Positions 1 through 64,000 of a stretch of DNA of 64,000 bases are shown here, piece after piece; within the stretch, counting starts at the first letter, position 1; the number at the start of each line of letters is the position of its first letter. Source of the stretch: Cryomorphaceae bacterium. Lineage in GTDB: Bacteria; Bacteroidota; Bacteroidia; Flavobacteriales_D; Crocinitomicaceae. The translations under genes were made by a program, and so were the position numbers. The stretch covers positions 1 to 64,000 of the forward strand of contig JAIXUE010000047.1 in the NCBI GenBank assembly GCA_027483605.1, read 5' to 3'. A model generated the notes under the pieces. That model searched no databases. It worked only from the letters and a program-made list of their open reading frames with translations, and was not told the origin of the DNA.

Positions 1-1887
1 AAATTTGGCTTTGAATATTATCAAGCTGAAGCCATGCAAATTCCGGGTTCTTTCCCCAAGAAGTTTGCCTATGACAAATATGAATCCATCCCCGCTTTTA
101 GCTACCGCGAAGTCTTTTATGGCGAAACGCGCCGTAGCGGTTTTGCAGACTGGCACAAACTCACCAGCGGCGAATCTGTTGGCACCTTTGAAAATCACCC
201 GGGCTGGGGTTTATGGGTCCATACCTTGCATCGCTTGTTAGCACCCGAAAACTATTTTGAAACCCATCCTGAATATTACGCCCTGAGAAACGGCGTGCGC
301 CTAAAAGACCAAGTTTGCCTGAGCAACCCAGATGTGCTCGAGATTGTTTGTGTCAATTTAGGCAACGAGATTGCCAAGAATCCTAAAGCAAAGTATTGGT
401 CGGTTAGCCAAATGGACAACTATAACTACTGCGAATGCAGCGCGTGCCGCCATACAGATTCCTTAGAACACAGCCATGCGGGTTCCATGCTGCGCTTTGT
501 CAATGAAGTGGCCAAGCGCTTTCCAAATCAGGTCATCTCTACGCTTGCGTATCAGTACACGCGCTCCGCGCCCGTGCTCACCAAACCAGAGCCCAACGTC
601 AATATCATGCTCTGCACCATTGAGGAAGACCGTTCAAAAAGCCTGCGCGGCACCAGTTTTGAAAAGGACCTCAAGAATTGGGCTGCGCTCACGCACAACA
701 TTTTGATCTGGGACTACGTCATCAACTTCTCGCATATGGTCATGCCTTTTCCAAATTGGCCCACCTTGCAAGAAAACATGCTCATGTTCAAAGAATACGG
801 GGTACAAATGCTCTTTGAGCAAGGTTATAATTCACCGTCTTCCGAAATGCAGCCCTTGCGCGCCTATTTGCTTTCCAAATGGGCCTGGGATCCCACCCGT
901 GACCCGATGCAACTCATCGATAACTTCACCAACTACTTTTACGGCCCAGCAGGATCTATTGTCAGGGAGGTTTTGGCGGCTCAAATCAAAGATTTGCAAA
1001 ACAGCGGCAAAGCCCTCACACTTTACGAACCACCAATTACGCACATAGGGGGTTATTTAGCACCTGCCAATTTAAAATGGGCGCTCAACATGTACGAAAA
1101 AGCCAAAAATCTTGAAGGCATGAGTGCCGCGCAAATAGCGCGCATAGACATGGCCGCGCAAAGTATCCGCTATGCACTCATCGAAGTCGGCAAATCGCCG
1201 CTGGCTGGCCCCGATTGGTATTTCAATTACAACCAATTATTCTACAACCAACTGCTCACTGACTTCACCAAAATTGCGCTCAAAAACGGCCCCAAGCTCC
1301 TGCATGAAACCAAACTTCCGCCCGCCGAGTACGAAGCCAAAACAAAACAATTCTGGAAAGAAGCTAAAGTGCAACATTTGGCCAAAGCCCAACTAATCAA
1401 ATACCACATCCTTCCGGCGGCCAGCTACCAAGATGGCCTGAACCTCACCGATACAAGTACCTGGACCCAAACATCATCTATCAACGACGGCCTGCGCTCC
1501 ACACAAGAATACCAACGCGGTTGGCAAGGTTGGCAAGGACAAGATGCGCAATTAGTTATTGGACTGAGCCAGCCATACATGATAGATTCTGTCCGCATCC
1601 ACTATTTGGCCAACAATCAATCCTGGATCATGGGGCCAAGTTTACTTAATGTAAAAGGCCAAACAATCGAGGGCCTTTCCTTCGAGTCGCTACAAGAGAA
1701 TCCACTTGTCAATACCCAACAAAACAATGGATCTTACCCTTTAGTGGTTGCCAATTTCCCTAAAGAACCCATTCAAACCTTGCAAATCATCGTTGGCAAC
1801 CCGGGCGCGCTTCCCAAATGGCGAGGTGTTGCAGGAGACGGTTGGTTATTTATTGATGAAATAGAAGTATACGGACATGAAAAATAA
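1..1887 (+). CDS. DUF4838 domain-containing protein, 5' end outside window
   Basis: The frame is open from base 1 (it reads KFGFEYYQAEA before the ATG at 34), so the gene is cut by the window edge and 628 residues are visible. The body resembles DUF4838 proteins, which occur in Bacteroidota and Planctomycetes glycan-utilisation loci: conserved aromatic-rich stretches such as WGLWVHTLHRLL and a CEC-x2-C cluster (YCECSAC). The last ~150 residues (from about AASYQDGLNL) look like a discoidin (F5/8 type C) carbohydrate-binding domain. The stop overlaps the start of the GH29 gene by 11 bases, which suggests co-translation and a joint role in breaking down fucosylated glycans. The enzymatic activity of DUF4838 is not established, so the function is inferred from context. 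Confidence 0.8.
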   Translation, partial: KFGFEYYQAEAMQIPGSFPKKFAYDKYESIPAFSYREVFYGETRRSGFADWHKLTSGESVGTFENHPGWGLWVHTLHRLLAPENYFETHPEYYALRNGVRLKDQVCLSNPDVLEIVCVNLGNEIAKNPKAKYWSVSQMDNYNYCECSACRHTDSLEHSHAGSMLRFVNEVAKRFPNQVISTLAYQYTRSAPVLTKPEPNVNIMLCTIEEDRSKSLRGTSFEKDLKNWAALTHNILIWDYVINFSHMVMPFPNWPTLQENMLMFKEYGVQMLFEQGYNSPSSEMQPLRAYLLSKWAWDPTRDPMQLIDNFTNYFYGPAGSIVREVLAAQIKDLQNSGKALTLYEPPITHIGGYLAPANLKWALNMYEKAKNLEGMSAAQIARIDMAAQSIRYALIEVGKSPLAGPDWYFNYNQLFYNQLLTDFTKIALKNGPKLLHETKLPPAEYEAKTKQFWKEAKVQHLAKAQLIKYHILPAASYQDGLNLTDTSTWTQTSSINDGLRSTQEYQRGWQGWQGQDAQLVIGLSQPYMIDSVRIHYLANNQSWIMGPSLLNVKGQTIEGLSFESLQENPLVNTQQNNGSYPLVVANFPKEPIQTLQIIVGNPGALPKWRGVAGDGWLFIDEIEVYGHEK

Positions 1888-3277
1888 ATTGCTATTGTAT
1901 TGCCTTGTTGGCTTTCTGACTTTTTCTCTGAAGGCGCAGCACCACGAACAACAATATTTTCCTCCTACAGACCCCTTGGTACTGCAAAAACTAGCGACTT
2001 GGCAAGACTATAAATTCGGACTGCTCATGCACTGGGGCGCCTACAGCCAATGGGGTGTGGTAGAAAGCTGGAGCATTTGCCCCGAAGATGAAGATTGGTG
2101 CACGCGCCGTGGGCCCTACGCCGCCAATTATTTTGAATATGTCAAGGCTTATCAAAACCTGCAAAGTACTTTCAATCCTACTCAATTCGACCCCACGCGT
2201 TGGGCCAAGGCCGCCAAAAATGCGGGCATGAAATACATGGTGTTTACCACCAAGCACCACGACGGCTTTTGCATGTTCGATTCTCAGTTAACGAGTTACA
2301 CAGCAGCAAACCCCGCTTGTCCAAACAGCAAGAGCACCCACCCCGACCTAACGCGCAGTATTTTTGATGCGTTCAGAGCGGAAGGCCTCTGGATAGGCGC
2401 CTATTTCTCCAAACCAGACTGGCACCACCCCGACTACTGGGACCCCAAATTCCCTCCCTACGACCGCAACCCGAACTACGACCTGCAGAAAAAACCCGAA
2501 AAATGGGAAAGCTTTGTCAATTACACCCACAACCAGATCAATGAGCTCATGGGCAATTACGGAAAAGTTGACATCCTCTGGCTAGATGGCGGCTGGGTAC
2601 AACCCTACACCGCAACCTCTCCCAAATGGGGCTACAAACCCGTAGACCAAAATATCTATATGGATGAACTCGCTGCCCAAGCACGCTTGCTCCAACCCGG
2701 CTTAATTGTCGTGGACCGCGCGGTAGAAGGCCCCAACCAAAACTACCTCACGCCAGAGCAAAGCATCCCTGAAAAGCCCTTGCCCTACCCTTGGGAAACC
2801 TGCATGACCATGGCCAACAGCTGGAGTTACGTGCCGGGCGATCAATACAAAAGCACTGCTACCTTACTCAAAAACCTTTGCCTCATTGTGTCGCGCGGTG
2901 GCAATTTCTTACTCAACATTGCCCCAGACCCGCAAGGCCGCTTCGACAGCACGGCTTATCAGCGTTTAGAAGAAATTGGCGCTTGGATGAAAGTAAACGG
3001 AGAAGCTATTTATAATTCAAAACCCATCGCACCATATGAAGTAAAAGATGCAAAAAACGGCACTTGGGTGTTTACGCAAGTGGAAAAAGCCATTTACGCG
3101 ATTTGGATTCCCGGAGAAAGTGCTACGCAAACAGCTCAATTGAACTTAAGCTCTTTTGGCAAAAAGAAAGTTCAAGCCTTGAACCCCAATAACCTAACCA
3201 AGCTCAAAAATGGTGTTTTGTCCGTAGAAATGCGCAACAACCCTTTAAATACGCCACAAGTATTTCGTTTGCAGTAG
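1877..3277 (+). CDS. Alpha-L-fucosidase, GH29
   Basis: A 466-residue secreted glycoside hydrolase family 29 enzyme that would release alpha-L-fucose from glycans in the periplasm or outside the cell. Residues 1-20 form a signal peptide ending at SLKAQ. GH29 hallmarks are visible: FGLLMHWG near the N-terminus, YMVFTTKHHDGFCMF, and DILWLDGGW, in which Asp237 is the expected catalytic nucleophile. A small beta-sandwich-like C-terminal domain follows from about residue 380. Length is normal for the family. It overlaps the DUF4838 gene and is the last gene before ssrA. The subfamily and the linkage cleaved cannot be told by eye. Confidence 0.93.
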   Translation: MKNKLLLYCLVGFLTFSLKAQHHEQQYFPPTDPLVLQKLATWQDYKFGLLMHWGAYSQWGVVESWSICPEDEDWCTRRGPYAANYFEYVKAYQNLQSTFNPTQFDPTRWAKAAKNAGMKYMVFTTKHHDGFCMFDSQLTSYTAANPACPNSKSTHPDLTRSIFDAFRAEGLWIGAYFSKPDWHHPDYWDPKFPPYDRNPNYDLQKKPEKWESFVNYTHNQINELMGNYGKVDILWLDGGWVQPYTATSPKWGYKPVDQNIYMDELAAQARLLQPGLIVVDRAVEGPNQNYLTPEQSIPEKPLPYPWETCMTMANSWSYVPGDQYKSTATLLKNLCLIVSRGGNFLLNIAPDPQGRFDSTAYQRLEEIGAWMKVNGEAIYNSKPIAPYEVKDAKNGTWVFTQVEKAIYAIWIPGESATQTAQLNLSSFGKKKVQALNPNNLTKLKNGVLSVEMRNNPLNTPQVFRLQ

Positions 3278-3297
3278 CAAAAGCGCTGCAATCTTCG

Positions 3298-3305
3298 TAT
3301 CTTTG
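3298..3305 (+). promoter_or_regulatory. -7 promoter box of ssrA
   Basis: TATCTTTG matches the Bacteroidota -7 consensus TAnnTTTG exactly. It ends 14 bases before the first base of the mature tmRNA, consistent with a short 5' precursor removed by RNase P. No convincing -33 TTG element at the usual distance was identified. Confidence 0.65.
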
Positions 3306-3319
3306 CACCTACGTTCTTT

Positions 3320-3719
3320 GGGGTCGACATTGGATTTGACAGCGATAGCGGTAGTCAGGTGTCAGCATGCAGAGGCTTGTAGTGTTCCTCTTAAATCAAA
3401 TGCTACGAACAATAAATGACAACACGTCATACGCACTTGCTGCTTAATTAACTGAATGTTAGTTGGCTTAATCCGGCTGAAGTATAGTAGGCCAGACAAG
3501 TACTTCTGATGAACGGCCACCCTTTCGGTTCATCGCTCAGAAGTTCATCCTATAGGGTTAGTGTTGCCGATGGTTTTACCGCAACATGAAACTAAAAAAC
3601 CTAAGTATACGCGTTGGGTGTTCTTGTCCGGCCGCATATCGAAAACCAACCACGAACTAAGCATGTAGAAAGCTTGAAAACTCGTCGTTTGGACGAGGGT
3701 TCGAACCCCTCCGACTCCA
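3320..3719 (+). ncRNA. ssrA: tmRNA (transfer-messenger RNA)
   Basis: The 5' end GGGGTCG pairs with the 3' end CGACTCC (bases 3712-3718) to form a 7-bp acceptor stem with one G-U pair, followed by discriminator A at 3719. A T-arm GAGGGTTCGAACCCCTC lies just before the 3' strand. CCA is not encoded (the next bases are CTC) and must be added by nucleotidyltransferase. The internal reading frame ends in YALAA followed by TAA, the standard tag ending. About 400 nt is a normal length. tmRNA works with SmpB to rescue stalled ribosomes and mark the unfinished peptide for proteolysis. Confidence 0.96.
3418..3447 (+). other. tmRNA proteolysis-tag reading frame, predicted DNTSYALAA
   Basis: Reading back from TAA at 3445-3447 gives GAC AAC ACG TCA TAC GCA CTT GCT GCT. 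The last five residues YALAA are typical for tmRNA tags. The resume codon is taken as GAC at 3418 because the preceding AATAAAT resembles the bases before the resume codon in Bacteroides-type tmRNAs and gives a nine-residue tag like theirs (GETNYALAA, GENNYALAA). The exact resume codon is an inference; the ending is directly seen. Confidence 0.7.
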
Positions 3720-3893
3720 CTCTGATCAAAAAGCTACTCCATTGGAGTGGCTTTTTTTTTGTGGTAACAAATGAGGACTTGTCCTCAAATTTGTGAATAC
3801 ATAAAAAAAGACAGCATCGCCTTGTGATGAAGCTTTTTGATCCACTGCACGTTAGTTTATGGGGAAAGCGTCAGCTAACCCCTCCGACTCCAC
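3704..3893 (+). repeat. 17-bp direct repeat of the tmRNA 3' end (att-like)
   Basis: The bases AACCCCTCCGACTCCAC occur at 3704-3720 (inside ssrA) and again, unchanged, at 3877-3893, with no coding sequence between. In both copies a hairpin with a T-tract and then GTGrTAACAAA follows, so the second copy is a partial tandem duplication of the ssrA tail including a terminator. tmRNA 3' ends are well-known integration sites for phages and genomic islands, so this may be an old attachment-site scar; simple tandem duplication is the alternative. Confidence 0.75.
3732..3760 (+). terminator. Rho-independent terminator of ssrA
   Basis: AGCTACTCC-ATT-GGAGTGGCT forms a 9-bp stem (one G-U pair) with a 3-nt loop, followed by a run of nine T. 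It lies 12 bases after the mature tmRNA end. Confidence 0.9.
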
Positions 3894-3984
3894 AAAAGCC
3901 CTTCAATGAAGGGCTTTTTTTGTGATAACAAAAAATAAACGATCGCCTTGCGATCAAAGCTTTTTGATCCACTGCACGTTAGTT
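3815..3984 (+). repeat. Two copies of a ~44-nt hairpin-bearing repeat downstream of ssrA
   Basis: Copy 1 begins CATCGCCTTGTGATG (3815) and copy 2 GATCGCCTTGCGATC (3941). Both continue with AAGCTTTTTGATCCACTGCACGTTAGTT apart from one extra A in copy 2. The initial 15-mers are each inverted repeats, and the differences keep pairing: the outermost pair is C-G in copy 1 and G-C in copy 2, and the innermost G-U becomes G-C. The remainder of 3761-4074 holds no gene; a further small inverted repeat TGAGGAC-TT-GTCCTCA lies at 3772-3787. Confidence 0.75.
3896..3921 (+). terminator. Second terminator-like hairpin in the duplicated ssrA tail
   Basis: AAGCCCTTC-AAT-GAAGGGCTT gives a perfect 9-bp stem with a 3-nt loop followed by a T run. 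It sits directly after the second copy of the tmRNA 3' end, in the same position as the true ssrA terminator, but with a different stem sequence. Confidence 0.8.
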
Positions 3985-4074
3985 GAAAGGGAAAGAACGG
4001 GCGATGAATTGGCATCATATCTACTTATTTGTTAATTTTCCGAACTGCTAACCTGCGCTTTTTTAAACGAATCT

Positions 4075-4869
4075 ATGAGTTTAGTCAATTCTTTTATCAA
4101 TCAAATCGGTCGTGAACTTGGTCGCGACGCCTATCGCTCTGTTGTTTCATCTGTGTCGAGAGGTGCTAGAAAACAACAAATTGTCAATTCAGATGAACCG
4201 CTGTACAAGCAAGTAATCAATTTTGAATTACTGGCAAATGATGAAAAAACTTATAAGCATTTGGCTAATTTGGTAGAGAAAGCGGAGCACACAGACCCAG
4301 AAGATTTTGAATGGCAAGAGCTTTTTTATGAAATAGACAATAAAATTGATTTTTGCAAAGTACATCTTGCAGAAGAATACTTGCCCCAACTTGAAAAATT
4401 GGATCAAATCAATGCTGAAAATTACAAATGGGTCAGAGGCAAACACCTTAAGTATATCGATACAGTGATCAGTCATTTTGACACAATTGAAAGACAGTTA
4501 TCTCAAAAAAATATGGCAGTGGCTTTCCTACTTACTTTGATCGGACTTCGGGCCAGTTATTTAGGAGAAAAGCTGATCTATACCGTCATTAATGTCTTGT
4601 ATATTTTCTTGCTTGGCTTTACCTTCTTTAATGGTTTAATGACCTATACATATCCGAAAACGTTTGGCGGAAATCTTCCTAGTGATAGCGCAGAAGAACT
4701 CGCTAACATAGCATCTGTTGGCATGATGCTCATGGGTATTGCTGTATTTTTTTATTTGTTATACTTCGGACTCGGCGTGTACAAGATATCCAAATACAAA
4801 AAAGAGATACAGAAAAACACAGATTCCAAGCAGAAATTTGTCACGTACAAAGCTGAACTAAGTCAATAG
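4075..4869 (+). CDS. Hypothetical protein with two C-terminal membrane segments
   Basis: A 264-residue protein that I do not recognise. Residues 1-160 are polar and helical, rich in Glu, Lys and Asp, with no signal peptide. Two hydrophobic segments follow: about 166-190 (VINVLYIFLLGFTFFNGLM) and about 213-236 (VGMMLMGIAVFFYLLYFGLG), and the chain ends with a lysine-rich tail. This predicts an inner-membrane protein with a cytoplasmic N-terminal domain. It stands alone between the repeats behind ssrA and a convergent Omp85-type gene. Codon use and composition look somewhat more AT-rich than the glycosidase genes upstream. Because it lies just beyond a possible integration scar it could be acquired, but nothing in the gene itself shows this. 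Confidence 0.7.
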   Translation: MSLVNSFINQIGRELGRDAYRSVVSSVSRGARKQQIVNSDEPLYKQVINFELLANDEKTYKHLANLVEKAEHTDPEDFEWQELFYEIDNKIDFCKVHLAEEYLPQLEKLDQINAENYKWVRGKHLKYIDTVISHFDTIERQLSQKNMAVAFLLTLIGLRASYLGEKLIYTVINVLYIFLLGFTFFNGLMTYTYPKTFGGNLPSDSAEELANIASVGMMLMGIAVFFYLLYFGLGVYKISKYKKEIQKNTDSKQKFVTYKAELSQ

Positions 4870-4901
4870 ACATTGTAGAAAAGCAGCTGTTGGCGCCAGG
4901 G

Positions 4902-6053
4902 TTAAAACGCCTCCCCCACTAAAAAATAAAAGTAGCCACCTTCAGATCCGTAACCGTAGTCTAGTCTGATATTGAGGCGCTCTGCAGGGTCTACGACAAA
5001 CCGTAGGCCGGTGCCTATGGAATACTTGAGGTTTTGAATTGTGAGGTCAGAACTTGGGCCAAAGACGTCGCCCACTCCGGCAAAAGCGACTGCGCCAAAG
5101 CGCCACCACAACGGAAAGCGGTATTCGAGTTGCGTGGCTGCAAAATGACGGTCGCGGAAGCGGTTTTTGGGGTAGCCCCTCAAAATGTCATCATTGCCAA
5201 GTGTCGATAAATCTAAAAAGGGAACGTCACCAAACGAGAGACGCGATTTGAACTGAAAAGCCAAAACCTGCTTTGGCCTAATTTGCCAATATTGCTGGTA
5301 AACGCCATTGATGACTTGAAAAGAGAAAGTGGAGCCCAAGGGCTGCGTAAAGAAGTAGGTAGATAGCTCTGCTAAGCGCCCTTTGTAAGGATTAATGATG
5401 TTGTCACGGGTATCGATCACGCCTACAAGACCCAATGCAGAACCGAATCCACCACTGCTTCCGGTAATGCTGCCAGCTGCCAACTGACCATTTGGAGCCA
5501 GAGAAAAATTAAATTCCGACCTGAATTCGTAATCAAAGCCCAAGAAAAAACCAGGTTTGATTTTCTTCAATTGCAAAGACTTCAATACAAATAAGTTGTA
5601 ACTGTATTTTTCCTCTTGAGCTTTGCTTGTATTGTTTCCAATTCCATAAAAGCGATCTGGAAAATCGCGGTACCTGATATCTCCCTTGAGCAAGAAGTTT
5701 TCGTTGCGGGTAAATACCTGCCAGGTGGCCCAGGTATCGAGCTGTCTGTTTTGGGTGTAATCGGCTAAAAACTGAAGGTAAGAAACCCGTGGCAACTCAT
5801 CTGTAGGGAGCTTTGGTTTTACTTTGAAGTAATACACGCCAGCTGCACCAGCCGCCCAGCGGGTATCGGGAGTAAAGTACAGGAGTGGCAAAACAAACAA
5901 ACCACTTTTGTCTTTTGGAATGGTATCGGCAAGTGGAGCAAAGCCAAATACTTTTTTATGCTTCGCAATTGAATCCAAAGTTGTTTGTGCATGCAGCGCA
6001 GAAAGGCAGGCTAGAAAGCTGAATAAAAATAAGAGTCTGTTTATTTTGAACAC
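4902..6053 (-). CDS. BamA/TamA-family (Omp85-type) outer membrane protein
   Basis: A signal peptide (FKINRLLFLFSFLACLSALHA) is followed by about 360 residues of alternating beta-barrel sequence ending in an aromatic residue (VGEAF). The motif LRGYPKNRF corresponds to the (V/I)RGY signature of the Omp85 surface-antigen barrel, about 100 residues from the C-terminus. There is no room for POTRA domains, so it is the short, barrel-only type common in Bacteroidota. The ORF track starts at an ATG at 6113, but a TATATTTG promoter box at 6074-6081 lies inside that extension; the GTG at 6053, which opens exactly at the signal peptide, is preferred. The substrate is unknown. Confidence 0.8.
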   Translation of the reverse strand: MFKINRLLFLFSFLACLSALHAQTTLDSIAKHKKVFGFAPLADTIPKDKSGLFVLPLLYFTPDTRWAAGAAGVYYFKVKPKLPTDELPRVSYLQFLADYTQNRQLDTWATWQVFTRNENFLLKGDIRYRDFPDRFYGIGNNTSKAQEEKYSYNLFVLKSLQLKKIKPGFFLGFDYEFRSEFNFSLAPNGQLAAGSITGSSGGFGSALGLVGVIDTRDNIINPYKGRLAELSTYFFTQPLGSTFSFQVINGVYQQYWQIRPKQVLAFQFKSRLSFGDVPFLDLSTLGNDDILRGYPKNRFRDRHFAATQLEYRFPLWWRFGAVAFAGVGDVFGPSSDLTIQNLKYSIGTGLRFVVDPAERLNIRLDYGYGSEGGYFYFLVGEAF

Positions 6054-6073
6054 TGTACATTCTTGGATACTTA

Positions 6074-6081
6074 CAAATATA
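6074..6081 (-). promoter_or_regulatory. -7 box of the Omp85-type gene
   Basis: On the minus strand the bases read TATATTTG, a match to TAnnTTTG, ending 20 bases upstream of the GTG at 6053. Transcription would start near 6070, leaving the upstream ATG at 6113 untranscribed. This decides the start of the gene. Confidence 0.55.
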
Positions 6082-6122
6082 ATCCATATTTGAACAGCCT
6101 TTTGTTGGTTCACTTTAAACCA

Positions 6123-7820
6123 CTACAACTTTTTCAAGATATAAGACACACCCTTCCCTTGAACCTGTACCAAATAAACACCTGACTCCATTTCAGAGAG
6201 GTCGATTTTGGTCTGTGCGTCAAACTTTTGGTGCTTGATGTATTGGCCTGAAATGCTGTAGATAGTCACTACGCCTTGTGGTAGGCCTTTGATGTAAAAA
6301 CCTTCGTTGGTTGGGTTTGGATAGAGCGTAATTTCTTCTTGCTCGGCACTAGCTAAACCGACAAAGCCATTGATATTGAAGGTGGTATTGGTGATGATTG
6401 CCGGGTTGAAATCAAAATAAATATAAGCGGTGTTCTCTATGGCGGTGTTCAAAGGTAGATTGGGGAGTTCGTCTAGCGCAAATGTCACATAACCCTGACT
6501 GCCTTCTAAATCATCTTGTGAGGGCAGTAATTGCACGCCACTAAAGCGAAAAACAATTTCTCTGGATGTAGGGTTAATGGTGTAGCTCACAGGATGCTTA
6601 GAGGAAAGCAACCGAAATGAAGAGAGGTCAAGATGTGCAGAAATGGTGTCAAGGATTTCTACATTTAAGGCAGGATAATTGCCATCGTTTTGGAAACGCA
6701 CTGTATAACCGAGGGTCTCTTGCTCAAAAGGATCAATATTGGTAGGTAAATGACATTGTTTGTCGTTCGGGTCATAGGAATTGAGCACCACCGCAACAAA
6801 CTGTGCTTGATTGAACTGTAAGTCTTGTTCACCTTGTGCAAGGACGCTTGCTGAAAAACTCAGTTGGGTTCCGGCTGGGGTGTTGCCAGCAAACGCACAA
6901 GGAAAAGCATAGGTCATGCAGCCCGACAAATAAGCTTCTAAAATTGTAACGGTATCATTCTGATAGGTGGCTGTAGGCAAATTACTGAGGTCCGGAACAA
7001 CACCAGTAGGCAAAGCAATTTGAATGACACTATTGGCATAATTGCCACAAGAAACATTGCACACTTGTACACTCACCTGACCAGTTTGTAAGGGCGCCAA
7101 GAACTCAAAAGCAGCTGCAGACGTGAGTTCAAGATCTGATGTAACACCTGAGCCGTTGCAAGCAATCGTCATGTTCATCGGGACTCCAAGCCCCTGCCCT
7201 GTCGGACCAAAAGCCGAAATGACAAAATTTGGCGAGATTTGGATGTAGCCGTTGTTTTGCAACCAGGCATTACTTACCCCAACAGTATAGGGCGTGTTGG
7301 CCACATCTAACTCCGTATAATAAGGATTCCCAAAAGAATTTTGCGGATAGATGGTCGTGACTACCCCCGCGTTGTCAGTGACATCATAAGGTACGTTTTG
7401 TAAAAAATTACCACTCGGATTCAACATCGAAATGACATTAAAAAAACCGCAAGCACTCGTATTGGTAATGACCCATTCGATGGTGGTACTGCCAGCGAGT
7501 TGTCCGCCAGCAGTAGCGCTGTGCACGGTTACAAGTGCGTTATAGATGCCCGCTTGGCTATAAGCGTGCTCAAACAAATAACAATTTTGGCTATTTGGAG
7601 CTGAAAACACCACGAGCGTATCGCTGTCGCCATCCATCCAATCTACAATGATTTCGGCACCAGCTTCTGGCAAAGCACCTGTTGTGGTGCAAACTGACAT
7701 ACTGGAGTAACAGCCAATACCTGGTATGGAATTATAGAGTAAATTGATGGCATTGACTTGTGCAAAAAGAGCTGTTGCACTGAAAATGAATGAGATAAGA
7801 ATGAGTAACGTGGTTTTCAT
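6123..7820 (-). CDS. Secreted T9SS type A cargo protein with DUF7619-like domain
   Basis: The start is placed at the ATG at 7820, where a signal peptide begins (MKTTLLILISFIFSATALFAQ); the longer ORF adds 19 implausible residues. The N-terminal half is extracellular beta-rich sequence with Thr, Asn and several cysteines. A region from about NSYDPNDKQCHLPTNI to YIYFDFNPAIITN matches the repeat domain (DUF7619-like) found in many Bacteroidota surface proteins. The last ~75 residues (LYPNPTNEGFYIKGL to YILKKL) are a type A T9SS sorting domain, directing secretion by the PorU-dependent route. Its role is unknown; adhesin or surface structural protein is most likely. Confidence 0.85.
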   Translation of the reverse strand: MKTTLLILISFIFSATALFAQVNAINLLYNSIPGIGCYSSMSVCTTTGALPEAGAEIIVDWMDGDSDTLVVFSAPNSQNCYLFEHAYSQAGIYNALVTVHSATAGGQLAGSTTIEWVITNTSACGFFNVISMLNPSGNFLQNVPYDVTDNAGVVTTIYPQNSFGNPYYTELDVANTPYTVGVSNAWLQNNGYIQISPNFVISAFGPTGQGLGVPMNMTIACNGSGVTSDLELTSAAAFEFLAPLQTGQVSVQVCNVSCGNYANSVIQIALPTGVVPDLSNLPTATYQNDTVTILEAYLSGCMTYAFPCAFAGNTPAGTQLSFSASVLAQGEQDLQFNQAQFVAVVLNSYDPNDKQCHLPTNIDPFEQETLGYTVRFQNDGNYPALNVEILDTISAHLDLSSFRLLSSKHPVSYTINPTSREIVFRFSGVQLLPSQDDLEGSQGYVTFALDELPNLPLNTAIENTAYIYFDFNPAIITNTTFNINGFVGLASAEQEEITLYPNPTNEGFYIKGLPQGVVTIYSISGQYIKHQKFDAQTKIDLSEMESGVYLVQVQGKGVSYILKKL

Positions 7821-7943
7821 TGAAGAGAGTTGAATTGATTCCCTTCTCTGACGTGAGGTGCTTGAAAAAAGTTGCACAACATTTGATCAAGAAAATGAAC
7901 CAAAATAAAATTGAGGTGTTGAGTGAATTGATTAATTGTGTAG

Positions 7944-7951
7944 TAATTTTG
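7944..7951 (+). promoter_or_regulatory. -7 box of the RND efflux operon
   Basis: TAATTTTG matches TAnnTTTG and lies 21 bases before the GTG start at 7973. Several TTG triplets occur upstream (for example 7918 and 7928) but none can be assigned as the -33 element with certainty. Confidence 0.5.
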
Positions 7952-7972
7952 CACCGCAAATAAAGAAGCAGA

Positions 7973-8311
7973 GTGTTTCAAACTATTCATACATACCGTT
8001 GCTTGCTGCCCACTTTTCATTGGGTACTACTCACTTCTTTGCTCTGTTTTGAACTTGCTCAACCGATCTCCTTTACATTTCATTCGGCACTTGCCTTACA
8101 AGAGCAAACCGATACGCCAAATGAAATTGATCCTGTAGAGACCACCAGCGAACAAACAGATGAAGCCGATATGGAACTCGCCTTTCCAATCCCCGTACCC
8201 AATATCAAAGTAGCTTCAAACCTTAAGTACAATTTGCTTTTCTCAAGCCGAGCAAGCTCCTTTTTTCCTTGTCCCGAAAAAGACATCACCGGGCCTCCTC
8301 CTCAGTTTTAG
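7973..8311 (+). CDS. Small secreted or membrane-anchored protein heading the efflux operon
   Basis: 112 residues from a GTG start placed 21 bases after a TAnnTTTG box. A hydrophobic N-terminal stretch (WVLLTSLLCFELAQPISFTF) suggests a signal or anchor. The middle is acidic and low in complexity (EQTDTPNEIDPVETTSEQTDEAD), and the chain ends in FFPCPEKDITGPPPQF. I do not recognise the family. Position between the promoter and the adaptor gene, 70 bases upstream and in the same direction, makes it the first gene of the RND operon. It may act as an accessory peptide or as a leader whose translation controls the downstream genes; neither is shown. Confidence 0.55.
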   Translation: MFQTIHTYRCLLPTFHWVLLTSLLCFELAQPISFTFHSALALQEQTDTPNEIDPVETTSEQTDEADMELAFPIPVPNIKVASNLKYNLLFSSRASSFFPCPEKDITGPPPQF

Positions 8312-8368
8312 TTTTCCAGCCCGATGCAATTTCTTAATGAAATTGTCCAATTCAAATAGCGAAAACTA
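8309..8368 (+). promoter_or_regulatory. Nested inverted repeats between leader ORF and efflux adaptor gene
   Basis: An outer 8-bp arm pair, TAGTTTTC (8309-8316) and GAAAACTA (8361-8368), encloses an inner perfect hairpin CAATTTC-TTAAT-GAAATTG (8327-8345). The outer left arm includes the TAG stop of the small ORF and the right arm ends 13 bases before the GTG of the adaptor. As RNA this would fold into a two-tier stem covering most of the intercistronic gap. There is no T run, so it is not a simple terminator. Confidence 0.5.
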
Positions 8369-8381
8369 AATTCTTATCAAA

Positions 8382-9497
8382 GTGCACCATTTATTTTTTA
8401 CCAGCCTTATTGCGCTTGGTTTGCTTGCTTGTGAGCAAGAAACCAACAAAACCGTTTCTAAAGTATTTCCAACAACAAGCCCTGCTGTTATCGACACCCA
8501 TTCCTATGTGGATTATGTTGCGCAAATCAAATCAATCAAAAACATAGAGCTCAGGGCCAAAATCACCGGCTATCTAGATGTTGTTCATGTAGATGAAGGA
8601 CAGGCCGTCAGTAAAGGACAACTCCTTTTCACGATAGACAACCGAGAATACAAACAAGATCTCTTCAAAAAAAGAGCCCTCCTAAAATCTGCCCAATCCG
8701 AGGTCAGGACAGCAGAACTCGAACTGCAAAACACCAAAAATTTAGTGGAAAAGGGCGTTGTCTCAAAAATTGAGCTGGAATTTGCCAAGAATAAGTTATC
8801 CGCTGCCCATGCAAAGGAAGACGAGGCAAGTTCTGAGCAAGAAAAGGCACAACTCATCTTGTCTTACACGCAAATCAAGGCACCTTTTTCTGGTATCATT
8901 CATCGATTGCCACACAAAATAGGCAGCTTAGTAGAAGAGGGTATGTTACTGACTACCATCTCTCAAAACGATGACGTGTTTGCCTATTTTAATGTTGCGG
9001 AGAAAGAATATTTCGATTTCATGTCCCAACTCACTAAAAAAGACCAAAAGGAGCGTCAGGTAAGGCTCATTTTAGCTAACGGTCAACTCCATAAGCATAA
9101 AGGGCTGATAGAAACCATGGATGGAGAATTTGATGAAGCTTCGGGAAATCTTGCTTTTCGGGCAAGGTTCAAAAACAACGACGGACTGCTTAAAAACGGC
9201 GCAAGCGGAAAGGTGAGAATTGAAAAGTATTTCAAGCGCGTCATGGTTATTGCTCAAAAATCAACTTTCGAAATTCAGGACCGCACTTTTGTATATGTAG
9301 TGAATCAACAGGGTAAAACTCAAATACGCCAAGTACAAGTTGCCCATCGCATCCCACATTTATACATTCTATCTGGAGGGCTCAGGGCTGATGAAAAAAT
9401 TGTTTACGAAGGCCTTCAATCCATAGAGGCGGGCACGACAATTAAGTCAAAAAACATTGACTTCAAACAGCAATTGCGCAAGTTTTCCACTCATTAG
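8382..9497 (+). CDS. RND efflux periplasmic adaptor (MFP) lipoprotein
   Basis: A 371-residue AcrA-type membrane fusion protein. The signal ends in a lipobox (LIALGLLAC), so the protein is lipid-anchored at Cys17. The order of domains is typical: a lipoyl/barrel-sandwich half (AKITGYLDVVHVDEGQAVSKGQLLFTI), an alpha-helical hairpin around residues 90-150 (heptad-like KKRALLKSAQSEVRTAELELQ), the second lipoyl half (YTQIKAPFSGIIHRL), then beta-barrel and membrane-proximal domains. Start is GTG. It links the pump at 9510 to the outer membrane channel at 12629; the three genes follow with gaps of 12 and -4 bases. Confidence 0.92.
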   Translation: MHHLFFTSLIALGLLACEQETNKTVSKVFPTTSPAVIDTHSYVDYVAQIKSIKNIELRAKITGYLDVVHVDEGQAVSKGQLLFTIDNREYKQDLFKKRALLKSAQSEVRTAELELQNTKNLVEKGVVSKIELEFAKNKLSAAHAKEDEASSEQEKAQLILSYTQIKAPFSGIIHRLPHKIGSLVEEGMLLTTISQNDDVFAYFNVAEKEYFDFMSQLTKKDQKERQVRLILANGQLHKHKGLIETMDGEFDEASGNLAFRARFKNNDGLLKNGASGKVRIEKYFKRVMVIAQKSTFEIQDRTFVYVVNQQGKTQIRQVQVAHRIPHLYILSGGLRADEKIVYEGLQSIEAGTTIKSKNIDFKQQLRKFSTH

Positions 9498-9509
9498 TCA
9501 CTAGAAAAC

Positions 9510-12500
9510 ATGATCAAAAAATTCATTGAAAGGCCAATTTTATCATTGGTCATCTCGCTTTTTATTGTTTTGTTAGGACTGCTTTCTTTGAGCAGTCTTC
9601 CGGTCACGCAATATCCAGAAATTGCACCGCCCGCTGTTTCAGTGGTCACCAATTACAAAGGTGCAAATGCCGAAGTCTGCTCTAAAGCAGTGGTAACACC
9701 TCTTGAGCGTGCCATTAATGGCGTGCCAGGCATGACCTACATGACGTCTGTTTCAGGTAATGATGGCATGAGTGTGATCACGATATACTTTGAGGTAGGC
9801 ACCGACCCAGACCTAGCTGCAGTAAACGTTCAAAACAGGGTAGCCACTGTTCTTGACGAATTGCCAGAAGAGGTGATCAAAGCAGGTGTTTCCACAGAAA
9901 AAGAGGTCAACAGTATGCTGATGTACATCAATCTCAAAAGTGACGACCCCAGCCTAGACGAACAATTCATATATAATTTTGCCGATATCAATGTCTTACT
10001 AGAACTCAGGCGCATTGATGGCGTTGGGTATGCGCAAATCATGGGAAACAGAGAATATGCCATGCGGGTATGGCTCAAGCCTGAACGGCTAGAGGCTTAT
10101 CAGCTGTCTGCCGAAGATGTCATTAGCGCATTAAGATTGCATAACATCGAGGCTGCGCCTGGCAAGATTGGAGAAAGTTCGGGTAAAACCCCACAATCTA
10201 TGCAATATGTCCTGAAATACACGGGTAAACTCACAGAGCAAAAGCAATATGAAAATATTGTTGTCAAAGTGACAGAAACAGGAGAAATGCTGAGACTGAA
10301 AGATGTTGCAGAGGTAGAATTTGGATCAGTTGAATACGATGTGATTTCAAAAGAAAACAACAAACCTTCTGCTGCCATCATGCTCAAACAAAGACCTGGC
10401 TCCAATGCGAGCGAAGTGATTGCCAAGGTAAAGGAACGGCTTGCAGCGCTCAAAGAAAAAAATTTTCCGCCCGGAATGGATTACACCATCAGTTACGATG
10501 TATCGCGCTTTTTGGACGCGGCCATTGCTGAGGTGCTCAAAACATTACTCGAAGCATTTATTTTGGTTGCATTGGTTGTACTGCTTTTTTTACAAGACTT
10601 TCGTTCTACCCTGATTCCGATTCTTGCCGTTCCCGTTGCGCTCATTGGCACATTTGCCTTTATGCAACTCTTTGGCTTTTCTATCAACCTACTTACCTTA
10701 TTCGCATTGGTTTTGGCAATCGGAATTGTGGTGGATAATGCAATTGTGGTGGTAGAAGCTGTGCATGCAAAAATGCATGAAAAACACCTAGATGCCAAAA
10801 CAGCTACTATAGAAGCCATGGGAGAGATCACGGGTGCCATCCTTGCCATTACTTTAGTGATGGCTGCGGTTTTCATACCAGTTGCCTTTCTTTCGGGACC
10901 TGTTGGTGTTTTTTACCGTCAGTTTTCACTGACAATGGCAATTGCAATTGTCATTTCTGGAATAAATGCTTTGACACTGACACCTGCACTGTGTGCATTG
11001 TTTCTTAAACCTATCGATCCGAACCCTCGAAAAACCCGATTACAAAGCTTCTACAATAGATTCAATCGGGGCTATGATGGCATTGCTGGCCGTTATTTCA
11101 AATTGCTTACAAAAATCGTTCACCGCAGGACCATCACATTTGGAGTCTTGCTATTTTTTATTGGGGCAACGTGGGGTATTGGAAAAATACTGCCCAGTGG
11201 ATTTATACCAACAGAAGATCAAGGAACAGTATATGTCAGCGTGACAACTCCTGTTGGAGCAACCCTCGAACGCACAGAAACCGTGATGAACGAAATCGAT
11301 CGCTGTACCCAACAAATACCAGAGGTAGAATCTATTTCAAGCCTATCGGGTTACAGTATGGTAACAGAAGGTGTTGGTGCTTCTTTTGGCATGAGTACCA
11401 TCAATCTCAAACCATGGGACGAACGAACAAAAAATTCACAACAACTCATCGAGGAATTAAAAAAACATACCGCACACATCAAAGATGCCGCAATTGAATT
11501 TTTTCCACCCCCTGCAGTACCTGGCTTCGGAAATGCCGATGGCTTTGAGCTGAGAATTCTCGACAAAACAGGTAAAGGTGACCTTCAATACATGAATAGC
11601 GTACTGAATCAGTTTTTGAGCAAGTTAAAAAAACGAACTGAAATCAGCACGGTATTCAGCAGTTTTGACCCCACCTTTCCTCAATACTTGATTCATATTG
11701 ATGCAGACCATGCAGCCAAGAAGAAAATTAGTTCCGATGTCGCTATGTCTAATTTACAATCGTTGATTGGCAGCTACTACGCAACAAATTTTATTCGCTA
11801 CGGCCAAATGTACAAGGTAATGGTTCAAGCTGATCCAAAATACAGAGCTCAACCCGAGGATATCTTAAAGTTACGCGTAAAAAACACTGACGGAGAAATG
11901 GTGCCTTACAGTTCCTTTACAAGAATTGAACGCGTATACGGCCCCGAACAACTTACCCGCTACAACATGTTTACGTCTGCCTTGCTCAATGGCTCTCCGG
12001 CTGAAGGTTACAGCAGCGGTGAGGCGATCAAAGCAATTGAAGAAACTGCAGCGCAGTATTTACCAAAAGGATTTGACTATGAATTCTCTGGCATGACAAG
12101 AGAAGAAATCTTATCTGGAAATCAGGTGCTCACCATCTTTTCGGTTTGTTTGTTATTTGTCTACTTGTTACTTGCAGCACAATATGAAAGCTTCATGCTG
12201 CCCCTACCCGTCTTGCTGTTTTTGCCAATTGGTGTATTTGGTTCTTTCTTTTTCTTATGGCTAATGGGTTTACAAAACAACATTTATGCACAAGTGGCCA
12301 TGGTTATGCTGATTGGTTTGTTGGGCAAGAACGCCATCTTAATTGTCGAATTCGCACTACTCAAGCGCACGGAGGGGCTCTCTATTCGCCAGGCAGCCAT
12401 CGAGGGTGCAAAAGCCAGACTTCGGCCCATCCTGATGACCTCATTGGCCTTTTGTGCCGGTCTCATTCCTTTGATTTTAGCCTCTGGCGCTGGCTCAATT

Positions 12501-12632
12501 GGCAATCAAACGATTGGAGCCGCCGCCGCTGGCGGCATGCTTTTCGGCACCATTTTCGGAGTCGTTGTGATACCCGGACTTTATTTCATTTTTGCACACA
12601 TTGATGCAAGACTACAAAACAAAAAATCATGA
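9510..12632 (+). CDS. AcrB-like RND multidrug efflux pump (HAE-1 type)
   Basis: 1040 residues, the normal size for a hydrophobe/amphiphile RND pump. TM1 follows the classic start MIKKFIERPILSLVIS, two large periplasmic loops each about 300 residues are present, and the TM4 and TM10 motifs are recognisable: GIVVDNAIVVVEAV and GLLGKNAILIVEF. The TM10 lysine (Lys940 in E. coli AcrB) is conserved. In TM4 the usual Asp-Asp pair (Asp407/Asp408) is Asp409-Asn410 here, read directly from GAT AAT. The pump would use proton motive force to expel drugs, bile-like detergents or lipophilic compounds through the TolC-like partner. Confidence 0.95.
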   Translation: MIKKFIERPILSLVISLFIVLLGLLSLSSLPVTQYPEIAPPAVSVVTNYKGANAEVCSKAVVTPLERAINGVPGMTYMTSVSGNDGMSVITIYFEVGTDPDLAAVNVQNRVATVLDELPEEVIKAGVSTEKEVNSMLMYINLKSDDPSLDEQFIYNFADINVLLELRRIDGVGYAQIMGNREYAMRVWLKPERLEAYQLSAEDVISALRLHNIEAAPGKIGESSGKTPQSMQYVLKYTGKLTEQKQYENIVVKVTETGEMLRLKDVAEVEFGSVEYDVISKENNKPSAAIMLKQRPGSNASEVIAKVKERLAALKEKNFPPGMDYTISYDVSRFLDAAIAEVLKTLLEAFILVALVVLLFLQDFRSTLIPILAVPVALIGTFAFMQLFGFSINLLTLFALVLAIGIVVDNAIVVVEAVHAKMHEKHLDAKTATIEAMGEITGAILAITLVMAAVFIPVAFLSGPVGVFYRQFSLTMAIAIVISGINALTLTPALCALFLKPIDPNPRKTRLQSFYNRFNRGYDGIAGRYFKLLTKIVHRRTITFGVLLFFIGATWGIGKILPSGFIPTEDQGTVYVSVTTPVGATLERTETVMNEIDRCTQQIPEVESISSLSGYSMVTEGVGASFGMSTINLKPWDERTKNSQQLIEELKKHTAHIKDAAIEFFPPPAVPGFGNADGFELRILDKTGKGDLQYMNSVLNQFLSKLKKRTEISTVFSSFDPTFPQYLIHIDADHAAKKKISSDVAMSNLQSLIGSYYATNFIRYGQMYKVMVQADPKYRAQPEDILKLRVKNTDGEMVPYSSFTRIERVYGPEQLTRYNMFTSALLNGSPAEGYSSGEAIKAIEETAAQYLPKGFDYEFSGMTREEILSGNQVLTIFSVCLLFVYLLLAAQYESFMLPLPVLLFLPIGVFGSFFFLWLMGLQNNIYAQVAMVMLIGLLGKNAILIVEFALLKRTEGLSIRQAAIEGAKARLRPILMTSLAFCAGLIPLILASGAGSIGNQTIGAAAAGGMLFGTIFGVVVIPGLYFIFAHIDARLQNKKS

Positions 12633-14080
12633 AAAATTACTGCTCCTTCTTACTCTTCTTAAGTCTTTGGGCTTGCAAAGATGTCGCGTACCTCACACCT
12701 GAGCAAGTCAAAATACCCTCAAGCTATACAGAAGACGCACCACTTATAGCGCAAGATAGTTTAACTCCGTCGGATTCAACTATTTTAGATTCTTACCGAT
12801 TTTTTTTCAAAGACTCACTTTTAGTTGCGCTCATTGATACTGCATTAGCCCAAAACCAAGATATCAGCATTGCACTGGCACGCCTTGAGCAAACGCGCGC
12901 TGGAATAACGCTAACGAACGGTATACGGCTGCCAGATGCGGGTGTCATCTTCAATAATGGAGTTAGGAAATTTGGTGCTTATACCGTTGACGGCGTAGGG
13001 AACTACGACACACAGTTTTCACCTAATCTTTCCGATTTACAACAGATTCCAAATCTTGTTCCAGAGTTTTATGTTGGCATCTATTCAAGCTGGGAAATTG
13101 ATCTTTGGGGTAAACTCAAACAACAGAAGAAAGCTGCCCTCCAGCGGTATTTATCCAGCGAAGAAGCAAAAAACATGATCTTATCTGGCGTCGTATCAGA
13201 GTTAAGCCATGCCTATTTTACACTTGTTACACTAGACCGAGAACTTCAAATTATTCGTCAGCACATCGCACTTCAAGAAAGTTCACTGGCCATGGTCGAG
13301 GCCCAATTACTGAGTGGGCATACAACCGCGCTAGCCATTCAACTCTTGAGCGCACAGCTCTTGAATGCCAAGCACCTGCTCATTGAAGTCGAACAACAAA
13401 TTTTGGAAAGAGAAAATACCATAAACCGCTTGTTGGGCAGGTATCCAACACCCATACGACGCACCGATGCTGCAATAGACCATACTGCCACTGCAGCGCT
13501 CTCTAGCGGTGTGCCTGCGACACTTTTACAAAGGCGACCAGATATCCGAAGTGCTGAGCACTCACTCTTGGCTTCCAATGCCGATCTAAAAAGTGCGCGC
13601 GCTGCATTTTATCCCACTTTACTACTCACTGGCACGATGGGCTTGCAATCATTTAGGGCAAGTGTCTTTTTTGATCTACCTGCATCGCTTGCATTTAATG
13701 TTTTAGGAGGCCTTACCCAACCTCTTTTAAACAGACGACAGCTCAAAGCACAACTGATGGAACAAAATGGCCGACAAAAGGAAGCATATATCGTTTATGA
13801 AAAAACAATTCTGAACGCCTTTTCGGAAGTTTATCAGCTCCTACAATTACAAGAAAATCTTCAGAAAATGACTGCACTGAAAGAGGAAGAAGTAAGGAAC
13901 TTAACAGCCTCGGTGAACAGTGCTAAAGATTTGTTTTTCTCCGGAAGATGCACCTATTTGGAGATCAATACCGCCCAGGCAAAGCTGCTTGAAACCCAAA
14001 TTGAACTCAACAACCTTTGGCAAAGAATTCAGCTCAATCAAATCAATTTATACAAAGCAATTGGCGGTGCTTGGTATTGA
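12629..14080 (+). CDS. TolC/OprM-family outer membrane efflux lipoprotein
   Basis: A 483-residue outer membrane factor (NodT/OprM type). A lipobox (LLFLSLWAC) gives a lipidated Cys16. Two repeated TolC-type helical domains are visible; the second contains the strongly conserved PATLLQRRPDIRSAEHSLLASNADL motif. The start overlaps the pump stop by 4 bases (ATGA), so the two are translationally coupled. It completes the tripartite efflux system. Confidence 0.94.
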   Translation: MKNYCSFLLFLSLWACKDVAYLTPEQVKIPSSYTEDAPLIAQDSLTPSDSTILDSYRFFFKDSLLVALIDTALAQNQDISIALARLEQTRAGITLTNGIRLPDAGVIFNNGVRKFGAYTVDGVGNYDTQFSPNLSDLQQIPNLVPEFYVGIYSSWEIDLWGKLKQQKKAALQRYLSSEEAKNMILSGVVSELSHAYFTLVTLDRELQIIRQHIALQESSLAMVEAQLLSGHTTALAIQLLSAQLLNAKHLLIEVEQQILERENTINRLLGRYPTPIRRTDAAIDHTATAALSSGVPATLLQRRPDIRSAEHSLLASNADLKSARAAFYPTLLLTGTMGLQSFRASVFFDLPASLAFNVLGGLTQPLLNRRQLKAQLMEQNGRQKEAYIVYEKTILNAFSEVYQLLQLQENLQKMTALKEEEVRNLTASVNSAKDLFFSGRCTYLEINTAQAKLLETQIELNNLWQRIQLNQINLYKAIGGAWY

Positions 14081-14119
14081 AGCACCTTATTTAATTCCTT
14101 CAACTCTCAATCATTTACC

Positions 14120-14782
14120 ATGAAAAAACGCAGCTTACTCATAACGGGAATAATGCTCTTGTCAGCATGTAAACAAGGCAAGGAGCAAAGAACAAATTTG
14201 AGCATCTTTGGCACTCACTTTTCGAAAGAAAGCAGTACTGCTAAAAAAGCCCGAAACAACAGCTATCAGATGCTTTTGACCGAAAAAGCTGCTATTCCAA
14301 TCAGTGAAAAGGAGCGTGTTTTAGAAACAAGCAAACGCCTCCAATTACTTGAGGCGGTTCTTTCTAAAGCCGCTAAAGTAAATGAGTTCATCTACAACGA
14401 ACAATTAGCTTTACTCAATTATAAAAAAGCAAACAAAAAGGGGCTGCGCAATGATGGCGACGATTTCGTATTTGATTTTATTGAATTCCACGGACAATTG
14501 AAAAAACATGTTGTCGATCTTCAAACGCTCAAAGGCCTTATTGACAACTTTAAATCAGCGGTGGGCAGCGCTAAACAACACGTAGCGCTCAAGACTCAAG
14601 GGCATCTTGACACGCACAGTGCAGCCTATTTTTTCGACAAAAATAAGTACGAACTCAATACCGATCCGCACGAAAAACTCATTATTCTAGAAGAAATGGA
14701 AAGTGACTTCAATCAGTATGCACAAGCTATAGTGGCTGAGCTTGCTCAATCTGACGCCGAGCAATTGAATCTTAAAAAATGA
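14120..14782 (+). CDS. Hypothetical lipoprotein at the end of the efflux operon
   Basis: 220 residues with a lipoprotein signal (SLLITGIMLLSACKQGKE, Cys16). The mature part is helical and rich in Lys and Glu, with no recognised domain. It lies 39 bases after the channel gene in the same direction and converges with the cupin gene 3 bases beyond its stop. It may be an accessory of the efflux system, but only its position says so. Confidence 0.65.
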   Translation: MKKRSLLITGIMLLSACKQGKEQRTNLSIFGTHFSKESSTAKKARNNSYQMLLTEKAAIPISEKERVLETSKRLQLLEAVLSKAAKVNEFIYNEQLALLNYKKANKKGLRNDGDDFVFDFIEFHGQLKKHVVDLQTLKGLIDNFKSAVGSAKQHVALKTQGHLDTHSAAYFFDKNKYELNTDPHEKLIILEEMESDFNQYAQAIVAELAQSDAEQLNLKK

Positions 14783-14785
14783 ATT

Positions 14786-15256
14786 TTACGTCAAACGCTC
14801 CACAATTTCGCGATGCTCAGGGTAAGCCAAAAGCAATGTTGAGCGCTCAAAGAGCTCAAAGTCTCGAAAGTCGAAGCCGGGTGCTACAGCGCAGGAAACC
14901 AAGGAGAAGCCGTCTTTTTCTAGAACGGTGCTGCCGAAAATGGTGTCTTTCGGGATCCAGAGAAAGGGTTGCTGACCTTTGGATAAGTCAAGCCCAAGGT
15001 AGTGTTGTTCGTGGCCACGTTCAGAAAGCGTGTGCACAATTAAGGGGCTGCCCGCATGAAAATACCAGAGTTCATCGCTTTTGATGCGGTGAAATTTGGA
15101 CACATTCTCTGAAGTCAGTAAAAAGTAGATGGAAGTCAGCAGGTCGCGCTCCTCGCCTTCTAATGAGCGCTCGGAGCGATAGGTTTCTTTGTAGAATCCG
15201 CCTTCGGGGTGTGGTAGTAAATGGAGTGCTTCAATGAGGTGTTGCATTTGCGTCAT
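14786..15256 (-). CDS. DUF985 family cupin protein
   Basis: About 156 residues; the ATG at 15256 (MTQMQHLIEAL) is chosen because the ORF-track start at 15262 is a TTG. The sequence follows the DUF985 cupin pattern: LLPHPEGGFYKETYRS, SIYFLL, KFHRIKSDELWYFHAGSPL, then the C-terminal APGFDFRDFELF. Some relatives in this family are linked to carbohydrate or metal-dependent isomerisation, but the activity here is unknown. It converges with the lipoprotein gene on the left and lies 18 bases after folE in the same direction, so it may be co-transcribed with folE. Confidence 0.85.
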   Translation of the reverse strand: MTQMQHLIEALHLLPHPEGGFYKETYRSERSLEGEERDLLTSIYFLLTSENVSKFHRIKSDELWYFHAGSPLIVHTLSERGHEQHYLGLDLSKGQQPFLWIPKDTIFGSTVLEKDGFSLVSCAVAPGFDFRDFELFERSTLLLAYPEHREIVERLT

Positions 15257-15274
15257 GCTCAAATGTAAGGAATC

Positions 15275-15961
15275 TTACAACTCAATATATTTCAAAAACT
15301 CGTTTTTAGTCGCTTCGTTTTCAAATTTGCCGCAAAAGTTTGCCGTTACCGTGCTGCTATTCACATCTTTGACGCCCCTTGAAGAAACACAGAGGTGTGT
15401 GGCGTCAATGACCACCGCTACATCTTCTGTTTCCAACACTTCTTTAAGTGCGTTGGTGATTTGCATGGTGAGGCGTTCTTGTACCTGCGGGCGCTGGGCA
15501 AAATGCTGCACTACCCGATTGATCTTAGACAAGCCAATCACCTTTCCAGAAGAAATGTAGGCTACGTGTGCTTTGCCAATAATCGGCACGAAGTGGTGCT
15601 CGCAGTTGGAGTAAAACAAGATGTTCTTCTCGACCAGCATTTGGTTATACTGGTATTTGTTTTCAAAGAGTTTGATGTCAGGGAAGTTGGCGGGGTTGAG
15701 GCCGCTGAATATTTCTTTCACATACATTTTGGCTACCCGCTTGGGCGTACCACTAAGGCTGTCGTCTGAGCGGTCCAAACCGAGAAGGTCCATGATTTGA
15801 CCAAAATGCACGGCAATTTGTTCAATTTTTTCTTCGTCTGAAAGCGCAAACGCGTCTGATCTGAGAGGTGTTTCTACGGAGGTACTCACGTGTTCGTCGC
15901 CCATTTCGTCAATGAGGATGTCAATTGTGTTGTTGTTGACCTGGATACCGTTTTGTTTCAT
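15275..15961 (-). CDS. folE: GTP cyclohydrolase I
   Basis: Converts GTP to 7,8-dihydroneopterin triphosphate, the first step to folate, queuosine precursors and tetrahydrobiopterin-type pterins. The zinc ligands are present: Cys and His in NCEHHFVPI and the second Cys in THLCVSSRGVKD. Other family blocks are GLDRSDDSLSGTPKRVAKMY and SKINRVVQHFAQRPQVQERL. At 228 residues it has the normal length, with a short acidic N-terminal extension. A perfect inverted repeat touches the start codon. Cytoplasmic, homodecameric in known members. Confidence 0.96.
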   Translation of the reverse strand: MKQNGIQVNNNTIDILIDEMGDEHVSTSVETPLRSDAFALSDEEKIEQIAVHFGQIMDLLGLDRSDDSLSGTPKRVAKMYVKEIFSGLNPANFPDIKLFENKYQYNQMLVEKNILFYSNCEHHFVPIIGKAHVAYISSGKVIGLSKINRVVQHFAQRPQVQERLTMQITNALKEVLETEDVAVVIDATHLCVSSRGVKDVNSSTVTANFCGKFENEATKNEFLKYIEL

Positions 15962-15988
15962 CTTTTGTTTTATTAGTTAAACAAAAGA
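15961..15988 (-). promoter_or_regulatory. Perfect 10-bp inverted repeat abutting the folE start codon
   Basis: TCTTTTGTTT (15961-15970) and AAACAAAAGA (15979-15988) are exact reverse complements around an 8-nt loop. The first base of the left arm is the A of the folE ATG on the minus strand. In mRNA this would sequester the bases just before the start codon; as DNA it could be an operator. Confidence 0.45.
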
Positions 15989-16040
15989 AAGGCGTAATGG
16001 TTCAGGTTCTCCGCAACTTTTTTGTATGCGTGGGGTCAAA

Positions 16041-16676
16041 TTAAAAGCGAAAACCTAGACCAAATTGATGATTGAGACCCAATCTAATCAATTTGGCATC
16101 TGGATCAATTCCGATGTAGGGCGTATGTGCAGCAAATGCAGCTGTATATTCGCCAAACAAGGTCATTTTCTTTACTTTTTTCTCGATGCCATAATGGACT
16201 TTAAGCCCTGCGGTAAAAGCAATAGCTACGTCTTGATTGTTTTGATATTCACTCGTTCTTTGGTAATTGGCTGTGGACTGTGCCACAAATAAATCTGGGC
16301 CAATGTACATGTTGGGCTTCATTTTAAACAAAAAGTAATCGTAACCAAGAGAAATTTCTGAGTAACGCATATTGATAATGGTATTCTTGATTTCGTAAAT
16401 AGTTTCTTGAGGCCAGTTGTCCCAGTGAGAGCCATAGCTCAGCAACGAATTCTTGCTGCCTTGGAAAAACTGTACTTCAAAGTTGGCGCGTACCCTTACG
16501 TTATACGAAACATCAGTCTGGTAACCGATAGACCCTCCTTTACCAAGACCTGTGAGCGAATTATTGCCCGATAGCGGCATCATGGTGGCTAATTCGAGTG
16601 AGAAGTTTTGCGCACTTGCCGTTTGTATCAAAACAAAAGCAAAGACCACATAAAGCGCTTTTTTGAAAAATGACAT
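16041..16676 (-). CDS. Small outer membrane beta-barrel-like protein
   Basis: 211 residues from the ATG at 16676, where a clear signal peptide begins (SFFKKALYVVFAFVLIQTASA); the longer ORF runs into the upstream protease gene. The mature chain alternates polar and hydrophobic residues with many Tyr and Phe and ends in FGLGFRF, as outer membrane beta-barrels of Bacteroidota do (porin/PorT-like fold). It begins 4 bases after the protease stop and is surely in the same transcript. Function is unknown; it may be a partner or substrate of the protease. Confidence 0.75.
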   Translation of the reverse strand: MSFFKKALYVVFAFVLIQTASAQNFSLELATMMPLSGNNSLTGLGKGGSIGYQTDVSYNVRVRANFEVQFFQGSKNSLLSYGSHWDNWPQETIYEIKNTIINMRYSEISLGYDYFLFKMKPNMYIGPDLFVAQSTANYQRTSEYQNNQDVAIAFTAGLKVHYGIEKKVKKMTLFGEYTAAFAAHTPYIGIDPDAKLIRLGLNHQFGLGFRF

Positions 16677-16680
16677 AAAA

Positions 16681-18336
16681 CTATTTTGAATAATTGATAT
16701 TGAGGTAGCTAGGAACAAGATAAGATGGAATAGCAAAACCTACCCCTTCTGTGTCTCTACCAACGAGTTTAGATTGGATGACGCCTTGGAGTGTTCCGTT
16801 CTTCTCGAACAAAGGCCCTCCGCTGTTACCACCATTGATATTGATATTGACTTGAAGTAAGTTATTGTTATTGACCACGCGTTCATTTGAAATCAGACCC
16901 AAACTAACGGACTGGCCGAGCTCTACTGATTTAGGCGCACCAATTGTATACACTTCTGACATACTCTTAAAAGACTTCACATCCGAAAGCAAGAAAGCTT
17001 TTTCAAAATTGTATTCTACTTTCAAGACAGCTAAATCACGCGCTTTATTGTACCTCACAATTTTACCATCGAGCTGAATGCCGTTGGCCAATACTACTTT
17101 AAATGTGGAAGGCTTTCCTTCTACTTTTCCTGAGACAACATGATAGTTCGTAAGGATATACCCATCTTGGGTAATGGCAAAACCAGAGCCATGCCCCCCG
17201 TCGGTTCGCTTAATGATCACAGACGCTTGTGCGGCATCGGTTAATTCTTTGACGACATTTTTAGGTTTGATCAGGGCAAGTGGGGCTTCTTGGATAGCGA
17301 AGTCGGTTTGCACCTTTAAACGCTCCTGAAAGGTAGCAGTTTGCTTGAGCTCAAAATAGCTTTGCGTCAGGACGTCGTTGATCATGTCTACGTAGTTCAC
17401 TTCTTTGTAGCCTTCACTGACAAAAGGATCGGAAAAACTGTAAAATGAAACGGAGTCAACAACTTCTTCAAAATGATTGTAGGTCAGCCAAGTGATGTCA
17501 AGACCTAGTTTGCGGTAACTCTGATAGCCTGCAGTGATAACGTATTCGTCTATTTTGCGAATTTTGGCTTGTAGGTAAATGGTGTTATTGTTGTCTTGGA
17601 ACACGCGGTTAACGGTATCGATATAGCCTGACTCGTAAAGAATTTTAGAAAGGTCATCTGTGAAAATGGTATTCTCTGCAAAAAGGCGATTTCTTTCTTT
17701 GTCTTGGTTCAAGGTAGAGGCGGTAGTGGTGATTTGACGCTTCTTTTTTGACATGTTGGCCAAGCGTTCCTCTTCTTTGAGTTTGGCCTCTTCTCTGTCT
17801 TTGATGCGCAAGTCTCTTTCTTCGAGTAGTTTTTGCTCGATATCCGGCGTATTCGGCACGTAATAAATTTGAATATCCTCTTTGTAATCTTTGATGTCTA
17901 CAGTAACTGCTTCAATGTTTACATAGCGCTGATTTTCTGTACGCTTGTCGAAGAACACCTTGTTGGAGACAAGTATTTCATTTGGATAGAGCAAGGTATT
18001 GTTACCGTCAAGCAAAAGACTCCCGTATCCGGAGCAAATGAGAGGCAAGTCTAGAATGCCTATAAAATAAAACAAGGGGTCTCTGCGATCTGGAATCAGT
18101 AATACGCGCTCATCTTTGTAACCTGGCGTGCGCACCACTACTTCCTGAAAACCACTGCGATTGAGCTCAGCCTCTATGACTTTACCTTTTCCAAAATCAA
18201 CGGTAGTATTCGAAATAAGAGTAGAATCTGAATCGGTGTAAAACGTAACGTCTTGTTTGTGGGGGATAAAAACAGCCGTGCAGGAACTCAGGGCTAGTAA
18301 AATTGCAAGGCCTGCAATTCTTAGACTTTGTTGCAT
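16681..18336 (-). CDS. Lipoprotein trypsin-like serine protease (S1C/Deg-type catalytic domain)
   Basis: 551 residues. The N-terminus is a lipoprotein signal (RIAGLAILLALSSC, Cys19). Residues about 35-75 (VDFGKGKVIEAELNRSGFQEVVVRTPGY) resemble a PEGA-type surface domain. A Lys/Glu/Arg-rich stretch around 165-200 is probably coiled coil. The catalytic domain occupies about 370-551 with His399 (TNYHVV), Asp434 (RDLAVLKV) and Ser505 (GGNSGGPL). There is no C-terminal PDZ domain, unlike HtrA/DegP. The protease would act in the periplasm, anchored to a membrane. A TAATTTCG box at 18355-18362 may be its promoter; the barrel gene follows directly. Confidence 0.88.
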   Translation of the reverse strand: MQQSLRIAGLAILLALSSCTAVFIPHKQDVTFYTDSDSTLISNTTVDFGKGKVIEAELNRSGFQEVVVRTPGYKDERVLLIPDRRDPLFYFIGILDLPLICSGYGSLLLDGNNTLLYPNEILVSNKVFFDKRTENQRYVNIEAVTVDIKDYKEDIQIYYVPNTPDIEQKLLEERDLRIKDREEAKLKEEERLANMSKKKRQITTTASTLNQDKERNRLFAENTIFTDDLSKILYESGYIDTVNRVFQDNNNTIYLQAKIRKIDEYVITAGYQSYRKLGLDITWLTYNHFEEVVDSVSFYSFSDPFVSEGYKEVNYVDMINDVLTQSYFELKQTATFQERLKVQTDFAIQEAPLALIKPKNVVKELTDAAQASVIIKRTDGGHGSGFAITQDGYILTNYHVVSGKVEGKPSTFKVVLANGIQLDGKIVRYNKARDLAVLKVEYNFEKAFLLSDVKSFKSMSEVYTIGAPKSVELGQSVSLGLISNERVVNNNNLLQVNININGGNSGGPLFEKNGTLQGVIQSKLVGRDTEGVGFAIPSYLVPSYLNINYSK

Positions 18337-18354
18337 AAATTTTATTTAGAACAT

Positions 18355-18362
18355 CGAAATTA
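18355..18362 (-). promoter_or_regulatory. Possible -7 box of the protease operon
   Basis: The minus strand reads TAATTTCG, one base off TAnnTTTG, 18 bases before the ATG at 18336. The same TTCG variant occurs before the starts at 19732 and 43777, so it may be a tolerated form in this genome. Confidence 0.35.
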
Positions 18363-18455
18363 ATATTTATTTCATTTGTTTGTTGCCAAATACTCAATTT
18401 TTAAGCAACTATTTCTTCAAATTTTACGTCCTTTGCGGGTAAAATATAAAAACAC

Positions 18456-19709
18456 GTGAAAAAATCTACCTTACTAGTGGCTTTGGCCCTCGCTTTCAAT
18501 TCCTTTGCACAATCTGTCAAAGGAGAGCAAATCACCTACACCTACGTTAAACTTCCGAGCAATCCTGTTCAGCCCAAGCCAACCAACTACACCTCGAGTA
18601 TCACGGCGGCTTACGAAGCAGAGAACCAAAAGCTCATGGCGCAATACGAAGCCGACAAAGCACAAGCTGAGGCCGACTACCAGCGCGAGATGGCAGACCT
18701 CCCCAACAAGCAAAAAGCTGCCGACGACAAATTTGAGCGCGAGACCAAAGCTTGGAACGAAAAATCTACCGCTTCCAAAATCATCGAAAAACAGGTCCTC
18801 AACGAAAACAACAAGCCAGTTAAAGATTATGTGCCGCAACCTTACCGCCGCACGGTCCCGATGCCCGTCATGAAAACATCCTATGACTACAATTCATTGG
18901 CTTCTACTTATTTATTTATCGACGGTTTGCAAAAAGGTGCTGCCAACGCCCTCAACTACACCGTTACCCTGCAAGGTTTTGAAGCCACGCCAGCTAAAAT
19001 TGTGTCTGAAGTAAAAGACGAAGTATCGCGCAAAGATGGCGCCAATGTAACTACAAAAGTTACCTATTACCACATCGAGTTCACTTACCGCCACCCAATG
19101 AGTTTTCGCGTTACCAACGCCATTAACCAAGAAATTTATGCAGCTGCACCAGCAGAGTTCACAGATTTCAAATTGTACAAAGGTACTGCTACTAAAACCC
19201 AACCATCTATGGACGTAAGTGCCGTCGTGAAGCAAATGGAAGACAAGTGCTTACAAGACAACCTCAAAGCGATCAACCACTTAGTCAATGACCGTATTGG
19301 TTACGAGCGTACAGAAGAGACCTTCGAGCTCAACTTCGTGAAATCAAAAAACGAGTCACATAATGACTTGCTAGACGCTTTCAATGCAGCGAACCTCGGC
19401 TTTAAAATGCTCGGCACCAACGAAGCACAAGGCGCAATGAAACTCAATGAAGCCATCGGCATCTGGAACAAAGCGCTCGAAGAGTCTGACATAGACAACA
19501 AAAAAGCGCGCATAGACAAAGACATCACGATTGCCATTTACTTCAATTTGCTCGAGGCTTACTTTGCGTTGCGCAATACTGCAGCAGCAGATGAAATCCT
19601 CAAAACAATGGGCCGCATGGACATCTCCAACCGCGAGAAAAAACAACGCGAGGCCTATGAGCAAGCGTTTATCGACCTGAAATTGCGCATGGCAGCCAAC
19701 GGCTTATAA
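18456..19709 (+). CDS. Secreted hypothetical protein with helical N-terminal region
   Basis: 417 residues from a GTG start, with a signal peptide (KKSTLLVALALAFNSFAQ). Residues about 45-110 are rich in Ala, Glu, Lys and Gln (AAYEAENQKLMAQYEADKAQ) and should form a long helix or coiled coil. The rest is mixed; the segment about 300-410 (FNAANLGFKMLGTNEAQGAMKLNEAIGIWNK) has a TPR-like helical hairpin pattern. I do not recognise the family. It lies divergent from the protease operon and 22 bases before the GH3 gene in the same direction, though a separate TATCTTCG box precedes that gene. Confidence 0.7.
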   Translation: MKKSTLLVALALAFNSFAQSVKGEQITYTYVKLPSNPVQPKPTNYTSSITAAYEAENQKLMAQYEADKAQAEADYQREMADLPNKQKAADDKFERETKAWNEKSTASKIIEKQVLNENNKPVKDYVPQPYRRTVPMPVMKTSYDYNSLASTYLFIDGLQKGAANALNYTVTLQGFEATPAKIVSEVKDEVSRKDGANVTTKVTYYHIEFTYRHPMSFRVTNAINQEIYAAAPAEFTDFKLYKGTATKTQPSMDVSAVVKQMEDKCLQDNLKAINHLVNDRIGYERTEETFELNFVKSKNESHNDLLDAFNAANLGFKMLGTNEAQGAMKLNEAIGIWNKALEESDIDNKKARIDKDITIAIYFNLLEAYFALRNTAAADEILKTMGRMDISNREKKQREAYEQAFIDLKLRMAANGL

Positions 19710-19731
19710 GATTGCCGTATCTTCGTCCTCG

Positions 19732-22389
19732 ATGAAAATACTGCTGCTTTTTTTGTGTTGCTGTTTGGGAAGTTGGGCTCAAGTATATAAAGATCCATCC
19801 CAAACAACCAATGCGCGCGTAGCCGACCTACTTAGTCACATGACACCCGCAGAAAAAGCATGGCAGCTGTTCATGGTACCATCCGAATTTGATACCACAA
19901 AATGCCGTTTTACCGACGGCATTTTTGGTATTCAATTATTTGCCTCAGCACTTTCAGATCCCAATCAACAAATCCTAAACTATTCCAGTTCGAGCACCAA
20001 CCTTGAACTCATTGAGCGGGCCAACGACATTCAAAAACATTTCGTTGAAAACACGCGCCTAGGCATTCCTATCATCTTTTTTGACGAAGGCTTGCACGGT
20101 TTGGTGCGCGCTCAGGCCACGAGCTTTCCGCAAGCCATTGCCCTTGCGGCTACTTTTGACCCAAAGCTCGTGAGCAGCGCCGCAGCGCACATTGCGCGCG
20201 AAGCGCGCCTCATTGGCGTACGACAAATCTTGAGCCCCGTGCTCAACTTGGCCACAGATGTACGTTGGGGGCGTACCGAAGAAACCTTTGGCGAAGACCC
20301 TTACTTAGCCAGCCAAATGGGCGTCGCCTTTGTGTGGCCGCTCGAAAGCGCAGGTGTCGTCTGCACACCTAAGCATTTTATCGCCAACGTGGGTGCTGGC
20401 GGCCGCGACTCCTACCCCATTGGCCTGAGTGAGCGCGCGCTCTACATGAGCCAGTACCGACCTTTTCTAGCCGCTTTTCACGAAGGAAAAGCACGCTCGG
20501 TTATGAGCGCCTATAACTCGATAAATGGATATTCATCATCGAGTTCAAGCCAATTACTGCAACAAACACTCAAATCCGACTGGAACTTCAACGGATTTGT
20601 TATTTCAGACGCCAACGCAGTGGGGGGCACATTGGTTTTACACCGCACGGCTAGTACCTACAACGAAAGTGGCAAAGATGCCCTCGCGGCAGGCCTAGAC
20701 GTTATTTTTCAGACCGATTGCGCCCATTTTCAATTATTTGAACCCAGTTTACTCGGAAAGGAGTTAGCAAAAGCCCGCATCGATTCAGCAGTGGCCCGCG
20801 TATTGCGCGTGAAGTTTGAGCTTGGGCTATTTGAGCAGCCTTACTTGGCACTTCCCAAAGAAAAAGAAATTTCAAAACTCCTCGACGACGGCTTCATCAT
20901 TGCGCAAAAGTGTGCCGAACAATCCATGGTTCTATTGAAAAATGAAGCCAATGAAAAAGGGAAAGCTATTTTACCACTTGCCAAAGACAGCAAAATTTTA
21001 CTCTTGGGTGAAGCAGCAGCAACTGTCAAGCTCGGTGGCTACAGCGGTAAAGGTTATCAAAATGTAAGTATCAAAGATGGTTTGGAAGGGGCTTTTGGGC
21101 TCAAAAATGTAAGCTATTTTGCCTTGCCAGAAAATCCTTGGGGTACTCACAAAGTGGTACTCGAAACAAAAAATAGTTGGTTTGAGATTTCCAACGGATT
21201 CAAGGCTAGTTATTTCGACAACCCTACCCTGTCAGGAACACCCGTATGCAATAGAACTGAAAAGCAAATTGACCACCACTGGACACTCTACGGACCCGAT
21301 AGCACTACCGGGAACAGTTTCTTTTCTGCGCGCTGGGAGGCCCAATTAATTGGCAAGCAAAATACGACGCTCGATCTCGGTTTGGCTGGCAACGATGGCT
21401 TTCGTTTGTACCTCAACGACACCCTCCGCATAGATCAATGGGAAAAACAAGGATTTCACGAAAGAAAAATAGCTATCGACGTCAAAGAAGGGCAACAGTA
21501 TCAACTGCGCATTGAATTCCGAGAACCACAAGGAAATGGGCGAATCAAACTATTCGTTGAGGAACAGAGTAGTATAGACAGCCAAACTTATCTTGAGATA
21601 GAAAAGGTTTTGGACAGCGATGTTGCAGTCATTGTTGTAGACTACCCTGAAGGCGAATTTCAGGATCGTTCTTCTTTAGCTTTGGCACCAGCGCAAGTCA
21701 CACTCATCAAAGAAATCAAGGCCTGTGGTATACCAGTGGTTGTGGTCATTGTTGGGGGCAGCGCCGTGACCATGCAAGAATGGCAAGACGACGCCTCAGC
21801 TATTCTTTACAACTGGTACAGCGGTGAAGCTGGCGGCCTGGCGCTCGCCAATATCTTGAGTGGCAAAGTAAACCCTTCGGGGAAACTTCCTTTTTCCATT
21901 CCGCAGCACGAAGGCCAACTCCCCTTGAGTTATTGGCATGAAGCCACTGGCCGCGGCGACGACTACGTCAACGGCAGCGGCGAACCCCTCTACCCTTTTG
22001 GTTACGGGCTCAGCTATACCAAGTTTGAATACAGCCACTTCAAAATAGAGCAAAACACTTTCTCCTTGCCCAATGGAAACGACACCATAGCATTTTCTTT
22101 CCTACTTCAAAACACAGGGCAGTTCGACGGCGCAGAAGCCATTCAGTTTTACATCAAACCCATCTACAGCAAAGAAACCTTGCCTGTGCAATACCTCATC
22201 GACACCAAAAAAGTCGCGCTCAAAAAAGGCGAAACAATGGGCTTCGTTTCCTACAAAATTCCGCTATCAAAGTTAGGCATCCCAACAGGGCCAGGCTCAG
22301 ATGCGTACCCTATACAATTCCGAATCCAAATTGGTAGTTCTTCCAAGGACATTCGTTTGCAATCACAAATCCTTCAAATTCAATTTTAA
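19732..22389 (+). CDS. GH3 beta-glucosidase-type glycoside hydrolase with PA14 insert
   Basis: 885 residues with a signal peptide (ILLLFLCCCLGSWAQ). The order is that of BglX-like GH3 enzymes: TIM barrel (about 25-345) with nucleophile Asp293 in GFVISDANAVG, then the alpha/beta sandwich split by a PA14 domain at about 483-610 (NGFKASYFDNPTLSG to RIKLFVEEQ), and a C-terminal fibronectin III-like domain (NTGQFDGAEAIQFYI). PA14 inserts bind carbohydrate and shape the active site. The substrate is probably a beta-linked glucoside or xyloside of plant or algal origin. The stop overlaps the next start by one base (TAATG), so it is coupled to the SGNH hydrolase. Confidence 0.93.
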   Translation: MKILLLFLCCCLGSWAQVYKDPSQTTNARVADLLSHMTPAEKAWQLFMVPSEFDTTKCRFTDGIFGIQLFASALSDPNQQILNYSSSSTNLELIERANDIQKHFVENTRLGIPIIFFDEGLHGLVRAQATSFPQAIALAATFDPKLVSSAAAHIAREARLIGVRQILSPVLNLATDVRWGRTEETFGEDPYLASQMGVAFVWPLESAGVVCTPKHFIANVGAGGRDSYPIGLSERALYMSQYRPFLAAFHEGKARSVMSAYNSINGYSSSSSSQLLQQTLKSDWNFNGFVISDANAVGGTLVLHRTASTYNESGKDALAAGLDVIFQTDCAHFQLFEPSLLGKELAKARIDSAVARVLRVKFELGLFEQPYLALPKEKEISKLLDDGFIIAQKCAEQSMVLLKNEANEKGKAILPLAKDSKILLLGEAAATVKLGGYSGKGYQNVSIKDGLEGAFGLKNVSYFALPENPWGTHKVVLETKNSWFEISNGFKASYFDNPTLSGTPVCNRTEKQIDHHWTLYGPDSTTGNSFFSARWEAQLIGKQNTTLDLGLAGNDGFRLYLNDTLRIDQWEKQGFHERKIAIDVKEGQQYQLRIEFREPQGNGRIKLFVEEQSSIDSQTYLEIEKVLDSDVAVIVVDYPEGEFQDRSSLALAPAQVTLIKEIKACGIPVVVVIVGGSAVTMQEWQDDASAILYNWYSGEAGGLALANILSGKVNPSGKLPFSIPQHEGQLPLSYWHEATGRGDDYVNGSGEPLYPFGYGLSYTKFEYSHFKIEQNTFSLPNGNDTIAFSFLLQNTGQFDGAEAIQFYIKPIYSKETLPVQYLIDTKKVALKKGETMGFVSYKIPLSKLGIPTGPGSDAYPIQFRIQIGSSSKDIRLQSQILQIQF

Positions 22390-23621
22390 TGCGCATTCTT
22401 ATCCTCTCCGTTTCCCTCATGTGCTCCAATTTGTTGCTGGCCCAAGATACGCTGCGCGCGCTTTTCATCGGCAATAGTTACATGGGGGTCAATAACCTGC
22501 CTCAAATGGTTCAGGACCTGAGCAGCTCGCTTGGTGATGTCCTGCTTTATGACAGCAATACACCCGGAGGCCAAACTTTTCAAATGCACGCGAATAACCC
22601 TGTCAACTATCAAAAAATGGCCGCCCAAGAATGGGACTACATCATTTTACAGGGCCAAAGCCAAGAACCGAGCTTCCCTTACGGGCAAGTGAATACGCAA
22701 ACGCTCCCCTTTGCCGTGCAACTTGCCGATAGCGCCAAAGCCATTCAACCCTGCAGTCAGGTCAATTATTTCATGACCTGGGGACGCCAAAACGGCGATC
22801 CGCAATGGGATTCTATCAACACCTTCGACAAAATGAACACACGCCTGCGCGATGCCTATTTGCGCATTGCAGACTCCGCCAACGCTGCTGTTTCACCAGT
22901 TGCCGTTGCCTGGAAATATGTCCGAGACAACTACCCAGTGATCAATTTATACCAACAAGACGGCTCACACCCAAGTTTAACGGGCTCGTATTTGGCTGCT
23001 TGTGTATTTTATTCGTCGCTATATCACAAACCGAGCACGGGAAGTACTTATAACCCTGGTATTGACCTCGCAGATGCCCTGCTGCTGCAGCAAATTGCCA
23101 GTTCAATTGTCTTGGATAGCCTTTCAACTTGGAAACTCATTCATAGCGATAGTACACTGCAGGCGAATGCGAGTTACTCGAGTATTCCTGGCACGAGTTT
23201 ATTGAGTTTTTCAGCAACAGCCAACCAAGATGCCAATTTTACTTGGTATTTCCCCGACATGACTATAGAAACAGGACCAATCATTGGTTTTGAATACAAC
23301 CTCAGCACGTATCAAGTCATGCTAATTGCCGAAGGGCTTTGCGATACCGATACAGTCCTGATAGAAGTCAATAATCCAGGTGCTGGATTCTCTGAGCTGA
23401 GTTCCATACAATGGAAATGGATCAAGCCTACACAAATTGATGTATACAGCTCATCAATCCTTGAAATTCAAGCTATAGATTTACTCGGAAAAGTACTTTC
23501 AACTGAGCGAGAAGCCATTCAAAATGGAACCCGCCTTACCTTTGGGCCTTCCACTTCTTTTTTAAGGATAAACACGCCCAATGAGGCGACAATCATAAGG
23601 GTTCCTTACCTGCTTAATTGA
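22389..23621 (+). CDS. Secreted SGNH/GDSL-type hydrolase (DUF4886-like)
   Basis: 410 residues with a signal peptide (LILSVSLMCSNLLLAQ). The serine block is RALFIGNSYMGVNNLP with Ser30 as likely nucleophile, and the Asp/His block is DGSHPSLTGSYLAA around residue 195, giving a complete SGNH triad. WDYIILQGQSQEP matches the DUF4886-like subgroup. The last ~150 residues form a separate Ser-rich beta domain that may be a degenerate surface or sorting domain; it lacks the YPNP motif of T9SS type A tails. Coupling to the GH3 gene suggests it removes acyl groups from the glycan the GH3 enzyme cuts. It overlaps the convergent TPR gene by 8 bases. Confidence 0.82.
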   Translation: MRILILSVSLMCSNLLLAQDTLRALFIGNSYMGVNNLPQMVQDLSSSLGDVLLYDSNTPGGQTFQMHANNPVNYQKMAAQEWDYIILQGQSQEPSFPYGQVNTQTLPFAVQLADSAKAIQPCSQVNYFMTWGRQNGDPQWDSINTFDKMNTRLRDAYLRIADSANAAVSPVAVAWKYVRDNYPVINLYQQDGSHPSLTGSYLAACVFYSSLYHKPSTGSTYNPGIDLADALLLQQIASSIVLDSLSTWKLIHSDSTLQANASYSSIPGTSLLSFSATANQDANFTWYFPDMTIETGPIIGFEYNLSTYQVMLIAEGLCDTDTVLIEVNNPGAGFSELSSIQWKWIKPTQIDVYSSSILEIQAIDLLGKVLSTEREAIQNGTRLTFGPSTSFLRINTPNEATIIRVPYLLN

Positions 23622-24660
23622 GCAATTTGTTGCGCGAGAAATAATTCTCTTCTGTAATGACAATTGGGTTGGGATTATACCACTTGACAAAATATCCAAA
23701 ATCTGTGGTGTTGTCTTTGCGCCATTTCTCGAATTGGTCGTTCGGGGCTTGGTTAAAAACCCAGTATGTATAGGCATCTGCAAAGCCTAGATCTTCAATT
23801 TGCTGCCAAAAGCTGAATAACTGCACCGGAAACTGCTTGGCGCTTTCGCTCTCCATCCAACTCTTTAGAAATGCCTTTCTAATTTGCAATAAAGAAGCTA
23901 CATTGATACTTGCTTTTTTATTACTGAGTTGATACTCTGTAGCGGCAAGAGCCATTTTTGATTCAAATGCCATCGTAAATGGGGCCATGTCTTGAGCAAA
24001 ACTCGTTCCAACGCCATCTTTTCCAAATAAAAAAGCTTTTTGATATGTTTGATACAGAACAGCACTCATTTCTTTGGTGCGTTGTGAATTGCGCTCTAGG
24101 TTCATAAATATTTCACCGTAAATAACGCCCCAAATTTCATTTTCAGAATTGCAATAAATGCGCGCCAATCGGTAGTAATTCGACGGGAATTCGGGATCCA
24201 TCTGGATTCCTTTTTCGTAATAGGGAATCGCCTTTTCGATTTCTCCTTTGATCAAAAAGATATTGCCAGACTCTACGTACAAGCGACCGCTGTGCGCAAA
24301 GCGTTCCATGCCTTTAGCGTAGGTAGCCAACGCTTCATCTGAGTTGCCCATGATGTCTTGGCTATTGCCAATCATTTGCCAAAGCTGATCGGTGGCTTCA
24401 GGATGATCTGTTTGGGTTTGCATGATTTGCACCGCCTTGGCATAATCCTTTTGCATGTAGTAGCTATAAGCATATTCATACCAGGCATCGTAATTGGTAG
24501 AATCTTGCTGTAAAACACCTTCTAAGATGACACGGCTCTGCGAAAAATTGCCCGCATCCATTTCTTTGATGGCTTCATTGATCTCTTTACTGGCGGGGTT
24601 AACTTGCGCCAAGAATGAAAAGAAAGAAAATGTGCAAAGGAGTGTGAGAATGCATTTCAT
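23614..24660 (-). CDS. Secreted TPR-repeat protein
   Basis: 348 residues with a signal peptide (CILTLLCTFSFFSFLAQ). At least four tetratricopeptide repeats can be read between residues 20 and 170 (for example YDAWYEYAYSYYMQKDYAKAVQIM and AIPYYEKGIQMDPEFPSNYYRLARIY). The C-terminal half is helical without recognised domain. It is the last gene of a minus-strand trio; its ATG overlaps the preceding stop by 4 bases. TPR proteins act as scaffolds, so it may bind the products of the two upstream genes in the periplasm. Confidence 0.82.
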   Translation of the reverse strand: MKCILTLLCTFSFFSFLAQVNPASKEINEAIKEMDAGNFSQSRVILEGVLQQDSTNYDAWYEYAYSYYMQKDYAKAVQIMQTQTDHPEATDQLWQMIGNSQDIMGNSDEALATYAKGMERFAHSGRLYVESGNIFLIKGEIEKAIPYYEKGIQMDPEFPSNYYRLARIYCNSENEIWGVIYGEIFMNLERNSQRTKEMSAVLYQTYQKAFLFGKDGVGTSFAQDMAPFTMAFESKMALAATEYQLSNKKASINVASLLQIRKAFLKSWMESESAKQFPVQLFSFWQQIEDLGFADAYTYWVFNQAPNDQFEKWRKDNTTDFGYFVKWYNPNPIVITEENYFSRNKLLN

Positions 24661-25571
24661 TGGAAGGGGGTAATTTGGAATTGGGTTAACTTAATTGCTT
24701 TTGATGATGAGGTACGCCAGAATACGCGTCTGGCACCGCAAAGATGAGCTATTCTTGCTAAAAAACTACGAACTGGCCTAATTTTACCAATTTGATAGCC
24801 TAAAACTACAGTGTAAATTCCTTCTTTGGTTTCGACCACTAAATACTGATGTGAATAGCTTGGCAAAGACGCTAATATAGCTTGGCTGTACAATTGTGCG
24901 CTGAGAACTGGCCATGTTTGAGGGCACTTCAAGGTTCTCTTTAGCGACCTTTTAACGCGTTTCCAATGGCCTTCGTAATAGTGCTTACTCTTGTGATTTT
25001 GAACTTTAACTTCACTGATTTGAGCATAAACATCACAAAGATCACTATACATCGGGCCTTGATACGCAAAACGCTGATCGCCGTCTATTGAGATATCTGT
25101 AGGTGATCCTTCTTCGTCGTGCCAGCGAAATGCGTACTTGAAATAAGCTGCACAAACATGCGGTTGATATTTGATTTGGTAAGCCCTTCCTGATGAGGGC
25201 GGTTCGTTGATGACAAACAATTGTTTGAAACTCTCCAATGGGCGCAGGCTCCAAAACTGCATGTATTTATGGTCTACAGCAGCTGAGTCGGGAAGCACTA
25301 AGTTGTAGGTGGTGTCTAGCGTCCACTTCATGTTTTGGGCACGCTCATAGGCATATACTTCAAACAAACCCATCCCAAGCTGCGGATGCCCCGGAACAAG
25401 TATACTATTGTATAATGCAGATTCATTTTTGATTTCTAATTCGAGCACCGTGTACTGATCAGAGAGCGTTGGCACTTGCTTCAATGTAAATCTGAGTTCC
25501 ACAGGTAACAGATCTGCATGCAGCACAGAGATGCTACTTATAAAAATGATGCTCCAAATCAGTCGTTCCAC
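24657..25571 (-). CDS. Secreted hypothetical protein of a coupled trio
   Basis: 304 residues from a GTG start that lies inside the last codons of the MORN gene (13-base overlap). A signal peptide (RLIWSIIFISSISVLHA) is followed by an immunoglobulin-like beta region (LRFTLKQVPTLSDQYTVLELEIKNES) and a basic C-terminal half (KRVKRSLKRTLKCPQTW) containing several cysteines. I do not recognise a family. Translational overlap on both sides ties it to the MORN and TPR proteins. Confidence 0.65.
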   Translation of the reverse strand: MERLIWSIIFISSISVLHADLLPVELRFTLKQVPTLSDQYTVLELEIKNESALYNSILVPGHPQLGMGLFEVYAYERAQNMKWTLDTTYNLVLPDSAAVDHKYMQFWSLRPLESFKQLFVINEPPSSGRAYQIKYQPHVCAAYFKYAFRWHDEEGSPTDISIDGDQRFAYQGPMYSDLCDVYAQISEVKVQNHKSKHYYEGHWKRVKRSLKRTLKCPQTWPVLSAQLYSQAILASLPSYSHQYLVVETKEGIYTVVLGYQIGKIRPVRSFLARIAHLCGARRVFWRTSSSKAIKLTQFQITPFQ

Positions 25572-27478
25572 ATGTAATATTTAGGAGTGAGCAATTGTTC
25601 CATATTCAATTCTTCTTTGGTATACCGACGATTAAATATTTCAATTTCCATATCTGGATAAATAACAAGTGTGAGGGAACTCGTCGCATAAGCACTTAAA
25701 TCCATCCAAACAATAGGGCCTTTACGGCGCAAATGAATACGCAACATATGATTGAAGTCGCGCAGGCGGTTGTATTCCATTTGCGGAAGTGGTTCAAATT
25801 GCTCGGGAATAAACTGATAGGCCAATTCAACTAAGGTTTCTATTTCTTTTTTTGAGAATTGCAGGGAATCAAGTCTTTGTGATTTGATAAGGCGCTCCAG
25901 GCCCTGTTTGGTTTCTAAGCTTAGACTTGGTTGGTCTTTTCTTTTATTGACAGAAGCATATTTTGGTTGAGGAATGCCCATTTCATAATAGCGTTCAAAA
26001 ATCAAATTCCCATCTGCATCGTATTCGCGACACCAGCCATCTCTCAGGCCAGCTGTATATCTGTAATCAAGCAATAACTTACCGCTAGAATCTAATTCTT
26101 GGTAAGGGCCATGCAGGCTATCCGAAATGGTATGCAACGCGCGAATTTTGATGCCGTTACTTGCGTAAAATTCTTTGTAGCATTCTTTGTTCTTGTATTC
26201 CACCCTACTTTTGAGAATGCCATTTGGGTAATAGGCATCCATCAATTGCTTAAAATAACCATCGGAACGCGTCTCGACAATAAAAACACTTTCAGGAACT
26301 GAGTTGGGGTACCAACGGCGGTTTTCGCGATAGGTATCCAAGCCCTTTTCTTTGGAAATCTCTAATCTTTGGGGATCTCCATTTGCATAAAATTGAATCA
26401 TGGTGGTGTCTTGCCCTTTTCGGTAGTCTCTTTTCCAATGCAATTGCCCGTTGTCATGCCACCAGGTTTCAACGCCTTTGGTGCGATCTAGCATGTAAAT
26501 ATCGACATCGTGCGTCTTGACACCCTGGGCGGTCCATTCTTTCAAATAACCGTTGGCACCTATATCCAAGACTTGCTCTAGTGTGAGCTGACCGTTGTCG
26601 GCCCATTCTTTTTTGTTGGGCTCAAACGGATGCGCCGTTTCGAGGTCATATAAATACCAATAAGCCTGCTTGCCGTTGGCGTGCCAACCCTTCCACTCGC
26701 CTACAGGCACATCGTTGTCATAATAGCGCTCCGACTCTATTTTGCCATCAAAATAATAAGTCAGGTATTTACCCTTCAGGCTACCATCTTTGTAAGTACC
26801 TTTGGCTTTCACTTTTCCATTGTCATAATATTCAATGACAGGGCCGTTTAAAGAACGGTGCTCATAATTGCCATCTTTAATGAATTGATGATTACGAACC
26901 ATGCTTAAACTACCCGTCGTGGGATCATATATTTTTTCTTGCCCAATAGGCACCATCAAGTAGGTATAACCGTCGTCGTCTACGGTGTGTTCAGGATGCA
27001 TACTTTTGTCTGACGCATTGAGCTCGTTGTAGCGAATCCAGGCATAGGTGTGCTCAAAGCGCCTCTGCCCAGTGAGGCCATATTCAACGGATTTCATACA
27101 ACGGCGGCCATTTGCATCCAGATAAATGAGGTTGTGTGTTTGCAGCGGCCCGTTTTCATAATACACTTTTTGGTCGATGAGCAAGGAGTCGTCGTCCCAC
27201 AAAGAAAATTTGCTCAGAACCCGCGGCTTGCCTTCGAGCGTATTGCAGGTTTCTTCTACCAAGCGCCCTTTCACGAAAACCCTGCGCTCATAGATTTTTC
27301 CCATGTGCAGCGTCTGGCACACGCCTTCTCTGGGCGTTTGTAGGTCATCGAGGTAAAAAGTAGAGAAAAGGTAATGTCCACCTTTTTTGTTGGTGGGTTT
27401 GAATTCACAGTTGTCTTGCGCAATTGAAAATTGAGCTAAATAGAAAATTCCAAATAAATAAGCGACCCTTAATTTCAT
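25559..27478 (-). CDS. Large secreted MORN/YwqK-repeat protein
   Basis: Start placed at the ATG at 27478, where a signal peptide begins (KLRVAYLFGIFYLAQFSIAQ); 639 residues. Most of residues 50-500 consists of repeats of the form YYxNGKxKxxGxYKxGxxxGxW, as in YwqK-type and MORN-repeat proteins (examples IEYYDNGKVKAKGTYKDG and YYFDGKIESERYYDND). The last ~120 residues form a different, helical domain. Such repeats build elongated beta solenoids; many Bacteroidota genomes encode families of them with no assigned function. A paralogue with the same repeats lies at 62470-63393. Confidence 0.8.
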   Translation of the reverse strand: MKLRVAYLFGIFYLAQFSIAQDNCEFKPTNKKGGHYLFSTFYLDDLQTPREGVCQTLHMGKIYERRVFVKGRLVEETCNTLEGKPRVLSKFSLWDDDSLLIDQKVYYENGPLQTHNLIYLDANGRRCMKSVEYGLTGQRRFEHTYAWIRYNELNASDKSMHPEHTVDDDGYTYLMVPIGQEKIYDPTTGSLSMVRNHQFIKDGNYEHRSLNGPVIEYYDNGKVKAKGTYKDGSLKGKYLTYYFDGKIESERYYDNDVPVGEWKGWHANGKQAYWYLYDLETAHPFEPNKKEWADNGQLTLEQVLDIGANGYLKEWTAQGVKTHDVDIYMLDRTKGVETWWHDNGQLHWKRDYRKGQDTTMIQFYANGDPQRLEISKEKGLDTYRENRRWYPNSVPESVFIVETRSDGYFKQLMDAYYPNGILKSRVEYKNKECYKEFYASNGIKIRALHTISDSLHGPYQELDSSGKLLLDYRYTAGLRDGWCREYDADGNLIFERYYEMGIPQPKYASVNKRKDQPSLSLETKQGLERLIKSQRLDSLQFSKKEIETLVELAYQFIPEQFEPLPQMEYNRLRDFNHMLRIHLRRKGPIVWMDLSAYATSSLTLVIYPDMEIEIFNRRYTKEELNMEQLLTPKYYMWND

Positions 27479-27587
27479 ACGTTGCGCAAACTTGACGCAT
27501 AAATTTCCGAATAATAACACGATTTACAGAACTCAAAGCTATAAAATCGACAATTGATTCAATCAATAACCTTTTTGAAAAGCATAT

Positions 27588-28181
27588 TTATTTAGTAGCT
27601 AGCACTTGTATTGTCGCCGAAGCACCATTATGATAAGTACCTTCATTGACCTCTCGGTAGACTTTCTCTATTTTGATTTCCGTGAAGTCTTGACCAATTA
27701 AAGCCTGTAGCTCCTCGGTTGAATACAATAAGTCTGGATGCTGTGGGCCACCTGTTCCAAAACGCAATTGCTCTTGATCGTAAACTTCCATAATGAGCTG
27801 CCCTCCTGGCTTCAATGCAGCGTGCATTTGAGGCCAGATGTGTTGCTTTACCTGAAGCGGAAAATGGGCAAAAATCCCGATGATCAGGTCCCATGTATCT
27901 TCCTCTATATTTATTTCTCCTAGGTCAGCACAAATACAAGAAACTTCTACCCCATTTTGTTCAGCCAATTGGCTAGTTTTTTTCAATCCTTCCTCTGAAT
28001 AATCTATACACGTGACGTCATTTCCAAGACCTGCAAGATAAACGCCATTGCGACCTTCGCCTTCAGCCAAGCACAATACTTTTAAATCGGATCCAATTTG
28101 TTGCGCTTTCAAAAAATCATTGGCTTCTTGGCCATACGCATATGCCGTTTCGGCATAACGCTCGTTCCAAAATTCTTTCAT
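27588..28181 (-). CDS. Class I SAM-dependent methyltransferase
   Basis: 197 residues. Rossmann methyltransferase blocks are clear: motif I KVLCLAEGEGRNGVYLAGLG, acidic motif II VTCIDYSEEGLKK, then CADLGEINIEEDTWDLIIGIFAHFP and LKPGGQLIMEVY. The N-terminus MKEFWNERYAETAYAYG is typical of the small TehB-like / thiopurine-methyltransferase-like group. The substrate is unknown. Its ATG overlaps the stop of the T9SS cargo gene by 4 bases although the two products work in different compartments. Confidence 0.88.
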   Translation of the reverse strand: MKEFWNERYAETAYAYGQEANDFLKAQQIGSDLKVLCLAEGEGRNGVYLAGLGNDVTCIDYSEEGLKKTSQLAEQNGVEVSCICADLGEINIEEDTWDLIIGIFAHFPLQVKQHIWPQMHAALKPGGQLIMEVYDQEQLRFGTGGPQHPDLLYSTEELQALIGQDFTEIKIEKVYREVNEGTYHNGASATIQVLATK

Positions 28182-29788
28182 AAGACACTGATGTGTTTGG
28201 TCAGGGTTTGTTGGTCGTCGATGATGAATTGCAAGGTATAAGGCCCTGGCTTGAGATTCAATGCTTTCGTATCGATTGTTTTTTTGGCGCTCTTCACCTT
28301 TTCATAATAAACTTCATGCACCAGTTTGCCATTGGCATCGAGTATGAAAAGTTCGATGTTGTGTTTTTGCTTGAAATCGAAAGTTAAATTCACGTCGCCT
28401 GCACTCGGATTTGGAAAAACCTCCACATTGAGTGCCAATTCTGGCCCAAGTACTTCTACCCCATTATTAGGCGCACGTTTGAGCCAAACTTCATAGATCA
28501 CGGCATTTGCAGCGGTAGAATTGGTATTATTCTGCGTAAAAGGATTCAAACTTCCACTTTTGATACCGCCAATAATATGTCCAACCAGTAGAGAATCGGA
28601 AGTAATTGCCGTCAAATCGATGATTTCACCAAGATAATGAGGTACATTTTCGTTGGCCACCAACTCAGCACTCGATCCTAGTAAACCAGGCATTTCATTT
28701 GACAACACATATTCTTGATAATTGCCATCAGCTCCTTGCACCAACCTACTCATTGTTTTGACAAATGGCACATTCGGATCATTAATAAGCGTTCCATTTT
28801 GGTAATAATACTGACTCATACCACCTAAGAATAAATGGTGCATCGATTGGGTTGCGCTGTCATACAAACTGAACTTACTCGAATGGTAATTGCTTAAGTA
28901 CTGACTAAAACCATTGACCGGCGTATGCCCGCTACTTTTGATTTCAACTGGGTACAAAAAAGGCAAGTCGGCATTGAGTTGAAAAACCCCTGACGACAGC
29001 AGGTATCCGAACTCTCCATTTGGATAAATGTGCGGCAACAGATTGTAATCTCTGCGATGCAAATTCACCTGATCTGTGACCAATTGGTAATTGAGCACTG
29101 CTAGAACTTGCCCCGGCGCACTTAATTCAAACTTTTTAAGACCATCGACATAAGCCTGAATAAACGTCGGGTTGTTCATAGGATTGTAACGACCATCAAA
29201 ACGATGCCCACCAACAAGATAGTACTGCGATCCAATTTTACCCATATTACCGCCTGTTACTGCAAATCTTTCGTCTTGGAGCTGCTCAAAATATGGAGCA
29301 ATCGTTGTGTTGGCCATAATGGCTCCAATCAAACCATCTAGATCAATGCGCGTTAAAAATGGGAAGGTAATGTGGTCATTAGCCGAATTACTGTAGGCAT
29401 AACCCCCTGCTAAAATCAAGGAATTACCATCTTGGTAAAAATTCATATTGGTGCTTTGCAATTGTTCTTGCAACGACACGCTTAAGTCCGTAAAGGTCCT
29501 AGACCAATATTGCTTGGTTTGCAGATCCAGTACCTGTAAGATTTGATTATTGAGGCTCGCTGGAAAGGCATTGAATGGTTGGCGCGCATGAATACCTTCG
29601 GGTCTACCGCCAATCAACACGACCTTACCATTGCGCTGCCCGAAAGCAAAAGAATGCAAACCATCAAAGCCAGCAATGGAGTCTGCTTTGAGTACAACTT
29701 CAAAGGGGAAATTGCTAGTTTGGGCATGGGTATCGAGAAAAAATGCGACTGTAAAAATAAACAAAAACAGAGCTTTTATAATTTTCAT
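28178..29788 (-). CDS. Secreted T9SS type A cargo protein
   Basis: 536 residues with signal peptide (IIKALFLFIFTVAFFLDTHAQ). The C-terminal ~80 residues are a type A sorting domain (LNVEVFPNPSAGDVNLTFDF to LTKHISVL). The central region has repeated glycine-rich loops (LILAGGYAYSN, YYLVGGHRFDG, LFLGGMSQYY) spaced like kelch blades, so a beta-propeller is likely. It follows the SoxB-like gene after 77 bases in the same direction, without a visible terminator; whether it belongs to the sulfur operon is open. Confidence 0.83.
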   Translation of the reverse strand: MKIIKALFLFIFTVAFFLDTHAQTSNFPFEVVLKADSIAGFDGLHSFAFGQRNGKVVLIGGRPEGIHARQPFNAFPASLNNQILQVLDLQTKQYWSRTFTDLSVSLQEQLQSTNMNFYQDGNSLILAGGYAYSNSANDHITFPFLTRIDLDGLIGAIMANTTIAPYFEQLQDERFAVTGGNMGKIGSQYYLVGGHRFDGRYNPMNNPTFIQAYVDGLKKFELSAPGQVLAVLNYQLVTDQVNLHRRDYNLLPHIYPNGEFGYLLSSGVFQLNADLPFLYPVEIKSSGHTPVNGFSQYLSNYHSSKFSLYDSATQSMHHLFLGGMSQYYYQNGTLINDPNVPFVKTMSRLVQGADGNYQEYVLSNEMPGLLGSSAELVANENVPHYLGEIIDLTAITSDSLLVGHIIGGIKSGSLNPFTQNNTNSTAANAVIYEVWLKRAPNNGVEVLGPELALNVEVFPNPSAGDVNLTFDFKQKHNIELFILDANGKLVHEVYYEKVKSAKKTIDTKALNLKPGPYTLQFIIDDQQTLTKHISVL

Positions 29789-29865
29789 CTTATTGATTTT
29801 AAATAACTTAAATATAATAACCTCTATTTTTAATTTAATATTAAAGGTGCTAGAATACTACTTTT

Positions 29866-31572
29866 TTATTCGAACTTGTAAGACACACCCGTTACTTGCG
29901 TCAAGAGTGTTTGAGGCGCATCGAGCACCTTGGCATTGCCCTGAGGGCTTGGCGTTACAACTTTGTGCGTTGTAAGGTAACTTTCCATCACTTTATGCAG
30001 CGTATGAACGGTATTTTGCGCGTTTTGTACGCCTTTAATGCGACAAAGCATATCGGCAGGATCTCCGTCGCGCTCACAAGCTAAAATACGATATGTTTTT
30101 GTTTTGTCGAGCGGCTGCCCTCCAACAATGGCTTTTTGAACGCGCTTGCCTTGTTCTGCAAAGGCTAAAAATTCAACTTCCATTCCTTTGAATTTGATGA
30201 CCCAGCCACCAAAGCGCTTAGACGCATCTTTTGCAAAGACATTATTGAGTTCTTTCTCGAGCCAATCTGCTATTTGTTGACCTGTGACCTCTGCGGTGCG
30301 CACGGTAGAATCTACAGGTAGCATGTCAAAAATAAAGCCTTTGGTGATCGGGATATTGCCCGTATGATCTGGAGTGGTGCGCGGCGGACAAAAACGAAAG
30401 CCATTAGATAACACGATATCTATTTCGGGGAATTTCCAATCCAAGGCGTTTAAGATCATCGTATCGATCGGATTTTCAACTACAAAATAGCGGTAAAGTG
30501 GAATGGTGCTGTAACCTACTACCCTGTTAATTTCAGCTGCAAAAGTAGCTTCATTAGACTTTAAAATCGCCTGCATTTGGGAATCTGGCTTGAGCGATGG
30601 CGCTTTCACCTCTAGTAGTTCGTAACGCTCTGCCGTGAGCTTTCCATTTTCAAAATCGAGTTCTAAAGAACCTACAAATGAACCAAAAGCCCCTGGCTCC
30701 ACAACTTTGCTATAAGCACATTGGATAGGTTTCCTGACCCGCTCATGGGTATCGCCACCAAAAATGTAATCAACACCTTTGCAAGACGGGTCGTTGGCCA
30801 ACGCGATTTGCTGAGACAAACCAAGGTGTGCAAGCATAATGACAACCGCGCATTGTTCTTGGTTACGGAGTACATCCACGTAATGTGCCAAATTTTCTTC
30901 CGGCTTGGTGTAAATGATTCCCTTGCTGTAATTAGGGCTCTGGCGCAAAGGTACCAAAGGATCGGTATAACCTAAAAAGCCAATTTTAATGCCTTCGTGT
31001 TCCCAAATATGGTAAGGTTGAAAAATAAGCTCACCTTTTTGCCCATTGCCTAAGTCATGGTACATGTTTGTACACACTTTAGGCGCGCGCAGCGCGCCCA
31101 TGAGTTGCTGCATCTTTTGCTTACCATAGATAACCTCCCAGTTACCCGGCAAATACAAATGGTAGTCCATTGCATTTAAAATCGGGACAAACGCTTGACC
31201 TGTAGTCTCGACACTTAGTTGTGAACCCTGAAACATGTCGCCGGTGTCCACCAAAAATGTATTGGGATTTTTCTTTTTGAGTTGCTTTAAAAATGTCTGT
31301 AATTGCGCATATCCTCCGGTTTTTCTAAATACAGCCTTTTCGTTTTCCCAGAAAAGCTCGTCGTGCGGATGAATTTGACAATGTACATCTGTTGTTTGTA
31401 AAAGTTGGAGCGTAAGTACGCCGTTTTTTCTTTTGGCTTCTTGCAAATCGACGTTTTCACTCATGAAAATTTTATCGTCACTTGTTTGCGCCAAAAAATT
31501 CGGAGCAAGTAGACTTCCTAAACCGGCTGTACCGATCGTTTTGAGAAAGTTTCTTCTTTGTTGTTTGGACAT
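29866..31572 (-). CDS. Tat-exported SoxB-like metallophosphoesterase / 5'-nucleotidase-family protein
   Basis: 568 residues from the ATG at 31572; the ORF-track extension overlaps the TauE gene. Residues 4-28 carry a twin-arginine signal (QQRRNFLKTIGTAGLGSLL). The calcineurin-like metal site is present: Asp62/His64 (TTDVHCQ), Asp112 (DTGDMFQGS), Asn144 (LPGNWEVIYG), MLAHLG and GGDTHER. GNWExxYG resembles SoxB (GHWEFTYG) more than ordinary 5'-nucleotidases (GNHEFDYG), and IVLSNGFRF plus RFGGWVIKF echo the SoxB C-terminal domain. SoxB hydrolyses sulfate from thiosulfate bound to SoxYZ, but no soxYZ is seen here. A 5'-nucleotidase is the alternative. Last gene of the seven-gene sulfur operon. 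Confidence 0.7.
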   Translation of the reverse strand: MSKQQRRNFLKTIGTAGLGSLLAPNFLAQTSDDKIFMSENVDLQEAKRKNGVLTLQLLQTTDVHCQIHPHDELFWENEKAVFRKTGGYAQLQTFLKQLKKKNPNTFLVDTGDMFQGSQLSVETTGQAFVPILNAMDYHLYLPGNWEVIYGKQKMQQLMGALRAPKVCTNMYHDLGNGQKGELIFQPYHIWEHEGIKIGFLGYTDPLVPLRQSPNYSKGIIYTKPEENLAHYVDVLRNQEQCAVVIMLAHLGLSQQIALANDPSCKGVDYIFGGDTHERVRKPIQCAYSKVVEPGAFGSFVGSLELDFENGKLTAERYELLEVKAPSLKPDSQMQAILKSNEATFAAEINRVVGYSTIPLYRYFVVENPIDTMILNALDWKFPEIDIVLSNGFRFCPPRTTPDHTGNIPITKGFIFDMLPVDSTVRTAEVTGQQIADWLEKELNNVFAKDASKRFGGWVIKFKGMEVEFLAFAEQGKRVQKAIVGGQPLDKTKTYRILACERDGDPADMLCRIKGVQNAQNTVHTLHKVMESYLTTHKVVTPSPQGNAKVLDAPQTLLTQVTGVSYKFE

Positions 31573-31601
31573 GGTGATGTAGTTTAGGTGGTGTAATTGG
31601 G

Positions 31602-32435
31602 TCAGTGGGAAGAAGTGCCAGGAAAGGCCAATTCTTTGATAATGATATAGATTCCCATCACCAGAACAAACCAACCAAAGCCTTTTTTAAGTGCTGCTCC
31701 GTTGATCTTCTTGGATAAGTTGTTTCCAATAAAAATACCGATAATTGCTAAAATGGTAACAACGATAAGTAAAGTCCAGTCCATTTTGGAAGCATTTTCA
31801 CTGACGTCACCGGTAAACCCAATCAATGATTTTGCGGCAATGATCAATAAACTGGTTCCTACCGCTTGTTTCATTGGTAGTTTACTCAGCATCACCAATG
31901 CAGGAATAATTAGAAATCCACCCCCAGCACCGACTAGGCCCGTCAAAACGCCAACAACTGTGCCTTCTAACAATATCATGGGATAATTAAACACACGCGC
32001 TTCATTACTTTCGCTTTCTCCGGTTTTTTTATCTCGAATCATAGAAACAGAAGCCGCAACCATGAGTATTGCAAATAAGATCATCATGGCAAGGGCTTTG
32101 GTAATTGAAATACCGCCCAAATCAAAGAGCGTGGCTGGTATGGCCGGAACCAAAATCTTTCTGGTAAAAAAAACGGCTATGATAGACGGAATCCCGAACA
32201 CTATTGCTGTTTTTAAATCAATCATACCCGCTCTATATTTTGGAAACGCGCCCACTAAACTACTCAGACCTACAATAAATAAGGAATAAGCAGTGGCTAA
32301 AACGGGATCGACATTGAATAAATAAACCAAAACTGGAACGGTCAAAATAGAGCCGCCTCCACCAATGAGGCCAAGTGATATCCCGATTAGGGTACTGGCG
32401 AGTAAGCCAAAAATAGTCAGTAAGTCAAAAGTCAT
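31602..32435 (-). CDS. TauE/SafE-family sulfite/organosulfonate exporter
   Basis: 277 residues with about eight hydrophobic segments and the two internally repeated TauE/SafE blocks: GLIGGGGSILTVPVLVYLFN near the N-terminus and GLVGAGGGFLIIPALVML in the second half. Members export sulfite, sulfoacetate or related anions, or take up sulfur compounds. Between a porin and a SoxB-like gene in a sulfur cluster, sulfite or thiosulfate is the likely substrate. Ten-base gap to the porin, 29 to the SoxB-like gene. Confidence 0.92.
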   Translation of the reverse strand: MTFDLLTIFGLLASTLIGISLGLIGGGGSILTVPVLVYLFNVDPVLATAYSLFIVGLSSLVGAFPKYRAGMIDLKTAIVFGIPSIIAVFFTRKILVPAIPATLFDLGGISITKALAMMILFAILMVAASVSMIRDKKTGESESNEARVFNYPMILLEGTVVGVLTGLVGAGGGFLIIPALVMLSKLPMKQAVGTSLLIIAAKSLIGFTGDVSENASKMDWTLLIVVTILAIIGIFIGNNLSKKINGAALKKGFGWFVLVMGIYIIIKELAFPGTSSH

Positions 32436-32444
32436 TTTAGAGAG

Positions 32445-33884
32445 TTAAAAGTGATAATTCAGTACAAAATTGGTCAAGAGCATATTGACTTTATTGATTT
32501 GGTATTTAGGGTTATTATACATTTCACCAAGACCGTATTTGCAAACGAGCAGCAATTGGCCCTCAAGGCCCTGCATGAGTTGACTCAACTGAAAACGAAA
32601 ATCTATATTAGCTTGTAAATAACTAGGCATGCTATATTTGTTTAAAGCATAATTATGTACATCGGGTAACTGGAAATAACCCACCGAAAAAGCCGACTTC
32701 TTAAAAACAGATGCTGTATTTTGGTTCTCCACTTTCAAGACTACTGCATGTACGTCTCCAAAGCCCTCGTTGCGTTCGCGCGGCATGAAGGTGTAAAACG
32801 GGTCTCTGCCCCATTCTCTCGGAAACAAATAACGGCCCTCGGCAGTAATCCGGTTATAATTGATGGAATAATGCGATTTATCAAATTCAAACCGCGTACG
32901 AAATCCGTAGGTCAGTGATTTGGAGCCTTTGGCAATATATGTCATGGATTGATCCTCGTTGCCACCATCTCCAAGTGCCCATTGCCTCATGATTTGCGCA
33001 CCATTAGACCACACAAACTTTTTGGCCTTATAGGCATGTTGGATTTGATGAAAAGTACTATTAAACAAGCCAGGTAAATGATAATCCCAAGCTTGGTACT
33101 CTATATTTTTAGAAGGTTTGAAAGTGAAGGACGCTACCCCAATAAAAGGCAGATCTATATTTCCCCTGAAATTAGAGGATGTTCCATCGGGGTTAACTCC
33201 TTGGCTATATAAACCAATAGATTCCGCTCCTCGATACCATTTTGTGGTACTGCGTGGAGAAATGGCAGTAAGTACACCACCCTGAAAACGCCATTTTTCA
33301 TTGAGGTGCTGATTGAGCCACAACCCTTCCACACCTGTGCCGCGCATGCGACCGTCTTGAATATTGATCAGTGGTGTATTGATGAGCTGCCTACCTAACA
33401 AAAGCTGTCCATTTTTGAAATTATATTTCAAATACAACTCCTCGAGCCGATCCATATCGCGGTGGTTATCTGGATTTTCGATATCAAACAGTCCGATTTC
33501 ATATCTACTCAACACCCCCGTCGTAGGGTCAGGATCATGTAATACCGAAGAGCCTATATTGAAAAAATAAAAGCCACTAACGGCAAACTGAAAGTGATGA
33601 AAAGAGTTGGTTTCAAAGCGCAAACCACCCCCAATTGCATTGGCATAAAATTCTGAAAGTGTACCTTCATTCGTTGTTTGACTCATGAAATACCTAAAAT
33701 GCCCGGCTGTGGCACCTGTTTTAAAGGCATACAATAAGGAAGTTGAATCCATCACATCTTGCGGCCTTCCCTTCCACATAACGGGCTGATCAGAAAGCTC
33801 GTGATGCTGGGCCCAAGTTGAAACTGATGTATGAAACAAAAGGATCGTGAAACAAATAAAGATTGGATTAACTTTCAATTTCAT
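32445..33884 (-). CDS. OprD-like outer membrane porin
   Basis: 479 residues with a signal peptide (PIFICFTILLFHTSVSTWAQ) and a full-length beta-barrel pattern ending in NFVLNYHF. The block LEELYLKYNFKNGQLLLGRQLINTPLINIQDGRMRGTGVEG resembles the conserved region of OprD-family porins, which carry small organic or inorganic anions. Its place between tsdA-like and tauE-like genes suggests entry or exit of thiosulfate, tetrathionate or sulfate across the outer membrane. Confidence 0.75.
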   Translation of the reverse strand: MKLKVNPIFICFTILLFHTSVSTWAQHHELSDQPVMWKGRPQDVMDSTSLLYAFKTGATAGHFRYFMSQTTNEGTLSEFYANAIGGGLRFETNSFHHFQFAVSGFYFFNIGSSVLHDPDPTTGVLSRYEIGLFDIENPDNHRDMDRLEELYLKYNFKNGQLLLGRQLINTPLINIQDGRMRGTGVEGLWLNQHLNEKWRFQGGVLTAISPRSTTKWYRGAESIGLYSQGVNPDGTSSNFRGNIDLPFIGVASFTFKPSKNIEYQAWDYHLPGLFNSTFHQIQHAYKAKKFVWSNGAQIMRQWALGDGGNEDQSMTYIAKGSKSLTYGFRTRFEFDKSHYSINYNRITAEGRYLFPREWGRDPFYTFMPRERNEGFGDVHAVVLKVENQNTASVFKKSAFSVGYFQLPDVHNYALNKYSMPSYLQANIDFRFQLSQLMQGLEGQLLLVCKYGLGEMYNNPKYQINKVNMLLTNFVLNYHF

Positions 33885-33932
33885 TTTTTGACATGGAAAA
33901 CTTTGACCTTTATCCTAAGGCAAATAAACAAT

Positions 33933-34901
33933 TTACTTTTTCGGCTTTTTCATTGCGGTAAAAGGACCATATTTATGCTGTAGTTCAGAAAACGCATCTG
34001 CGTAGGGTCCGAACGGGTGGTCAATTGGCTTTTTTGTAATATCGGGCCAATCTTTTGGCACTGCTTTGTGTGGTCTGGGTTGGCTTTCTATGTAAGCGGC
34101 AACATCCCAGGCGTCTTCGTCCGAAAGCTCTGGTGCATCGTGATTAACTCCCAACGGCATGTTGTACTTTAAGTATTTAGCCATATTCGAGATACGACTT
34201 AAACCCGCAGCGTCATTGAAACTATGTGGCCCCCAAAGTGGTGGATACACATAAGATTGGCCGATGCCATCAATGATGCCTTGCCCATTCAATTGATGAC
34301 AACTTGAACAACGTAAATCGTAGACCAACTTTCCTTTGTGAGGGTCCGCAGCACGTGTTAAAAAAGGCAGCTCTTTTAAACCTGAGCCCGCTGCTTTTTC
34401 ACCTTTGGGGACGTTCTCTCCCAAAAACTTCATGTAAGCTACCATAGCGCGCATTTCTTTGCTGTTTTCTTTTAATGGTTTTCCATTCAAACTGCGTTCA
34501 AAACAATCATTGATGCGTTTTTCTATGCTTTCCATTTTACCACTTCGAGCGCGCACCTTAGGATAGGTAGAAGCAACCGAACCATAGTTGTTCCCGAAGG
34601 GCTTGGTGCCTGCATCTAAATGGCAGTTTTGGCAATTCATGCCATTTGTCTGCTGCGCAATGCGACCTTTTGGGCCAAAATAATAGGCCGTATGGATGAT
34701 GAGATCGCGACCGTAGAGAACCTCGTCCGATTTTTTCTCCTCCTTGATGGCAAAAACATCGGCTGGTTGCCAAAATGCGCCAACAGGTGTTGCTTGTATT
34801 TCTTCAGTGGAGAGTTGCTCCAATTGAAGTTCATTAGTCGTACAAGAAACCAACGCGAGCAAAATGTACACAAACAAATAGGTTTGGTATTTAAACTTCA
34901 C
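33933..34901 (-). CDS. tsdA: TsdA-like diheme thiosulfate dehydrogenase (lipoprotein)
   Basis: 322 residues from a GTG start. A lipobox (LLALVSC, Cys20) anchors the protein. Two heme c sites are present: C90-Q-N-C-H94 and C198-S-S-C-H202. YPKVRARSGKMESIEKRINDC matches the TsdA signature, and Cys133 lies 39 residues after His94, the same interval as between His57 and the unusual heme-1 axial ligand Cys96 in Allochromatium vinosum TsdA. The C-terminal cytochrome shows YVYPPLWGPHSFND. TsdA oxidises two thiosulfates to tetrathionate, or the reverse, outside the cytoplasm. Most TsdA are soluble periplasmic proteins; lipidation here is a variation. Confidence 0.9.
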   Translation of the reverse strand: MKFKYQTYLFVYILLALVSCTTNELQLEQLSTEEIQATPVGAFWQPADVFAIKEEKKSDEVLYGRDLIIHTAYYFGPKGRIAQQTNGMNCQNCHLDAGTKPFGNNYGSVASTYPKVRARSGKMESIEKRINDCFERSLNGKPLKENSKEMRAMVAYMKFLGENVPKGEKAAGSGLKELPFLTRAADPHKGKLVYDLRCSSCHQLNGQGIIDGIGQSYVYPPLWGPHSFNDAAGLSRISNMAKYLKYNMPLGVNHDAPELSDEDAWDVAAYIESQPRPHKAVPKDWPDITKKPIDHPFGPYADAFSELQHKYGPFTAMKKPKK

Positions 34902-34909
34902 GACCTAAA

Positions 34910-35323
34910 TTAATGAGGGAGTTTATTTTGAAAAACACCATATAGGTAAGTGCCTACCGATGCAAAGAAAACCACAACAATAAAACTCAAGTAACCATAA
35001 CCAATATTGACTACCATTGGACCTGGACAGGCGCCGCTCAAGGCCCAACCTAATCCGAAAATGGTTCCTCCGATGAGGTAACGCCAAAAACCTTTTTCTT
35101 TAGGTGTAAAGACAATTTTAGCTTTTGAAAAATCTTTCCAATGGTTCTTTTTGATCAGAGCAGTGCCAATAATACCTAATACCACTGCTGTCCCGATGAT
35201 GCCATACATGTGAAAGCTCTGAAAGCGAAACATCTCCTGGATGCGATACCAACTCAAGGCCTGTGACTTGGCCATTACGATGCCGAACAAAATGCCGACG
35301 ACTAAAAACTTAATGAATTTCAT
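34910..35323 (-). CDS. YeeE/YedE-family transporter, C-terminal half protein (PmpB/DUF6691-like)
   Basis: 137 residues, four hydrophobic segments, with the conserved motif GWALSGACPGPMVVNIGYG, whose cysteine corresponds to the substrate-relay cysteine of YeeE/YedE thiosulfate transporters. With the next gene upstream it forms a two-gene version of the transporter; the gap is 3 bases. Split halves of this kind (PmpA/PmpB) occur together with persulfide-handling proteins in other bacteria. Confidence 0.88.
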   Translation of the reverse strand: MKFIKFLVVGILFGIVMAKSQALSWYRIQEMFRFQSFHMYGIIGTAVVLGIIGTALIKKNHWKDFSKAKIVFTPKEKGFWRYLIGGTIFGLGWALSGACPGPMVVNIGYGYLSFIVVVFFASVGTYLYGVFQNKLPH

Positions 35324-35326
35324 GAC

Positions 35327-35884
35327 TTAAAAGATCAATGGGAAAATAAAATGTGTCATCAGCAAGCCTCCGATGAAGAAGCCAATTACGGCGATTAGAG
35401 ACGGTAGCTGTAAATTGGATATACCTGATATGGCGTGTCCTGAAGTACAGCCACCGGCGTAGCGCGAGCCGAAACCTACGAGTAACCCACCGATTGCTAA
35501 CACAGAAAATCCTTTCAAAGTAAAAATGGCCTCCCAACTAAAAAGTTCTGTTGGTTGAATCTCATGTGCCTTTTCAAATCCTAATTTGGCTAAATCTTTT
35601 GCGGTACTTTCTGCAATTTGAAAACTAGCACCATCATTCAAAAAAGTATTGGCCAGATATCCTCCAATGATGGCCCCAACCAGAAAAACAAGGTTCCAAG
35701 ATTGGGTTTTCCAATCAAAATCAAAGAATTTGACCCGTTTTCCTGCACCCGCTAAGGTGCAGATGGTTCGGAGATTGGAAGAAAAACCAAAGGTTTTTCC
35801 GAAGAATAACATCAAGAACATTACCGTGGCAATGATGATCCCTGAAAACCACCAGGGCCAGGGTTGCATTAAAAAATGAAGCAT
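35327..35884 (-). CDS. YeeE/YedE-family transporter, N-terminal half protein (PmpA-like)
   Basis: 185 residues with about five hydrophobic segments. The motif SRYAGGCTSGHAISGIS carries the conserved Cys of YeeE/YedE. It sits 21 bases after the MBL-rhodanese gene and 3 bases before the second half. Known homologues move thiosulfate or a protein-passed persulfide sulfur across the inner membrane. It would supply or remove sulfur for the dioxygenase/rhodanese encoded just upstream. Confidence 0.88.
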   Translation of the reverse strand: MLHFLMQPWPWWFSGIIIATVMFLMLFFGKTFGFSSNLRTICTLAGAGKRVKFFDFDWKTQSWNLVFLVGAIIGGYLANTFLNDGASFQIAESTAKDLAKLGFEKAHEIQPTELFSWEAIFTLKGFSVLAIGGLLVGFGSRYAGGCTSGHAISGISNLQLPSLIAVIGFFIGGLLMTHFIFPLIF

Positions 35885-35905
35885 AAGTTTAGGATAAAGG
35901 TTATG

Positions 35906-37321
35906 TTAAATTTTATGGACTTTGCTTTGACAAATAAAGTCTGTTTTTGGAATGGCCGTTTTGGCAATTGCACTAAATCCACCGTCTATTTCTGTAAAGT
36001 TACGGTAGCCGCGCGCTTGCAAAATAGAAGCGGCGATCATGCTGCGGTAACCACCTGCACAGTGCATAAAGAAATGTTGGTCTGGTTGAATATCTTTGGT
36101 CCAGTCGTTGATGTAAGCCAGCGGGCGGCTGTAAGCATCTTCCACGTGTTCCGCCTCATATTCGCTTTCTTTGCGTACGTCGACTACCATCGATTTGCCT
36201 GCTTCAAATTGTGCAGCAAACGCTTCTGCAGTGATGCGATTGATTTGATCTACTTCCTTGCCAGCAGCTACCCAAGTAGCAAAACCACCCCCTAGGTAAC
36301 CCAAAACTTTGTCAAAACCAACGCGGCTCAAGCGCGTCACGACTTCTTCTTCCATACCTGGTTCAGTAATCAAAACGATTTCTTGTTTGACATCACCAAT
36401 TAGTGCACCAACCCATGGTGCGAAATCGCCGCGAATACCAATATTAATAGCTTGTGGTATAAATCCTTTGTGAAAATCTGCTGCAGGGCGCGTATCGAGA
36501 ATAAGTGCACCAGTAGCCTCAACAATTGTTTCAAAAGCATCGGCAGAAAGTGCCGTAAGTGCTTTGGCTTTGACGTCTTCAAAGCTGTCATAACCTTTTT
36601 TATTCATCGCTACATTGTGACCAAAATAAGCTGGCGGAGGCAACAAACCATCGGTTACAGCTGCAATAAACGCCTCTTTGTTAGGCTGATTGAGTGCATA
36701 ATTCATTTTCTTTTGATTCCCGAGCGAATCAACCGTTTCTTTCATCATGTTTTTACCACACGCAGAGCCTGCGCCATGCGCTGGATAAACTGTAACGTCG
36801 TCTGCCAAAGGCATGATTTTAGTCATTAATGAATCGTAAAGCATGCCCGCGAGTTGATCTTGGGTCATGTCGGCAGCTTTTTGAGCGAGGTCAGGACGGC
36901 CTACATCTCCTAAAAAGAGGGTGTCTCCTGAAAAGATGGCTTCATCTTTACCCTCCTCATTGATAAGTAAAAACGTAGTGCTCTCCATGGTGTGCCCTGG
37001 TGTATGCAACACTTTAATTTTCACATTGCCAATTTCAAATACCTGTCCGTCGTCTGCAATAATGGCATCGAACTCGGTCTTTGCAGTAGGTCCGTATACT
37101 ATAGGAGCTCCTGTTTGCTTACTCAAATCGAGATGACCAGAAACAAAATCTGCATGAAAATGCGTTTCAAAAATATATTTAAGTTTCACACCATCTGCTT
37201 CAATTCTATCTAGATATGGCTGAATTTCGCGCAATGGATCAATGATAAATGCCTCATTTCCACTTACTACGTAATATGCTCCTTGAGCCAAACAACCTGT
37301 ATAAATTTGTTCTATTTTCAT
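35906..37321 (-). CDS. ETHE1-like MBL-fold hydrolase fused to two rhodanese domains (persulfide dioxygenase-type)
   Basis: 471 residues, no signal peptide, so cytoplasmic. Residues 1-250 are a metallo-beta-lactamase fold of the ETHE1/glyoxalase II type: ETHFHADFVSGHLDL, FSGDTLFLGDVGRPD and YPAHGAGSACG. Two rhodanese domains follow at about 260-350 and 365-465. The second carries the active-site cysteine Cys421 (HCAGGYRS). The first has no cysteine in the corresponding loop (LITEPGMEEE) and should be inactive. ETHE1 enzymes oxidise glutathione persulfide to sulfite; rhodaneses move sulfane sulfur between thiosulfate, thiols and sulfite. It is the first gene of the seven-gene operon, behind a palindromic operator at 37370. 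Confidence 0.93.
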   Translation of the reverse strand: MKIEQIYTGCLAQGAYYVVSGNEAFIIDPLREIQPYLDRIEADGVKLKYIFETHFHADFVSGHLDLSKQTGAPIVYGPTAKTEFDAIIADDGQVFEIGNVKIKVLHTPGHTMESTTFLLINEEGKDEAIFSGDTLFLGDVGRPDLAQKAADMTQDQLAGMLYDSLMTKIMPLADDVTVYPAHGAGSACGKNMMKETVDSLGNQKKMNYALNQPNKEAFIAAVTDGLLPPPAYFGHNVAMNKKGYDSFEDVKAKALTALSADAFETIVEATGALILDTRPAADFHKGFIPQAINIGIRGDFAPWVGALIGDVKQEIVLITEPGMEEEVVTRLSRVGFDKVLGYLGGGFATWVAAGKEVDQINRITAEAFAAQFEAGKSMVVDVRKESEYEAEHVEDAYSRPLAYINDWTKDIQPDQHFFMHCAGGYRSMIAASILQARGYRNFTEIDGGFSAIAKTAIPKTDFICQSKVHKI

Positions 37322-37340
37322 TTTTTTGGTTTTAAAGTAT

Positions 37341-37348
37341 CAAATGTA
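37341..37348 (-). promoter_or_regulatory. -7 box of the sulfur-oxidation operon
   Basis: The minus strand reads TACATTTG, an exact TAnnTTTG match, ending 20 bases before the ATG at 37321. The palindrome TGTAACACTTGTTACA is centred 36.5 nt upstream of the last base of this box, the same distance as at the second sulfur promoter. Confidence 0.65.
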
Positions 37349-37369
37349 TCAATTCAAAGAATAAAGTAA

Positions 37370-37385
37370 TGTAACACTTGTTACA
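37370..37385. promoter_or_regulatory. Palindromic operator, sulfur operon (CRP/FNR-type)
   Basis: TGTAACACTTGTTACA is a perfect palindrome (TGTAACA-N2-TGTTACA). It fits the general CRP/FNR/NtcA pattern of two TGTnA-type half sites about 8 bases apart. Its centre would lie about 41 bases upstream of the predicted transcription start, the usual class II activator position. A second copy of the TGTAACnnnnGTTACA form is at 38815. Confidence 0.75.
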
Positions 37386-37400
37386 AATGCCCTTAATGAG

Positions 37401-38360
37401 TTAGTGATTGAAGAATAACAAGAGGCTGATTTGCAACCCAAATACAATTAGTGCAAATAGCAACCCGCGCTGACCAGCTTTTAACAAGCGAAAGACATCT
37501 ACCTTTAGACCAATTGCTGCCATCGCAATGGTAAGAATGATCTTGCCAATGGTTTCACTACCCTTTAATAAGATTGCAGGCAAAGGGAAAAAACTCACTA
37601 AAATCGATATCACAATAAATACAATAAGGTACCAAGGTAGTTGGAAACGAAATTTTTGCGCATTAGACTTTCGAGAATCAAGCCAAACCATAAATAATAA
37701 GGCCGGTGACAACAACGCAACACGCGCCATTTTATACACAAGAGCCAATTGCCCAACGTCTTCTGAAACCGAAAAACCAGCACCTGCCACATTGCCCACT
37801 GAATGTAGAGATGTTCCGATCAAAAAGGCCATTTCTTTTTCTAAAAGTGGATAAAATTGAAACCACAATGGCAATAGAACCATACCCAGAGAACCCAAAA
37901 GATTAACTGATGCCAATGAAATGGCAACATCCTCTTTATCTGCTTTGATTTTAGGAGCCAATGCAGCAACTGCCGAAGAACCACAAATAGCTGTTCCAAT
38001 ACCTATCAACCAACTTGTTTTACCTGGACAAGATAAAACTTTTGACAAATAATAGGTAGCGAGTAAAACCACAAAAATCACCAGAATAATCACTGCAAAA
38101 TCCTTTACACCTATCGCTCCAATGGCTTTATAATCCATGCTAAATGCCAAAAGTACAACTGACCATTCCAATAATTTGGAGGAGCTCAAGCTAATACCGG
38201 CATCAAGTTGCGAAATTTTATTGACCTGTGGCGCCAAAAACATTCCTATCAAAAGGGCCAGCAAATAGGAATTGAGAAATGAAGGTGTAAAACCCGCTAA
38301 AAAAATGGCTGCAAGTCCGAGTCCTACAGCCAATACTATTCCTGGTAATTTTGTGCGCAT
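37401..38360 (-). CDS. YeiH/PSE-family putative sulfate exporter
   Basis: 319 residues with nine to ten membrane segments. The family blocks GIGTAICGSSAVAALAPKIKADKEDVAISLASVNLLG and HSVGNVAGAGF identify the Cons_hypoth698/PSE group, in which a few members are linked to export of sulfate or sulfonate-derived products. It follows the rhodanese gene after 16 bases. In this setting it would remove the sulfate formed by oxidation. The transported ion is not demonstrated for most of the family. Confidence 0.88.
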   Translation of the reverse strand: MRTKLPGIVLAVGLGLAAIFLAGFTPSFLNSYLLALLIGMFLAPQVNKISQLDAGISLSSSKLLEWSVVLLAFSMDYKAIGAIGVKDFAVIILVIFVVLLATYYLSKVLSCPGKTSWLIGIGTAICGSSAVAALAPKIKADKEDVAISLASVNLLGSLGMVLLPLWFQFYPLLEKEMAFLIGTSLHSVGNVAGAGFSVSEDVGQLALVYKMARVALLSPALLFMVWLDSRKSNAQKFRFQLPWYLIVFIVISILVSFFPLPAILLKGSETIGKIILTIAMAAIGLKVDVFRLLKAGQRGLLFALIVFGLQISLLLFFNH

Positions 38361-38376
38361 AAAAAACCCTTACAAC

Positions 38377-38766
38377 TTATGGTTTAGAGACAATTTTACC
38401 GCCCCAAGAAGAGATTCCTCCTTGCATATTGATCACATTTTTAAAGCCGCTGTCTACCATCACCTGACTTGCACCAGCACTGCGTCCACCGCTTCTGCAA
38501 TAAACAATATAGGTTTTAGATTTATCTAACTTGGCTAATTGCTGCTGGAAAGATGCACTCTTGTAATCAATAAAAAGATCTGCACCTGAAATCACACCTT
38601 GCTGCCACTCTTCAGGGGTACGCACGTCTATTACAATTGCTTTTTGCTCTGCTTTCATTTTTGAAAGTTCTGCAATCGGCGCATTTTTATAAGTGGATTG
38701 TGCAGAGGAAGTACAAGACCACAACGTTAGGGTTAAGAGAGCAAGTAAAGAGAAAATTTTCATCAT
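38377..38766 (-). CDS. Lipoprotein rhodanese
   Basis: A single-domain sulfurtransferase of about 129 residues. The ORF-track start is a TTG at 38772; the ATG at 38766 (or the adjacent one at 38763) is preferred. The signal ends with LTLWSC, a lipobox, so the enzyme is anchored in the periplasm or outer membrane. Rhodanese blocks are VIDVRTPEEWQQG and the active-site loop YCRSGGRSA with its catalytic cysteine. It would handle sulfane sulfur outside the cytoplasm, beside the lipoprotein TsdA. First gene of the two-gene operon with the PSE exporter; a twin of the sulfur operator lies 50 bases upstream. Confidence 0.9.
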   Translation of the reverse strand: MMKIFSLLALLTLTLWSCTSSAQSTYKNAPIAELSKMKAEQKAIVIDVRTPEEWQQGVISGADLFIDYKSASFQQQLAKLDKSKTYIVYCRSGGRSAGASQVMVDSGFKNVINMQGGISSWGGKIVSKP

Positions 38767-38785
38767 GTTCAAAGTTTAATTTTTA

Positions 38786-38793
38786 CAAAGATG
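38786..38793 (-). promoter_or_regulatory. -7 box of the rhodanese/exporter operon
   Basis: The minus strand reads CATCTTTG, one base off TAnnTTTG, ending 19 bases before the ATG at 38766. Its last base is 36.5 nt from the centre of the palindrome at 38815-38830. Confidence 0.55.
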
Positions 38794-38814
38794 CAGAACT
38801 TCCACGGACTAATC

Positions 38815-38830
38815 TGTAACTAGCGTTACA
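38815..38830. promoter_or_regulatory. Palindromic operator of the rhodanese/exporter operon
   Basis: TGTAACTAGCGTTACA contains perfect 6-base arms TGTAAC and GTTACA separated by 4 bases, like the site at 37370. No third full copy was found when reading the window for GTAAC/GTTAC pairs. Confidence 0.75.
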
Positions 38831-38833
38831 CAA

Positions 38834-38855
38834 AAAAGCCACTTGCGTGGCTTTT
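38834..38855 (-). terminator. Terminator downstream of the chalcone-isomerase-like gene
   Basis: On the minus strand AAAAGCCAC-GCAA-GTGGCTTTT forms a 9-bp stem followed by a T run. It ends transcription of the upstream gene (38879-39442) four bases before the sulfur operator, so the rhodanese operon starts from its own promoter. Confidence 0.8.
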
Positions 38856-38878
38856 GAACTTATGATTTGGGAATTGAA

Positions 38879-39442
38879 CTAATCTTTGCTCAACATGTCG
38901 TTTTTCAAGCTCTCTTGAACTGGAGGTGTACCGAACCAAATGCCAAAAAGTGCTTTTTTGAAGTCTAGGCCAGCAATTGTGCCTTTGACATCTCCATTTT
39001 TGGTAACACGGACACCTTTTCCAGGAATGTAGTCGAGGTAGATCTTGTCGCCTTCTTTGATGGGTTCACTGAAAAAACCTACAAACTTCTTGATTTCTTC
39101 CTTGCTAGCGTTGCCGTGCTTTGAGATCGCAAAACCTTCATTGACCGACTCGATGAAACGTTCGCGGGTAACGCTGCTCGACACAATTTTGATATGAATA
39201 GCCATTTCGGTGTCATCATAGATGACTTTTTTGGCGTCTGCTGTCTTTTTAGGTAGGTACAGCCCTGCAACGTAGAGGTCCATAAAATATTTTTCGCGCA
39301 AACCTGCACCGTTGATGACGAGGTTTTCACCATCTAGCTTCAATTCTGTACTGAAACTGACTCCGTGGAATTTTTTAGTTTGTGCAAAAGTGATGGACGA
39401 CAGACACACCACTAGCGCTAGCAAGTAAGTTCTCCTTTTCAT
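38879..39442 (-). CDS. Chalcone isomerase-like secreted protein
   Basis: 187 residues with signal peptide (RRTYLLALVVCLSSITFAQ). The pattern GAGLREKYFMDLYVAGLYLPKK, SSSVTRERFIESVNEGF and FKKALFGIWFGTPPVQESLKNDML is that of the chalcone-isomerase-like (CHI-like) family of bacteria. Flavonoid chemistry is not expected; the related eukaryotic fold binds fatty acids, and the bacterial role is unknown. Stands alone, with its own terminator. Confidence 0.9.
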   Translation of the reverse strand: MKRRTYLLALVVCLSSITFAQTKKFHGVSFSTELKLDGENLVINGAGLREKYFMDLYVAGLYLPKKTADAKKVIYDDTEMAIHIKIVSSSVTRERFIESVNEGFAISKHGNASKEEIKKFVGFFSEPIKEGDKIYLDYIPGKGVRVTKNGDVKGTIAGLDFKKALFGIWFGTPPVQESLKNDMLSKD

Positions 39443-39490
39443 GAATAATTATTAAATTTATTTTGGATGAAAATAATAATTATTTATGAA

Positions 39491-40714
39491 TTAATCCTCC
39501 CAAAAATCTGGATTTGAATTTTCTTCGAGCAACTTCTGCCAGTTATAGTTAGGGTCTTCAGCGTCGAAAAGAATGGCTTTGTACTCGCCTTCTGTAATTT
39601 CATAACGCAGTACTTCTTCACCGGTGTAGGCTTCTATGGCATCAAGCAACGGAATTTCATCCTGACTGCAAAACGACAGCGCTTGCCCTAAGGCGTTTCC
39701 CCTACCCGTTCGACCACAGCGGTGCACGTAGTTTTCAGGGTTATCGGGTAGGTCGTAATTAATCACATATTCCATGTTCGGAATATCAATTCCGCGAGCA
39801 GCCACATCGGTGGTAATTAGCACTTGGTTTTTACCCTCTCGGAACTTTTCGAGCAGCCCAAAGCGTTCATTTTGCGGAACACCCCCGTGTAGGGCCTCGG
39901 CATGCACGCCAACGCGCTCCATGGCCTTGACAATTCTCTCAACGCGCACTTTTGTTCTGGCAAACACCAGAAAACGCGCTTCGGGGTATTCTCCGATCAT
40001 GTTTTCCAAGAAAAATCGTTTGTCGTCCATTTCAATGAAGGCCACAGCGTGCTGGACATTCTTAGAAACAGGATTCTGAGGCGACAACTGAATGCGGATT
40101 GCCGAACGCACGACGTCGTAGGCCAAAGACTTGATTTTTTTGTCGATGGTAGCCGTAAAAAACAAGGTTTGGTGCTTGGCCGGGATTTTTCTCTTGATAT
40201 CTTGAATATCTTTATTAAACCCCAGATCTAACATCAAATCAGCTTCGTCCAGAACGAGCGTATGCACACCCGACACATCTAGATGGCCTTGCGCAATGAG
40301 ATCGAACATACGGCCTGGTGTGGCAATGAGGACCTCAGCACCAACTTGAAGTTGCTTGATTTGCGCTTCTTGCTCTACCCCTCCATATAAACCAATGACT
40401 TTAACCTTAGTTTGGGCGCCAATTTGCTCAAAAACACCTGTGATTTGCTGTGCAAGCTCACGGGTAGGCACCAAAACGATGCAGCGGATCTGAATAGAGT
40501 TGGTGGCGTTTTTTTTGTATTTGAGCAACTTGTTGAGTACGGGAATCACAAAAGCTGCTGTTTTACCCGTGCCGGTTTGCGCCACGGCCATGACGTCTTC
40601 GCCGTCCAAAATGTGTTTTATGGCACGGTATTGGATATCGGTTGGGCGTCTGAAACCGAGCACCGCCAGTTGGTCTTTAATTTTTTGATCAATGTGGTAG
40701 TCTTCGAATTTCAT
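39491..40714 (-). CDS. DEAD-box ATP-dependent RNA helicase (RhlE-like)
   Basis: About 407 residues with all helicase motifs: FxxxxI..Q motif (RRPTDIQYRAI), Walker A AQTGTGKT, PTRELAQQ, TPGR, DEAD, FTAT, HGGVPQNER, TTDVAARGID and HRCGRTGR. There is only a short C-terminal tail. It unwinds RNA in ribosome assembly or mRNA turnover. The ORF-track start at 40720 is a GTG lying partly in a TATCTTTG promoter box; the ATG at 40714 (MKFEDYHI) is the likely start, nearly without a 5' leader. Confidence 0.94.
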   Translation of the reverse strand: MKFEDYHIDQKIKDQLAVLGFRRPTDIQYRAIKHILDGEDVMAVAQTGTGKTAAFVIPVLNKLLKYKKNATNSIQIRCIVLVPTRELAQQITGVFEQIGAQTKVKVIGLYGGVEQEAQIKQLQVGAEVLIATPGRMFDLIAQGHLDVSGVHTLVLDEADLMLDLGFNKDIQDIKRKIPAKHQTLFFTATIDKKIKSLAYDVVRSAIRIQLSPQNPVSKNVQHAVAFIEMDDKRFFLENMIGEYPEARFLVFARTKVRVERIVKAMERVGVHAEALHGGVPQNERFGLLEKFREGKNQVLITTDVAARGIDIPNMEYVINYDLPDNPENYVHRCGRTGRGNALGQALSFCSQDEIPLLDAIEAYTGEEVLRYEITEGEYKAILFDAEDPNYNWQKLLEENSNPDFWED

Positions 40715-40719
40715 TGCCA

Positions 40720-40727
40720 CAAAGATA
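40720..40727 (-). promoter_or_regulatory. -7 box of the DEAD-box helicase gene
   Basis: The minus strand reads TATCTTTG, an exact match, followed by TGGCA and the ATG at 40714. If transcription starts the usual few bases after the box, the mRNA has a leader of at most three bases. Confidence 0.6.
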
Positions 40728-40779
40728 CGACTAATAATAAAGACCTTACTTTTACGTTTTTGAAATCTAAAAATTACCT

Positions 40780-42474
40780 ATGAAAATCAAATTACTCCTC
40801 TCATTTGCCCTTTTGGCTAGCTCCCTCTTTGCTAATGATAAGGTCACCGTCAAAAGCACTTTACACAGCGTCACCGTCTACACCCAAGGCGCGCAGCTGC
40901 AGCACAAAGCAAACTACACCGTTAAAGCTGGCCTTAGTGAGGTCATTGTTGAAGGCATTTCTCCGCAAATTTCAGCAGGTACTATTCAAGTAAAAGCAAC
41001 CGGCGCGGTGGTTATTCTTGATTCCAAATACGAATATTACTACCCGCAACCGAATATACAGTGGACTAAAACTGAACTCCCTCTTAAAATTCGCAATGCC
41101 ATTAAAGTGCTCGAAGACTCCATTAGAGTCGTCAATTTTGAGCTGCGCGACATCAATGACGAAATTGAAGTATTGGTCGCTGCGCGCAAGATCATCATCT
41201 CGAATGGTGCCGTCAAAGGCCAAGGAAAGGTCAATGACAGCATTCAGTTATTGAAATCTACTGTTGATTATTACACCACTAAGGTTTCTGAACTCAACAA
41301 AAAAATAAGTGGCTTGGACCGCCAAAAAGTCAAAAAAACAGACCTCATCTCAGACCTCGACACCCGACTCAACGACCTGCGCAACTACGCCGAACAAAAC
41401 AACCCTACCCCAGAAATCAAAGGCATTCCGCGCATCATTATTACCTTTATGGCAAAAGAAGCGGCGAGCGGCCGCATAGACCTTAGCTACCTCGCTTCAA
41501 ACGCTGGCTGGACGCCGCTCTACGACATCCGCAGCGAAGCGGCAACAGGCAAAATCAGTCTCACCTACAAAGCGCAAGTACGTCAACAAACCGGTTTAGA
41601 CTGGGACGACGTCAAGCTCAGCATCTCGACCAACAACCCTTACGCCAACAAAACCAAACCCGAACTCAGCCCGTGGTATATCGACTACCAAGAGTTCAGA
41701 AAACAGCTCAATGAAAAAGCCAAATTACGCAGTGATGTTTATGGAGACGACGTACCTGCTGCGGTCAATAGCTCCGCCATGAATATGGGTTTTATGTACT
41801 CAACAAATGGAGCTGCGTTTGAACAAGCAGCACAGGGTGCAGAAGCATTCACTACAATTGTACAACAACTCATTTCAGCCGAGTTCAAGATAGACCTTAA
41901 TTACAGCATTGCCTCAGACAATCAGGTGCGCATGGTGTTGGTGAAGCAATCTGAACTCAATACGAGCTTCCGCTACTACGCTGTTCCAAAGCTAGACCCG
42001 GGTGTGTATTTAGTTGCCCAAATGACCAAACTAGACGAACTTCAGCTCGTGCCAGCAAAAGCCAACATCTTCTTTGATGGCACTTACATCGGAGAAACCT
42101 ACCTCGACCCTACCACCATGGACGACACCCTCAATTTGTCTTTGGGGAAAGATCCAAATATCGTTGTGAAGCGCACGCTCTTGAAAAACCAAAGCAAAGA
42201 GCGCATCATTCAAGACAAAAAGGAACGCAGCTTTGCCTACAACATTGAGGTACGCAACCTGAAGTCATCTGAAATTGAGCTCATTATTCAGGATCAAATT
42301 CCGCTCACTACCAACCCTGAAATTACTATCGAGAAATCTAATTTAGGAAAAGGTACAATCGATGAGAAAACCGGACTCATTGAATGGAATCTAAAGCTTA
42401 AAGCCAAGGAAAACCAAACATTTGACTACGACTTTAAAGTGCGTCACCCTAAAGACAAAGTCGTTCAGATTTAA
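40780..42474 (+). CDS. DUF4139 (MuiA-like) secreted protein
   Basis: 564 residues with a signal peptide (IKLLLSFALLASSLFA). The N-terminal domain (VTVYTQGAQLQHKANYTVKAG) is the DUF4140 part and the C-terminal two thirds, including LSYLASNAGWTPLYDIR and SNNPYANKTKPELSPW-type sequence, are DUF4139. A long helical linker (about 105-205) separates them. The family is named after a mucoidy-inhibitor homologue, but its biochemical role is unknown. Converges with the DUF4476 gene. Confidence 0.88.
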   Translation: MKIKLLLSFALLASSLFANDKVTVKSTLHSVTVYTQGAQLQHKANYTVKAGLSEVIVEGISPQISAGTIQVKATGAVVILDSKYEYYYPQPNIQWTKTELPLKIRNAIKVLEDSIRVVNFELRDINDEIEVLVAARKIIISNGAVKGQGKVNDSIQLLKSTVDYYTTKVSELNKKISGLDRQKVKKTDLISDLDTRLNDLRNYAEQNNPTPEIKGIPRIIITFMAKEAASGRIDLSYLASNAGWTPLYDIRSEAATGKISLTYKAQVRQQTGLDWDDVKLSISTNNPYANKTKPELSPWYIDYQEFRKQLNEKAKLRSDVYGDDVPAAVNSSAMNMGFMYSTNGAAFEQAAQGAEAFTTIVQQLISAEFKIDLNYSIASDNQVRMVLVKQSELNTSFRYYAVPKLDPGVYLVAQMTKLDELQLVPAKANIFFDGTYIGETYLDPTTMDDTLNLSLGKDPNIVVKRTLLKNQSKERIIQDKKERSFAYNIEVRNLKSSEIELIIQDQIPLTTNPEITIEKSNLGKGTIDEKTGLIEWNLKLKAKENQTFDYDFKVRHPKDKVVQI

Positions 42475-42510
42475 AAACTGCTTTTACGCAACACTTGGTC
42501 AATACCGTCG

Positions 42511-43692
42511 TTACTCACTGATGTAGCGGCGGTATTCCATTTTACTGCTGTCGAAAGTGAGTTTTTTAGCAAGCGCTCCGGCGTTGTCGCGGTCGGTTAA
42601 GCGATCTGACAAATATTTAGCAACCTCTAGGCGGTTTTCGTCAAAGGTAAATAAGTCGATGAGCTGCTCCGCTTGAGCTGTCGTTAAACAAGTGCTTTTC
42701 ATCGCGAGTTGCAGTGCTTCTAAACGATCTTCCTCAAAAGATTGATCTTGCAATTCAACTTTAAATGCCTCCAAGCGGTTCATTGTTTTGGTGCAATTCA
42801 CACGATTAGACAACGGCGCTTGTTGTACTTGAGCGATCACTTGTTGATGTTGCACATTTTGTTGATTTTGTTGATTCTGAGCAACCTGTGAATTTCCATT
42901 TAACTGAATATTGGCACTTACCTGATTGTTTCCTTGGTTCGCATTGCTATTTATTCCTGTGGTCGACGTCGTCACTGAGCTTGAAGATGTAGTTGTAGTT
43001 GTACTTGAAGAAGTTTCCGTTACCGAGACACCAGTACCCAGACCAGTTGCTGATCCAGTTGCACTCGCATTTGCATTGAGGTTGACATTGACGCCACCCA
43101 CAGACAAATTCATGTTGAGGTTGACGTTGTCATTCGGGTCTGTATTGGTAATTGTTGTGTTGGTGGTCGTTTCTTGAACATTCATGTTCATATTGATACC
43201 TGCAGTATTTCCTGTTCCTGTTGTTTGAGTTGTTGTGGTCGTTTGAACCGGAAGAGTTTGTGTGCTTTGTGTCGCTGTTGCATTTTGATTTGTACTTGAA
43301 TTGACAACAACCGCATCTGAATAAACTGCAGCATCCGTTGGGCGATACACTACTGCTTCTTGGATCACACCATGAGTCGGCTCTTGGCCCATCAATTGTA
43401 ATCTCCCTTTTCCTTTTTTGAAAACAATGCGGGCCGTGATGTCGTAGGGCGCATCAATCATGAAGTTTTTATCGATATCGGGTGTTTTTCCGTCGGCAAA
43501 AATCACTTTAACGGCATAACTGCCATTTTTAATTTGAGAAACTTGCACGTTTGTTTCAGGCTTGGAATTCTGACGTATTCCATTCAAAACCACATAAAAT
43601 TGTTGACCATTGTTATTGAAAATACTGAGGTTACTCTGTGCAAATAACGTATTAGTGAACAAAGCAAACAAGAAAAAGAAAGATGTTTTCAT
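42511..43692 (-). CDS. DUF4476 protein with low-complexity Asn/Thr-rich centre
   Basis: 393 residues from the ATG at 43692, where the signal peptide starts (KTSFFFLFALFTNTLFAQ); the 546-residue ORF overlaps the divergent exonuclease gene and is not believed. Residues 20-110 are a small beta domain. Residues about 125-290 are almost only Asn, Thr, Gln, Ser, Val and Gly, with recurring NMN, NVNLN and TTTT runs. The last ~90 residues are a DUF4476 helical domain (FKVELQDQSFEEDRLEALQLA to DSSKMEYRRY). The low-complexity part probably is a flexible linker at the cell surface or in the periplasm. Confidence 0.85.
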   Translation of the reverse strand: MKTSFFFLFALFTNTLFAQSNLSIFNNNGQQFYVVLNGIRQNSKPETNVQVSQIKNGSYAVKVIFADGKTPDIDKNFMIDAPYDITARIVFKKGKGRLQLMGQEPTHGVIQEAVVYRPTDAAVYSDAVVVNSSTNQNATATQSTQTLPVQTTTTTQTTGTGNTAGINMNMNVQETTTNTTITNTDPNDNVNLNMNLSVGGVNVNLNANASATGSATGLGTGVSVTETSSSTTTTTSSSSVTTSTTGINSNANQGNNQVSANIQLNGNSQVAQNQQNQQNVQHQQVIAQVQQAPLSNRVNCTKTMNRLEAFKVELQDQSFEEDRLEALQLAMKSTCLTTAQAEQLIDLFTFDENRLEVAKYLSDRLTDRDNAGALAKKLTFDSSKMEYRRYISE

Positions 43693-43776
43693 GAAAAGCA
43701 ATTTTTTGTCAAAGAAAACGAAAAAATTGAAAGCAGACAAAAACGCAGACCCATGCTTTTTTCTAACTTCGTAGTC

Positions 43777-45162
43777 ATGAACTACGTCATTGTCGATGTC
43801 GAAACAACAGGTGGCCACACCAAAGACTCCAAAATCACGGAGTTGGCGATGTACAAACACGACGGCAAACAGGTCATTGATCATTTTCAGAGCTTGGTCG
43901 ATCCAGAGCAACAAATCCCAGAGTTTATTGTACGCCTCACGGGCATCACTGACAAAATGGTAGCTGGAGCACCCAAATTTTATGAGCTCGCCAAGCAAAT
44001 CATTGAGTTTTGTGAAGGCTGCATATTTGTTGCCCACAACGTTGCCTTCGATTACGGCATGTTCAAGAGCGAGTTCAAGCGTTTGGGTTATGAATTCCGC
44101 ATGCCACAGCTGTGTACCGTAAGAGCCGCACGCATAGTGTTGCCGGGCCATGCGTCTTACAGTTTAGGTAAAATCTGTGCAGATCTTGGCATTCCCAATG
44201 CTGCCCGGCACCGCGCTGACGGCGATGCAAAAGCAACAGCCCAACTCTTCACTATTCTTATAGAAACAGATAAAAACCAGCTCCAAACGTTTGTTCAAGA
44301 TGTACTCAATCCCAAATCTGTGCATCCGAACCTCAGCTTGGAGAGCATCGAAGAGCTGCCGAACAAAACGGGCATTTATAAACTCTACAACGAGTTCAAT
44401 CAGCTCATTTATGTTGGCAAAAGCATCCATATCAAAAAGCGCATTGAACAACATTTGCGCAACCACAAAACAGTCAAAGGATTGCAAATGATCCAAGATA
44501 TTTGCCGGGTAGAATACGAGCTCACAGGCTCTGAGCTAATTGCCATGCTACTCGAATCTAACCTTATCAAAGAACACAAACCCATTTACAACCGCAAGTT
44601 GCGCAAAAGCCTGTTTCCTTATGGGCTCTATGACCAACAAGACTTCGATGGCTACATCCGACTCAAAATAGACAGTACTGCCAAAAAAAATGAAGAACCT
44701 CTGCTTCAATTCACCTCCAAAAAAGAGGCGCAGTCTTATCTTGAACATATCGCGGGCAAGCTCGAATTATGTCAGAAGCTTTGCTACCTCTATCCTACTC
44801 AAAGTGCTTGCTTTCACTACACTATTCAGCAGTGCAAAGGCGCTTGCGTGCAAGAAGAAGATCCAGCTGCCTACAACGCTAGGGTTCAGCAATACATCGA
44901 TCAGCTACAGTTCCATGGCGATACCTTCTTTCTCGTTGACAAAGGTCGCAACAAAGGAGAAAAAAGCTTGGTCTGGATAGAAAATGGCATTTACAGAGGA
45001 TTTGGTTATGCCCCTTTTCATTTTCACGGTAAAGAGCCACTGCACTGGACGCGCTACATCAATGTCGAAAAAGAAAACCGCGACAGCAAGACCATCGTTC
45101 ACCAGTTCATGCGCAAGCCCACCGGACAAAAACGCATTGACCTCAACCCTATTTCAAGATGA
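43777..45162 (+). CDS. DnaQ-type 3'-5' exonuclease fused to a GIY-YIG (UvrC/Cho-like) nuclease domain
   Basis: 461 residues from the ATG at 43777 (MNYVIVDVETTGGHT), eight codons inside the ORF-track call. Residues 1-165 are a DEDDh exonuclease: DVETTG, HNVAFDYGMF and HRADGDAKAT. Residues about 195-280 are a GIY-YIG nuclease: NKTGIYKLYN, IYVGKSIHIKKRIEQHL and ELIAMLLESNLIKEHKP, as in UvrC and Cho. The remaining ~180 residues contain several cysteines (CQKLCYLYPTQSACFHY). The combination suggests DNA repair by incision and trimming. A possible TAACTTCG promoter box lies 11 bases before the start. Overlaps the next gene by 4 bases. Confidence 0.92.
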   Translation: MNYVIVDVETTGGHTKDSKITELAMYKHDGKQVIDHFQSLVDPEQQIPEFIVRLTGITDKMVAGAPKFYELAKQIIEFCEGCIFVAHNVAFDYGMFKSEFKRLGYEFRMPQLCTVRAARIVLPGHASYSLGKICADLGIPNAARHRADGDAKATAQLFTILIETDKNQLQTFVQDVLNPKSVHPNLSLESIEELPNKTGIYKLYNEFNQLIYVGKSIHIKKRIEQHLRNHKTVKGLQMIQDICRVEYELTGSELIAMLLESNLIKEHKPIYNRKLRKSLFPYGLYDQQDFDGYIRLKIDSTAKKNEEPLLQFTSKKEAQSYLEHIAGKLELCQKLCYLYPTQSACFHYTIQQCKGACVQEEDPAAYNARVQQYIDQLQFHGDTFFLVDKGRNKGEKSLVWIENGIYRGFGYAPFHFHGKEPLHWTRYINVEKENRDSKTIVHQFMRKPTGQKRIDLNPISR

Positions 45163-45950
45163 CTGCTGCGCAAACAGGAAAACTCACTTTTTTGGGTTCC
45201 GGCACCTCTCAAGGAGTTCCTGTCATTGCCTGCTCTTGCCCTACATGCGTGTCCCTAGACCCAAAAGACCAACGCCTTAGAGCAAGTGTTTTTCTCGAAT
45301 TTCCCGAGCTCTCCATTGCAATTGATGCCGGGCCCGATTTCAGACAGCAAATGCTGCGCGCAAAAGTTAAGCACCTCGACGCCATTCTCTTGACCCACGA
45401 GCACAAAGACCACATTGCAGGTCTAGACGACATTCGCGCCTTCAATTACCAACGCCAAGCCGATTTCCCAGTTTATTGCACCCCAAAAGTAGAAATGGCA
45501 CTCAAGCGTGAATTTCACTACGCATTTGAGGCAAATCCCTACCCCGGAGTACCGCGTTTTGAGATCAACCATATTGATAAGGGGAGCGTTCAAATTGGCG
45601 CTCTTGCTTTTGAGGCCATCGAAGTTTGGCATCACAAAATGCAGGTTTTGGGCTTTCGATTCGGAAAGCTGGCCTACATCACCGACGCCAAGACAATAAG
45701 CCCCGAAGAAAAAGAAAAACTGCAAGGTCTTGATACACTTATCATCAATGCCCTACATGAATTTCCGCATCCATCGCATTTCAATTTAACGGAAGCCTTG
45801 GAACTGATCGAAGAAATCAAACCAAAAAAAAGCTACCTCACACACATATCACACCTTTTTGGACCTCATATGGAGGTGAGTGCCAAACTCCCAGAACACG
45901 TTTTTTTGGCATACGACGGTTTACAACTCCATTTCAATTATTCCGCTTAA
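45159..45950 (+). CDS. PhnP-like MBL-fold metallohydrolase
   Basis: 263 residues. Metal-binding and family motifs: FLGSGTSQGVPVIACSCPTC with a CxC-x2-C cluster near the N-terminus, AIDAGPDFRQQ, LLTHEHKDHIAGLDDIRAFN, YITDAKTIS and HISHLFG. PhnP is a cyclic phosphodiesterase of phosphonate breakdown, but relatives outside phn operons act on other cyclic or RNA-type phosphodiesters. No phn genes are seen. ATGA overlap with the nuclease gene suggests a link to nucleic acid processing. Confidence 0.87.
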   Translation: MTAAQTGKLTFLGSGTSQGVPVIACSCPTCVSLDPKDQRLRASVFLEFPELSIAIDAGPDFRQQMLRAKVKHLDAILLTHEHKDHIAGLDDIRAFNYQRQADFPVYCTPKVEMALKREFHYAFEANPYPGVPRFEINHIDKGSVQIGALAFEAIEVWHHKMQVLGFRFGKLAYITDAKTISPEEKEKLQGLDTLIINALHEFPHPSHFNLTEALELIEEIKPKKSYLTHISHLFGPHMEVSAKLPEHVFLAYDGLQLHFNYSA

Positions 45951-45959
45951 TTTTACCGC

Positions 45960-46793
45960 ATGTCTAGACAAGATTTAATTGACATCGAGGCGCTCATCAA
46001 AAGTAAAAACCCACGTTTGCTCAAGTGGCTGCCACGCTTTGTCATTGCTTTCTTGAAACGCAAGTTACACCAAGCTGAAATCAACGCGTTTTTGACAGCC
46101 TATGGTCATCTACAAGACCACGCATTCTGTGAGGCCATCATCAATTACTTTGAAATTGAAATAGATATAAAAGGTTTGGAAAATATTCCCGAGAAAGGTG
46201 GTGCAATTCTAGCTTTGAATCATCCGTTGGGAGGAATGGATGGCGTTGCACTTATTCACGCACTGCGACATAAGCGTCCTGATGTTGCTTTGATTGTCAA
46301 TGATTTATTGTTGAACATCAAGCAACTATCCAACTTATTTGTAGGCATCAATAAATTTGGGCGCAACAGCGGTGGCGTAAGGCAAAACATACGCAGTGCC
46401 TTTGAAAAAGAACAAGTTGTCATTATTTTCCCAGCCGGAATGGTGACACGCATTCATTATGGTCAAATCATTGAACCTGAATGGAAGAAAACCTTTGTGA
46501 GCTACGCACGTCAACTACAGCGACCCATTATCCCAATTTATATCGATGGTCGCTTGTCCAAAACTTTCTACAGAGTCAATCGCTGGCGCAAACGCATGGG
46601 CATCAAAGCAAACATAGAAATGTTCTTACTTGCTGATGAAATGTACAAACAAAAAAAAGGAAGGATATCTTTTGTAATTGGTGCCGCACTTAGCCCAGAA
46701 CAACTCCCTAAAGAACTCAACGATGCCGACGCCGCAAATTGGGTAAAAAATCATGTCTACAGCCTAAAACCATCCAATGAAACAACTCATTGA
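45960..46793 (+). CDS. PlsC-like acyltransferase, probable O-acyltransferase of glycine-lipid synthesis
   Basis: 277 residues of the 1-acylglycerol-3-phosphate acyltransferase fold: the HxxxxD box is NHPLGGMDG and the second block is IFPAGMVTR. Alone it could be a phospholipid enzyme, but its 3' end overlaps the GNAT-type N-acyltransferase gene by 17 bases. The same pairing (GlsA with GlsB in Bacteroides, OlsA with OlsB for ornithine lipids in other phyla) makes N-acyl glycine or ornithine lipids. The assignment to aminolipid synthesis is inferred from that pairing. Confidence 0.8.
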   Translation: MSRQDLIDIEALIKSKNPRLLKWLPRFVIAFLKRKLHQAEINAFLTAYGHLQDHAFCEAIINYFEIEIDIKGLENIPEKGGAILALNHPLGGMDGVALIHALRHKRPDVALIVNDLLLNIKQLSNLFVGINKFGRNSGGVRQNIRSAFEKEQVVIIFPAGMVTRIHYGQIIEPEWKKTFVSYARQLQRPIIPIYIDGRLSKTFYRVNRWRKRMGIKANIEMFLLADEMYKQKKGRISFVIGAALSPEQLPKELNDADAANWVKNHVYSLKPSNETTH

Positions 46794-47688
46794 CCCTATT
46801 GATCGTGATTTATTGCGTCAAGAATTAACAAGTGAACGTTTTTTGCGTACGACACGCAAAGGCGGTAATGAAATATACCGCGTCAATGCCGAAAATGCGC
46901 CTGCTGTTCTACAAGAAATTGGTCGCTTGCGCGAAGTTACGTTTAGAGCTGCTGGTGGCGGAACCGGTGAAGCACTAGACCTAGATGCGCATGATTTTGG
47001 CCCCTATGCATATGACCAGCTCATTGTTTGGTCTGTAGAAGACCAAGAGATTATTGGTGGCTATCGCTATAAAATCTGCGCTGATGCCATGGATGAAAAT
47101 GCGGATTTTCACTTGTCTACCACCCACTATTTTGAATTCAGTGAACTATTCAAAAGCAATATTTTACCCTACACCATAGAGCTAGGCAGAAGCTGGGTAC
47201 AGCCAAATTATCAGCCGAATGTAAATCCAAAGAAAGGCTTGTTTGCCTTAGACAACATCTGGGATGGCCTTGGTGCACTCATCCGCTTTTATCCTCAAAT
47301 GAAATATTTCTTTGGAAAAGTCACGATGTATCCGGACTACAACCGCGAAAGCCGTGATTTTTTACTGCAGTTTTTGCATTACTTCTTTCCAGATAACAAT
47401 CAGTTATTGCGCGCTTTTCACCCTCTTGATTTCAGGAGTGGCGCGAACTACTTGACTCAAATTGAAGGATTAGCGTTCAAGGATGCCTTTAAGGTCCTCA
47501 ATCAGTTTGTGCGCGATCGCGATACTTTCATACCGCCGCTCATGAATATCTACATGAACCTATCGCCCACCATGCGCACTTTTGATACAGCTGTCAATGC
47601 AGACTTCGGCGCGGTAGAAGAAACCGCTATTCTGGTAACAATTGACGATATCTACTTAGAGAAGAAAGAAAGACACCTCGACTTTTAA
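46777..47688 (+). CDS. GNAT-type N-acyltransferase, GlsB/OlsB-like
   Basis: 303 residues. FRAAGGGTGEALDLDAHDFGPYAYDQLIVW and YTIELGRSWVQPNYQP are typical of the hemolysin-like/OlsB N-acyltransferase group, which transfers 3-hydroxyacyl chains from acyl-ACP to an amino acid. In Bacteroides this enzyme (GlsB) makes monoacyl glycine, which the O-acyltransferase partner then esterifies. Membrane-associated, cytoplasmic face. The amino acid used (glycine rather than ornithine) is inferred from the phylum only. Confidence 0.8.
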   Translation: MKQLIDPIDRDLLRQELTSERFLRTTRKGGNEIYRVNAENAPAVLQEIGRLREVTFRAAGGGTGEALDLDAHDFGPYAYDQLIVWSVEDQEIIGGYRYKICADAMDENADFHLSTTHYFEFSELFKSNILPYTIELGRSWVQPNYQPNVNPKKGLFALDNIWDGLGALIRFYPQMKYFFGKVTMYPDYNRESRDFLLQFLHYFFPDNNQLLRAFHPLDFRSGANYLTQIEGLAFKDAFKVLNQFVRDRDTFIPPLMNIYMNLSPTMRTFDTAVNADFGAVEETAILVTIDDIYLEKKERHLDF

Positions 47689-47700
47689 ACCCGATATTGT

Positions 47701-48231
47701 TTAGAGCCAATCGAGGTCAATACGGCCTATCTTTTTCTTGATTTTTGCTCTAATGCGCGAGATCAGCACATCAACATGTTGTATGGCCAAGCGCTGCTCT
47801 ATTTCTTTGGAACTGCGCTTGTATTCATATTTCATTTTTAAGATCAAGGCTTCTTTTTTATCGACACAGCCCAGTGCCTCAAGATAGAGTGCTTGTAATG
47901 CAAATTCTCGCTGTGGCGCAAGTTCAGGTGCCACCAAAACATGCTTCACGGTAGTTTGCTGCCAAACACTGTTTTTTTGAGCCTGATCTTTGCGCAATTG
48001 TGAAATACAGAAATGCACCAAAACCTTGCGCAACCAAGCCCTTGAATCGAAATAATGGTGATTTACCTGTTGCTGCTTGGCTAGCAGACCGTAAAGATGC
48101 AAGGAAAAATCTTGTAAAACATCTTGCTGCTGAGCGCCATCAAAATAGCGTGCGATAATTTGCTTGAAAAACCGCTGCTCAGTCGCATAGAGGCTTTCAA
48201 ATTGCTGGTGGAGGATACTTGTAGGCTTCAT
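47701..48231 (-). CDS. ECF-type RNA polymerase sigma factor
   Basis: 176 residues with a sigma2-like half (LYGLLAKQQQ, SRAWLRKVLVHFCISQLRKD) and a sigma4-like helix-turn-helix half (LEALGCVDKKEALILKMKYEYKRSSKEIEQRL, VLISRIRAKIKKKIG). No anti-sigma factor gene adjoins. It is divergent from porQ across 78 bases and converges with the acyltransferase gene after 12 bases. Target promoters are unknown; the neighbouring T9SS gene is a candidate. Confidence 0.82.
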   Translation of the reverse strand: MKPTSILHQQFESLYATEQRFFKQIIARYFDGAQQQDVLQDFSLHLYGLLAKQQQVNHHYFDSRAWLRKVLVHFCISQLRKDQAQKNSVWQQTTVKHVLVAPELAPQREFALQALYLEALGCVDKKEALILKMKYEYKRSSKEIEQRLAIQHVDVLISRIRAKIKKKIGRIDLDWL

Positions 48232-48309
48232 GGTTTGCCGACATACAATTATTGTTCCAAAGTAGCGAACGCAATTTTTTGTTGTATTTTCACAATCTGA
48301 TTAGAGGTT

Positions 48310-49362
48310 ATGCGTTTACAGCTTATGAAATTAATTGGCTTTCTTTTTTTGGGCTTCGTCTGCAGTGCTCAAGCGCAATATAGCTGGGGTACGCATGCAT
48401 TTACCTATCTGAACCAACTCAACAACGCTAAGAATGCGGGAGTTGGCGGTAGATTGTACGCACTCCAAGACAAAGAGGTGGGCCTCAGCTTAGATCAGCC
48501 TGCGTTGCTAGATGCAAAGCTCAACAATCAATTTCACACCTCCGTTGGTATTTTGCCCAGTGGTGTACATTATGGTGCGCTTGTTACAGCAGTCAAGACC
48601 AAATGGGGCGTCTTTGCACCCTATTTACGCTATATGAACTACGGCTCTTTTAATCAGACCAACACAGAAGGACAAATCACAGGCACATTTAACGCTTTAG
48701 ACTACAATATCGGCACGAGCTATGCCTACACGCCCAATCCATATTTTAGAATAGGCGCTCAATTTAACATCCTTGGCTCACATTTAGAAAGGTTCAGCGC
48801 TTACGGATTTTCCACACACTTTTCTGCTCTTTTGGTACATCCTAATCAACAATTTGTAGCTGCAGTGGGCCTGAGAAATGCAGGCTTTATATTTAAAGAT
48901 TACACTCCTCAAGCAAATTCTGTACTGCCTTTAGATGTTTATGCAGCCGTGAGCTACCGCCTTGCGCATGCGCCTTTTCGTTTTCATTTGGTGGGGCATT
49001 CACTCAATCAGCCTCAGAACATTTGGCTTGACCCAAATGCTACCGCCACTTTAGACCCACTCACTGGCGATACCATCCCGGTATATACCCCCAACCTTGG
49101 TGAAAAGATTGCCAATCACTTGCATTTTCAGCTAGAACTCATCCCTAAAGGCGCCATCCAAATTCGGATGGGTTTTGACTACAACCGTCGTCAACAACTC
49201 AAACTTGATGATTTTCCTGGTTTGGCCGGTTTCTCTTTTGGAACACGTTTACATATCAAGCGCTTTGATCTAGACTATGCCATTCAATTTTACTCAAAAG
49301 CTGGCAGTATTCAAACCCTTGGGATCAGTACCGATTTGGCGCGCCTGAAAAGAAAAATCTAA
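48310..49362 (+). CDS. porQ: Type IX secretion system protein PorQ
   Basis: 350 residues with signal peptide (KLIGFLFLGFVCSAQAQ) and an outer membrane beta-barrel of the PorV/PorQ kind: TYLNQLNNAKNAGVGGRLYALQDKEVGLSLDQPALLD is the characteristic PorQ N-terminus. PorQ works with PorU, PorV and PorZ in the attachment complex that cleaves the sorting domain of T9SS cargo and attaches it to the surface. The window has three cargo genes. It overlaps the convergent trmN6 gene by 4 bases. Confidence 0.88.
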   Translation: MRLQLMKLIGFLFLGFVCSAQAQYSWGTHAFTYLNQLNNAKNAGVGGRLYALQDKEVGLSLDQPALLDAKLNNQFHTSVGILPSGVHYGALVTAVKTKWGVFAPYLRYMNYGSFNQTNTEGQITGTFNALDYNIGTSYAYTPNPYFRIGAQFNILGSHLERFSAYGFSTHFSALLVHPNQQFVAAVGLRNAGFIFKDYTPQANSVLPLDVYAAVSYRLAHAPFRFHLVGHSLNQPQNIWLDPNATATLDPLTGDTIPVYTPNLGEKIANHLHFQLELIPKGAIQIRMGFDYNRRQQLKLDDFPGLAGFSFGTRLHIKRFDLDYAIQFYSKAGSIQTLGISTDLARLKRKI

Positions 49363-50066
49363 AGCTTTCTATCGTGAAATACCCCAGCTAATTGCAGGTA
49401 ATCTGCATGGTAACGACCTTCTAAATCTCGTATGAAATAATCAGCTTTTGTGGATTTTCGTATGTTTTTCTCAAAACACACAACCCAACGCTTGTCCAGT
49501 TTTCGTGGATTTGCATGAAAATGAATTTCTTGTGTACACTTCCAACCCATTGATTGAAGATATAATTGTGTCTCTTGAGCAAGTTTTGGCGGCAAAACAA
49601 GCCAAATCTGTCCTGCGTCATTACAGCGCAAACACATATCTTGAAGTAAGTTAAAAAATACTTGTCTACTGCAGTGTTTGGCTACTTGTGCAGTAGCCTC
49701 TTGTGCAGCAAAGCTGTCTAAAAAGTATGGTGGATTGGAAACAATAGCGTCGTATGTGTTGTCTTTTGGCAAGTCTTCTAATGCAGTCTGAACGGCGTTC
49801 AATTGCTGGGCAAATTTTGATTGTAAAAAATTGAATTGCGCATCGGTGAAAGCCCCTAAATCGGGATCTATGCCTGTGATTTGAGCATTTTCATAGCGTG
49901 AAGCCAACAACAATGCAATGACTCCTGAACCAGTCCCGACATCTAAGACCTTTAGTGTGGTTGATGGGAGCTGGACGCTTGCACCCAATAAAATAGCGTC
50001 TGTACTGACCTTTAAAGGACTATTTTCTTGACGAACTCTAAAATCTTTAAAGGCAAATACTGCCAT
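49359..50066 (-). CDS. trmN6: tRNA1(Val) (adenine(37)-N6)-methyltransferase, TrmN6/YfiC-like
   Basis: 235 residues from the ATG at 50066, which shares a base with the proS stop (TAATG). FRVRQENSPLKVSTDAILLGASV, LDVGTGSGVIALLLASR and the catalytic NPPYF motif identify the family. It methylates A37 of tRNA1(Val). Translational coupling to proS fits a tRNA-related pair. The ORF-track start at 50123 lies inside proS and is rejected. Confidence 0.9.
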   Translation of the reverse strand: MAVFAFKDFRVRQENSPLKVSTDAILLGASVQLPSTTLKVLDVGTGSGVIALLLASRYENAQITGIDPDLGAFTDAQFNFLQSKFAQQLNAVQTALEDLPKDNTYDAIVSNPPYFLDSFAAQEATAQVAKHCSRQVFFNLLQDMCLRCNDAGQIWLVLPPKLAQETQLYLQSMGWKCTQEIHFHANPRKLDKRWVVCFEKNIRKSTKADYFIRDLEGRYHADYLQLAGVFHDRKL

Positions 50067-51538
50067 TAATAAGCTTTGGCAAACACAACACGACCCACAG
50101 ATGGCTTGCCCGTAACCATACAAAAACCAGGCTCAGGCGCTTGATCAAAAGGAATGCAGCGAATGGTGGCTTTGGTCTCTTGCTTGACCCGTTCTTCTGT
50201 TTCTGGCGTACCATCCCAGTGAGCTAAGAAAAATCCGCCTTTTTCGATATCAATTTTAAATTGATCGTAAGTGTCTATGGTATGGGTATTGGCCGCACGG
50301 AAATCTTTGGCGCGTTGCAAAAGATTTTGTTGAATGTCTTGAAGGAGCGCTTGGATAGCAACTGCTAAATTAGCAAAATCAAGGGTTTCTTTGGATTTGG
50401 TGTCGCGGCGTGCTACTTCTATCTTGCCGTTCTCGAGGTCGCGTGGGCCCATGGCCAAACGTACAGGAACACCTTTGGTTTCATATTCTGCGAACTTCCA
50501 GCCCGGACGGCGGTTGTCGTCGTTATCGTATTTGAAGCGAATGCCTTTGGCCTTGAATTCTTGGGCCAAGAGCTGGAATTTGGCATCGATTTGCGCGAGT
50601 TCGTCTTCGGTACGGTAAATAGGCACGCCTACTACTTGAATAGGCGCCAATGCAGGCGGAACCACAAGCCCTTCGTCATCGGAATGCGTCATGATGAGTG
50701 CGCCCATCAGGCGTGTTGAAACACCCCACGAGGTGGCCCAAACGTAATCTAGCTTACCTTCTTTGTCGGCAAATTTGACCTCAAATGCTTTGGCAAAATT
50801 TTGACCTAGAAAATGACTTGTCCCGGCTTGTAAAGCCTTACCGTCTTGCATCAGTGCTTCGATACATAGGGTGTCTTCGGCACCGGCAAAACGCTCGCTT
50901 GCTGTTTTGCGACCTTTGAGTACTGGCATGGCCATGTAGTTTTCGGCGAATTCAGCATAGACATCTAACATTTGTTCGGCTTCGGCAATGGCTTCAGTTT
51001 TGGTAGCATGGGCCGTGTGTCCTTCTTGCCACAAGAATTCTGCGGTGCGCAAAAACAAACGCGTGCGCATCTCCCAACGCACAACATTCGCCCATTGGTT
51101 GATCAAAATAGGGAGGTCGCGGTAAGACTGTATCCAGTTCTTGTAAGAATTCCAGATGATGGTTTCTGAGGTGGGACGAACAATGAGTTCTTCTTGTAAT
51201 TTGGCATCTGGATCAACGATCACGCCACTGCCATCTTCGGCATTTTTGAGGCGATAGTGCGTAACCACAGCACATTCTTTGGCAAAACCATCAACATGAG
51301 CTGCCTCTTTACTCAGATAGCTCTTGGGTATGAAAAGCGGAAAATAAGCATTGGAATGCCCTGTTTCTTTGAACTTGGCATCGAGGACATCGCGCATGTT
51401 TTCCCAAATGGCATAGCCATAAGGTTTGATAACCATACAGCCGCGCACATCGGAGTGCTCAGCGAGGTCTGCTTTGTACACGAGGTCGTTGTACCAGGTT
51501 GCGTAATCTTCTTGACGAGTGACTTTTTTTTCGGCCAT
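50066..51538 (-). CDS. proS: Prolyl-tRNA synthetase (archaeal/eukaryotic-like type)
   Basis: 490 residues from the ATG at 51538; the upstream ATG at 51562 falls in a promoter box. Class II motifs: [21 protein letters not shown] (motif 1 region), [24 protein letters not shown] (motif 2) and a C-terminal zinc-domain-like end. There is no editing insertion, as expected for the shorter ProS type 3 found in Bacteroidota. Charges tRNA-Pro. The trmN6 gene follows directly. Confidence 0.96.
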
Positions 51539-51559
51539 AGGATGCTTGCTTTGAAAGCG

Positions 51560-51567
51560 CAAAGATA
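51560..51567 (-). promoter_or_regulatory. -7 box of proS
   Basis: The minus strand reads TATCTTTG exactly, 21 bases before the ATG at 51538. It overlaps the first codon of the longer ORF and so decides the start. Confidence 0.65.
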
Positions 51568-51574
51568 AGCAATT

Positions 51575-53416
51575 CTATGGTAAGCGGGGCTTGATGGTTT
51601 GCTTACTACAGCGGTTTTGCAACAGACTGTTCATATAAAACTGATACAATGCGCTCATTCTTTGGCTCACATCGGCTTGTTCCTTTGTGTAATTACGCTG
51701 TACACTTGGTGTCCAGGCGATTGGCAGCAAATTGGTGCCATTGTAAATAAAAGAAATCAAGTTGCCGTTATCGTAAACCATTTTTTGACTTTGCACGTGC
51801 TCAAAACAAGAGGACCCCAATTGAAAAGGCGCCTTATCTAAACCCAACAGATCGAGTAAAGTTGGCATGATATCAATTTGCTGAAAAACAACCCCCTTTG
51901 CCGGTTTTGGCAATGCAAGCGATGGATGATAAAATGCTATCGGAATGCGGTAACGCCAATCTAGCGTTTGATATTGGCGCTGTCGGGTTGGTCCTACATG
52001 ATCTGCCGTAATCACAAATAAAGTGTTTTGAAACCAAGCTTCCTTTTGATAGCGCTTGAAAAAATGACGCAGCGCATCGTCTGTGTAGGCAATAGTTTTA
52101 CATAAGGGTTCTGGACCTTTTTTATACTTGTTCTGATAAGCAACAGGTAGTTTGTAGGGGTGGTGAGAACTCAGTGTAAAGATACTACTGAAAAATGGTT
52201 GCTTGACCCGACCAAGCTCCTGGCCAAAATAGTGCAGCATATGGTGGTCCCAGACACCCCAATTGCCATCAAAATGCGCCTGATTGGGATAAGACTCTAA
52301 GCCCTTATAGGTGTCAATGCCAATGGCGCGGGTGAAACTCTTGAAACTCATAGAACCCTCCTTTGCGCCGTGGTAAAACGATGTTTGATAACCTTTTTCT
52401 TTGAGTATCTGCGGCAAGCTGTTGAGCTGATTGCTACAGTATGGTGAAAGAATATAAGATTCTGGAAGCCAAGAAGGCATGCCTGCCAAAATAGCTGGAA
52501 CAGCATCCATGGAAGTACGACCGTTGGCAATGGCGTAATCAAAAAACAAGCCTTTTTGGACCAAAGAATCGAGAAAAGGGCTATGAGACTGCGGGCTATT
52601 TGGCCCCGCATAATTGGTTCCAAAACTTTCTAAAATCAAAACAACAACATTGGTGTTTGGAGCTAAAGTAGCGTGCGCTTGCTTGTTTTTGGGCGGCAAG
52701 AGCTTTTTCATTGCCTGATTTGAATGAATCGACAACAGATTGCTCGAACCTTCATCCGTAGTTTTGAGCACAGTAAAAGCGGTGTTTAAAACAATTGGGG
52801 CGTGTTCAAGACTGCTCAAGGCCGTTGCATCTACAATGCCAATTGGACGCAGCTGCACTCCTCCTCTACTAAGTACAATAACAATCAGCAACAAAATGAG
52901 ATAACGCAAGCCACCTTTTTTGGATTGTCTATCAGAATAAAGTATTTGAAAAGGAGCAATTTGGCGCCAGAGCAAATAAATCAATCCCGTAAAAACGAGG
53001 GGCAACCACCAAAACTCGAGCAAAAATTCTCCGGCTAAAGAACTGGTTTCTGTACCGGACAGCAAGTGCAAAAAATAACTGAAGCCAGAACGTTTTTGGG
53101 TGTAAGAAAAATAGGCGATGTCCCAACTATTGAGCACTAACAAAAGCAAGCCAATCAAGAACAAGTAAATTTTAATCAAAACTTGAAGGACCTTTTTACT
53201 CTTACTTCCCAATTTGGAGCTCAGTGGATTGAGCAGAACAAACAAGGGTAAACTGAGTAGCGCCAGCGTTACTGCGTCAAAATAACAGCCAATAAAAAAA
53301 TGCTGCAAATAGATGTGCTTAAAGAACGCTGCATTTTGCAGCGCAAAAGCAACACGTAAAATACTCATGCTTAGCAATAAAGCAAGAAAAAACTTAAAGA
53401 TTGGCTTGACTATCAA
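51575..53416 (-). CDS. LTA synthase/sulfatase-family membrane phosphotransferase
   Basis: 613 residues. Five hydrophobic segments in residues 1-190 precede a large extracytoplasmic alkaline-phosphatase-superfamily domain: NVVVLILESFG, FDYAIANGRTSMDAVPAIL (Thr as likely nucleophile), YHGAKEGSMSF, FFSSIFTLSSHHPY and FVITADHVGP. In Gram-negative bacteria such proteins add phosphoglycerol or phosphoethanolamine to envelope glycans or lipids. The start is a TTG at 53416, 5 bases after the E1 stop; the first ATG (53368) would shorten TM1. Co-transcribed with the E1 gene. Confidence 0.87.
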   Translation of the reverse strand: MIVKPIFKFFLALLLSMSILRVAFALQNAAFFKHIYLQHFFIGCYFDAVTLALLSLPLFVLLNPLSSKLGSKSKKVLQVLIKIYLFLIGLLLLVLNSWDIAYFSYTQKRSGFSYFLHLLSGTETSSLAGEFLLEFWWLPLVFTGLIYLLWRQIAPFQILYSDRQSKKGGLRYLILLLIVIVLSRGGVQLRPIGIVDATALSSLEHAPIVLNTAFTVLKTTDEGSSNLLSIHSNQAMKKLLPPKNKQAHATLAPNTNVVVLILESFGTNYAGPNSPQSHSPFLDSLVQKGLFFDYAIANGRTSMDAVPAILAGMPSWLPESYILSPYCSNQLNSLPQILKEKGYQTSFYHGAKEGSMSFKSFTRAIGIDTYKGLESYPNQAHFDGNWGVWDHHMLHYFGQELGRVKQPFFSSIFTLSSHHPYKLPVAYQNKYKKGPEPLCKTIAYTDDALRHFFKRYQKEAWFQNTLFVITADHVGPTRQRQYQTLDWRYRIPIAFYHPSLALPKPAKGVVFQQIDIMPTLLDLLGLDKAPFQLGSSCFEHVQSQKMVYDNGNLISFIYNGTNLLPIAWTPSVQRNYTKEQADVSQRMSALYQFYMNSLLQNRCSKQTIKPRLP

Positions 53417-53421
53417 TTGTT

Positions 53422-55416
53422 TTAGTATGCCAAAAGTTTGTCAATTGTAGCAAGCAATCTGCTGCTCGCTAAGAATTGCTGTTCAAGATCAGCGGCAAAA
53501 GGAACAGGCGTATCTAAAGAGGCTACTCGCAATACAGGTGCGTCGAGCTGCTCAAAACAGTGTTCGTTGACCAACGCAACTATTTCTCCACCAATACCCG
53601 CCGTTAGGGTGTCTTCGTGCAAGACCAATACGCGGCCTGTTTTGTTTGCTGCAGCCACAACTGCTTCTATATCTAGCGGAAGTAAGGTGCGTAAGTCGAG
53701 GATTTCAAAGGTGTTTGTTGGCCGCTGTGCCGCAGCATCTAGTGCCCAATGCACACCTAAACCGTAAGTAATGATGGTGAGGTCTTGCCCCTCTTGAACA
53801 ATGGCCCCTTTGCCGATTGGCGTATTGTAATACCCAGCAGGTACTTCACCTTTTAAACTTCTGTACAGGTATTTGTGCTCAAAATAGATTACGGGGTTCG
53901 GATCTTCAAATGCAGCGAGCAAAAGCCCTTTGGCATCATGCGGATTGGATGGGTATACTACTTTTAAGCCAGGTGTTTTGACAAACCAGGCTTCGTTGCT
54001 TTGCGAATGAAAAGGTCCAGCTGCAGTGCCGGCTCCAGTAGGCATGCGCACCACTACGTCCGCATTTTGACCCCAGCGCCAATGCAACTTTGCCAAGTTG
54101 TTGACGATTTGATTGAACCCTACGCTGACAAAATCAGCAAATTGCATTTCGACCATTGCTTTCATGCCTGAAATGCTCAAGCCTAAGCCAGCACCAATGA
54201 TTGCGGATTCACAGAGTGGTGTATTGCGCACGCGGTCTTTGCCAAAGGTTGTTACGAATCCCTCAGTGACCTTAAAGGCTCCACCATATTCGGCAATATC
54301 TTGCCCCATGAGCACTAACTCGGGATGCTGTTGCATTGCGACTCGCAAACCATCTTGAATGGCGTCAATAAAACGAACTTCTGTTGCGGATTCAGTTGGT
54401 GCTACAAGTTTAAAATGATGCGGTGCGTAGACGTCGTTGAGTTCTTCTGAGAGGTCGGGGATAATTTTTGGTGCGGCATTAGCTAAGTCAAACGCATGCT
54501 GAATCTCCTCTTTGAATTGGTGTTTGATGCTTTCAATGGCTTGCGCATCGAGTATACCTTCTTGAAGTAAATAGGTTTCGAAGTTGCTGACGGGATCTTT
54601 GGGCTCCCATTCTGCCTGCAAGCCTTCTGGATAATATTTAGTACCTGACGCCTCTTCGTGACCACGCATGCGAAAGGTCATGAGTTCTAAAATGAAGGGT
54701 CTTGGATTTTCTTGAATTTGGGCGCGAATTTGACGCACGGTTTCAATAACAGCTAAGATGTTGTTGCCATCTACTTGAATGGCATCCATTCCATAACCTA
54801 TTCCTTTATCGATAAATTGCTTGCAGCGAAATTGTTCCGAAGATGGTGTACTCAGGCCCCAACAGTTGTTTTCAATGGCAAAAATAACTGGCAGCTGCCA
54901 AACAGCCGCTACGTTGAGCGCCTCGTGAAAATCACCCTCTGACGCACCACCATCACCTGAGAAAACTAGCGTAACATCTTGATTTTTGCGCACTTTAGAA
55001 GCAAGTGCTATGCCATCGGCTATACCCAGCTGCGGACCAAGATGAGAGATCATGCCTACCAATTTGTGGTCTTGGGTGCCAAAATGAAAACTGCGGTCGC
55101 GGCCTTTGGTGTAGCCATCGGCTTTACCTTGAAACTGGGAAAACAAGCGCTGTAAAGGAATTTGACGAGTTGTGAAAACGCCTAAGTTGCGGTGCATAGG
55201 CAAAATGTACTCGTGCTCGGCCATTGCATAAGCACAGCCGACAGAAACAGCCTCTTGTCCCCAACCCGAAAACCACTTGGTGATTTTACCCTGTCGGAGT
55301 AAAATAAGCATCTTCTCCTCGATGAGTCGAGGCAATATCAAATGTTTGTAAATGGAGGTGAGTTCTTCGGTGGAGAAGGAATGTTGTTGGTAATTGATGG
55401 GGGCTTGATCTGGCAT
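53422..55416 (-). CDS. 2-oxoacid dehydrogenase E1, fused alpha and beta subunits (branched-chain type)
   Basis: 664 residues. The alpha half (about 1-330) has the thiamine diphosphate motif FSGDGGASEGDFHEALNVAAVWQLPVIFAIENNCWG. The beta half (about 345-664) contains MGQDIAEYGGAFKVTEGF, PLCESAIIGAGLGLS, RMPTGAGTAAGPFHSQSNEAWF and VLVLHEDTLTAGIGGEI. Fusion of alpha and beta is common in Bacteroidota. It decarboxylates branched-chain 2-oxoacids to feed iso- and anteiso-fatty acid synthesis, together with E2 and E3 encoded elsewhere. Three-base gap to the lipoprotein gene upstream. Confidence 0.92.
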   Translation of the reverse strand: MPDQAPINYQQHSFSTEELTSIYKHLILPRLIEEKMLILLRQGKITKWFSGWGQEAVSVGCAYAMAEHEYILPMHRNLGVFTTRQIPLQRLFSQFQGKADGYTKGRDRSFHFGTQDHKLVGMISHLGPQLGIADGIALASKVRKNQDVTLVFSGDGGASEGDFHEALNVAAVWQLPVIFAIENNCWGLSTPSSEQFRCKQFIDKGIGYGMDAIQVDGNNILAVIETVRQIRAQIQENPRPFILELMTFRMRGHEEASGTKYYPEGLQAEWEPKDPVSNFETYLLQEGILDAQAIESIKHQFKEEIQHAFDLANAAPKIIPDLSEELNDVYAPHHFKLVAPTESATEVRFIDAIQDGLRVAMQQHPELVLMGQDIAEYGGAFKVTEGFVTTFGKDRVRNTPLCESAIIGAGLGLSISGMKAMVEMQFADFVSVGFNQIVNNLAKLHWRWGQNADVVVRMPTGAGTAAGPFHSQSNEAWFVKTPGLKVVYPSNPHDAKGLLLAAFEDPNPVIYFEHKYLYRSLKGEVPAGYYNTPIGKGAIVQEGQDLTIITYGLGVHWALDAAAQRPTNTFEILDLRTLLPLDIEAVVAAANKTGRVLVLHEDTLTAGIGGEIVALVNEHCFEQLDAPVLRVASLDTPVPFAADLEQQFLASSRLLATIDKLLAY

Positions 55417-55419
55417 TGA

Positions 55420-55968
55420 TTATACTTTTAAACCGCGGACAACGCGTTCTTTGCGTTTGGTACGCTCTAGTTTTTTCTTCATTACTAATAGATGTGCTGC
55501 ACGAGGCGCTCCTCTTGTTAGGTCGACTTTATACTCATTGCCTCCGTAGCTGATGCGTGCACCACCTTGTGCGGTCCAATCTGCATCTAGGTAATAACGT
55601 CGGATACTTGCACCATCTGTTTTGGTCGCAAAAGGTATGGCACGCTGATCTCCGGTTTCAAAACGGACAAGAATTTGACCGGCATCGCCGAAGTTTTCAA
55701 AAATACAGCGTGTTCCGGCTGGAATAACGACCGATTCGGATTGCGAATTCGAACTTGAAACTAGCGCACCGTTTTGAGTGGTGAGCTCGCTTGATTGCTT
55801 ATTTACTTGATTGAGAATAATCGTGTGAGAGGTGTAAAATTGGACTTGACGGAGTTTTTCTTCGTTATCTAAACTGAATTCGTCGCGAATGGCTGTAGTG
55901 TACGGGATTTTAGTTCCACAAGATGCAGTGAGCGCCGCGAGCAGGATAAAGAGTGCGAATTGTTTCAT
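55420..55968 (-). CDS. Hypothetical lipoprotein upstream of the E1 gene
   Basis: 182 residues with a lipobox (LFILLAALTASC, Cys16). The mature part starts GTKIPYTTAIRDEFSLDNEEKLRQVQFYTSHTI, a pattern seen in small Bacteroidota lipoproteins without assigned function, and ends in a Lys/Arg-rich tail. It has its own TAATTTTG promoter box and probably carries transcription into the E1 gene three bases downstream. Confidence 0.75.
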   Translation of the reverse strand: MKQFALFILLAALTASCGTKIPYTTAIRDEFSLDNEEKLRQVQFYTSHTIILNQVNKQSSELTTQNGALVSSSNSQSESVVIPAGTRCIFENFGDAGQILVRFETGDQRAIPFATKTDGASIRRYYLDADWTAQGGARISYGGNEYKVDLTRGAPRAAHLLVMKKKLERTKRKERVVRGLKV

Positions 55969-55974
55969 AGTTGT

Positions 55975-55992
55975 TAAATTTGTTCAAAATTA
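55975..55992. promoter_or_regulatory. Overlapping divergent -7 boxes
   Basis: Plus strand TAAATTTG at 55975-55982 points to the gene at 56002; minus strand TAATTTTG at 55985-55992 points to the gene ending at 55968. Both match TAnnTTTG and lie back to back in a 33-base gap, so predicted start points are about five bases apart. Confidence 0.5.
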
Positions 55993-56001
55993 ATTAAAAA
56001 G

Positions 56002-56637
56002 ATGCGTGCTTTGACAAAACTACCAGGCTATCTTTTGGCGCTTTTTTGCTTGTATCATGTAGCCTGTACCAACGAGCAGCCTAAAAGGACCATTTCTCTA
56101 GATGAAATCAGAGCGCAATCGGCACCAAAAAAAGTCCAAAAGACAAAAAAAAGCCAAGCAGACACACTGCAGCGCCTGATCAATTTTTATACCAATGATT
56201 CTAGTCAATTGGCAATTGCGCGTATCTTTCTCGACAGCATCAATGAAACTCATTTTCTAGACCGGTTCACACCAATGATTCAACGCTTTCAATTGAAAGA
56301 CTCCAGTCAGCAACACTACGCATACCAACGTTGGATTTTCAAAGATTCAAGCAGCTGTACGGAAGCCTTTTACAACTGGCTGGACCAAGCGGGTAAAAAC
56401 AAATCAAGTGTTGGCCTCAAAACAGGTCAGATTTGGTCTTTGAACAATGCATTTTTCATGATTGGAAAAAAAGAAATCATCTCGCTTTCGAGTACCGAAC
56501 CTATTTCCTTTAAAAATTGGGTGAAATGGTACACCGGGACCCCTGATTTTCAAGGCTTTTGCTACATCTGTTATGCCAAACCGAAGAAAAAAACCATTTG
56601 GATGAACTATACGAACAACAAATTAATGACATTATGA
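56002..56637 (+). CDS. Hypothetical lipoprotein
   Basis: 211 residues with lipobox (LLALFCLYHVAC, Cys22). After a basic linker (PKKVQKTKKSQAD) the chain is mixed alpha/beta with two cysteines and no recognised domain. Its stop overlaps the start of the next gene by 4 bases (ATGA), which suggests the two small proteins are made together. Confidence 0.7.
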   Translation: MRALTKLPGYLLALFCLYHVACTNEQPKRTISLDEIRAQSAPKKVQKTKKSQADTLQRLINFYTNDSSQLAIARIFLDSINETHFLDRFTPMIQRFQLKDSSQQHYAYQRWIFKDSSSCTEAFYNWLDQAGKNKSSVGLKTGQIWSLNNAFFMIGKKEIISLSSTEPISFKNWVKWYTGTPDFQGFCYICYAKPKKKTIWMNYTNNKLMTL

Positions 56638-56963
56638 ATTTGGTCAATCGCGGATTTATCTTTGTCAAGGCAAAGCCGGCTTTTATTAAATGGGCTCAAC
56701 AAATTGACCCTGAATTACTGATCGATGAACAGGCTGAGGGAAGTGTTTACCTCATTGAAGAAGAATTTTGGGACGACGAACTCATTTTGAAAAATTATGC
56801 CAAAAAAATAGCCAGTCATGAATTCAGTTGCATCTCCGAAGACCAAGCGCAATGGTTAAAATGGAGCACCTTAGCAGACTTTGAAGCAATTTTTGAAATC
56901 GAAATAGGTTGTACGTGTATTGACTTAAGGGAGCAAGTGCTCACAAAAGAACCCTTTGAGTAA
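56634..56963 (+). CDS. Conserved hypothetical protein, small acidic
   Basis: 109 residues from the ATG at 56634; the longer ORF from 56559 would overlap the lipoprotein gene by 79 bases. The start MNLVNRGFIFVKAKPAFIKWAQ and the stretch YLIEEEFWDDELILKNYAKKI resemble a small cytoplasmic family I have seen in Bacteroidota but cannot name. No signal or membrane segment. Ends one base from the convergent CYTH gene. Confidence 0.75.
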   Translation: MNLVNRGFIFVKAKPAFIKWAQQIDPELLIDEQAEGSVYLIEEEFWDDELILKNYAKKIASHEFSCISEDQAQWLKWSTLADFEAIFEIEIGCTCIDLREQVLTKEPFE

Positions 56964-56964
56964 A

Positions 56965-57414
56965 CTAGAGACGATCAATCAAATTAGAGTTGATGTAAGC
57001 TGGATCAAAAGTTACTTCTTGCCCCAACCAATCAGGCTTCTCAAAATACTGCTCTTCATCGGATAATTCGAGTTCTGCTACGAGCAAGCCTTCTAGCGCA
57101 CCATGAAATACATCGAGCTCCCAGGTGTCTGAACCATTTTGGATATAATAGCGTGTTTTGTGCAAGCAAGGAAGATTGGCCTCCTTGATGATATCATTGG
57201 CTTCGTCTTGCGGTATTTCATATTCAAACTCACTTCTTGTGAGACCTGTACCTAACTTTATTGTAAACAAAGCCATATTGTCTGTAACGCGAATGCGCAC
57301 TGAGCGGTCACTCCCTCTGAGCAAATAGGCTTGCTTTAACTCGCGCTGACCTATGCATTTTGCTTGTTTCCAAGACTCGTTGGCGACCAGAAACTTCCGT
57401 TCAATTTCTTTCAA
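56965..57414 (-). CDS. CYTH-domain phosphatase/cyclase-like protein
   Basis: 149 residues. The N-terminal EIERKFLV is the ExExK signature of CYTH (triphosphate tunnel) enzymes; further charged strands are SVRIRVTDN, TIKLGTG, EFEYEIP, KTRYYI, WELDVFHG and LLVAELEL. Such enzymes hydrolyse triphosphates (inorganic or thiamine) or act as class IV adenylate cyclases. Start is TTG at 57414: an in-frame TGA lies two codons upstream and no ATG precedes the signature. Confidence 0.9.
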   Translation of the reverse strand: MKEIERKFLVANESWKQAKCIGQRELKQAYLLRGSDRSVRIRVTDNMALFTIKLGTGLTRSEFEYEIPQDEANDIIKEANLPCLHKTRYYIQNGSDTWELDVFHGALEGLLVAELELSDEEQYFEKPDWLGQEVTFDPAYINSNLIDRL

Positions 57415-57497
57415 GATTCATTTTTTTGCATTATTTTTACCCCGCATGCAACTTCTAAGAGTTGTCTTGCGTCACTACACAAAACTAATCTTTCTAT

Positions 57498-57899
57498 ATG
57501 AAACTACGCATTACTTTTTTCAGCTTGCTTTTAGGTAGCGGCTCTTTATTTGCTCAAAAATCTATTGATCAAGCGGGCGTGAAAATTACAACAGCTCCTT
57601 TGCACTGTGACATCCCTTCAGAGGGATATCAAGCCGATCTTATTGCCCTCACTATTACCAATACCACAGGTGAAGTGAAAACAGTTTCTTACAGTTTCGA
57701 ACTGTACTACGATAACAACTGTGCAACATGCGGTCACGACGAATACCTATACACCCAAACATTGCAGCCAAATCAAACCCTACAAGGTGTGTGCTTGGAT
57801 CGCAACAACATGGGGCTCACTATCTTTGACCACATGCCAGCTCACCTCACCAAAACCCAACTCACCGACTTCAACATCAAAAGTGTGACGGTTCAGTAA
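57498..57899 (+). CDS. Small secreted hypothetical protein
   Basis: 133 residues with a signal peptide (ITFFSLLLGSGSLFAQ). The mature part is beta-rich with five cysteines including CATCGHDE, which could be a disulfide or metal-binding knuckle. The pattern LIALTITNTTGEVKTVSYSFELYYDN suggests an immunoglobulin-like fold. It lies 20 bases before the T9SS type B gene. Confidence 0.7.
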   Translation: MKLRITFFSLLLGSGSLFAQKSIDQAGVKITTAPLHCDIPSEGYQADLIALTITNTTGEVKTVSYSFELYYDNNCATCGHDEYLYTQTLQPNQTLQGVCLDRNNMGLTIFDHMPAHLTKTQLTDFNIKSVTVQ

Positions 57900-57919
57900 A
57901 ACAACTATTCTCTACTACC

Positions 57920-60166
57920 ATGAAATTTAAGCATTTAATCGCAGCTCTTGCGATGACCCTTGGGCTTGTACAACAAATGCAAGCACAATGTACGGTTCAA
58001 GCCATTGCACAAGATACCATTGTTCCGTGTAACGGATCCACCACACTAAGTGTAAACGGCAGCGGAACGAGCGTTGTGGCATTTGGTGAAAACTTCAATG
58101 CTGGCCAGCCCGTCGGTTGGGACTTCTCACAAGTTGTCACTATCGCCAACAACACCTGTGGCGTTCCTTCACTTGACGGTTCAGACTTCATGTGGATGGG
58201 TAACCAATCTGTGGCGCCTCGCGTCATGGCTACAGTCCCGCTCGATGTCTCTGCTGGAGGTACGGTCTGCTTTGAAATGCGTTATGCCATACAAGCTCAA
58301 GCCTCGCCTTGCGAAGGCCCCGATTTAGCGAGCGAAGGTGTTTACTTACAATATTCCATCGACAACGGCGCCACCTGGACCACCATGAACTATTGGAGCC
58401 CTAACGGCGGCTATGATTCATACATGACTTCCTGGAACAACTACTGCGAAAACATTCCTGTTGCGGCCCAAACAGCGACGACCAAATTCCGCTGGACCCA
58501 GCTTGCCGTATCCGGAGCTCCTTTTGACCACTGGGGGCTAGACAACATCGCTATTTCTGCCACCGTTCCCAACTACACCATCACTTGGCTCCACGATAAC
58601 TACTCCTACCCTTCAGGAGTTTACACTGGAAACAATCCAACACCTGTAGCACCAACTGGTACCACAAGCTACATTGTCATGATGACCGACAGCATCAATG
58701 TTTGTTACGACACCATTACACTTACTATTTCCTATCCACAAATTGACAGCGTGCTCGAAAACAACCCAACTTGTGGTAGCAGCAACGGTAGTTTGGTGGC
58801 AAGTAGTTCTGGAGGCGCTGGCGGCTATACCTATAGCATTAACAACGGCCAAAACTTTCAAGCGAGCGGCACATTCAATGACCTCGGCATTAACAATTAC
58901 ACAGTCATTCTAGTAGACCAAAATAACTGTTCAGACACAGTGCAAGCTGCTTTAATTGGTGTGGACTCCGTTGAAATCACTAACATGGTAGTCACCACCA
59001 CCACCTGTGGCCTAGACAACGGGATCATCGACCTCACAATCGTTGGCGGCACACCCAATTATCAGTACAGTCTGACTAACGGGTCTACCTTCTCAGCGAC
59101 CCCAGTTTTCAACAACCTCGTTCCCGGAACTTACCAAGTATACGTAGAAGACGTCAATGGTTGTTTTGACACCACAACAGCAACAATTTACCCATCAACC
59201 AACCCGCTTTTGGGCCAAACAACAAGTACCCTCGAGTTTTGTAGCTTACAAGATGGTAGCATCAGCACCAGCGCTACGCTCGGCGTCGCACCGTATGTTT
59301 TTGTTTTGCATCAAGGCCCAACACTAGTTGGAACCAACCCATCCGGAAACTTCAATAACCTACAATCAGGAAGTTATTGGGTAACTGTAATTGATCAAAT
59401 AGGTTGTGCAGACAGTACCCTAATTGTTGTGGACAGCATACCTGCTCCGATTTCACCAATGGTAGACACCGTTTTGTGTAACCTTACACTTCAAGTTTTT
59501 GGGGTGCTATCTTATACAGGGAGCAATTGGTCAGCTAACTCTGCCGACATCACATTTAGTAATGCCTCTGGGCAAAACCCGCTCATTACTGCTGATGCCT
59601 CAGGTATTTATTTGATCAATCTTCAAGACACCGTTTGTAATTTCAACGAAACATTTACGCTTACTTTTGTTGCGGACCCATATACCGCAATCATCGACAC
59701 CACACTATGTATCGGAGAAACAGCCACACTTGCCGCCGTACAACAGCCGCAAAACGTGAGCTACCTTTGGAGCACAGGTGCCACTACCCCAACTATCCAA
59801 GTGACTACACCGGGCAACTACCTGATTTCCACTACAAACATGTGTGGTACCGTAATCGACACGGCCAGTATCGATTTCTACTTCTGTGATATCGAGCTGC
59901 CAAACGTCTTTACACCTAATGGCGACAACAACAACGATTACTTCCAAATGTTGTTTTATGGAGGTCTTAGTACCTTTGAATGCATCATTGTGAACCGTTG
60001 GGGCAATACCGTACGTGAATTTACAGACCCTGCTTTCCAATGGGATGGCACCGACGAAAAGGGTGATCCAATGGAAGAAGGCGTTTATTTTTATGTTGCC
60101 CGTACCGTTACAAATGGTGGCGATGAAATTGAAAAACACGGCCTCGTACACCTCGTAAGAGAATAG
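57920..60166 (+). CDS. T9SS type B cargo: reelin-like domain plus SprB-type repeats
   Basis: 748 residues with a signal peptide (KHLIAALAMTLGLVQQMQAQ). Residues about 50-220 (VVAFGENFNAGQ, GVYLQYSIDNGATWTTM, FRWTQLAVSG, HWGLDNIAIS) resemble a reelin subrepeat. Three to four SprB-like repeats follow (CGSSNGSLVASSSGGAGGYTYSINNG). The C-terminus (LPNVFTPNGDNNNDYF to VNRWGNTV to DPMEEGVYFYVARTV) is the gliding-motility-associated/type B sorting domain. Likely a large surface adhesin; no gliding genes adjoin. Confidence 0.88.
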   Translation: MKFKHLIAALAMTLGLVQQMQAQCTVQAIAQDTIVPCNGSTTLSVNGSGTSVVAFGENFNAGQPVGWDFSQVVTIANNTCGVPSLDGSDFMWMGNQSVAPRVMATVPLDVSAGGTVCFEMRYAIQAQASPCEGPDLASEGVYLQYSIDNGATWTTMNYWSPNGGYDSYMTSWNNYCENIPVAAQTATTKFRWTQLAVSGAPFDHWGLDNIAISATVPNYTITWLHDNYSYPSGVYTGNNPTPVAPTGTTSYIVMMTDSINVCYDTITLTISYPQIDSVLENNPTCGSSNGSLVASSSGGAGGYTYSINNGQNFQASGTFNDLGINNYTVILVDQNNCSDTVQAALIGVDSVEITNMVVTTTTCGLDNGIIDLTIVGGTPNYQYSLTNGSTFSATPVFNNLVPGTYQVYVEDVNGCFDTTTATIYPSTNPLLGQTTSTLEFCSLQDGSISTSATLGVAPYVFVLHQGPTLVGTNPSGNFNNLQSGSYWVTVIDQIGCADSTLIVVDSIPAPISPMVDTVLCNLTLQVFGVLSYTGSNWSANSADITFSNASGQNPLITADASGIYLINLQDTVCNFNETFTLTFVADPYTAIIDTTLCIGETATLAAVQQPQNVSYLWSTGATTPTIQVTTPGNYLISTTNMCGTVIDTASIDFYFCDIELPNVFTPNGDNNNDYFQMLFYGGLSTFECIIVNRWGNTVREFTDPAFQWDGTDEKGDPMEEGVYFYVARTVTNGGDEIEKHGLVHLVRE

Positions 60167-60176
60167 CATTAATTGC

Positions 60177-60184
60177 TATCTTTG
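60177..60184 (+). promoter_or_regulatory. -7 box directly before the sugar dehydratase start
   Basis: TATCTTTG matches exactly and is followed by TGT and the GTG start at 60188. A transcript starting at the usual distance would begin at or next to the start codon. Confidence 0.55.
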
Positions 60185-60187
60185 TGT

Positions 60188-62065
60188 GTGCTCGAACTCA
60201 AGAAAAATACACCAAGATGGGTAATTGTCGCTTTTGACTTACTAATTCATCTTTTTGCCTTATTTTTTGCTTATTTAATCCGCTTTGATCTCAAGGCGGA
60301 TTTTTCTTTGATTGCCGCAGAATGGGCCATCTTATCCAAGTCAATTTGGTATTACATTGTAATCAAAATACTCGTTTTCGCTGCCTTTCAAATCCATCAA
60401 GGAATTGTTAGGCACAGCTCAACTGCTGATTTCAAACGCATATTCATGGCGGAAATCAGCGCTACTCTCCTCTTTATACTTGGCAGCATGGTCAGGTATT
60501 ATCAGCTAGATGGATATTACTTGTTTCCAAATTCTGTGCTCGTCATGGAGTTTATCTTTAGCACGGCATTTGTCATTGCCGGTCGCTTTGTTGTCAAACT
60601 GCTATACCTAGAATACACCCGAGATAAAGGGGAAGAAGAGGCCATACTGATCTTTGGCGCAGGTGTTTCAGGTCAACTCACCAAACGCCTCATTGAAAAA
60701 GACACCGCCAACTTACAACATATTGTAGGCTTTATCGACGATGCCCCACATTTAAAGGGCAAGCGCATTGAAGGCGCTAAAGTATATCCGCTTGCCGCAC
60801 TTGCCACGCTCAAAGAAAAATACAAGGTAACAACGCTGGTCATTGCAGTCCAAAACATCGAGCGCGACAAGCTACAAGAACTCGCCGAACTCGCCCTAGA
60901 CTTGGGCCTTCAAATCAAGCGCGTACCCGAGGCGCGCGCTTGGGTAAATGGCGCTTTTGAAGTCCGAAAAATCAAAAAAATAGACATCAATAGTTTATTG
61001 GGTAGAGCTGTCATTGCGCTCAATAACCCCAAACTAGAGGAACACTTCATGAATAAAACTATTTTGGTGACTGGTGCAGCAGGCAGTATAGGAAGTGGTT
61101 TGGCAAGCGCATTGTTGCAATTCAAAGCAACTAAGCTCATTTTACTAGACCAAGCTGAATCTGCATTGTTTGAACTCGAGCAACGCTTCAAACAACTTGA
61201 GTACACTGTTCAGATTGAATATGTTATTGGCGATATCTGCGATGTGCAGCGCATGCAGCGACTTTTTGCACTGTACAAACCGGAGGTCATTTTTCATGCG
61301 GCAGCCTACAAACATGTACCGCTCATGGAAGCAAACCCCGCAGAAGCGATCCGCAATAACATTGGCGGCACGCAACTACTTGCCGAACTAGCTGCACAGC
61401 ACCACGCCCAACAATTCATCATGATTTCAACCGACAAGGCGGTTAACCCCACTAACGTGATGGGAGCATCGAAGCGCATCGCTGAAATGCTGGTAAGTGA
61501 ACTCAATACAAATCACCAAACGGCATATATCACCACGCGTTTTGGAAATGTTTTAGGATCCAACGGCTCGGTTATCCCACTTTTTGAGAAGCAAATTGCC
61601 AGCGGAGGGCCCATTACCCTCACAGACGAACGCATCACCCGTTTTTTCATGACCATACCAGAGGCGTGTCAGTTGGTACTCGAGGCAGCCACTATGGGGC
61701 ACGGCGGTGAAATATTTGTCTTTGATATGGGCGCGCCAGTCAAAATCCTCGACTTAGCCAAAAAGATGATCCAACTCTCGGGGCTTCGTCCTTATACCGA
61801 TATCGACATCCAGGTGACTGGCTTGCGACCCGGTGAAAAACTCTTTGAGGAAGTCTTGGCCAATGCCGAGAATACCCTACCTACTTATCATCCGCAAATT
61901 TTAATTGCGCATACCAGACCCACAACGCCCGGTCAAGCCCAACTCATTGCAGCGCTGTTGAAAAGTGCTGACCAACAAGAAAACGAAGCAAGCGTTAAGC
62001 TCATGAAACAAATCGTACCTGAATACATCTCCAACAACTCCTCATATCAAAAACTTGACACATGA
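60188..62065 (+). CDS. Membrane-bound nucleotide-sugar 4,6-dehydratase (FlaA1/WbpM/CapD-like)
   Basis: 625 residues from the GTG at 60188; the TTG at 60173 in the ORF track lies before the promoter box. Four membrane segments occupy residues about 10-130. A first Rossmann domain (LIFGAGVSGQLTKRL) and then the catalytic short-chain-dehydrogenase domain (ILVTGAAGSIGSGLA, AAYKHVPLMEANPAEAI, STDKAVNPTNVMGASKR) follow. The Met in place of Tyr in the catalytic triad is typical for WbpM/FlaA1 enzymes. They convert UDP-GlcNAc to 4-keto-6-deoxy sugars for O-antigen, capsule or glycoprotein glycans. Overlaps the thioesterase gene by 4 bases. Confidence 0.93.
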   Translation: MLELKKNTPRWVIVAFDLLIHLFALFFAYLIRFDLKADFSLIAAEWAILSKSIWYYIVIKILVFAAFQIHQGIVRHSSTADFKRIFMAEISATLLFILGSMVRYYQLDGYYLFPNSVLVMEFIFSTAFVIAGRFVVKLLYLEYTRDKGEEEAILIFGAGVSGQLTKRLIEKDTANLQHIVGFIDDAPHLKGKRIEGAKVYPLAALATLKEKYKVTTLVIAVQNIERDKLQELAELALDLGLQIKRVPEARAWVNGAFEVRKIKKIDINSLLGRAVIALNNPKLEEHFMNKTILVTGAAGSIGSGLASALLQFKATKLILLDQAESALFELEQRFKQLEYTVQIEYVIGDICDVQRMQRLFALYKPEVIFHAAAYKHVPLMEANPAEAIRNNIGGTQLLAELAAQHHAQQFIMISTDKAVNPTNVMGASKRIAEMLVSELNTNHQTAYITTRFGNVLGSNGSVIPLFEKQIASGGPITLTDERITRFFMTIPEACQLVLEAATMGHGGEIFVFDMGAPVKILDLAKKMIQLSGLRPYTDIDIQVTGLRPGEKLFEEVLANAENTLPTYHPQILIAHTRPTTPGQAQLIAALLKSADQQENEASVKLMKQIVPEYISNNSSYQKLDT

Positions 62066-62460
62066 TTCAACCCGCAACTATTCAAGTCAGACTCACCGAT
62101 ATCGATATTTTAGGTCATGTCAACAATTCCTTTTATTTGACCTATTTTGAAATGACACGTGTACACTACTTTAATGAGTTAGTCGGACCCGATTGGGATT
62201 GGATGGAAAACGGCGTAGTTTTGGTTCAAAACGAAGTGCAATACCACCTTCCTGTCTTCTTACACGACAGACCTGAAATACACATGTTTTGCAAGCAAAT
62301 TGGCAAAAAGAGTTTCACGCTGACCTACGAACTATATGTTCAGGGCGAACTCAGGACAAGCGGAAGCAGCACCCTTGTTGGCTTCAATTCAAACCAAAAA
62401 ACCAGTATAGAAATTCCTGAAAAAATGAGAGCAGCGCTGGCACAGTTGCCACAAAAATAA
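62062..62460 (+). CDS. Acyl-CoA thioesterase, 4HBT (YbgC-like) hotdog fold
   Basis: 132 residues. VRLTDIDILGHVNNSFYLTYFEMTRVHYF is the conserved hotdog block with the catalytic Asp (TDIDILGHVNN). Short single-domain length fits the 4HBT group. Hydrolyses acyl-CoA or acyl-ACP; substrate unknown. ATGA overlap with the dehydratase gene. Confidence 0.92.
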   Translation: MIQPATIQVRLTDIDILGHVNNSFYLTYFEMTRVHYFNELVGPDWDWMENGVVLVQNEVQYHLPVFLHDRPEIHMFCKQIGKKSFTLTYELYVQGELRTSGSSTLVGFNSNQKTSIEIPEKMRAALAQLPQK

Positions 62461-62469
62461 GTTCAAAAA

Positions 62470-63393
62470 ATGAAGAAGGGGCTTGTCAATTTCTTACTAT
62501 TCACGTTCTATTGCACAACCGCTCTGGCACAAATTCCAGAACCTTGCCAAGCAACAAGACAAATTTGCCCCCGAACAAATGTCAAATATTGTCATGAAAG
62601 CGTCGCTTTCGACGAAGAACACAACCTTTATTTATTGCGCAAAGACTACGCCACCCCATACAATGGCAGCTGTGTGAGTTGTTACCCTAGTTTCACCATA
62701 GAAGAAAAGCTCAATTTTGTCAACGGTAGGCGCCAAGGCACCGACACTTCTTTTTACCGAAGCGGCTGCCTGCAATCCATTCAAAGTTACCAAATAGGAC
62801 TTCAGAACGGGCCAACCTACGTTTTCAAAGACTCTACCAACCAGGTTCAATACGAAATCTGGTATCAAGCTGGCCAACTGCATGGGCCTTCCATACAATT
62901 TGGGCCAAATGGAACTGCAGACACCCTCCACCTTAAAAATTACAAGAACGGTAAACTTGACGGTGCACAACGTACTTTTTTACCAAATGGCAAGGTGCGA
63001 AAAATCACCACTTATAAAGATGGACTCGCCGATGGGCCTCAAATCATCTTCAATGCAAATGGGCAAAAGGAAAGCGAACTTCACTTCAAATTAGGGCAAA
63101 AACATGGAGACTGGACCTATTTTTTTGACAGCGGAAAAACAGCCAGAACCGAAACCTGGAAAGATGGCAAAAAGAACGGCATTTTTGTGAGCTACAACGA
63201 ATTAGGTAAAGTCTTGAGCACTGAAAAATATGCTGCTGGGGTGCCAATAGGCTTACACCAAACCTTTTATGCCGACGGTAAACTCAATTACAGCTGCACC
63301 TACTCCAATAAAGGCGAAAAAATGGAGGAGTATGTTATTGACCAATATGGTGTCAAGAAGCAGTTGTTTCCGAAAACTAATGAACAGGAGTAA
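62470..63393 (+). CDS. Secreted MORN/YwqK-repeat protein
   Basis: 307 residues with a signal peptide (GLVNFLLFTFYCTTALAQ). The first 75 residues carry six cysteines (ATRQICPRTNVKYCHES, CVSCYPS). Residues 80-290 consist of about eight repeats of the form GxxxGPxxxFxxNGKxxxxxxYKxGxxxG, as in the large paralogue at 25559-27478. Ten bases after the thioesterase gene; overlaps the convergent TauE gene by 17 bases. Confidence 0.82.
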   Translation: MKKGLVNFLLFTFYCTTALAQIPEPCQATRQICPRTNVKYCHESVAFDEEHNLYLLRKDYATPYNGSCVSCYPSFTIEEKLNFVNGRRQGTDTSFYRSGCLQSIQSYQIGLQNGPTYVFKDSTNQVQYEIWYQAGQLHGPSIQFGPNGTADTLHLKNYKNGKLDGAQRTFLPNGKVRKITTYKDGLADGPQIIFNANGQKESELHFKLGQKHGDWTYFFDSGKTARTETWKDGKKNGIFVSYNELGKVLSTEKYAAGVPIGLHQTFYADGKLNYSCTYSNKGEKMEEYVIDQYGVKKQLFPKTNEQE

Positions 63394-64000
63394 GTAAACC
63401 GAGCAGCATTGCTAAACCCATTGCAAACAAGGCGATTCCAACAATTGTCGACATCTTGTCATGATTGACCTTTTGAATGTACTTTCTACCTACCAAGGTG
63501 CCTGCTAAAGCAGACGGCACACAAAAAAACATAACCTCAGTAGGATAGTAATTCGTAAACCAAGACCCTGTAAAATAAATACTCACTCTAGTGAGGTCAA
63601 CGAGCAGTGAAATGATGGCGGTGGTGGCCACAAAAACAAGGGGTTCTATTTTGAGTTTCGATAGAAATAAGGCCCTTAACGCGCCTTGGTGTCCGGAAAA
63701 CCCGCCGAAAAAACCGCTCAACACACCTCCAAAGCGCATGGCCCAAGGGCCTTCGATGGGCAGTTTCCATTTGAAAAACTCTAAGCAAGCAAAGCACATC
63801 AGGATAGCGCCAAAAATGGGGGTCAACTTTAAAGCAGTCAGTTCATTGACTTTATTCAACAAGACAGCGCCTAAAAAGGCAAATAGAATGGCTGGCAACC
63901 CAAAATTTCTAAATAAGTTCCAATTGATGGACCGCGCTGTAAGCGCAACCTTCAAGATATTATTGCAGAGATGCACAATACCCGCCATTAACACCGCCAA
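63377..64000 (-). CDS. TauE/SafE-family permease, N-terminus outside window
   Basis: 207 visible residues; the frame is open to base 64000 (its first codon there is TTG, read as Met only by the ORF track), so the gene is truncated by the window edge. About six hydrophobic segments, with the second TauE/SafE block GVLSGFFGGFSGHQGALRALFL and a final LVGRKYIQK loop before the last segment. It is not closely similar to the TauE/SafE protein at 31602-32435 by eye and lies far from the sulfur island, so its substrate is open. Confidence 0.85.
   Translation of the reverse strand: MAVLMAGIVHLCNNILKVALTARSINWNLFRNFGLPAILFAFLGAVLLNKVNELTALKLTPIFGAILMCFACLEFFKWKLPIEGPWAMRFGGVLSGFFGGFSGHQGALRALFLSKLKIEPLVFVATTAIISLLVDLTRVSIYFTGSWFTNYYPTEVMFFCVPSALAGTLVGRKYIQKVNHDKMSTIVGIALFAMGLAMLLGLLTPVH

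Follow-up and report, generated by a model that had tools for sequence, protein, structure and literature searches.

The locus considered here raises the question of whether two palindromes of the same form, each ahead of a minus-strand set of sulfur genes within a 64,000-nucleotide window (contig C43) of a Crocinitomicaceae genome, act as regulatory switches, and if so which protein reads them and in response to what. Both 16-mers are located where the original prediction had them (Table 1), and the identical distance it had claimed, 36.5 nt from operator centre to the last base of a -7 box, is exact at both promoters (37377.5-37341; 38822.5-38786). The two boxes were likewise placed correctly, although the second departs from TAnnTTTG at one position. 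Outside operator and box the two promoters appear unlike by eye, and an origin of the pair by duplication was not supported.

Table 1. Features of the window and operator-box places on other contigs of the same genome (positions without a contig label refer to the window; coordinates with a contig label are those of operator and box)
Feature	Position	Strand	Sequence or assignment	Remark
Operator 1	37370..37385	-	TGTAACAAGTGTTACA on the minus strand, centre 37377.5, probable position -41.5	Exact palindrome; conserved in orthologous promoters
Operator 2	38815..38830	-	TGTAACGCTAGTTACA on the minus strand, centre 38822.5, probable position -41.5	Exact palindrome
-7 box, MBL-rhodanese operon promoter	37341..37348	-	TACATTTG	TAnnTTTG match at the invariant spacing
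-7 box, rhodanese-YeiH promoter	38786..38793	-	CATCTTTG, one mismatch	Spacing as for operator 1
Stem-loop with A/T tracts	38832..38855	-	Probable terminator of the upstream chalcone-isomerase-like gene	Abuts operator 2; read from sequence
MBL-rhodanese protein, 471 aa, CstB-like	35906..37321	-	First gene of operon 1	Pfam Lactamase_B and two Rhodanese stretches
Two half-length YeeE/YedE sulfur transport proteins	34910..35884 (35327-35884, 34910-35323)	-		Pfam Sulf_transp
Diheme cytochrome c with SoxA/TsdA domain	33933..34901	-		Pfam Cytochrom_C, SoxA-TsdA_cyt-c
OprD-like porin	32445..33884	-	Probable operon 1 member	Pfam OprD just over cut-off; order as in L015
TauE/SafE sulfite exporter family protein	31602..32435	-	Probable operon 1 member	Pfam TauE
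SoxB-like 5'-nucleotidase family protein	29866..31674	-	Probable end of operon 1	Pfam Metallophos, 5_nucleotid_C
Secreted-type single-domain rhodanese	38377..38772	-	First gene of operon 2	Pfam Rhodanese
YeiH-family putative sulfur anion permease	37401..38360	-	Second gene of operon 2	Pfam Cons_hypoth698
Thioredoxin reductase	C1			Downstream of operator and box
Two single-domain rhodaneses	C11			Downstream of operator and box
Thioredoxin	C5:17435-17479 (L156)			Downstream of operator and box
SpeD-SpeE fusion	C14:8449-8493 (L155)			Downstream of operator and box
DUF983, then Crp/Fnr gene	C47:21725-21769 (L157)			Downstream of operator and box
YidD	C5:24855-24899 (L170)			Weaker operator and box, 3 mismatches

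The first gene of operon 1 encodes a predicted enzyme of CstB-type architecture, a single chain in which two rhodanese-type domains come after an MBL domain, and its product matches PDB chains 3tp9 (E 5e-64) and 3r2u (E 2e-53) over nearly the whole length. Several neighbouring products stay below the specific family models: the YeeE/YedE proteins are well under the TsuA cut-off, the diheme cytochrome c is under that of the SoxA equivalog and the YeiH-family protein under that of TIGR00698, while the SoxB-like protein, whose true start lies inside the tabulated reading frame, reaches 250 bits against a SoxB cut-off of 550. TauE genes are preceded directly by the operator in other genomes. The operon 2 rhodanese likely starts at the ATG at 38766 or 38763. 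The window also holds a tmRNA gene (3320-3720) with the tag peptide DNTSYALAA.

In the 2,394,771-base assembly, a draft of 50 contigs (2.39 Mb), pattern searches find exactly two copies of TGTAACn4GTTACA, both in the window, where base composition leads one to expect about 0.2 distinct sites per genome, a palindromic site being identical on either strand and counted once. That the window contains no third full palindrome is thus true even of the whole genome, and the random genome-wide scatter named beforehand as evidence against a regulatory role did not appear in the scan. Seven further sites carry one mismatch, about as many as for a reversed-pattern control, so that by itself the palindrome stands out only slightly. 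The weight of the case rests instead on its combination with the -7 box at the 36.5-nt spacing, a pattern of 18 specified positions found at 5 places with at most one mismatch (0.025 expected from base composition) and at 7 with at most two (0.59 expected). Near-perfect palindromes with perfect boxes at this spacing are present on other contigs.

Conservation was assessed in 80 Bacteroidota loci collected through the MBL-rhodanese protein, which are its closest matches and include many Flavobacterium that are near kin. Fifty-one of these loci, orthologous promoters whose lack of the operator had been proposed as a refutation, carry it with at most two mismatches within 300 bases ahead of the MBL gene, while 25 are without a clear site. 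The 57 sites comprise 4, 11 and 42 with none, one and two mismatches respectively, against Markov-shuffle means of 0, 0.125 and 1.4 (about 1.5 together); the degenerate pattern TGTRACn4GTYACA was picked after the relatives had been viewed, the exact palindrome and the spacing having been fixed beforehand. When boxes downstream of the operators were listed with no presupposed distance, 36 of 39 perfect TAnnTTTG boxes lay at one identical distance, and with one mismatch allowed there are 49 boxes whose first base is exactly 29.5 nt away from the operator centre, equivalent to 36.5 nt to the last.

A second collection, of 60 relatives selected independently of the MBL gene, holds 99 operator-box places at one mismatch or fewer and only 2 for a reversed control pattern. 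It could be argued that the palindromes arose by chance or are terminator remnants devoid of regulatory function, given that a hairpin abuts operator 2 and that one-mismatch palindromes are no commoner than the control, but conservation, fixed spacing and co-occurrence with a regulator stand so far above controls that this reading has a negligible probability. The two palindromes are very probably real regulatory switches. In a relative (G003) it is the MBL operator that this terminator hairpin adjoins.

In Flavobacterium psychrophilum, start-site mapping places the sigma-A box at -12 to -5 (PMC9723704), which together with the fixed spacing puts the operator centre at -41.5. On this basis transcription of the MBL-rhodanese operon would start near 37336 and that of rhodanese-YeiH near 38781, and the class II placement near -41 that had been proposed is borne out by a spacing invariant across the phylum, with a two-fold site computed at -41.5. 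At the thioredoxin and DUF983 genes the ATG follows the box by only 4 nt, and with leaderless starts +1 would be the A of the ATG and the operator again at -41.5; the ATG of YidD is likewise 4 nt past its box, and all three messages are probably leaderless. Upstream of MBL, tandem operators 29 or 39 nt apart occur in L042 (-113, -84), L052, L068 and L090, with the nearer operator alone in the -41.5 register.

This geometry bears on the direction of control. Repression is how persulfide sensors of the BigR kind are known to work (PMC7315123), and a protein occupying -49 to -34 might also obstruct polymerase, in which case its main action would be repression, relieved by sulfur species in the manner of ArsR- or CsoR-type sensors. 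The exact -41.5 spacing in dozens of promoters is, however, a mark of class II activation, as for NtcA, and so is the -33 region of the seven own-genome sites, where no TTG lies between -36 and -30; repression is accordingly an improbable reading, and activation is what we infer.

Gene order around the operators varies among the loci. The rhodanese-YeiH pair with operator 2 is found in L015 and missing from L016-L019, where the chalcone-isomerase-like gene stands directly before MBL, and the second promoter has arrived or departed together with the rhodanese-YeiH cassette. Three of these loci (L016, L017 and L019), titled Sphingomonadales or Chryseobacterium gleum, have a gene order nearly identical to Crocinitomicaceae loci, and their record names look wrong.

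Beyond the two promoters of the window (MBL-rhodanese operon; rhodanese-YeiH), operator and box precede the genes on other contigs listed in Table 1, among which the SpeD-SpeE fusion and the thioredoxin reductase were named by eye from sequence and general Pfam domains. The SpeD-SpeE (polyamine) fusion is a surprising member of a sulfur regulon, with counterparts behind operator and box in G001, G002 and G004. Close relatives add a second thioredoxin and a multicopper oxidase, as well as, in G001, a sulfide:quinone oxidoreductase (SQR) matching a PDB SQR at E ~1e-112; a search of the own genome found no SQR. In distant genomes the site stands before MBL-rhodanese, TauE, YedE, rhodanese, DUF983, YgaP-type membrane protein and thioredoxin genes; in G021 the regulator gene itself follows it directly. 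A secreted protein of about 493 aa, role unassigned, also has operator and box in two genomes distant from this one (L186, G006 C40:17687; L191, G031 C7:71815). Of the dedicated sulfur regulon originally envisaged, the sulfur genes therefore stand, whereas "dedicated" does not, because thioredoxin, thioredoxin reductase, SpeD-SpeE and the regulator operon also have the site: the regulon covers sulfane sulfur and thiol redox and is wider than sulfur alone.

The trans-acting Crp/Fnr-family factor that had been postulated finds a fitting counterpart on another contig. Three proteins of the genome have a cNMP-type domain (on C47, C39 and C22), and that on C47 (P0001, about 22144-22791, 216 aa from the first Met, start codon uncertain) belongs to the Crp/Fnr superfamily, with 30.8 bits for PF00027 (cut-off 27.5) and 36.8 for PF13545 (cut-off 27). 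Its closest PDB chains are the uncharacterised Crp/Fnr protein 3dv8 and NtcA, matches that point to a predicted Crp/Fnr fold. More specific assignments fail, as the NtcA equivalog model gives 44.5 bits against a cut-off of 244.95 and the CRP equivalog model 39.5 against 266. Counted from the first Met, its only cysteines are Cys112, 118 and 119, all in the effector domain, and there are none of the N-terminal [4Fe-4S] ligand cysteines of FNR-type proteins. Cys112 is invariant in 64/64 relatives and Cys118 present in 47/64, and the recognition helix, R217-V-V-I-S-R222, has R217 and R222 invariant in the same number of relatives (64).

Genomic linkage points to the same protein. In a number of loci a Crp/Fnr gene to which P0001 is related is found some 1 kb away from MBL, and further loci have it no more than 10 kb away; the operon of P0001 itself is preceded by the operator in G000 (the own genome), G003, G004 and G005, and by coordinates the regulator genes of G044, G056, G057, G071 and G091 also have it. 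The C47 protein is the best candidate factor and a putative binder of the operators. A further proposal, that a V/E residue of the helix determines one base of the operator (C at base 13 accompanies RE in 21/24 loci and RV in 5/23), was dropped, the RE rows being mostly one Flavobacterium clade and L017-L019 breaking the rule.

One of the other two proteins might be the factor instead, either that on C39, with its N-terminal CxxC and ETLIR helix, or that on C22, the signal then being oxygen or redox state. The C39 gene has a palindrome with a single mismatch about 100 nt ahead of it, and L016 and L017 carry the CRP-type half site TGTGAC, their MBL operator being TGTGACn4GTCACA, the CRP consensus; the L017 genome nevertheless has a regulator whose recognition helix is identical to that of the window genome. 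The C39 palindrome, however, lacks a box at the required distance and sits before a terminator, and autoregulation of that gene was rejected on these grounds. Neither protein (helices ETLIR on C39 and ESLSR) is a relative of the MBL-linked regulator, both falling outside its group in a tree that, with very long branches, is supportive at most, and operator presence tracks the C47 relative. A role for the C39 or C22 protein is thus very improbable.

The last point draws on the 37 same-genus genomes, in which operator places occur in 23/23 with the regulator and 2/14 without it (Fisher 4.9e-8, a value that overstates independence as the genomes are related); the two regulator-less genomes with an operator are 81% and 84% complete. 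Seven regulator-less congeners, 93-100% complete, retain TrxB and a diverged MBL-rhodanese protein, and none of the seven has the operator before either gene, the MBL upstream regions of G053 and G062 being judged from operator-box places and G047 having no located MBL start. These congeners are mutually related and their MBL protein is diverged, so operator loss may reflect lineage. Sites also drift where the regulator is kept: a recognisable TrxB site is present in 4 of the 10 regulator-bearing congeners examined and missing in 6.

Taken with the C47 protein as regulator, the operators are very likely class II sites at -41.5 for a trans-encoded, dimeric Crp/Fnr activator that would drive a sulfane-sulfur and thiol-homeostasis regulon. 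The dimer is envisaged to bind GTnAC-N4-GTnAC through its NtcA-like recognition helix and, seated at -41.5, to substitute for the missing -33 element, aiding sigma-A RNA polymerase at the TAnnTTTG box, 22 nt beyond the GTAAC-N4-GTTAC core. Its targets would be the CstB-like MBL-rhodanese gene with the YedE transporters, TauE and cytochrome, rhodanese-YeiH and further rhodaneses, followed by thioredoxin, thioredoxin reductase, SpeD-SpeE and its own DUF983-regulator operon, with SQR in a relative.

The signal is a more tentative matter. The invariant Cys112 suggests thiol or persulfide sensing, and a persulfide or other thiol-reactive sulfur species acting at this residue would be the most likely input; judged from the targets and Cys112 together, sulfane sulfur or another thiol-reactive species is a plausible signal, held at somewhat less than even odds. 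The activator may equally be correctly identified and yet respond to general thiol redox, a small metabolite or sulfur limitation, as could be read from the presence of thioredoxin, thioredoxin reductase and SpeD-SpeE among the targets and from NtcA, the closest characterised homologue by sequence, which senses 2-oxoglutarate. Against this, most of the conserved targets (MBL-rhodanese, rhodaneses, YedE, TauE, SQR) act on sulfane sulfur and Cys112 does not vary, and such a signal likewise falls a little short of an even chance. With similar reserve, a Bacteroidota-wide Crp/Fnr subfamily may be proposed that senses sulfane sulfur via Cys112, a persulfide-responsive class II activator serving as the phylum's counterpart of FisR, BigR and CstR, with H2S detoxification, thioredoxin and its own gene as targets.

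If true, Bacteroidota, a major phylum inhabiting gut, soil and sea, would gain a reactive-sulfur regulator with its operator, core gene set and exact promoter coordinates, the Crp/Fnr superfamily would join the ArsR, CsoR and sigma-54 types in sulfane-sulfur control, and the unusual sigma-A of Bacteroidota, with TAnnTTTG as its box, would have a well-defined class II promoter set. The literature searched, which left subscription papers mostly outside, yielded no description of a Crp/Fnr regulator of persulfide-detoxification genes; the mechanism is of a known kind, while regulator, operator and regulon look undescribed.

The nearest known system is cyanobacterial NtcA, whose binding site in class II promoters is GTAN8TAC centred at -41.5 (PMC3898017). 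TGTAACn4GTTACA includes that motif, its centre is also at -41.5 with 22 nt from core to -7/-10 box, and the recognition helices are alike (SRVVISR in P0001, TRVTVTR in NtcA), but P0001 is not an orthologue, the targets are sulfur and thiol rather than nitrogen genes, the phylum is different and the box here is TAnnTTTG. Escherichia coli CRP also occupies a two-fold site at -41.5 in class II promoters, a likeness that reaches the operator sequence in L016 and L017, whereas the consensus here is TGTAACn4GTTACA or TGTAACn4GTCAC. With regard to the genes controlled, FisR and BigR of Acinetobacter baumannii govern persulfide dioxygenase, SQR, TauE and YeeE-YedE genes (PMC7315123). These are the same gene kinds as in the present regulon, although FisR belongs to the sigma-54 activators and BigR to the ArsR-type repressors, whereas here a Crp/Fnr protein would act through class II operators. 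In Staphylococcus aureus the cst operon, to which PDB 3r2u presumably belongs, comprises genes for an MBL-rhodanese fusion enzyme, TauE and a rhodanese under CstR. The combination of these genes under one sulfur-responsive control is shared with the system described here, but CstR is a CsoR-family repressor and no Crp/Fnr protein takes part there, while the present regulon would be of Crp/Fnr type.
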